A DNA stretch of 20,699 bases, taken from positions 1-20,699 of IMG/VR virus record IMGVR_UViG_3300024999_000466; one strand, 5' to 3'. A model generated the notes under the pieces. The model was not told the DNA's origin, searched no databases, and saw only the letters and a program-made list of their open reading frames with translations. Of this stretch, positions 1 to 20,699 are shown one piece after another. Every line of letters begins with the position of its first letter. Position 1 is the first letter of the stretch. The stretch comes from a virus. A program made the position numbers and the translations under genes.

Positions 1-2
1 CA

Positions 3-77
3 TTTGCCGCCAGGGCTGATTACCCTGAAGGCGCAAAACCAAGGAGCATGTACTTTGTATCTCCTGATAAAAACTGA
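3..77 (+). CDS. possible 3' end of an upstream gene (partial)
   Basis: One forward frame is open from the window edge to a TGA at 75-77 and would encode 24 C-terminal residues ending in YFVSPDKN. The reading is only plausible: it is short, no family is recognisable, and a second frame is also open here (4-192). The composition is more protein-like than the alternative, and a gene ending just upstream of the next one would fit the operon layout. Bases 78-194 hold nothing I recognise apart from the ribosome-binding site of the next gene. Confidence 0.25.
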   Translation, partial: FAARADYPEGAKPRSMYFVSPDKN

Positions 78-194
78 AAGCCTGCCTGCATCCGCGATAG
101 TTTCAGAAACTAGTTTGCCGTCTTTTCCTTGGTTGGGGCGTCATTCATCATGCGCGGGTGTAGTCGGGCTTTTGTGGTTTATGGGGAGGTAAAA

Positions 195-785
195 ATGAAA
201 AGACCGATTCTCTTTTCCGGGCCCATGGTCCTGGCGATTCTGGAAGGACGCAAGACGCAGACGCGGCGGATTGCCAAGGTTACGGGAGACGGTTGCAAGC
301 CTGGATTTATAACCCCGCTAGGTTGTCATGTGCCGAGAAGGGTAGAAGAGCATATTTCGTACTGCCCTTATGGCAAAGTTGGGGACCGCCTTTGGGTGCG
401 AGAGGCATTTCACCTGTGCGGGACTGACATCAACGGGAAGCCGCATACTGAATGGATTTACAGGGCCGGGAGCTACGAGGAACCAGGAATGGAGTGCACC
501 GTCTGTAAGAAGCCTGTGCGCTGGAAACCATCAATCCACATGCCGCGATACGCATCACGGCTCACGCTGGAAATTACTGATGTCAGTGTGGAGCGGCTGC
601 AGGATATCAGCGAAGAAGACGCGAAGGCCGAGGGGTGCGCCCCTGGATTAACCAACGTGAAAAAATGCCACGGCTGGACCCCTTATGTTCTTGGTTATTC
701 GCTCCTTTGGAATGAGATCAACGGCCCCGACGCATGGAGAAAAAACCCCTATGTATGGGTTGTCTCTTTTGTGGCGGTGAAATAG
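195..785 (+). CDS. ASCH-like phage protein (morphogenetic-protein-like annotation in other phages)
   Basis: A 196-aa protein of a family common in phage early regions, usually annotated as hypothetical, 'morphogenetic' or ASCH-domain. Visible hallmarks are the N-terminal MKRPILFSGPMV segment followed by EGRKTQTRR (the G-x-K-x-QT-x-R signature of ASCH/PUA-like folds), then CPYGKVGDRLWVREAF, then a WKPSIHMPR segment with ITDV..ERLQDIS, and a C-terminal NPYVWVVSF strand. ASCH domains are thought to bind RNA or modified nucleosides, but the phage role is unknown. I chose the ATG at 195 over an open extension back to 129 because GGGGAGGT lies 5 nt upstream and homology-like sequence begins there. 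It lies 3 nt before the replisome organizer, so the two are probably co-transcribed. Confidence 0.8.
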   Translation: MKRPILFSGPMVLAILEGRKTQTRRIAKVTGDGCKPGFITPLGCHVPRRVEEHISYCPYGKVGDRLWVREAFHLCGTDINGKPHTEWIYRAGSYEEPGMECTVCKKPVRWKPSIHMPRYASRLTLEITDVSVERLQDISEEDAKAEGCAPGLTNVKKCHGWTPYVLGYSLLWNEINGPDAWRKNPYVWVVSFVAVK

Positions 786-788
786 TCG

Positions 789-1654
<866 letters not shown>

Positions 1655-1679
<25 letters not shown>

Positions 1680-2860
1680 AAAAATCTCTGGTCGGGATTA
1701 TTCTGCAAAAACCGCAAACTATTGCGGAGATTCAGCAGATGGTGGCCGACGAGGATTTCTCTGACTTCAGGGCCGCCAAGGTTTACAGGGAGGCTTTGGC
1801 CGCTTTTCGCTCAGGAGGCACTTTTGACCTTGTGATCGCAGCAGCTTCTATGCCGAAACATGCGGTGTGGCTGGCTGAAGCACATGATGTTATCCCGATC
1901 AACTACCGGGAATACGCAAGTAAAATCAACAACGAAGCACGATGTCGCCGGATAAAAGAAGGCGCACTGAAGGTTTCTAAATCATCAGGCGATCAGGCTG
2001 ACGATCTCCTGCGCGAACTCAGCGCACTGCATCGGAGCGAACAGAGGTCAACAGGGAAAACAGGGGTAATATCAGATGTTGCCACCCGTACATTTGAGCT
2101 GATTGAAAAAAATCGTGCCCGTGGGAAAATGCACGGCGTCCGCACGGGTTTTGATTTTCTTGACGATGCGTTTGTCAGGTATGTCCCTGGGCATATGTGG
2201 CTGGTTACCGGATTCACCAGCGCCGGGAAAACGACAATGGCAATAGAGATGTTGTCCAGGGTGAACAAAGCCAGGGTGATGGTCGTGTCCACGGAAATGA
2301 CTGAGGAGCAGCTTGTCGCAAGAATGGTTTCAAGGGAAACTGGATTGCACAATCAAAAAGTGCTGTCCGGGATGCTGGAGCCGGAAGAATACGATACTGT
2401 CTTGGCGGTAATGGCGCGGATAAAAGAGCAGAGTATGGCAGTAGTCGATGACCGACGCGAGCTGCAGGAGATCGAGGGCATTGTCATGCAGCAGGCAATG
2501 GCCGGCGGAGTCGATGTCGTATTCCTTGATTATGTGCAACAGATACGGTGCAAGGGTGTTCCCCGTAAAGAGTGGGGAGCGGAGGCTGCGGACCGGATAC
2601 AGGAGCTTGCCAAGCGGGCCAGAACGTGCATCGTCTGTTTTTCCCAGGTTTCAAATCAGGTTGGCCGTGGCGAAGTTGAACAACTGGAGGGCAAGGGAGC
2701 TGGAGAATGGGCGGCTTGCGCTGATGTCGGGGTGAGGTTGCGCCGGGACTTGAAAAAGGACAAATATTTGCTCGGGTTCGATATGCAGAAAGGCCGGCAT
2801 TACGGAACGTTACAGAAGGACTTGACCTTTATGGCCAACTTTACGAGGATAAGCGAATGA
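1655..2860 (+). CDS. dnaB: DnaB-type replicative DNA helicase
   Basis: A 401-aa hexameric 5'-3' helicase that would unwind phage DNA at the fork. Residues 1 to about 100 resemble the DnaB N-terminal helical domain (EKSLVGIILQKP, then a YREALAAFRSGG segment). The RecA-like domain has Walker A GFTSAGKTT at 186-194, the VSTEM motif with catalytic-type Glu at 214, Walker B VDVVFLD at 286-292, and the FSQVS sensor around 329-333. The C-terminal part (360-390) carries RLRRD and GFDMQKGRHYG, the arginine-finger and DNA-binding region. It is slightly shorter than bacterial DnaB (about 470 aa), as usual for phage versions. It begins inside the end of the organizer gene and overlaps the next gene by ATGA, which suggests translational coupling. 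Confidence 0.93.
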
Positions 2861-3096
2861 TGAAATTAAGCAGGGACAAAAAGTACATCTTAATCAATGT
2901 AACCTCTGATTTTATCTATGAAATACCGTTGTTCACAATTAAAGGAGTAGCCGATATTGATCGGTGGAGGAATCACCTGCAGGAAAAGCAGTGGGCGACC
3001 GGAAGCGTTATCAGTGAGTTTGAGAAGTTGGCATCCAATAGCTTGCGGAGTCCGTTTTATAGGAACGAGCCAAGCGCCGGATACCATAAGGGCTGA
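2857..3096 (+). CDS. small hypothetical protein after the helicase
   Basis: A 79-aa protein whose ATG overlaps the helicase stop (ATGA at 2857-2860), so it is very likely translated by reinitiation. A second ATG directly follows and could be the true start. It begins MMKLSRDKKYILINV and has a mixed alpha/beta composition without cysteines or membrane segments. I do not recognise a family. Its position suggests a replication accessory role, but nothing in the sequence proves it. About 95 non-coding bases follow, including GGCAAGGGCG twice at 3131-3140 and 3142-3151. Confidence 0.6.
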   Translation: MMKLSRDKKYILINVTSDFIYEIPLFTIKGVADIDRWRNHLQEKQWATGSVISEFEKLASNSLRSPFYRNEPSAGYHKG

Positions 3097-3191
3097 CAAG
3101 GCAGGGCCTCCAGTCAATTTTAACGGGAGAGGCAAGGGCGTGGCAAGGGCGGGGGTGAGAAAAACGATTACAGGGCAAATTTGAGGTTTTT

Positions 3192-3554
3192 ATGCCAGCA
3201 CTGAATTTCAAGAAACAGTTCGCTCCGAAGGTTGAGTCCGGCGAGAAGCGACAGACGATTCGCGCTTGCAGAGAGGATGGGAAAAATCCTCACCCTGGGC
3301 AAACGCTGTACCTCTACACCGGGATGCGGACCAAGAGTTGCAGGAAGCTCAGGGAAGAAACGTGCCGGGAATCCTTGCCGGTCTATATGGACGCACAGGA
3401 AAACGGAATGGTAGACGTTTTTATCGGTGGGGACCTGCTCAGTTCTGCGGATGTTGAAAAGTTGGCCGTCGCTGATGGCTTTGATAGCTCCGATGAGTTT
3501 ATAAAATTCTTTTCTTGTTGCCTACCTTTTAAGGGATACCTCATCCTGTGGTAG
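3192..3554 (+). CDS. second ASCH-like phage protein
   Basis: A 120-aa protein of the ASCH/PUA-like type. It starts MPALNFKKQFAPKVESGEKR, immediately followed by QTIRA, which supplies the ASCH G-x-K-x-QT-x-R motif at about residue 17. HPGQTLYLYTGMRT (about 34-47) is the usual beta-strand core, and the C-terminus LPFKGYLILW is the strand typical of this family. GAGGT lies 5 nt before the ATG. It is the last rightward gene before the convergent terminator. ASCH proteins are linked to RNA or modified-nucleoside metabolism; no substrate can be read from this sequence. It shares the signature with the gene at 195-785 but is otherwise divergent, so it looks like a separate subfamily rather than a recent duplicate. 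Confidence 0.75.
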   Translation: MPALNFKKQFAPKVESGEKRQTIRACREDGKNPHPGQTLYLYTGMRTKSCRKLREETCRESLPVYMDAQENGMVDVFIGGDLLSSADVEKLAVADGFDSSDEFIKFFSCCLPFKGYLILW

Positions 3555-3599
3555 GCAATTTAACTCCCTCACTAATCCGGGCACAGGAAACTGTGAACG

Positions 3600-3628
3600 A
3601 AAAAGGCGGGCCAATGAGCGCCCGCCTT
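3600..3628 (-). terminator. intrinsic terminator of the leftward operon
   Basis: GGCGGGC (3605-3611) pairs with GCCCGCC (3620-3626) around an 8-nt loop, and flanking A/T bases extend the stem. Read leftward, the stem is followed by a T run (complement of AAAAA at 3600-3604), the canonical Rho-independent form. Read rightward, only TT follows, so it would be weaker for the replication operon. It lies between the two convergent operons. Confidence 0.85.
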
Positions 3629-3650
3629 CGGTATCCGATTTGTTACCTGT

Positions 3651-3827
3651 TCAGTCCGTGGCCACCGGCACCACTTCTGCCCCGGTCATCTGGTCAATGA
3701 TATTGCAGGCCGCCCAGAAGGTGCGAAACTTCCCCCTGAATTCACCCTCCGGGCTATCGACCCGCCATTGACCATCGGGCAGCGCGGTGATTTTGTAATG
3801 GTGGTAGATGGTTTCCCTGGAGGTCAT
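3651..3827 (-). CDS. small hypothetical protein, last gene of leftward operon
   Basis: A 58-aa protein starting MTSRETIYHHYKI. The start at 3827 is preferred over a 30-codon upstream extension because AGGGG sits 5 nt before it and because the extension overlaps the neighbouring gene and is arginine-rich shadow sequence. FRTFWAACNIIDQMTG is a plausible C-terminal amphipathic helix. No family is recognised. It lies just upstream of the operon's terminator. Confidence 0.65.
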   Translation of the reverse strand: MTSRETIYHHYKITALPDGQWRVDSPEGEFRGKFRTFWAACNIIDQMTGAEVVPVATD

Positions 3828-3837
3828 GATGATTCCC

Positions 3838-4212
3838 CTAAATCTGCTCAAGTTCCTTGGTATACAGGGTCGCCGCCGCCTCAGCCGCAACGTCAACCGA
3901 CTTGAAATTACCAACACCTTTTAACGGCGACATGAATTCAACCGAAATCTTTCCATCCCCGTGATAGACCATCCACCAGCAGCGATTACCACGGGTGAAA
4001 ATTATCTTTAGCGATTCGCAGTACAGCTCGAACCTTACGGCCACGCTCTGGTCGCTGAGGAGCATCTCGATGTCCATTGGGCGGAGGTGCAGGTAATTGT
4101 TCACCAGATTCGCGAGCTTGACTGCTTTCTCGCTATCTTTTACCATCTTTTCCCGTATCTCGCGGCCCCTTTTCTCCACTTTCTTTTTTGCTGCAAGTTC
4201 TAATGGCTTCAT
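3838..4212 (-). CDS. hypothetical protein with basic N-terminal helix
   Basis: A 124-aa protein. The first 40 residues are strongly charged and helical (KPLELAAKKKVEKRG, REKMVKDSEKAVKLANLV), followed by a beta-rich part (VRFELYCESLKIIF, CWWMVYHGDGKISVEF) and a C-terminal alanine-rich helix. The start overlaps the stop of the upstream gene by ATGA, so the two are translationally coupled. I cannot assign a family. The basic N-terminus would be compatible with nucleic acid binding, but that is speculation. Confidence 0.7.
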   Translation of the reverse strand: MKPLELAAKKKVEKRGREIREKMVKDSEKAVKLANLVNNYLHLRPMDIEMLLSDQSVAVRFELYCESLKIIFTRGNRCWWMVYHGDGKISVEFMSPLKGVGNFKSVDVAAEAAATLYTKELEQI

Positions 4213-4646
4213 GACTTTTCTTCCTCCTTTTTATTAAACCTCTTCACCCAGTTCTCGAATTGTTCAGGCCCGCCCCAGCATCCGGCCGGCGCGTGGTTGT
4301 AGAAGAAAACGATATACCGGTTGAGAATGGCCAAGTTCTCATCGTCGGCCCGGCCAACTGCGTTTTTAAGATCGTTGGTAATTATCGCCTTGAGGAATCC
4401 ACCAGGTATTGACCCCTCGAAAATGTAGCGAACTATCGCCCCTCGCATCCGTTCCGGTATCCCGCAACTCTCAAGACCTCGCCTCACTTCCTCGAACATT
4501 CCCGTCTTTGCTCCTCCGTTTTGTTGTTTAATCAGAATTACAGGGCAACGCCCCCTCATTCTCCCTCCCATGAGGTTTCGATAGAGCGCCTTCCCCATGG
4601 CATCGATTGTCTTGTCTAAGAAGTCCCCTGCGTTTGTTCTTGTCAT
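4209..4646 (-). CDS. conserved phage hypothetical protein
   Basis: A 145-aa protein. The central stretch RYIFEGSIPGGFLKAIITND, then LKNAVGRADDEN and NHAPAGCWGGPEQFENW, matches a pattern I associate with a small family of phage and plasmid early proteins of unknown function (P-GGFL-x-A-x-x-x-NDL-x-x-A-GRAD then the aromatic CWG end). AGAGGA precedes the ATG at 4646. It is coupled to the next gene by ATGA. About 70 non-coding bases separate it from the pentapeptide gene, containing a 6-bp hairpin (4688-4704) without a T run. Confidence 0.75.
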   Translation of the reverse strand: MTRTNAGDFLDKTIDAMGKALYRNLMGGRMRGRCPVILIKQQNGGAKTGMFEEVRRGLESCGIPERMRGAIVRYIFEGSIPGGFLKAIITNDLKNAVGRADDENLAILNRYIVFFYNHAPAGCWGGPEQFENWVKRFNKKEEEKS

Positions 4647-4715
4647 GCTGTCCTCTTTTTCTGCTCCTGGCAGTTTCCAGGATCGGCCAGGGAGCGAGTC
4701 CCTGACCTGTCCCGA

Positions 4716-5213
4716 TTACTTCCGTCCGTTTGATTCACACACGACCACGAGCGGTGCTTTCCAGGTGTCCCAGAACCGCCGCGACCTCGTTCCGTCCATC
4801 TGCGCTATTCGCTCATTGTCGAAATTCCACCAATCCACCAGGCTGTGAAACTCGCAGCCTATTTTCATGTGCGCGTCAAAAATGATGACGTGGTATTCTC
4901 CGGTTTCAATTTGGATAGGGATTTTCTCAATTGTTATTTTTTCACCGTTGGCCCGGCTCAGGTCGGCCCCGCTCAGGTCGGCCCCGCTCAGGTAGGCCCG
5001 GCTCAGGTAGGCCCCGCTCAGGTCGGCCCCGCTCAGGTTGGCCCCGCTCAGGTAGGCCCCGCTCAGGTTGGCCCCGCTCAGGTCGGCCTTATTCTCAATA
5101 GCCCATCTGACGGCAAGGCCGACTTTCGCAGATATCGCATCATCCTTCTTCGCCTTGATGTTGGCGATGAACTGTACCTCTCCGGTAAACCGGTTTTTAA
5201 TCTCGTATTTCAT
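4716..5213 (-). CDS. pentapeptide-repeat protein with conserved C-terminal phage domain
   Basis: A 165-aa protein. After a 42-residue N-terminus, nine pentapeptides of the form A(D/N/Y)LS(G/R) span residues 43-88, the PF00805 right-handed beta-helix type. The C-terminal 75 residues ([39 protein letters not shown]) form a domain seen downstream of pentapeptide repeats in other phage proteins. Nine repeats give only about two turns of helix, far fewer than the gyrase-protecting Qnr/MfpA DNA mimics, so that function is not implied. The ATG overlaps the upstream gene's stop (ATGA). Role is unknown. Confidence 0.85.
4951..5085. repeat. nine tandem 15-bp repeats in the pentapeptide gene
   Basis: Nine consecutive 15-bp units close to GCCCCGCTCAGGTNG run without interruption and encode the pentapeptides on the minus strand. 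Variation between units is almost confined to one or two bases, including the codon for the variable residue, which points to recent expansion or gene conversion. The unit length keeps the frame whatever the copy number. Confidence 0.95.
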
Positions 5214-5407
5214 CTCTGTTCTCCTTTTTTATTCGTTCGTGGAACCGGCCTGTAGCGCAGTTCCGGGTAGGTAAAGTAATCAGTCTCCAGCCACCTACCG
5301 ATGTGCGCAAGCTGCGGACCGGAGTCCTTGTACTTCGGCGTTGGCTTCTCAAACAGCCACCACCATAGATCGAGGAAGATGTTCGTTTTTACTGGCTTTA
5401 ATTTCAT
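5210..5407 (-). CDS. small hypothetical protein
   Basis: A 65-aa basic protein with an aromatic cluster ([16 protein letters not shown]) near the N-terminus and a charged tail (RTNKKGEQR). It is coupled by ATGA overlap to the pentapeptide gene downstream and starts 2 nt after the upstream gene's stop codon. The tryptophan cluster is not long enough for a convincing membrane helix. No family is recognised. Confidence 0.6.
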
Positions 5408-5409
5408 TT

Positions 5410-5664
5410 TTACCGTGCCTCGTATTGATATGGTTCCGCCTCAATGTGCCCTTTGAAGATCGCGAGGACGCAATAATCTGACAGAGCGTTGTCGTCGTTA
5501 ATCAGGTAATGGCCGACGCTTGTAGAGTCCGCGTCAATCGCCTGGACCTTGCCGGCATGAGCTGCGGCCTCGACCGAGGGCTCGTCAACATGCGCGGTGA
5601 ATGTGTCATACCCGAAGTCATCTGTTGCATACTCAGGCCGCTGGATAATCACTGTGTATTTCAT
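5410..5664 (-). CDS. small hypothetical protein
   Basis: An 84-aa acidic protein beginning MKYTVIIQRPEYATDDFG, followed by an alanine-rich helix (VEAAAHAGKVQAIDAD) and a strand (CVLAIFKGHIEAE). I use the ATG at 5664 because GGAGG lies 9 nt upstream; the open 11 codons before it overlap the neighbouring gene. The MKYTVI beginning and overall plan resemble the proteins at 5669-5848 and 6282-6524, which may be distant paralogues of a small alpha/beta fold. Function is unknown. Confidence 0.7.
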   Translation of the reverse strand: MKYTVIIQRPEYATDDFGYDTFTAHVDEPSVEAAAHAGKVQAIDADSTSVGHYLINDDNALSDYCVLAIFKGHIEAEPYQYEAR

Positions 5665-5668
5665 GGCT

Positions 5669-5848
5669 TCATTCCTCCGTAGGCTCGTAGAACTCAAGCA
5701 GAGATTGAATTCTGAGTAGGTTATCGTCCAGGGCTTTGTCGGTTTTTATCCCCCAGGCGAGGATATGCGCATACTCTGTAACTTCGGTAGTTGTCCCGCC
5801 TTCTTCATCTGACTCTTCAACGATCAATGCAATTCGGTATGTTTTCAT
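5669..5848 (-). CDS. 59-aa hypothetical protein
   Basis: An ATG at 5846-5848 opens a 59-codon frame ending in TGA at 5669-5671. It starts MKTYRIALIVEESDEEGG and ends in LLRIQSLLEFYEPTEE. It fills what would otherwise be a 210-base gap in a gap-free operon, on the same strand, with a 4-nt spacer to the next gene's start, whose GGAGG lies inside its 3' end. It is acidic and alpha/beta in pattern, like its neighbour at 5410-5664. The ribosome-binding site (GAG with an A-rich spacer) is weak. Function is unknown. Confidence 0.6.
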   Translation of the reverse strand: MKTYRIALIVEESDEEGGTTTEVTEYAHILAWGIKTDKALDDNLLRIQSLLEFYEPTEE

Positions 5849-5875
5849 TTTTCTCGTAGCCTCATTGTTGTTTAA

Positions 5876-6079
5876 TCAGAGTATCATTCCGTCCAGGTCG
5901 GCACGGTCTGATTTCGCATAATGGATTTCATCATATTCCTTGTGAATCCCGACCAGGAGCGGAATCCCCGCGACAAAGCGATCAACCCATTTGTAAGTGT
6001 CGGTTTCGGCCTCGGCGCGGCTTTTGTCGGATACTTTGCTGTCCAGGCTGTAGTCGTTGCAAACGTCGTAAAGTGTCAT
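5876..6079 (-). CDS. small hypothetical protein
   Basis: A 67-aa protein starting MTLYDVCNDYSLDSKVSD and ending DLDGMIL. It is rich in acidic and aromatic residues. GGAGG lies 8 nt before the ATG, inside the end of the upstream gene, and the start overlaps that gene's stop by ATGA. No recognisable domain. A 27-nt gap separates it from the 59-aa gene. Confidence 0.65.
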   Translation of the reverse strand: MTLYDVCNDYSLDSKVSDKSRAEAETDTYKWVDRFVAGIPLLVGIHKEYDEIHYAKSDRADLDGMIL

Positions 6080-6285
6080 TCCCCTGCCCTCCGTCTTGCC
6101 GGTGTTCCCAGCGGAATCTCCCTCCCCAGCACATAGACTCCAACATGGACGTTGGTCTCGGCTATGGTCCCGGTTACGCTGACCTTGACATCAAAGTCCT
6201 CATCGTCCGTGAATGGATGCCAAACCGTCACGTCATTATTCTTATCGCATTGTTTTAGCAGAGATATTAATTCCTTGACCTTCAT
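6076..6285 (-). CDS. small hypothetical protein
   Basis: A 69-aa protein starting MKVKELISLLKQCDKNNDV. The N-terminal pattern (MKVKELI..L, then a strand with a V/I-W/F motif) is common in small phage proteins, often annotated only as hypothetical. It has ATGA overlaps on both sides (6285/6282 and 6079/6076), placing it in a tightly coupled three-gene run. The tail is arginine-rich (PARRRAGE). Function is unknown. Confidence 0.7.
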   Translation of the reverse strand: MKVKELISLLKQCDKNNDVTVWHPFTDDEDFDVKVSVTGTIAETNVHVGVYVLGREIPLGTPARRRAGE

Positions 6286-6524
6286 GGCATATCCCTCCCG
6301 GTAAGCTCCGGAGTCAAGTCTCCAGCGAATACGGCGACGAGGGGATAAAGCCGCGCAAGGGTGATTTCGTCCGGGTATCCCTCCTCGGTCCCATTGTCAG
6401 CATAAAAAGCCTTTTCTCGCACAATCTTAACAGCGGCGCGCGCTTCTTCTGCCTCCGCCCCTTCTATGTAGGTATCGTCAAGCCCGCAATCTTCCCTTGC
6501 TAAGATAACCGTGTAATCTTCCAT
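6282..6524 (-). CDS. small acidic hypothetical protein
   Basis: An 80-aa strongly acidic protein beginning MEDYTVILAREDCGLDDT, followed by an alanine/glutamate helix (EEARAAVKIVREKAFYADN) and a final hydrophobic strand (LARLYPLVAVFAGDL). CACGGAG precedes the ATG by 6 nt. The plan (strand, helix, strand ending in V-x-F-x-G) parallels the gene at 5410-5664. High net negative charge is seen in some phage DNA-mimic or inhibitor proteins, but this one has no further sign of that role. Confidence 0.7.
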   Translation of the reverse strand: MEDYTVILAREDCGLDDTYIEGAEAEEARAAVKIVREKAFYADNGTEEGYPDEITLARLYPLVAVFAGDLTPELTGRDMP

Positions 6525-6603
6525 GGTTTTCTCCGTGTTGTTGGTTTATTTGTGACCAGCCATCCCCAGGGGCATGGCCTCCACCCGCCCCAGGCATCGC
6601 GTT

Positions 6604-6816
6604 TCACATCATAACCCGACCAGTGGGGCGACCGTGCTGTGCCATTGCCTGCGCGGTCTGCCTGGCGTCCGTCTCATCGTCGGTGAAATAAGTTGCCCGA
6701 TGGTCGGCACGGCCAAACTGGTAGAGCGTGACCGTGAATTCCTGCCAATCGTCGTCATAGTGGACCCGCGTTTCGATCCCGCCCCGCTTGATACATTCGA
6801 TCCGTCGTTTTGACAT
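6604..6816 (-). CDS. small hypothetical protein
   Basis: A 70-aa protein starting MSKRRIECIKRGGIETRVHY, with alternating strands (EFTVTLYQFG, THR-type turns) and a helix (DETDARQTAQAMAQHG). GGAGG and a second GGAG lie before the ATG. The 79 bases downstream to the next gene are GC-rich without a convincing ORF. No family is recognised. Confidence 0.65.
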   Translation of the reverse strand: MSKRRIECIKRGGIETRVHYDDDWQEFTVTLYQFGRADHRATYFTDDETDARQTAQAMAQHGRPTGRVMM

Positions 6817-6838
6817 CTCCGTGTTCCTCCGTGTTTGG

Positions 6839-7192
6839 TTATGCTTCCAGGCCCAGGGCTAGCAGGATTTCCCGGCGCTTATGCTCCATCCCGTGCTGTA
6901 CGCCCTTTACATACTCCTGCCGTGCGGCCTCGGCGGCCTCGGCGCGATCCTTCTCCATCTGGCGCTCAAGGTTCGATTTCGCTGACGCGGCACTTATCCC
7001 CATTGCTCCGTCATACGTTCCATTCCGCAGATCATCCAGGAGATCCACGGCGAGATACATTGCCTCACTCGCATTCCCAGCATCGGCGGCGTTGATGATC
7101 ATCTGGACGAAATTACAGAGCCCGTCCTTCATGTTTTTCGGCGGGGCGAGCTGCCGATAGTATCCCTGCGTTGCTGTTGTTTGTTCGGTCAT
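6839..7192 (-). CDS. hypothetical protein with charged helical C-terminus
   Basis: A 117-aa protein from the ATG at 7192, chosen because GGAGGG lies 7 nt upstream; the frame is open 35 codons further but that part overlaps another gene and looks like shadow sequence. The first half (GYYRQLAPPKNMKDGLCN) contains a pattern I have seen in small phage proteins; the second half is a long charged, alanine-rich helix likely to form a coiled coil (NLERQMEKDRAEAAEAARQE). Function is unknown. Confidence 0.7.
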   Translation of the reverse strand: MTEQTTATQGYYRQLAPPKNMKDGLCNFVQMIINAADAGNASEAMYLAVDLLDDLRNGTYDGAMGISAASAKSNLERQMEKDRAEAAEAARQEYVKGVQHGMEHKRREILLALGLEA

Positions 7193-7364
7193 GATTATTC
7201 CCTCCGTGTTTAATTTTACCTTCCCATTCCCTTGATACCCGATCATAACAGGCCTGACATATCCCATGGCTGATCCCGCCGGGCGCTCCCTTAGCATCCT
7301 GTACCAGGAAGAACACCCAGCAGTAGCAGCATTGAGTTATGAGGATTGTGGTTTGCGGGTTCAT
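7113..7364 (-). CDS. small zinc-ribbon-like protein, overlapping the next gene out of frame
   Basis: An 83-aa protein whose ATG overlaps the upstream stop (ATGA at 7361-7364). Cys12-x2-Cys15 and Cys36-x2-Cys39 (QCCYCW and HGICQACYDRV) make a two-knuckle zinc site. The last 26 codons run out of frame through the start of the gene at 6839-7192 for 80 bp, an unusually long overlap in this operon. Either the C-terminal tail is real but dispensable, or a small indel removed an earlier stop. The N-terminal half is the convincing part. Function is unknown. Confidence 0.6.
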   Translation of the reverse strand: MNPQTTILITQCCYCWVFFLVQDAKGAPGGISHGICQACYDRVSREWEGKIKHGGNNHDRTNNSNAGILSAARPAEKHEGRAL

Positions 7365-7558
7365 GCGTTGTCAACAAGTTCTTCGGAAAAGTGATCCGTC
7401 GCCATACTCAGGCAGGCGTCAAAGTCCACCCCTTCGGCGCGGCAAAAGTGCATAAGGTCTGTCAGAGCGTCAATAGTTCCGGTTTGTGGATCTTCGGCGG
7501 ACACCGCTACCATAATTTTCCACCCAGTTTCGACGCACAGTTCATTGTGAGTTGCCAT
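7361..7558 (-). CDS. small acidic hypothetical protein
   Basis: A 65-aa protein from the ATG at 7558, with GGAGG 5 nt upstream. The frame is open for 24 more codons to 7630, but that part is proline/arginine-rich and has no good ribosome site. Sequence: MATHNELCVETGWKIMVAVS, then a helix (IDALTDLMHFCRAEGVDFD) and a helical tail (MATDHFSEELVD). Coupled by ATGA to the zinc-ribbon gene. No family is recognised. Confidence 0.65.
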   Translation of the reverse strand: MATHNELCVETGWKIMVAVSAEDPQTGTIDALTDLMHFCRAEGVDFDACLSMATDHFSEELVDNA

Positions 7559-7648
7559 TATTTCCTCCGCTGTTTTTGGTTTACCTATCCCGCTCCGTGC
7601 AGGTTCGGGCGCGGCCATGACCCGCCGCACCCTGACCCGATCAGACCG

Positions 7649-7948
7649 TTAAAGATTCTCTCTTCTTTCGTACATCGCGCAGTTGATGGAGACCTGTGCG
7701 TAATCCCTTGCACTGTGGAGGTTACACGCCCCGTTGCCCTCATGCTCGACATCGACAAACTTGCAGTTGAAACAATGGACAAGCCCGTCCTGGAGGGCGC
7801 GAACAGCGTTCAGTTCGGCCTGCGCCTCATCTCTTAGCCCTGCCAGGTAGTGTACATGGATGCAGATCTGCTCCTGCTGCTCCTCCAGTTCATGAATTTT
7901 GTCGTTAAGATCGCGCACTTCATTCTGTTTTTCTTCCTCGTAAGTCAT
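7649..7948 (-). CDS. coiled-coil plus cysteine-cluster protein
   Basis: A 99-aa protein. Residues 3-55 form a highly charged coiled coil (EEEKQNEVRDLNDKIHELEE and onward), and the C-terminus has Cys59-x2-Cys62, Cys75 and Cys90, a probable zinc-binding cluster. GGAGGG lies 7 nt before the ATG. The C-x2-C-x12-C-x14-C spacing is similar in style to the neighbouring gene at 7952-8152, suggesting related metal-binding modules. Dimerisation through the coil plus a zinc site would fit a nucleic-acid or protein-binding adaptor, but this is inference. Confidence 0.7.
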   Translation of the reverse strand: MTYEEEKQNEVRDLNDKIHELEEQQEQICIHVHYLAGLRDEAQAELNAVRALQDGLVHCFNCKFVDVEHEGNGACNLHSARDYAQVSINCAMYERRENL

Positions 7949-7951
7949 GGT

Positions 7952-8152
7952 TTAACCCTCCGTAATTGATTGATAATATTGGCACTGCCCCGGCGCAAGG
8001 CACGGTTGAGATGCGACCACCCACCGGCCCGGACCCTCTTCAATCTGGATCGCGGTACACTCGCCTCCGGCCTTGAGCCATAGACAATCCGGGCAAAGTC
8101 CCGAAACCGAGGGCGCGACCTGCTGCTTATTCCGTGAGTGGTTCTGTTCCAT
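7952..8152 (-). CDS. small cysteine-rich protein
   Basis: A 66-aa protein from the ATG at 8152 (AGAGGA 6 nt upstream); the 12-codon extension to 8188 overlaps the upstream gene. Cys20-x2-Cys23, Cys32, Cys51 and Cys57 give a C-x2-C-x8-C-x18-C-type cluster likely to hold zinc. The tail QCQYYQSITEG resembles the ends of other small phage Cys-cluster proteins. Function is unknown. Confidence 0.65.
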   Translation of the reverse strand: MEQNHSRNKQQVAPSVSGLCPDCLWLKAGGECTAIQIEEGPGRWVVASQPCLAPGQCQYYQSITEG

Positions 8153-8160
8153 GGTGTCCT

Positions 8161-8754
8161 CTATGCGTACATAAGATGCTGCGAGCAAAATTCGCCCTTG
8201 GTTACGTCCTGGGCGAGCTCCAGGCGTTTGCTTTTCAGCCAGGATAAAAGCTCTTCCTTTGTTCTAAATGCGATGTGCGAGACTCCTCGTTCCGTGACCG
8301 TGAACCAATACCCGCACCCTACTTCCTCTTTTGTGGCTACGAGGTGATATGGGCAGGTGATATGCCACAATCCGTTAAGGTCCGCTCCCTCGCGCACTGT
8401 GTACACCCGCATATCGGCCATAAAATGCACACCGCGACCGGCCCCAGCAACATTCCCATCGAAAAACCACAAACTGCCCGGCCTGGTCTCGCCGGTGTCA
8501 ATCAAATCTGCCGTGGCAATCCCGCTGTCCAGCCCGCCGCTGTAACTGAAAAAACCGTTACGGTCGAGGTAATATCCGCCGTGGTTCTGTGTGCCGCCGG
8601 TCTGGATGCGGTCGCCCCAATGATGGGTGAACCTGGTATATTGCGGTATTCGTTCGTCAGTTTGTGGGATATACAGGTAATCCCCAACGCGAGGCCCGAC
8701 ATGATTGTTGAACGATTTTATCCTATCATTCAGGATATCGGTGTTGTTTTTCAT
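8161..8754 (-). CDS. conserved phage hypothetical protein (about 200 aa)
   Basis: A 197-aa protein from the ATG at 8754, where GGAGGG lies 7 nt upstream; the frame is open 23 codons further but overlaps the gene above. It contains HVGPRVGDYLYIPQTDERIPQYTRF split by a FTHHWGDRIQTGG segment, GFFSYSGGLDSG, LIDTGETRPGSLWFFD and FMADMRVYTVREG. This set of motifs belongs to a hypothetical family I recall from many phages and integrated elements. The C-terminal 60 residues (LVATKEEVGCGYWF, HIAFRTKEELLSWLKS) look like a separate small domain. No enzymatic motif is visible. Confidence 0.75.
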   Translation of the reverse strand: MKNNTDILNDRIKSFNNHVGPRVGDYLYIPQTDERIPQYTRFTHHWGDRIQTGGTQNHGGYYLDRNGFFSYSGGLDSGIATADLIDTGETRPGSLWFFDGNVAGAGRGVHFMADMRVYTVREGADLNGLWHITCPYHLVATKEEVGCGYWFTVTERGVSHIAFRTKEELLSWLKSKRLELAQDVTKGEFCSQHLMYA

Positions 8755-8756
8755 GA

Positions 8757-9203
8757 TTAATCCCTCCCCAAGATTGCAAAACGAAACCGTTCCCCATGCA
8801 GCCGCGACCCGCAACAATCGCAAGCGGCAGTTGTGAAAACCCGGTGCGCGCTATCGTGCTCGGCCAGGTCGCGGGAATCAATGACCAGCCCGGACCCAAG
8901 GCGCGACAACCCGGCCTGAATCTCTTCCATCCGCTTTTCAGCCTCTACCGGTCCATAATGATAATCCAGCCCGGTATAATCATTATTCACTGCAGCCTGC
9001 AGGCACTCAGAGCATAACCAAAGATCATCCTGGATCACCGCGATCTGTGGCTCGTTCTCTTTCCACGCTTGCTCGGCAAAGGCGCGAAATGAAGGCGCGA
9101 CAGACCCCCCAGGCGAGGGCGCGATCAAATCGTTCATATCCACTCCCCGTATAGCCTTTATCACTCTCTCTGGTACTCCAGCACCCTCTTCTCTCTGTCC
9201 CAT
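8757..9203 (-). CDS. first gene of leftward operon; zinc-binding conserved phage protein
   Basis: A 148-aa protein from the ATG at 9203 with GGAGG 7 nt upstream; the frame stays open to 9410 but that extension crosses the leader hairpins and both promoters. Motifs: LWLCSECLQAAVNNDYTGLD, then YGPVEAEKRMEEIQAGL, and a C-terminal CDCCGSRLHGERFRFAILG. The paired CxxC and CxCC motifs suggest one zinc site. I associate this combination with a widespread phage/plasmid hypothetical family. As promoter-proximal gene it should be the most strongly expressed of the operon. Confidence 0.8.
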   Translation of the reverse strand: MGQREEGAGVPERVIKAIRGVDMNDLIAPSPGGSVAPSFRAFAEQAWKENEPQIAVIQDDLWLCSECLQAAVNNDYTGLDYHYGPVEAEKRMEEIQAGLSRLGSGLVIDSRDLAEHDSAHRVFTTAACDCCGSRLHGERFRFAILGRD

Positions 9204-9229
9204 GATTTTCCTCCGTGGTGTTGTGTTTC

Positions 9230-9265
9230 CTGCGCCCCGCGCAGCCTCCAGGCCGGTCCCCGGCC
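9230..9265 (-). promoter_or_regulatory. twin GC hairpins in the leader of the leftward operon
   Basis: CTGCGC (9230-9235) pairs perfectly with GCGCAG (9239-9244) around a 3-nt loop, and GGCCGG (9251-9256) with CCGGCC (9260-9265), also around a 3-nt loop. Both lie in the untranslated leader between the putative promoter and the first gene. Neither has a T run, so they are not simple terminators. Possible roles are an RNA element acting on the polymerase (as the paired stem-loops of phage HK022 put sites do), transcript stabilisation or a protein-binding site. Confidence 0.5.
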
Positions 9266-9299
9266 CGCTCCAGGGTGATTTTGCCCTCCCCTTACCTAT

Positions 9300-9328
9300 A
9301 CGATAGCATACCGTCGCGCTTATTGCAA
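9300..9328 (-). promoter_or_regulatory. putative promoter for the leftward operon
   Basis: Read leftward: TTGCAA (complement of 9323-9328), a 17-nt spacer and TATCGT (complement of 9300-9305), preceded by TGC to give an extended -10. Each hexamer matches the sigma70 consensus at four of six positions. Predicted start near 9293, leaving a leader of about 90 nt. Confidence 0.55.
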
Positions 9329-9362
9329 TGCGGAAAGTAAATAAGGTATTTTCACATTTCCT

Positions 9363-9392
9363 TTGACAATCGGTAAATCCATCGCCTACAAT
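9363..9392 (+). promoter_or_regulatory. sigma70-type promoter for the packaging/head genes
   Basis: TTGACA (9363-9368), an 18-nt spacer and TACAAT (9387-9392) form a near-consensus promoter about 50 nt upstream of the small terminase start. It points away from the leftward promoter, 35 bp apart, so this is a divergent control region. The whole 9266-9440 stretch has no supportable gene. Confidence 0.75.
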
Positions 9393-9444
9393 GACCGCAG
9401 ATATAAGCATTTAAGCAAGCACCCCTGAGAAAATAGGTGAAGGT

Positions 9445-10224
9445 TTGAAAAAGTTGCCTAAGTTGCCGGAATTAACCAATAAACCTAAAAAGAAAATAGT
9501 TTGTAATAAGGTAAAAGCCAGCGATGTGGACTGGGAAGAGGTGACTTACCAGGTCAGGGAAACAGGCGAACCGCTTAGTTCAATTGCCCGAAATCACGGG
9601 ATAAATGAAAATACGCTCTGCCACTGGATTAAACGTGAGGGAATTGTCAGGGATCTCAGGAAGCGCATTAAGGCCCAGACAGACGACGAACTTTCCAGAA
9701 TCGTGCGCCACGAGCAGGTCCAGGACGAGCGCCTCCCCCTCAAGAAAAAGACCGACAAGGATCGAGTCTCAGCTCTCGCAAAGGTCCGCGCCACCATCAT
9801 CTTAAGCCATCGCAAGGACATCAAAGCCCATCGGCGATCCCTAACCAAAATGCAAAGGGAGCTGGAGACCGGCAGCGATTTTGTGGGCGATATTGCCGTA
9901 CTGGTGCGCAAAGTGGTGGATGGTGGCAAGACCGACGCCGCTTCCGTCAAGGAACTGCAACAAATCCTCCGCCGCCTGGGCGATCTGGGCAACCGTGCGG
10001 ATATACTCAGAAAACTTTCAGACACGCTCAAAACTCTGATTGCCCTTGAGCGTCAGGCGTTTGACCTAGATGAGCCCGCCCCCGGCACGGTAAATGACGG
10101 AGATAGCGTAGAAATCACCCTCCAGAACGTGTACCAGGCGATCAGCGGGCGCAGCAGGGGATTACCTGGTCGCCCGATCACCCCGGCCCCTCCCCTCGAA
10201 TTGGACGTTGAAAAGGTGGAGTAA
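9445..10224 (+). CDS. terminase small subunit-like protein
   Basis: A 259-aa protein that would recognise phage DNA ends for packaging. Residues about 33-64 form a helix-turn-helix (GEPLSSIARNHGINENTLCH, then WIKREG) as in many small terminases, flanked by a basic N-terminal tail (KPKKK). The rest is long charged helix (about 70-210), suited to oligomerisation. The start is TTG with AGGTGAAGG just upstream; no in-frame ATG lies nearby. The assignment rests on the HTH, the helical body and its position before the large terminase. An oppositely oriented gene separates the two, which is unusual. Confidence 0.65.
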   Translation: MKKLPKLPELTNKPKKKIVCNKVKASDVDWEEVTYQVRETGEPLSSIARNHGINENTLCHWIKREGIVRDLRKRIKAQTDDELSRIVRHEQVQDERLPLKKKTDKDRVSALAKVRATIILSHRKDIKAHRRSLTKMQRELETGSDFVGDIAVLVRKVVDGGKTDAASVKELQQILRRLGDLGNRADILRKLSDTLKTLIALERQAFDLDEPAPGTVNDGDSVEITLQNVYQAISGRSRGLPGRPITPAPPLELDVEKVE

Positions 10225-10323
10225 CTATATGATATCATTCAGCAACCCAGACTTCTTTACATAATAGATCTTATGCGACATTATGATATATCCACGGTTT
10301 GCGGGCAGGTGATTACAGGCCCC

Positions 10324-10509
10324 CTATTTCTTGCCCAGCTCGGAAAACGAGGAAAGCAAGTTAAACAAGATACTTACGCACTTTGGGACAGCAGCCCTAC
10401 CCCTCACCCAATTGTTCACAGTTTTGGGCGACACCTCAAGCAGCCTGGCAAGCCGTCGCTGAGACCAGTTCAACCCTTTCAATGCAGCCTTCAGCCCCTT
10501 TCCGTCCAT
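10324..10509 (-). CDS. Xre/Cro-type helix-turn-helix regulator
   Basis: A 61-aa single-domain DNA-binding protein. NWSQRRLARLLEVSPKTVNN (about 14-33) is a textbook HTH: helix 2 SQRRLARLLE and recognition helix SPKTVNNWVRG. GGAGGA lies 5 nt before the ATG, and a near-perfect promoter lies 40 nt further up. The gene faces against all flanking genes and sits between small and large terminase. Small Cro-like proteins usually dimerise on palindromic operators and often repress their own promoter. A plausible operator is the AGAAG/CTTCT inverted repeat at 10527-10544. It may control head gene expression or be a moron; target unknown. Confidence 0.85.
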   Translation of the reverse strand: MDGKGLKAALKGLNWSQRRLARLLEVSPKTVNNWVRGRAAVPKCVSILFNLLSSFSELGKK

Positions 10510-10526
10510 ATTTCCTCCTGTAATGT

Positions 10527-10544
10527 AGAAGATAATGCGCTTCT
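10527..10544. promoter_or_regulatory. possible operator at the regulator's transcription start
   Basis: AGAAG (10527-10531) and CTTCT (10540-10544) are inverted with an 8-nt gap and cover the predicted transcription start and early leader of the Xre-type gene. Size and symmetry suit a small HTH dimer. The arms are short, so chance occurrence is possible. Confidence 0.3.
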
Positions 10545-10548
10545 CAAG

Positions 10549-10577
10549 AGTATATCCCTTTCTTCCACTTCTGTCAA
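10549..10577 (-). promoter_or_regulatory. strong sigma70 promoter for the Xre-type gene
   Basis: Read leftward: TTGACA (complement of 10572-10577), exactly 17 nt, then TATACT (complement of 10549-10554). The -35 is perfect, the -10 has five of six. It lies just before the large terminase start (10599), so its transcription diverges from terL. Confidence 0.8.
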
Positions 10578-10598
10578 TTCCAGGGCAGGCAGACCCTC

Positions 10599-12335
10599 AT
10601 GAACATACACAGCGAAGAGGGCAAGGCCACCCTCGCCCAGGTCAAGCTCACCATGGCCCAGGACCGCGAGCAGCGCCAGATCGAGGACGAAGAGAAGGAA
10701 GACAAGCGGCTGGAGCGCGAGCAGGCGCGAGAGATGAAGGAGCGGGAAAGGGATTCCTTACTCGCCGCCGAAGACCCAGGGGGGGGTGCGCTCAGGAGGA
10801 TGTGGGCTTCGCTCGACGATAGGGAATGGAGACTCGACAATCTTTACACGATAAAAGATAAGTTCGGACGCCTTATCCCCTTTATTCGGAATGATTCCCA
10901 GTTAAAGTTCTGGAAGGCGATGTGGTATCTGAACATTATCCTGAAGGACCGGCAAAGGGGCTTTTCGACATTAATAGCTATCTTTATTTTCGATTATTGC
11001 TTTTGGAACGGGCATGTAGAGGCGGGCATCATTGATATTACCTTGCCTGACGCCAGAAAAAAATTAGATAAAATCAAGCTGGCCTACGACCATTTGCATC
11101 CGGTTATCCAGGCTTTGAACCCGATGACGGAGCGTGCCAAGGAATCGGTGAAATTCAAGAACGGCTCGACGATTTACATCGGGACCTCGCATCGTGGCGG
11201 CACCCTGGAGATCCTTCACGTCTCTGAATTGGGAAAGATAGCTGCTCGTAACCCTGAAAGGGCCCGAGAGATCAGGACTGGCGCCTTGAACACGATTGCA
11301 CAGGGTAATATTATCATTGTGGAATCGACCGCGGAGGGAACTTCCGGCGAGTTTCACGACGATTGTAAAGCAGCAGAGAACAAGCTGCTCGAAGGGGCGA
11401 AGATGACGCCTCTGGATTTCAAGTTCCACTTCTTCCCCTGGTGGGAGGGTTCGGAGAACGAGCTTGACCCTGATGGTGTAAGGATTACTGAAGAGTATGA
11501 GCGGTACTTTAAGGAAATAGAAGACGAAATTAAAGTATCACTTTCACTGCGGAAACGGGCATGGTACGTTAAAAAGGCCGAGCAGCAGAAGGATGACATG
11601 CACCGGGAGTTTCCCTCGACCCCGGATGAGGCGTTTCAAGCCTCTATGGAAGGCGCGATCCTGGCGAAACAGATGCGTGTCTTACGGAAGGAACGAAGGA
11701 TTACTATCGTCCCTCATGATCATGGGTACCCGGTAAATACTGGTTGGGATTTTGGTATCAGCGACAAGATGACAATCTGGTTCCATCAGCGGGTTGGTTT
11801 TCAGGATCGGGTTATCGATTATCTGGAGGGGACGGATGACGATGTGGTGGAATACTGGATGCGGATCCAGAAGTTACCCTACAATTACGGGCGCCATTTC
11901 CTGCCGCACGATGCGGGCTCCAAGCGAATTGGCACCGCCACGAAGGGGGATGCGAAGCCGAAGACGTTGAAGCAGATCCTTTCGGCGGCGGGGATGCGGA
12001 ATATCTGTGTTGTCCCCCGAGTTTTGCGGAAAGGCACGGCGATCCAGGAAGTGAAGGTCTGGCTGCCCTCCGTTTTCATCGATAAAGAGAAATGCGCCGT
12101 CGGGATCAATCATTTGCAGAATTTCCGGGTTGATTGGGACGATAAGCTCGGCTGCTGGAAGGAGACGCCGCGGCATGACGACGCTTCGCATGGCTATGAC
12201 GGGTTCGAGACCCTTACCCGGGGTCTTGGAATGTTTGGAGTTCGCTTGAATATGGAGGCTGAGATGCAGATGAGGTCCGGTTCTGAAACCCCGAAACCGA
12301 AACGAAGGCGCTCTTCTGACTGGAGGACGGCATGA
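10599..12335 (+). CDS. terL: terminase large subunit
   Basis: A 578-aa packaging motor: ATPase that pumps DNA into the prohead and nuclease that cuts concatemers. ATPase domain: Walker A-like DRQRGFSTL at 117-125, Walker B ending at Glu210 (LHVSE), coupling motif VESTAEG at 241-247. RNase H-like nuclease domain: Asp384 in GWDFG, Asp438 in PHDAG and Asp527/528 in RHDDASHGYDG are the probable metal ligands. The first 60 residues form an extra, highly charged coiled coil ahead of the usual N-terminal segment (WRLDNLYTIKDKFGRL at 77-92), with a G8 run (10779-10786) where it joins. The ATG at 10599 has only a weak ribosome site. It overlaps the portal gene by ATGA. Confidence 0.92.
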   Translation: MNIHSEEGKATLAQVKLTMAQDREQRQIEDEEKEDKRLEREQAREMKERERDSLLAAEDPGGGALRRMWASLDDREWRLDNLYTIKDKFGRLIPFIRNDSQLKFWKAMWYLNIILKDRQRGFSTLIAIFIFDYCFWNGHVEAGIIDITLPDARKKLDKIKLAYDHLHPVIQALNPMTERAKESVKFKNGSTIYIGTSHRGGTLEILHVSELGKIAARNPERAREIRTGALNTIAQGNIIIVESTAEGTSGEFHDDCKAAENKLLEGAKMTPLDFKFHFFPWWEGSENELDPDGVRITEEYERYFKEIEDEIKVSLSLRKRAWYVKKAEQQKDDMHREFPSTPDEAFQASMEGAILAKQMRVLRKERRITIVPHDHGYPVNTGWDFGISDKMTIWFHQRVGFQDRVIDYLEGTDDDVVEYWMRIQKLPYNYGRHFLPHDAGSKRIGTATKGDAKPKTLKQILSAAGMRNICVVPRVLRKGTAIQEVKVWLPSVFIDKEKCAVGINHLQNFRVDWDDKLGCWKETPRHDDASHGYDGFETLTRGLGMFGVRLNMEAEMQMRSGSETPKPKRRRSSDWRTA

Positions 12336-14545
12336 ATCTGCGGCAAGGCGACTTCACCCCGAACAATTTGCTGAACGCCATCGCTCTTGAGATTGATGAG
12401 CAACCCATCTGGCGGGCGAACGCTGACAAGGAGATGGACTATTGCGACGGGAACCAGCTTGATTCCGACGCACTCTATAAGCAACGTCTCCTCGGGATCC
12501 CGCCGGCGATCGAGCCGGTCATGGGCCCGACGATTGACGAAATTCTGGGGATGGAGGCGAAGAACCGGTCTGATTTCCGGGTTTTGCCTGACAAAGTGGG
12601 CGAGGGGGATGATGTAGCGGAAGCCCTGAACTACCGATTGAACCAGGCCGAACGAAGGTCGAAGGCTGACCGGGCCTGCGCCGCGGCGTATGCTTCACAG
12701 GTGAAGGTCGGCCTGGGCTGGGTGGAGGTTTCCCGGTCTTCGGATCCTTTTCAGTTCCCGATCCGCTGCACAGATGTCCACCGAAACGAGATCTGGCACG
12801 ATTGGTTTTCTCGGAAAGATGATATTTCGGATGCGCGTTGGCTCCTTCGGCGCCGGTGGACTGATGTCGATATCGCTACGGCCATGTTCCCGGACCAGGC
12901 GGAAACAATCAAGGCCGCCGGCAACGGGATGTCCGCCTATGACGCCACGCAGTACATGGAAGGCGGCCAGCAGACCGGGCTGTACAAGAACTGGACCGAT
13001 GAGAGGTCTTTTACCTGGGAAGAACAGGAGTGGCGCGATGCCCTGAATGGTAGGATTTGTCTTTTTGAACTCTGGTACCGGAAATTTGAAGCTGTCACCG
13101 CTTTGAAAGTCAGGGGCGGGCGGGTTGTCGAATTCGATGAGCAGAACGCCCTGCATCTCGTGGCCCTGGCTAACGGTGGTGAACTGATCGAATCGGTTGT
13201 CGGCAAGGTTCGGCTCGCCTGGTTCGCCGGGCCCCACCTTTTGCATGACATCCCCTCCCCCTATAAGCATAACCATTTTCCTTATTTTCCGTTCTGGGGC
13301 AAGCGTGAAGACCGGACCAGGGTTCCTTACGGCTTGGCCCGGGGAATGATGTTCCTGCAGGACGAGATCAATGTCCGGGTGGCCAAGATGCAGTGGGGCC
13401 TCTCTTCCGTCCGGGTGATCAGGACTGAAGGGGCGGTTGTTGACGATGACGATACCTTCCGTGACGAGGTATCCCGGCCTGATTCGGATATCCTCCTGAA
13501 CGCCGAGGCCATGGCCAATGACGGGATATTCAAGATCGAGAAAGATTTCCAACTGAATGAGCAGCAGGCCGCCCGCCTCCGGGAAGCCAGAGAATCGATC
13601 CGCCGGGCCGGCCGGATTTCCGAAGTGTTCGGCGGGAACGATGCGGAAGGCCGGTCCGGATCCGCGATCAGCCAGCTTGTTGAGCAGACCGTTCAATCCC
13701 TAGGCGATATCAACGACAACTTTGCCGAAGGACGGTCACGAGTTGGAGAAGCTATTCTTTCCATGATCATCGAAGATATCGGGAACGAGGAGACGCCCGT
13801 CACCGTCGATGGCGGCCTGATCAAAGAGGACCGGACCATAATCCTGAACCAGCAAGTACCGGGTGAACTGTACCTGAACAACGATACGGAACGGATCAAA
13901 TTGAACGTGACCATCTCGGATGTTCCTTCGACTCCGAGCTTCCGGGCTCAGGAATTGGTGTCGATGTCCGAGGCGTTCAAGTCGATGCCGCCCCAGTTCC
14001 AGGCGCTTGCCATGCCGCATCTCGTTTCCCTGATGAACCTGCCGTATGACGTGAAGAAAGAACTGGTCGAAGGTCTGCGCAAGATGGCCACCGTCCCGAC
14101 CGAGGAAGAGATTCAGCAGCGGATCGACGCCGCGGTCGAACAAGCTCGGATCAAAGATCAGTACGAGCTGAAGAAACGCAAGCTGGAAATGGACGAAGGG
14201 TACAAGGATACCCAGAAAGAGAAGATGATCACCGATATCATCAACAAGCGGATCGAGGCAATCTTCGCCGCGGTCCAGGCCGGGACGCAGATAGTAGCCT
14301 CCCCCGGGGTGGCGCCGGCCGCCGACCAGGTCTTGAAGTCGGCCGGGTTCAACGACCAGGACCAGGCGCCGATCGTCGCCGGCCCGACCGTGCCCGCCCC
14401 GCCTGTTGCTGAGAATACCAGCCCGATGTTCCCGGCCCGCCCGGGTGAACCGGATCAACTTGCACCGCCCGCCCCGGTCCAGGCCGAGGCGATGGCAGAA
14501 CCGGATTCCGGTCTTCTTGCAGGAGTGGAGGGGGGGAATGGTTAA
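12332..14545 (+). CDS. portal protein, P22-like
   Basis: A 737-aa protein, close to the P22 portal (725 aa), forming the dodecameric ring at the capsid vertex through which DNA enters and leaves. Features typical of the P22-type family are the N-terminal helical region (LYKQRLLGIPPAIEPVMGPT), RCTDVHRNEIWHDWFSRKDD around 148-167, the FPYFPFWGKREDRTRVPYG segment, and a long helix with FLQDEINVRVAK. Residues beyond about 620 are a charged helix followed by an Ala/Pro-rich tail, matching the barrel and disordered C-terminus. It starts inside the terL stop (ATGA), so packaging components are co-translated. Podovirus-like morphology is suggested but not proven. Confidence 0.88.
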   Translation: MNLRQGDFTPNNLLNAIALEIDEQPIWRANADKEMDYCDGNQLDSDALYKQRLLGIPPAIEPVMGPTIDEILGMEAKNRSDFRVLPDKVGEGDDVAEALNYRLNQAERRSKADRACAAAYASQVKVGLGWVEVSRSSDPFQFPIRCTDVHRNEIWHDWFSRKDDISDARWLLRRRWTDVDIATAMFPDQAETIKAAGNGMSAYDATQYMEGGQQTGLYKNWTDERSFTWEEQEWRDALNGRICLFELWYRKFEAVTALKVRGGRVVEFDEQNALHLVALANGGELIESVVGKVRLAWFAGPHLLHDIPSPYKHNHFPYFPFWGKREDRTRVPYGLARGMMFLQDEINVRVAKMQWGLSSVRVIRTEGAVVDDDDTFRDEVSRPDSDILLNAEAMANDGIFKIEKDFQLNEQQAARLREARESIRRAGRISEVFGGNDAEGRSGSAISQLVEQTVQSLGDINDNFAEGRSRVGEAILSMIIEDIGNEETPVTVDGGLIKEDRTIILNQQVPGELYLNNDTERIKLNVTISDVPSTPSFRAQELVSMSEAFKSMPPQFQALAMPHLVSLMNLPYDVKKELVEGLRKMATVPTEEEIQQRIDAAVEQARIKDQYELKKRKLEMDEGYKDTQKEKMITDIINKRIEAIFAAVQAGTQIVASPGVAPAADQVLKSAGFNDQDQAPIVAGPTVPAPPVAENTSPMFPARPGEPDQLAPPAPVQAEAMAEPDSGLLAGVEGGNG

Positions 14546-14657
14546 GAGATACAGCACTTTACTGGTGGCGATATTCACCCTTGGCCTTGATATTGACCAG
14601 GTAAAACGAGGCCTCAAGCGAGTTGAAAAATACAGGCTGTGTCGGGCAGGGTTATAG
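14538..14657 (+). CDS. 39-aa ORF after the portal
   Basis: A short frame starting ATG at 14538, 8 nt inside the end of the portal gene, with a strong GGAGG upstream. It encodes MVKRYSTLLVAIFTLGLDID and a basic tail ending RVEKYRLCRAGL. The C-terminal codons for LKRVEKYR lie in one copy of a direct repeat whose other copy (15111-15134) encodes LKRVERYR beyond the methyltransferase. It may be an original gene end displaced by the inserted methyltransferase. Small size limits certainty. Confidence 0.45.
   Translation: MVKRYSTLLVAIFTLGLDIDQVKRGLKRVEKYRLCRAGL
14612..14635 (+). repeat. direct repeat, left copy, flanking the methyltransferase
   Basis: CCTCAAGCGAGTTGA followed by AAAATACAG matches 15111-15134 at 22 of 24 positions. 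Both copies are read in the same direction and both would encode LKRVE(K/R)YR. The two copies are 499 bp apart and enclose the adenine methyltransferase gene. Confidence 0.85.
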
Positions 14658-14676
14658 GGCATGGCGGAGAGTATCA

Positions 14677-15105
14677 TTGGCAGATTTAACGAAAGAACGA
14701 TTTGATGCAAAAAGCGTGGAGTATGAAACGCCGTGGACGCTTTTCGATCCGCTGCATAATGAATTTAATTTCACCATGGACGTATGCGCCACGCATGAAA
14801 ACAAGAAAGTAGAGAAATGTTTTACGATAGCTGAAGATGGATTAAAGCAGGATTGGCAAGGCGTGTGCTGGTGTAACCCCCCGTATGGCCGGGAAATGCC
14901 GAAATGGATAACCAAGGCCCACCAGGCAGCGCAAATGGGGAAGGCTACAACAGTGATGCTGATTCCGGCCAGGACAAATACGGCATGGTGGCATGATATC
15001 TGTATGAAGGGAGAAATAAGATTTTTGCGGGGGCGCCCGAAATTTAACAATGGCAAGCACGGTCTGCCGTACCCGCTGGCACTGGTAATTTTTCGTGCCT
15101 CGTAG
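14677..15105 (+). CDS. dam: phage DNA N6-adenine methyltransferase (Dam-type, PF05869)
   Basis: A 142-aa protein of the phage N-6-adenine methyltransferase family, which transfers methyl from S-adenosylmethionine to adenine N6, typically in GATC. Visible motifs: the substrate-specific EYETPWTLFD and FTMDVCATHENKKVEKCF start, catalytic NPPYG at 67-71, and LIPARTNTAWWHD, RFLRGRPKF and LVIFR. I use the TTG at 14677 (GGCGGAGAG 7 nt upstream); the frame is open to 14623 but that part lies in the flanking repeat. Known roles are protection from restriction and control of packaging or early genes. It is bracketed by direct repeats and looks like an inserted cassette. Confidence 0.88.
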   Translation: MADLTKERFDAKSVEYETPWTLFDPLHNEFNFTMDVCATHENKKVEKCFTIAEDGLKQDWQGVCWCNPPYGREMPKWITKAHQAAQMGKATTVMLIPARTNTAWWHDICMKGEIRFLRGRPKFNNGKHGLPYPLALVIFRAS

Positions 15106-15110
15106 CAGTA

Positions 15111-15134
15111 CCTCAAGCGAGTTGAGAGATACAG
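15111..15134 (+). repeat. direct repeat, right copy, flanking the methyltransferase
   Basis: Second copy of the 24-bp repeat, CCTCAAGCGAGTTGA then GAGATACAG, 5 nt after the methyltransferase stop. A related shorter piece, GTTAAGAGATACAG, is found at 14541-14554 at the start of the 39-aa ORF. Confidence 0.85.
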
Positions 15135-15158
15135 AAGATCTACCAAAAGGAGCAGTCT

Positions 15159-15392
15159 ATGAAAATAACCGTTGAACTCGGGCATGTCGGAGACAGGGAA
15201 CAGAGGATATCAATCGGCGACGAGAAAGAGGGGAAGGTTTTCGTCCAGGGCGAGATAGAGTTTCTGCTCGATGGGCTCGAACCAGTAAGGCTAACCGCCG
15301 GAGAGGTTCTTGAAAGTTTAGTATTCATGAAGAGGGCGAAAAGTCTCAATGATTATTTCGTCGCTCTAAATGATAAAATGAACGGCCAATAG
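15159..15392 (+). CDS. hypothetical protein in the accessory block
   Basis: A 77-aa protein starting MKITVELGHVGDREQRISIG, with GGAG 7 nt before the ATG. A beta-rich first half (KVFVQGEIEFLLDGLEPVRL) is followed by a helix (GEVLESLVFMKRAKSLNDYF). No family is recognised. It lies between the methyltransferase and the exported fibre-like gene. Small proteins at this place in related phages are often head accessory proteins, but nothing here shows that. Confidence 0.65.
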   Translation: MKITVELGHVGDREQRISIGDEKEGKVFVQGEIEFLLDGLEPVRLTAGEVLESLVFMKRAKSLNDYFVALNDKMNGQ

Positions 15393-15422
15393 CGGCCAAT
15401 AAAACACAGCAGGAGAAGAAAA

Positions 15423-16481
15423 ATGAAAAAGAACGTGTTTGGCCGACGATGGGTAATCCTTTTCGCGGCCCTGGTGTTGCTGGTTGTCGGATCAGTTCCG
15501 GCGTTTGCTGACTATTGGGTGACGTATTCCGGCGATGGAGCGCGGGGCCCTGTTCGGCTTGGCCAGGATGTTGACTGGGCAAGCGGCGACACCAAGATCG
15601 TCAGCGAAGAGGTGATTGGCTGGTATCAGACCAATTCGGGCGTGTTCACCGTGACCGAGGTAACGGCGACCGGAGCGGAGATCAATAAGGTAGACGGGGT
15701 GACGGCTACTGCCGCCGAGTTGAGCTATCTGGATATCACTGCTCTCGGTACGGGCGCAGCGAGCAAGGCGGTTGTTCTTGACACGGGGGAAGATTACACT
15801 TGGCCGGCTACTGGGATTTTGACCTATGGTGTGCTGAAAGATCCGGCGGGAACCACGCTTGGCTCCACCGCTGCCGAGTTGAATCTTGTGGATGGCTCAA
15901 GTGCGACCGTCCCTGCCGCCGGGAAAGCCGCGATCCTGGATTCAGGCGGCGACTTGCGAAACATCAGCAATGTAGGTGCCGTGAATACCGGCGTGACGGC
16001 TGTTGAATACGGCGATGGATACCAGCACCACACCGTGCTGACCGTAAGCCAGGCCGATGCCGTTACCGTTGCCGACAATGCCGCCCTGTGCGACGGGTAT
16101 CTGCTCTACACCTTCCCGGCCGGCGAGATCATTGTTGAGAACGTCTCAGTGTCCATGGCCACCACGCTGGCAGAGGATTCGGCAAATGCTGCCGCTGAAG
16201 GTTGCGTCGGCACCGTGCTTGGTTCTGCAGCCGCTGCTACGTGTGGCGCTGACGCCGCCGGACTCGAAGACCTGCTTGGTCCGATCACTACCGCCGATAT
16301 GGCCGGGACTCCTGACGTTCTTACCGTTGCCGTTGGGGCCGGGACGCCCGTTGTCCTCGCTACCGCCGGATCGCATTTGGTCCACTGGAACATTTGCTCT
16401 ACATGGGGCAACACGGCCGGAGCCGACCTGACCGGCGACATTTCCGGAACGGTTGTGATCGACTGGAAGTTCATGCAGTAA
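15423..16481 (+). CDS. fibre/decoration-like protein with Sec signal peptide
   Basis: A 352-aa protein. Residues 1-29 are a classical signal peptide: basic n-region (KKNVFGRR), hydrophobic core WVILFAALVLLVVGSV, and AFA before Asp30 for signal peptidase I. Residues 80-175 carry three copies of the T-A-x-E-(I/L)-x-x-(V/L)-D repeat (GAEINKVDG, AAELSYLD, AAELNLVDG) found in phage head fibres and tail fibres. The C-terminus (GDGYQHHTVLTVS, LYTFPAGEIIVENVS, VHWNICSTWGN, VIDWKFM) resembles capsid decoration or fibre domains. Four cysteines (223, 261, 274, 325) could pair if exported. A virion protein would not normally be secreted, so the product may be a periplasmic or surface moron derived from a fibre. 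Confidence 0.8.
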   Translation: MKKNVFGRRWVILFAALVLLVVGSVPAFADYWVTYSGDGARGPVRLGQDVDWASGDTKIVSEEVIGWYQTNSGVFTVTEVTATGAEINKVDGVTATAAELSYLDITALGTGAASKAVVLDTGEDYTWPATGILTYGVLKDPAGTTLGSTAAELNLVDGSSATVPAAGKAAILDSGGDLRNISNVGAVNTGVTAVEYGDGYQHHTVLTVSQADAVTVADNAALCDGYLLYTFPAGEIIVENVSVSMATTLAEDSANAAAEGCVGTVLGSAAAATCGADAAGLEDLLGPITTADMAGTPDVLTVAVGAGTPVVLATAGSHLVHWNICSTWGNTAGADLTGDISGTVVIDWKFMQ

Positions 16482-16490
16482 CCTATGACC

Positions 16491-16513
16491 GGGGGCCGCT
16501 CGCCACGGCCCCC
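16491..16513 (+). terminator. strong GC hairpin after the fibre-like gene
   Basis: GGGGGCCG (16491-16498) pairs perfectly with CGGCCCCC (16506-16513) around a 7-nt loop, 10 nt after the stop codon, followed by ATTTTAC. The T run is short, so termination may be partial, letting some transcript continue to the scaffold and capsid genes, or the hairpin may protect mRNA. Confidence 0.6.
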
Positions 16514-16534
16514 ATTTTACAAAAGGATGATGAC

Positions 16535-16750
16535 GTGAAATACGACTACGAGTGCATCAGATGCAGGAAAGTCATGGAACATGAGTGTAAGCTGGCCGAT
16601 AAACCAACGAGCATTGAGTGCCCAGACTGCAAGGGAACTGCCTGGCCGGTGATTCTGACTACGGTCGCCAATACGTTCCCGCAGGGTCGGAGCAAGGGCG
16701 GGTATATGCGCCCTGCTATTGGCGGCAGAAAACACCAGAAGTTCTTTTGA
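16535..16750 (+). CDS. FmdB-like zinc-ribbon protein
   Basis: A 71-aa protein of the FmdB regulatory/zinc-ribbon type. YDYECIRCRKVMEHECKLAD begins it and SIECPDCKG follows, giving two CxxC knuckles that hold one zinc. The tail is basic and glycine-rich (RSKGGYMRPAIGGRKHQKFF). The start is GTG at 16535 with AGGA 8 nt upstream; two nearby ATGs are out of frame. Similar zinc ribbons occur beside portal and capsid genes in other phages. Function is unknown. Confidence 0.75.
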   Translation: MKYDYECIRCRKVMEHECKLADKPTSIECPDCKGTAWPVILTTVANTFPQGRSKGGYMRPAIGGRKHQKFF

Positions 16751-16784
16751 AAGCGAAAAAACAGCAGGATAAATGAAAAAGTTC

Positions 16785-16814
16785 TTGGACTACATTAACT
16801 TCAGCGTATATAAT
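16785..16814 (+). promoter_or_regulatory. possible promoter before the scaffold gene
   Basis: A perfect TATAAT (16809-16814) lies 18 nt after TTGGAC (16785-16790), a poor -35 with three of six matches. It is about 60 nt upstream of the scaffold start and would boost scaffold and capsid expression after the upstream hairpin. An 18-codon frame starting ATG at 16774 (ribosome site AGGA) overlaps it and may be incidental. Confidence 0.4.
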
Positions 16815-16871
16815 GCCGATAGAGCGTAGTTCTCTTAAAGCGGCCACGGCGATATGTGGCAGGAGGACAGG

Positions 16872-17867
16872 ATGGAAATTACTGATCTGGAATATTTCGA
16901 GAAGAACCAAGTTGACGGCGTGATCCCCCCGGATAAGATGGCCGGGTTACTGCTTGGCGGCGAGCCCCCGGCAGTCGAGGCGGAACAAGAGGCCGTGGCC
17001 GGAGAAGAGGCTGAACCGGCGAAGGAAGTCGTCCCGGCAGAACCGGCGGCCGTTCCGGAACCAGAGCCGGTAATCATGGCCAAGGATGGAGTGCATACCA
17101 TCCCGTATGAGAAGCTGGTCGAGGCCAGGGTCGAGGCAAGTTCCGCCCGGACCGCCCTCGAAGAACAGATCAGCAAGAACGCTGAACTCCAGACGGCGAT
17201 GGATAAAATGGCCACCGCCCAGAACGCCCAGGCCGAAGGGGCGGCCACCCAGGAGGAGACGAACGAGATCCTGGATGAGGTGCGCAAGGAGTTCCCCGAC
17301 CTGGTCACGGCGTTTGAAACGATGCTCACGAAGGAGCGGGGCTTCTACACCGCTCAGATCGCGGCCCAGGCCGAGGAAATCAATACCCTGAAATCGGATA
17401 TTGCCCCGGTCAAGGAGAAGGCGGTCAAGGCCGACAAGGAGGAACACTTCAACTCGGTCCGGAAGATTCACAATGACCTCGATACAATCGTTGCCGGCGA
17501 GGAGCTTGGAACCTGGATCGAGTCGCAGCCGGAAGTCTTGCAGAAAGCGTATGTAGAAATAATTAATAACGGCCATGCGGCCGATGTAGTGAAGATGCTG
17601 GACACCTTCAAGGCAGCCACTGGATACCAGCCACCCGCGGGCGATACCGCGGGCCAGGGGAAACAGGCCGATGGGCAAACAGCCGCGGGCATTCCCGCAC
17701 CGAAACGTCCCGTGCCAACGAGTCTTTCTGAGATTCCGGGCGGGTCCCAGGTCCCCCATAATCAGGTAGACGCGATTATGAGTGCCGGGAACCCCCTGAA
17801 GCAGATCGATGCGTTCATGGGCAAGACTCCGGACCAGATCGAAGAGATCCTCCGGAAAGCTGTTTAA
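16872..17867 (+). CDS. scaffold-like protein
   Basis: A 331-aa acidic protein, probably the internal scaffold that shapes the procapsid. It starts MEITDLEYFEKNQVDGVIPP at 16872, chosen because GGAGG lies 6 nt upstream; six codons upstream are also open. Residues 35-65 are an Ala/Glu/Pro linker, and about 85-195 are long charged coiled coil (ARVEASSARTALEEQISKNA and onward). The C-terminus (IMSAGNPLKQIDAFMGKTPD) is a short helical pair of the kind that contacts coat protein. Position directly upstream of the major capsid gene and composition support the role; there is no diagnostic motif. Confidence 0.75.
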   Translation: MEITDLEYFEKNQVDGVIPPDKMAGLLLGGEPPAVEAEQEAVAGEEAEPAKEVVPAEPAAVPEPEPVIMAKDGVHTIPYEKLVEARVEASSARTALEEQISKNAELQTAMDKMATAQNAQAEGAATQEETNEILDEVRKEFPDLVTAFETMLTKERGFYTAQIAAQAEEINTLKSDIAPVKEKAVKADKEEHFNSVRKIHNDLDTIVAGEELGTWIESQPEVLQKAYVEIINNGHAADVVKMLDTFKAATGYQPPAGDTAGQGKQADGQTAAGIPAPKRPVPTSLSEIPGGSQVPHNQVDAIMSAGNPLKQIDAFMGKTPDQIEEILRKAV

Positions 17868-17894
17868 TCAACCTATTTCTTTTGGAGAAGAGCT

Positions 17895-19163
17895 ATGACC
17901 ACGATTCCTTACGGTTCACCGCAGGCGGTACAGATTCAGTCCGCTGGGCTGTTTGCTGCGAATATGCAGCGCCCCACCATCATCAACCGGCTGACCGGTA
18001 AACTGCCGCAGCAGTCCGACGCCGAGAGCAACCTTCGCTTTCAGAGTTCCAACGAAATGCCCATCGTTCGGTGCATGGACCTGATGAAGAATGCCGGCGA
18101 CGAAGTAACCTTCGACCTGATCAACCCCTTGGGCGGCAAGCCGATCATGGGCGAGGCGGTCGCCGAAGGCCGCGGCCAGGCGATGACCTTCAGCCAGGAC
18201 TCGCTCCGCATCAATCAGTGCCGGTACCCGATCTCCGCCGGTGGTTCCATGACCCAGCAGCGGACCCCGCACCAGCTTCGGTCCCTGGCCCGCGCCCTTG
18301 GCAAGAACTACATGGACCGCCTGCAGGATCAGCTCTGTATCGTTCACATGGCCGGCGCCCGCGGCTTCGCCAATGATATCGAGTGGGCCGTGCCCCTGGC
18401 GTCCGATGCCGATTTTGCGAGCATCTGCGTGAACACGGTCAAGGCCCCGACCTACAACCGGCATTTCATGTCCACCGGGTCCGGCCTGGAGCACATCAAC
18501 CTGAACGGCGGCGATGTTGATTTCGCCACCACTGATATCATGAACATCGACCTGGTAGACGCGCTGCGGACAAAGCTGGACGGCATGCCTCTTCCTCCTC
18601 CGCCCGTTCGGTTCCCGGACGACCAGATGGCCACCGACGCCCCGATGCGTGTACTGGGAGTTTCTAGCGAACAGTACACATCGATCGTCAAGTCCACCAA
18701 CTTCCGGACCTGGCAGGCGAACGCCATGGCCCGCGCTTCCATGGCCAAGAACAACCCGCTGTTCATGGGTGAGGCAGGCTTGTGGAACGGTATCCTGATC
18801 GTGAAGATGCCGAAACCGATCCGGTTCTATTCGACCAACGCCATGCTGTACTGTGCCAGCGCGACCTCGACCACCGAGTCGTCCGGTACGGTTCCGGCCG
18901 CTTTCTCCACGACCCATGCCGTTGACCGGGCGATCCTGCTCGGCGGCCAGGCCCTGGCTGAAGCATACGGCAAGGCTCGGCAGACCGGAAACCCGTTCTT
19001 CTGGTCCGAGAAAGAATTGGATCACGGCGACAAGCTGGAAGTCCTGATCGGCATGGTCGGCGGGAAATCCAAGACCCGGTTCCTGATCAATCACGGTACC
19101 CAGGAAGAATATACCGACTTCGGTATTATGGCGATCGACTCTGCCGTTGAGCTTGGCGTTTAA
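17895..19163 (+). CDS. major capsid protein, N4-gp56 family
   Basis: A 422-aa coat protein of the N4-gp56 type (TIGR04387/DUF4043). Typical features are the N-terminal AVQIQSAGLFAANMQRPTII segment with NRLTGKLP, a strand DEVTFDLINPLGGKPIMGEA, the basic helix QLRSLARALGKNYMDRLQDQ, and the late MAKNNPLFMGEAGLWNGILI segment with VKMPKPIRF. The end GKSKTRFLINHG is followed by DFGIMAIDSAV, as in the family. GGAGAAG precedes the ATG. It would assemble as a HK97-fold shell around the scaffold. Codon use is strongly GC-ending, like the neighbouring structural genes. Confidence 0.9.
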   Translation: MTTIPYGSPQAVQIQSAGLFAANMQRPTIINRLTGKLPQQSDAESNLRFQSSNEMPIVRCMDLMKNAGDEVTFDLINPLGGKPIMGEAVAEGRGQAMTFSQDSLRINQCRYPISAGGSMTQQRTPHQLRSLARALGKNYMDRLQDQLCIVHMAGARGFANDIEWAVPLASDADFASICVNTVKAPTYNRHFMSTGSGLEHINLNGGDVDFATTDIMNIDLVDALRTKLDGMPLPPPPVRFPDDQMATDAPMRVLGVSSEQYTSIVKSTNFRTWQANAMARASMAKNNPLFMGEAGLWNGILIVKMPKPIRFYSTNAMLYCASATSTTESSGTVPAAFSTTHAVDRAILLGGQALAEAYGKARQTGNPFFWSEKELDHGDKLEVLIGMVGGKSKTRFLINHGTQEEYTDFGIMAIDSAVELGV

Positions 19164-19245
19164 GTAGCTGTTCTCTTGAAATAAAGCACGAGGCGACCGG
19201 AGGGGACCGGGAACCAAACAAATAAAATTCCATGGAGGAATTGAG

Positions 19246-19728
19246 ATGGCGAACATTACCGCAGACAATGTGAACAACAAATTCAACTTCGGCGGGGTGC
19301 CTTACGGCAACCTGTCCGTGATTGGCCCCTTCAACCTCACCGTCGATGCGAACGGAGTCTTCACCGACAGCAACGACGCCACCCAGGTCGTCCAGACCGA
19401 TATCATTCGGTTGGGCGTCCTGAAGGCCGGCATGAAACTGTACGATTACCTGTCGTACATCTCCGACGCCTTCACCGCCCAGGTGACGGTCAAGGTCGGC
19501 TTTGCCTATGTCGATGGCGTTGATAGCACCGCCGTCCCACAGGACGATGACTTCTTCGCCACCGCTTTGGCGATGGACAGCGCCGTGACCGCTCGCAAGA
19601 CGACCAGTACCAAGCCTGTCACCCTCCCGAAGGATGCGTACCTGATCCTGACCATTGCCGGAGCCGACTGTGCGGCCGTTGGTGTCCAGGATATCTACGT
19701 TCTCGCCGAGATGGGCGGCCAGCCGTAA
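19246..19728 (+). CDS. probable head decoration/structural protein
   Basis: A 160-aa beta-rich protein starting MANITADNVNNKFNFGGVPY, containing GPFNLTVDANGVF, an IIRLGVLKAGMKLYDYLSYI segment and LPKDAYLILTIAG. The pattern of a short beta protein directly after the N4-gp56 capsid gene is common in related phages, where it is a virion protein of unclear role, probably decoration or stabilisation. GGAGG precedes the ATG. No enzymatic motif. The 82-base spacer upstream contains nothing I can name. Confidence 0.7.
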   Translation: MANITADNVNNKFNFGGVPYGNLSVIGPFNLTVDANGVFTDSNDATQVVQTDIIRLGVLKAGMKLYDYLSYISDAFTAQVTVKVGFAYVDGVDSTAVPQDDDFFATALAMDSAVTARKTTSTKPVTLPKDAYLILTIAGADCAAVGVQDIYVLAEMGGQP

Positions 19729-19741
19729 ACTGAACGAGAAC

Positions 19742-19764
19742 CCCGGCGCCACTACGGCGCCGGG
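19742..19764 (+). terminator. perfect 9-bp hairpin between head genes
   Basis: CCCGGCGCC (19742-19750) and GGCGCCGGG (19756-19764) pair perfectly around ACTAC. No T run follows, and the ribosome site of the next gene begins 10 nt later. It is probably a pause, mRNA-stability or processing element separating the highly expressed capsid messages from the next genes rather than a full terminator. Confidence 0.5.
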
Positions 19765-19783
19765 TATCCCAAAGGAGGATAAA

Positions 19784-20527
19784 GTGAAATCAGCAGATAT
19801 TGCAAAGATTGTGAATGTCGCGATCCAGGCGACCAGATTGGATGACGAGAACCCGGCGATTATCGCGTGGGACGATCTCTCCGAGGAAACCCGCGGCCGG
19901 TACGAGACCGGCGTCAACTTTCATCTGGCCAATCCGGAAGCGACTGCGGCCGACGGCCACAAAAATTGGCTGGAACGAACGGTAGGGGTTCCCGACAAGA
20001 CCCGGGAGGAGTTCGATTCGCTTTCTGCCAAAGAGAAGATGGAGCGGGTTCTGTTCCTGTCCATCGTCAAGGAATGTTCCAAGGTCCAGCCGGAGATCAA
20101 GGTGGTCAAGATCGCCGCCCCTGCCCCGCAACTGGTCCAGGCCGCGAAACTGCCGGTCAAGTATGTCGGCCACCGTGCCCGGTACCGGGATGGAATCTAT
20201 GGGACCGGCATCATCTGGAAACAGGGCGAGGTGATTCTGGTCGATGAGCCGAGCGCCAGGAAGATGCTCAAGCATGCCGATGTCTGGATCCTCGCCGCCC
20301 AGGAAGAGCAGGCCAAGGAGGCTCCGGAAAAACCGAAGGAGAAGGAGGATGAGACTGAAGAGAGTGTTCAGGCCGCAAAGGACTCAGTCGCAAGAATGGG
20401 CAAAGCGGCCATGCTGCAATACGCGGAAACGAACTTCGCCGGGGTCAAGATCAACCAGAACATCGGTATCGAAAAGCTCCGGGAGAAAGTCTACGGGCTC
20501 ATTGACCGATTCGGCGTTGCGAAATGA
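19784..20527 (+). CDS. phage head-completion-type protein with RyR-like N-terminal part
   Basis: A 247-aa protein from GTG at 19784 (AGGAGG 8 nt upstream); the open stretch to 19655 overlaps the gene before it. Residues 28-98 (WDDLSEETRGRYETGVNFHL, then ANPEATAADGHKNWL and MERVLFLSIVKEC) match a small domain often called RyR-like in phage proteins. Residues 124-170 (VKYVGHRARYRDGIYGTGII, ARKMLKHADVWIL) are a beta domain seen in small head-tail joining proteins. The last 60 residues are charged helix. Order after capsid and decoration suggests a neck or head-completion role, not proved. Confidence 0.6.
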   Translation: MKSADIAKIVNVAIQATRLDDENPAIIAWDDLSEETRGRYETGVNFHLANPEATAADGHKNWLERTVGVPDKTREEFDSLSAKEKMERVLFLSIVKECSKVQPEIKVVKIAAPAPQLVQAAKLPVKYVGHRARYRDGIYGTGIIWKQGEVILVDEPSARKMLKHADVWILAAQEEQAKEAPEKPKEKEDETEESVQAAKDSVARMGKAAMLQYAETNFAGVKINQNIGIEKLREKVYGLIDRFGVAK

Positions 20528-20699
20528 ACCTCGTCGAACTGATAAGCCAGTTCCGGATTCTGGCCAGGGACCCGGTAGCTCCGTATCTTTGGAGCGATGC
20601 GGAGCTGGTTATCTGGTTCGCGGAAGCGGAAGAGGAGGCGATAGCCAGAAAGCGGCTCATTCGGGACTCCCGCACCCGGGCTATCGCCGCCCCATCCAA
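20524..20699 (+). CDS. head-tail joining/gp4-type phage protein (3' truncated by window)
   Basis: At least 58 residues are visible, beginning MNLVELISQFRILARDPVAP and YLWSDAELVIWFAEAEEEAI. The combination of a short N-terminal helix, D-x-x-x-PYLWSD and the WF-x-EAE-x-EA helix belongs to a phage protein family found just after capsid genes, presumed to be a neck or head-tail adaptor. It starts inside the stop of the preceding gene (ATGA). It runs off the end of the window. Confidence 0.75.
   Translation, partial: MNLVELISQFRILARDPVAPYLWSDAELVIWFAEAEEEAIARKRLIRDSRTRAIAAPS

Follow-up and report, generated by a model that had tools for sequence, protein, structure and literature searches.

A small Xre-family regulator gene on the opposite strand between terS and terL of an IMG/VR virus, and its counterparts in several phage genera

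Separation of the small and large terminase subunit genes, terS and terL, has been noted for Bcep22-like phages in the available part of one study (PMC9144972). In Lessievirus the interval between them is variable; it holds 15 ORFs in CSP3, where the accessible text of the description calls it "rather unusual" without explanation (PMC10269572), and a short antisense helix-turn-helix (HTH) gene within the interval goes unremarked in these portions of the literature. Lastavirus is lytic, phage UHKP being described in the excerpt available as free of lysogeny genes, with terS as ORF 9 and terL as ORF 11 (PMC12989515), and for the temperate-like lessieviruses the corresponding sections give the relatives JC1 and CSP3 a separate repressor (PMC9144972, PMC10269572). 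It is therefore unlikely that an HTH gene at the terminase border is the lysogeny repressor in either group. The available parts of a treatment of small-terminase mosaicism do not mention such a gene (PMC10386132), nor is it discussed in those of the announcement of Serratia phage Parlo (PMC6606913) or of PMC5679790. No title on an antisense HTH gene at the terS-terL border was found in the literature covered, a scope outside which the founding Bcep22/BcepIL02 paper lies, and the arrangement apparently has gone undiscussed.

The window, meaning the whole stretch of 20,699 nucleotides analysed here, is a new case of this arrangement, which is already present, and mostly annotated, in several genera. 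The two terminase genes are separated by a single HTH gene on the opposite strand, giving the order terS-HTH(opposite)-terL. The relevant features are listed below, L003 and L004 being sister contigs of the window.

9363 to 9392, plus strand: promoter-like site 5' of terS, TTGACA-18-TACAAT, 11/12 match (L003 copy at 4784)
9445 to 10224, plus strand: terminase small subunit gene terS (phrog_1206, E 1.3e-26)
10225 to 10310, no strand: A+T-rich spacer (38% GC) from the terS stop to the cassette; L003 has a nearly identical one
10311 to 10590, no strand: replaceable cassette of promoter and HTH gene; flanks align to L003/L004, segment without DNA match there
10324 to 10509, minus strand: Xre-type (HTH_3) regulator gene, 61 aa, with ATG start, Pfam HTH_3 and PHROG matches and a strong Shine-Dalgarno sequence
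10527 to 10544, no strand: weak inverted repeat AGAAG-N8-CTTCT, at chance level, sole copy in the window
10549 to 10577, minus strand: sigma-70 type promoter of the HTH gene, TTGACA-17-TATACT, 11/12 match
10599 to 12335, plus strand: terminase large subunit gene terL (phrog_2, E 1.5e-24; phrog_2472, E 2.2e-65)

The preliminary description had placed an HTH gene on the strand opposite terS and terL, and this is borne out. The protein scores 31.8 bits against Pfam HTH_3 (E 1.5e-7), above the cut-off of 23, and the sequence AGGAGG stands a few bases 5' of its ATG. Its best PHROG is phrog_4779, a transcriptional regulator (E 9.9e-9, 52/98 positions), and the other PHROGs that it matches also belong to the transcription-regulator class. 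The match to phrog_6962, to which the Lastavirus HTH belongs, is too weak to count as homology (E 0.0065), and BLASTP gives no alignment to LASTA gp25. Against BcepIL02 gp38, 16/34 residues are identical over an aligned stretch of only 34 residues, and the protein of contig L119 matches at 36% over 53 residues. Judged by these matches and the shared best PHROG, the window protein appears closest to the Lessievirus HTH type. No close kin were found in the viral contigs searched, where one weak match covered 19 residues (L002), or in the genome contigs; a plasmid search gave two weak matches, and the one viewed had no annotated terminase in view. Matches in phages ppBeUSDA76-2, MseS-P1, NrS-4 and all-k141 were dropped as lying outside a terminase context. 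An AlphaFold model built from the single sequence was also set aside (mean pLDDT 67.8, pTM 0.32, helices only). Antisense to the gene runs a 109-aa open frame (10273-10602, plus strand), probably no more than its shadow, that ends in ATGA over the terL start.

The nearest described counterparts, BcepIL02 gp38, BcepMigl gp41 and the L119 protein, resemble the window gene in being short HTH_3 proteins with phrog_4779 as best family, encoded on the opposite strand between terS and terL. Lessievirus differs in that nine genes separate terS from the HTH gene and five separate the latter from TerL in BcepIL02, and in having an HTH of 72 aa, a terS of phrog_51 rather than phrog_1206 and a clear upstream palindrome. 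The window shares its layout with LASTA gp25, PEp14_0002 and a minus-strand ORF of Parlo, each a lone HTH gene in the order terS(+)-HTH(-)-terL(+) with a gap of about 100 bp to terL. The Lastavirus protein, however, belongs to phrog_6962 (tested on LASTA) and does not align with that of the window by BLASTP. Unlike in the window, the HTH and terS genes of LASTA, ZX1 and Pavtokvirus overlap at their stops, and the Lastavirus, Pavtokvirus and Parlo genes are conserved between genera rather than forming a recent cassette. Pseudomonas phage Skulduggery likewise has one HTH_3 gene, on the opposite strand, separating terS from terL (gp02, 23.3 against 23 bits), although this encodes 89 aa with little similarity to the window protein. 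As in BcepIL02, the terS genes of LASTA and Skulduggery are of phrog_51.

Eleven annotated phages were taken from a TerL search regardless of any HTH gene, and a lone short opposite-strand HTH gene lies between terS and terL in three of them (Skulduggery, LASTA and Parlo); no such gene was found in the other eight (VSN-002, PBC5, Cruim01, PseuP_222, Itty13, phiC725A, qsb1 and Atu_ph08). An HTH-based search added ZX1, SopranoGao, PEp14, Pavtok and Stean with the same gene order, and BcepIL02 and BcepMigl with the HTH gene among others in the interval. The Parlo locus (L100, 4633-4950) is annotated in GenBank as a plus-strand ORF of 105 aa, while the minus strand encodes a 72-aa HTH protein 58% identical to that of LASTA; comparison of the sequences indicates that the latter is the conserved gene and that the strand was miscalled. 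Identity to the LASTA protein is at least 58% across the Lastavirus, Pavtokvirus and Parlo proteins. Among uncultured viruses, L033 encodes a LASTA-like HTH followed by a further ORF before terL (5105-5944, resembling by eye a GIY-YIG homing endonuclease), and L109 has a LASTA-like HTH gene divergent from terL at the contig end. Searched against genome contigs, the LASTA protein gave one weak match. Two HTH_3 surveys of TerL relatives, one covering 40 of 80 loci and six phage records, the other the 72 of 80 loci with at least 700 bases upstream, each found one locus with a minus-strand HTH between terS and terL: 1/40 (L033) and 1/72 (L122, whose TerL is 99% identical to that of LASTA). By reading of ORFs, a minus-strand HTH gene lies upstream of terS instead in L026, L137, L145 and L151. 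These counts show the arrangement to be uncommon among TerL relatives at large. The earlier premise that terS and terL are normally adjacent is nonetheless too strong, as a lone opposite-strand HTH gene occupies the gap in 8/18 annotated phage records and lies amid cargo in two more, a proportion that is not a frequency since several records were picked because they matched the HTH.

The order terS-(antisense HTH)-terL is thus found in at least four named phage genera as well as in uncultured viruses, with annotation that is piecemeal and, in one genome, on the wrong strand. To these the window adds a different terS family and, with L003, a pair differing in the presence of the gene. As the window protein is closest to the Lessievirus type, does not align with that of LASTA and accompanies a terS of another PHROG, it seems more likely that the HTH gene was placed independently, or swapped in as a cassette, than that it was simply inherited.

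The proposal of a strong consensus promoter firing away from terL, toward the 3' end of terS, is upheld. On the minus strand TTGACA begins at 10577 and, after a 17-nt spacer, TATACT ends at 10549. Only two sites in the 20.7-kb window reach 11/12, this one and that at 9363 upstream of terS, against 0.08 expected from the mean of 200 dinucleotide shuffles; relative to local composition, one in 400 shuffles of the 100-bp upstream region scored as high (p 0.0025). The possible operator previously placed at the start site of the gene fared less well, because the gap between the HTH gene and terL contains one inverted repeat with 5-bp arms where 0.87 are expected, and 51% of shuffles do equally well. 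No further copy of AGAAG-N8-CTTCT occurs anywhere in the window, including the terS promoter and 9300-9400. With the candidate operator at chance level and uncopied near 9300-9400, the suggestion that the protein controls the terS promoter by binding has no support in the sequence.

The Lessievirus genomes BcepIL02, BcepMigl and L119 (contigs L119, L120 and L121) share an 18-bp palindrome, GTACAAT-N4-ATTGTAC, placed 42 nt ahead of the HTH start. Its spacer differs among the three contigs, in each of which the palindrome exceeds chance expectation (matched by 1-2% of shuffles). It is unique at up to two mismatches in both genomes searched (BcepIL02 and BcepMigl), one distant site with three mismatches being present in BcepIL02. 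This restriction to the HTH upstream region, as expected of a small repressor acting on itself, suggests local autoregulation in Lessievirus. LASTA, ZX1, Parlo, Skulduggery and L109 each have an exact TATAAT 5' of their HTH gene. In the other phages promoter scores for the region ahead of the gene are modest (p 0.04 in LASTA, 0.06 in Skulduggery, 0.09 in L109, 0.17 in L033 and 0.21 in Parlo), and no good promoter site was found 5' of the gene in Pavtokvirus (p 0.47-0.83) or Lessievirus (p 0.34-0.55). A second palindrome, ACCGC-TATAAT-GCGGT from LASTA, occurs once each in the genomes of LASTA and ZX1 and is palindromic in L109 with one compensating change; it was rejected as an operator on the grounds that its 5-bp arms alone are at chance level.

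Phage morons are single genes with their own promoter, found among late genes and absent from close relatives. The preliminary description raised the possibility that the HTH gene is a moron, to be checked by synteny in relatives, and this check comes out in its favour. L003 and L004, which are mutually identical over 11,124 bases, retain both flanks of the window, and in place of 10311-10590 carry about 261 bases of unrelated DNA with a 64-aa ORF on the plus strand, overlapping the start of terL and without a match to any Pfam or PHROGs family at the limits used. L003 thereby lacks the HTH promoter and keeps that of terS, and the HTH protein has no match in the three sister records searched whole. 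The replaced block corresponds to the promoter and the gene with little else. The window cassette shares with morons its own promoter, its single gene, its position between late genes and its absence from close relatives; it differs in that no terminator was found on the minus strand as far as 9983. Its GC content is 50.0% against 54.4%, a slight difference. From this comparison the HTH gene is a swappable, moron-like cassette. Identity between the window and L003 is complete over at least 6.4 kb (from 3121 or earlier to 9512), breaks off abruptly at 9513, inside terS (81-94%), and continues at about 94% through the late genes. As divergence starts well 5' of the cassette and is similar on either side of it, the cassette does not sit at a visible chimera joint. 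The abrupt change at 9513 may itself reflect recombination of the late arm or a chimeric assembly.

The reading that is on balance favoured is that the window gene encodes an independently expressed, probably autoregulated small Xre-family repressor and that the terS-terL gap is the cargo site which carries it. The gene would be transcribed leftward by host RNA polymerase from its own sigma-70 promoter, and the protein would most likely bind the divergent gap between the gene and terL and limit its own expression. Autoregulation is probable by analogy with the Lessievirus palindrome; the analogy with LASTA and BcepIL02 is weak, there being no BLASTP alignment to the former and one of only 34 residues to gp38. 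Any effect on the late operon would be local, with the HTH transcript running toward the 3' end of terS and the bound repressor standing in the path of transcription from terS to terL. The arrangement is real and exceeds chance, and on the sequence the mechanism is plausible; as the window and L003 form a presence/absence pair, what the gene does to terS and terL is directly testable.

A reading with a substantial though less than even chance is that the gene is ordinary cargo with a target in the host or another phage, the gap being a tolerated insertion site and the orientation functionless. The unrelated DNA filling the slot in L003, the homing endonuclease and ORF filling it in Itty13, the more than ten genes found there in BcepIL02 and BcepMigl and, in the available text on CSP3, the variability of the Lessievirus interval with its 15 ORFs (PMC10269572) all fit such a site. 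It would leave unexplained why a short opposite-strand HTH gene recurs there in at least four genera, why those of Lastavirus, Pavtokvirus and Parlo are conserved at 58% identity or more to that of LASTA, and why the Lessievirus palindrome occurs only beside the gene.

It is possible, if somewhat unlikely, that the leftward transcript acts as an antisense or interference switch, colliding or pairing with the terS transcript and holding back expression of terL and the head genes up to the point where the HTH protein silences its own promoter. The convergent geometry and the strong promoter are consistent with this. No terminator-like site was found on the minus strand between the HTH gene (10324) and 9983, so that its transcript would enter the 3' side of terS and could interfere with terS-to-terL transcription. 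In Lastavirus, Pavtokvirus and L033 the terS and HTH stops overlap tail-to-tail by four bases, and the transcripts must therefore overlap. Against this, the sister virus L003 does without the HTH gene, as do the eight other annotated TerL relatives. A broader proposal, which is unlikely, makes the terS-terL border a recurring site of regulation: small autorepressing HTH genes antisense to terS would have been placed or swapped there independently in several lineages of podoviruses, promoter and single operator forming a local switch that times read-through to terL and the genes for the head.

It is very improbable that the gene is a YdaS/Cro-like remnant or an orphan antitoxin and not a functioning regulator: the matches to HigA (E 2.1e-4) and YdaS (E 2.9e-5) fall below their curated cut-offs (21.1 against 47.7 and 24.3 against 30 bits), and the single-gene cassette has no partner toxin, although among solved chains a HigA antitoxin comes nearest (E 0.0072). 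That the ORF is spurious or an assembly artefact is barely credible, since, despite the cassette being seen in one assembly only and no other viral contig holding a close copy, the domain is above cut-off, Shine-Dalgarno sequence and promoter are in register, and the divergence from L003 begins well before the cassette and is alike on both sides.

Other differences between the window and L003 also take the form of cassettes. A block found only in the window (14636-15381) includes a Dam-type methylase gene (14623-15105), and one of about 0.7 kb is found only in L003 (11203-11936). Elsewhere in the window, the minus strand at 4716-5213 encodes a protein of pentapeptide repeats (Pfam E 6.6e-18), the underlying DNA being an array of short repeats in register. 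Among the TerL relatives, the TerL frames of L137 (1590-3947) and perhaps L194 (2476-4824) are near 785 aa in length, with an apparent intein after what we take to be the ATPase motif.
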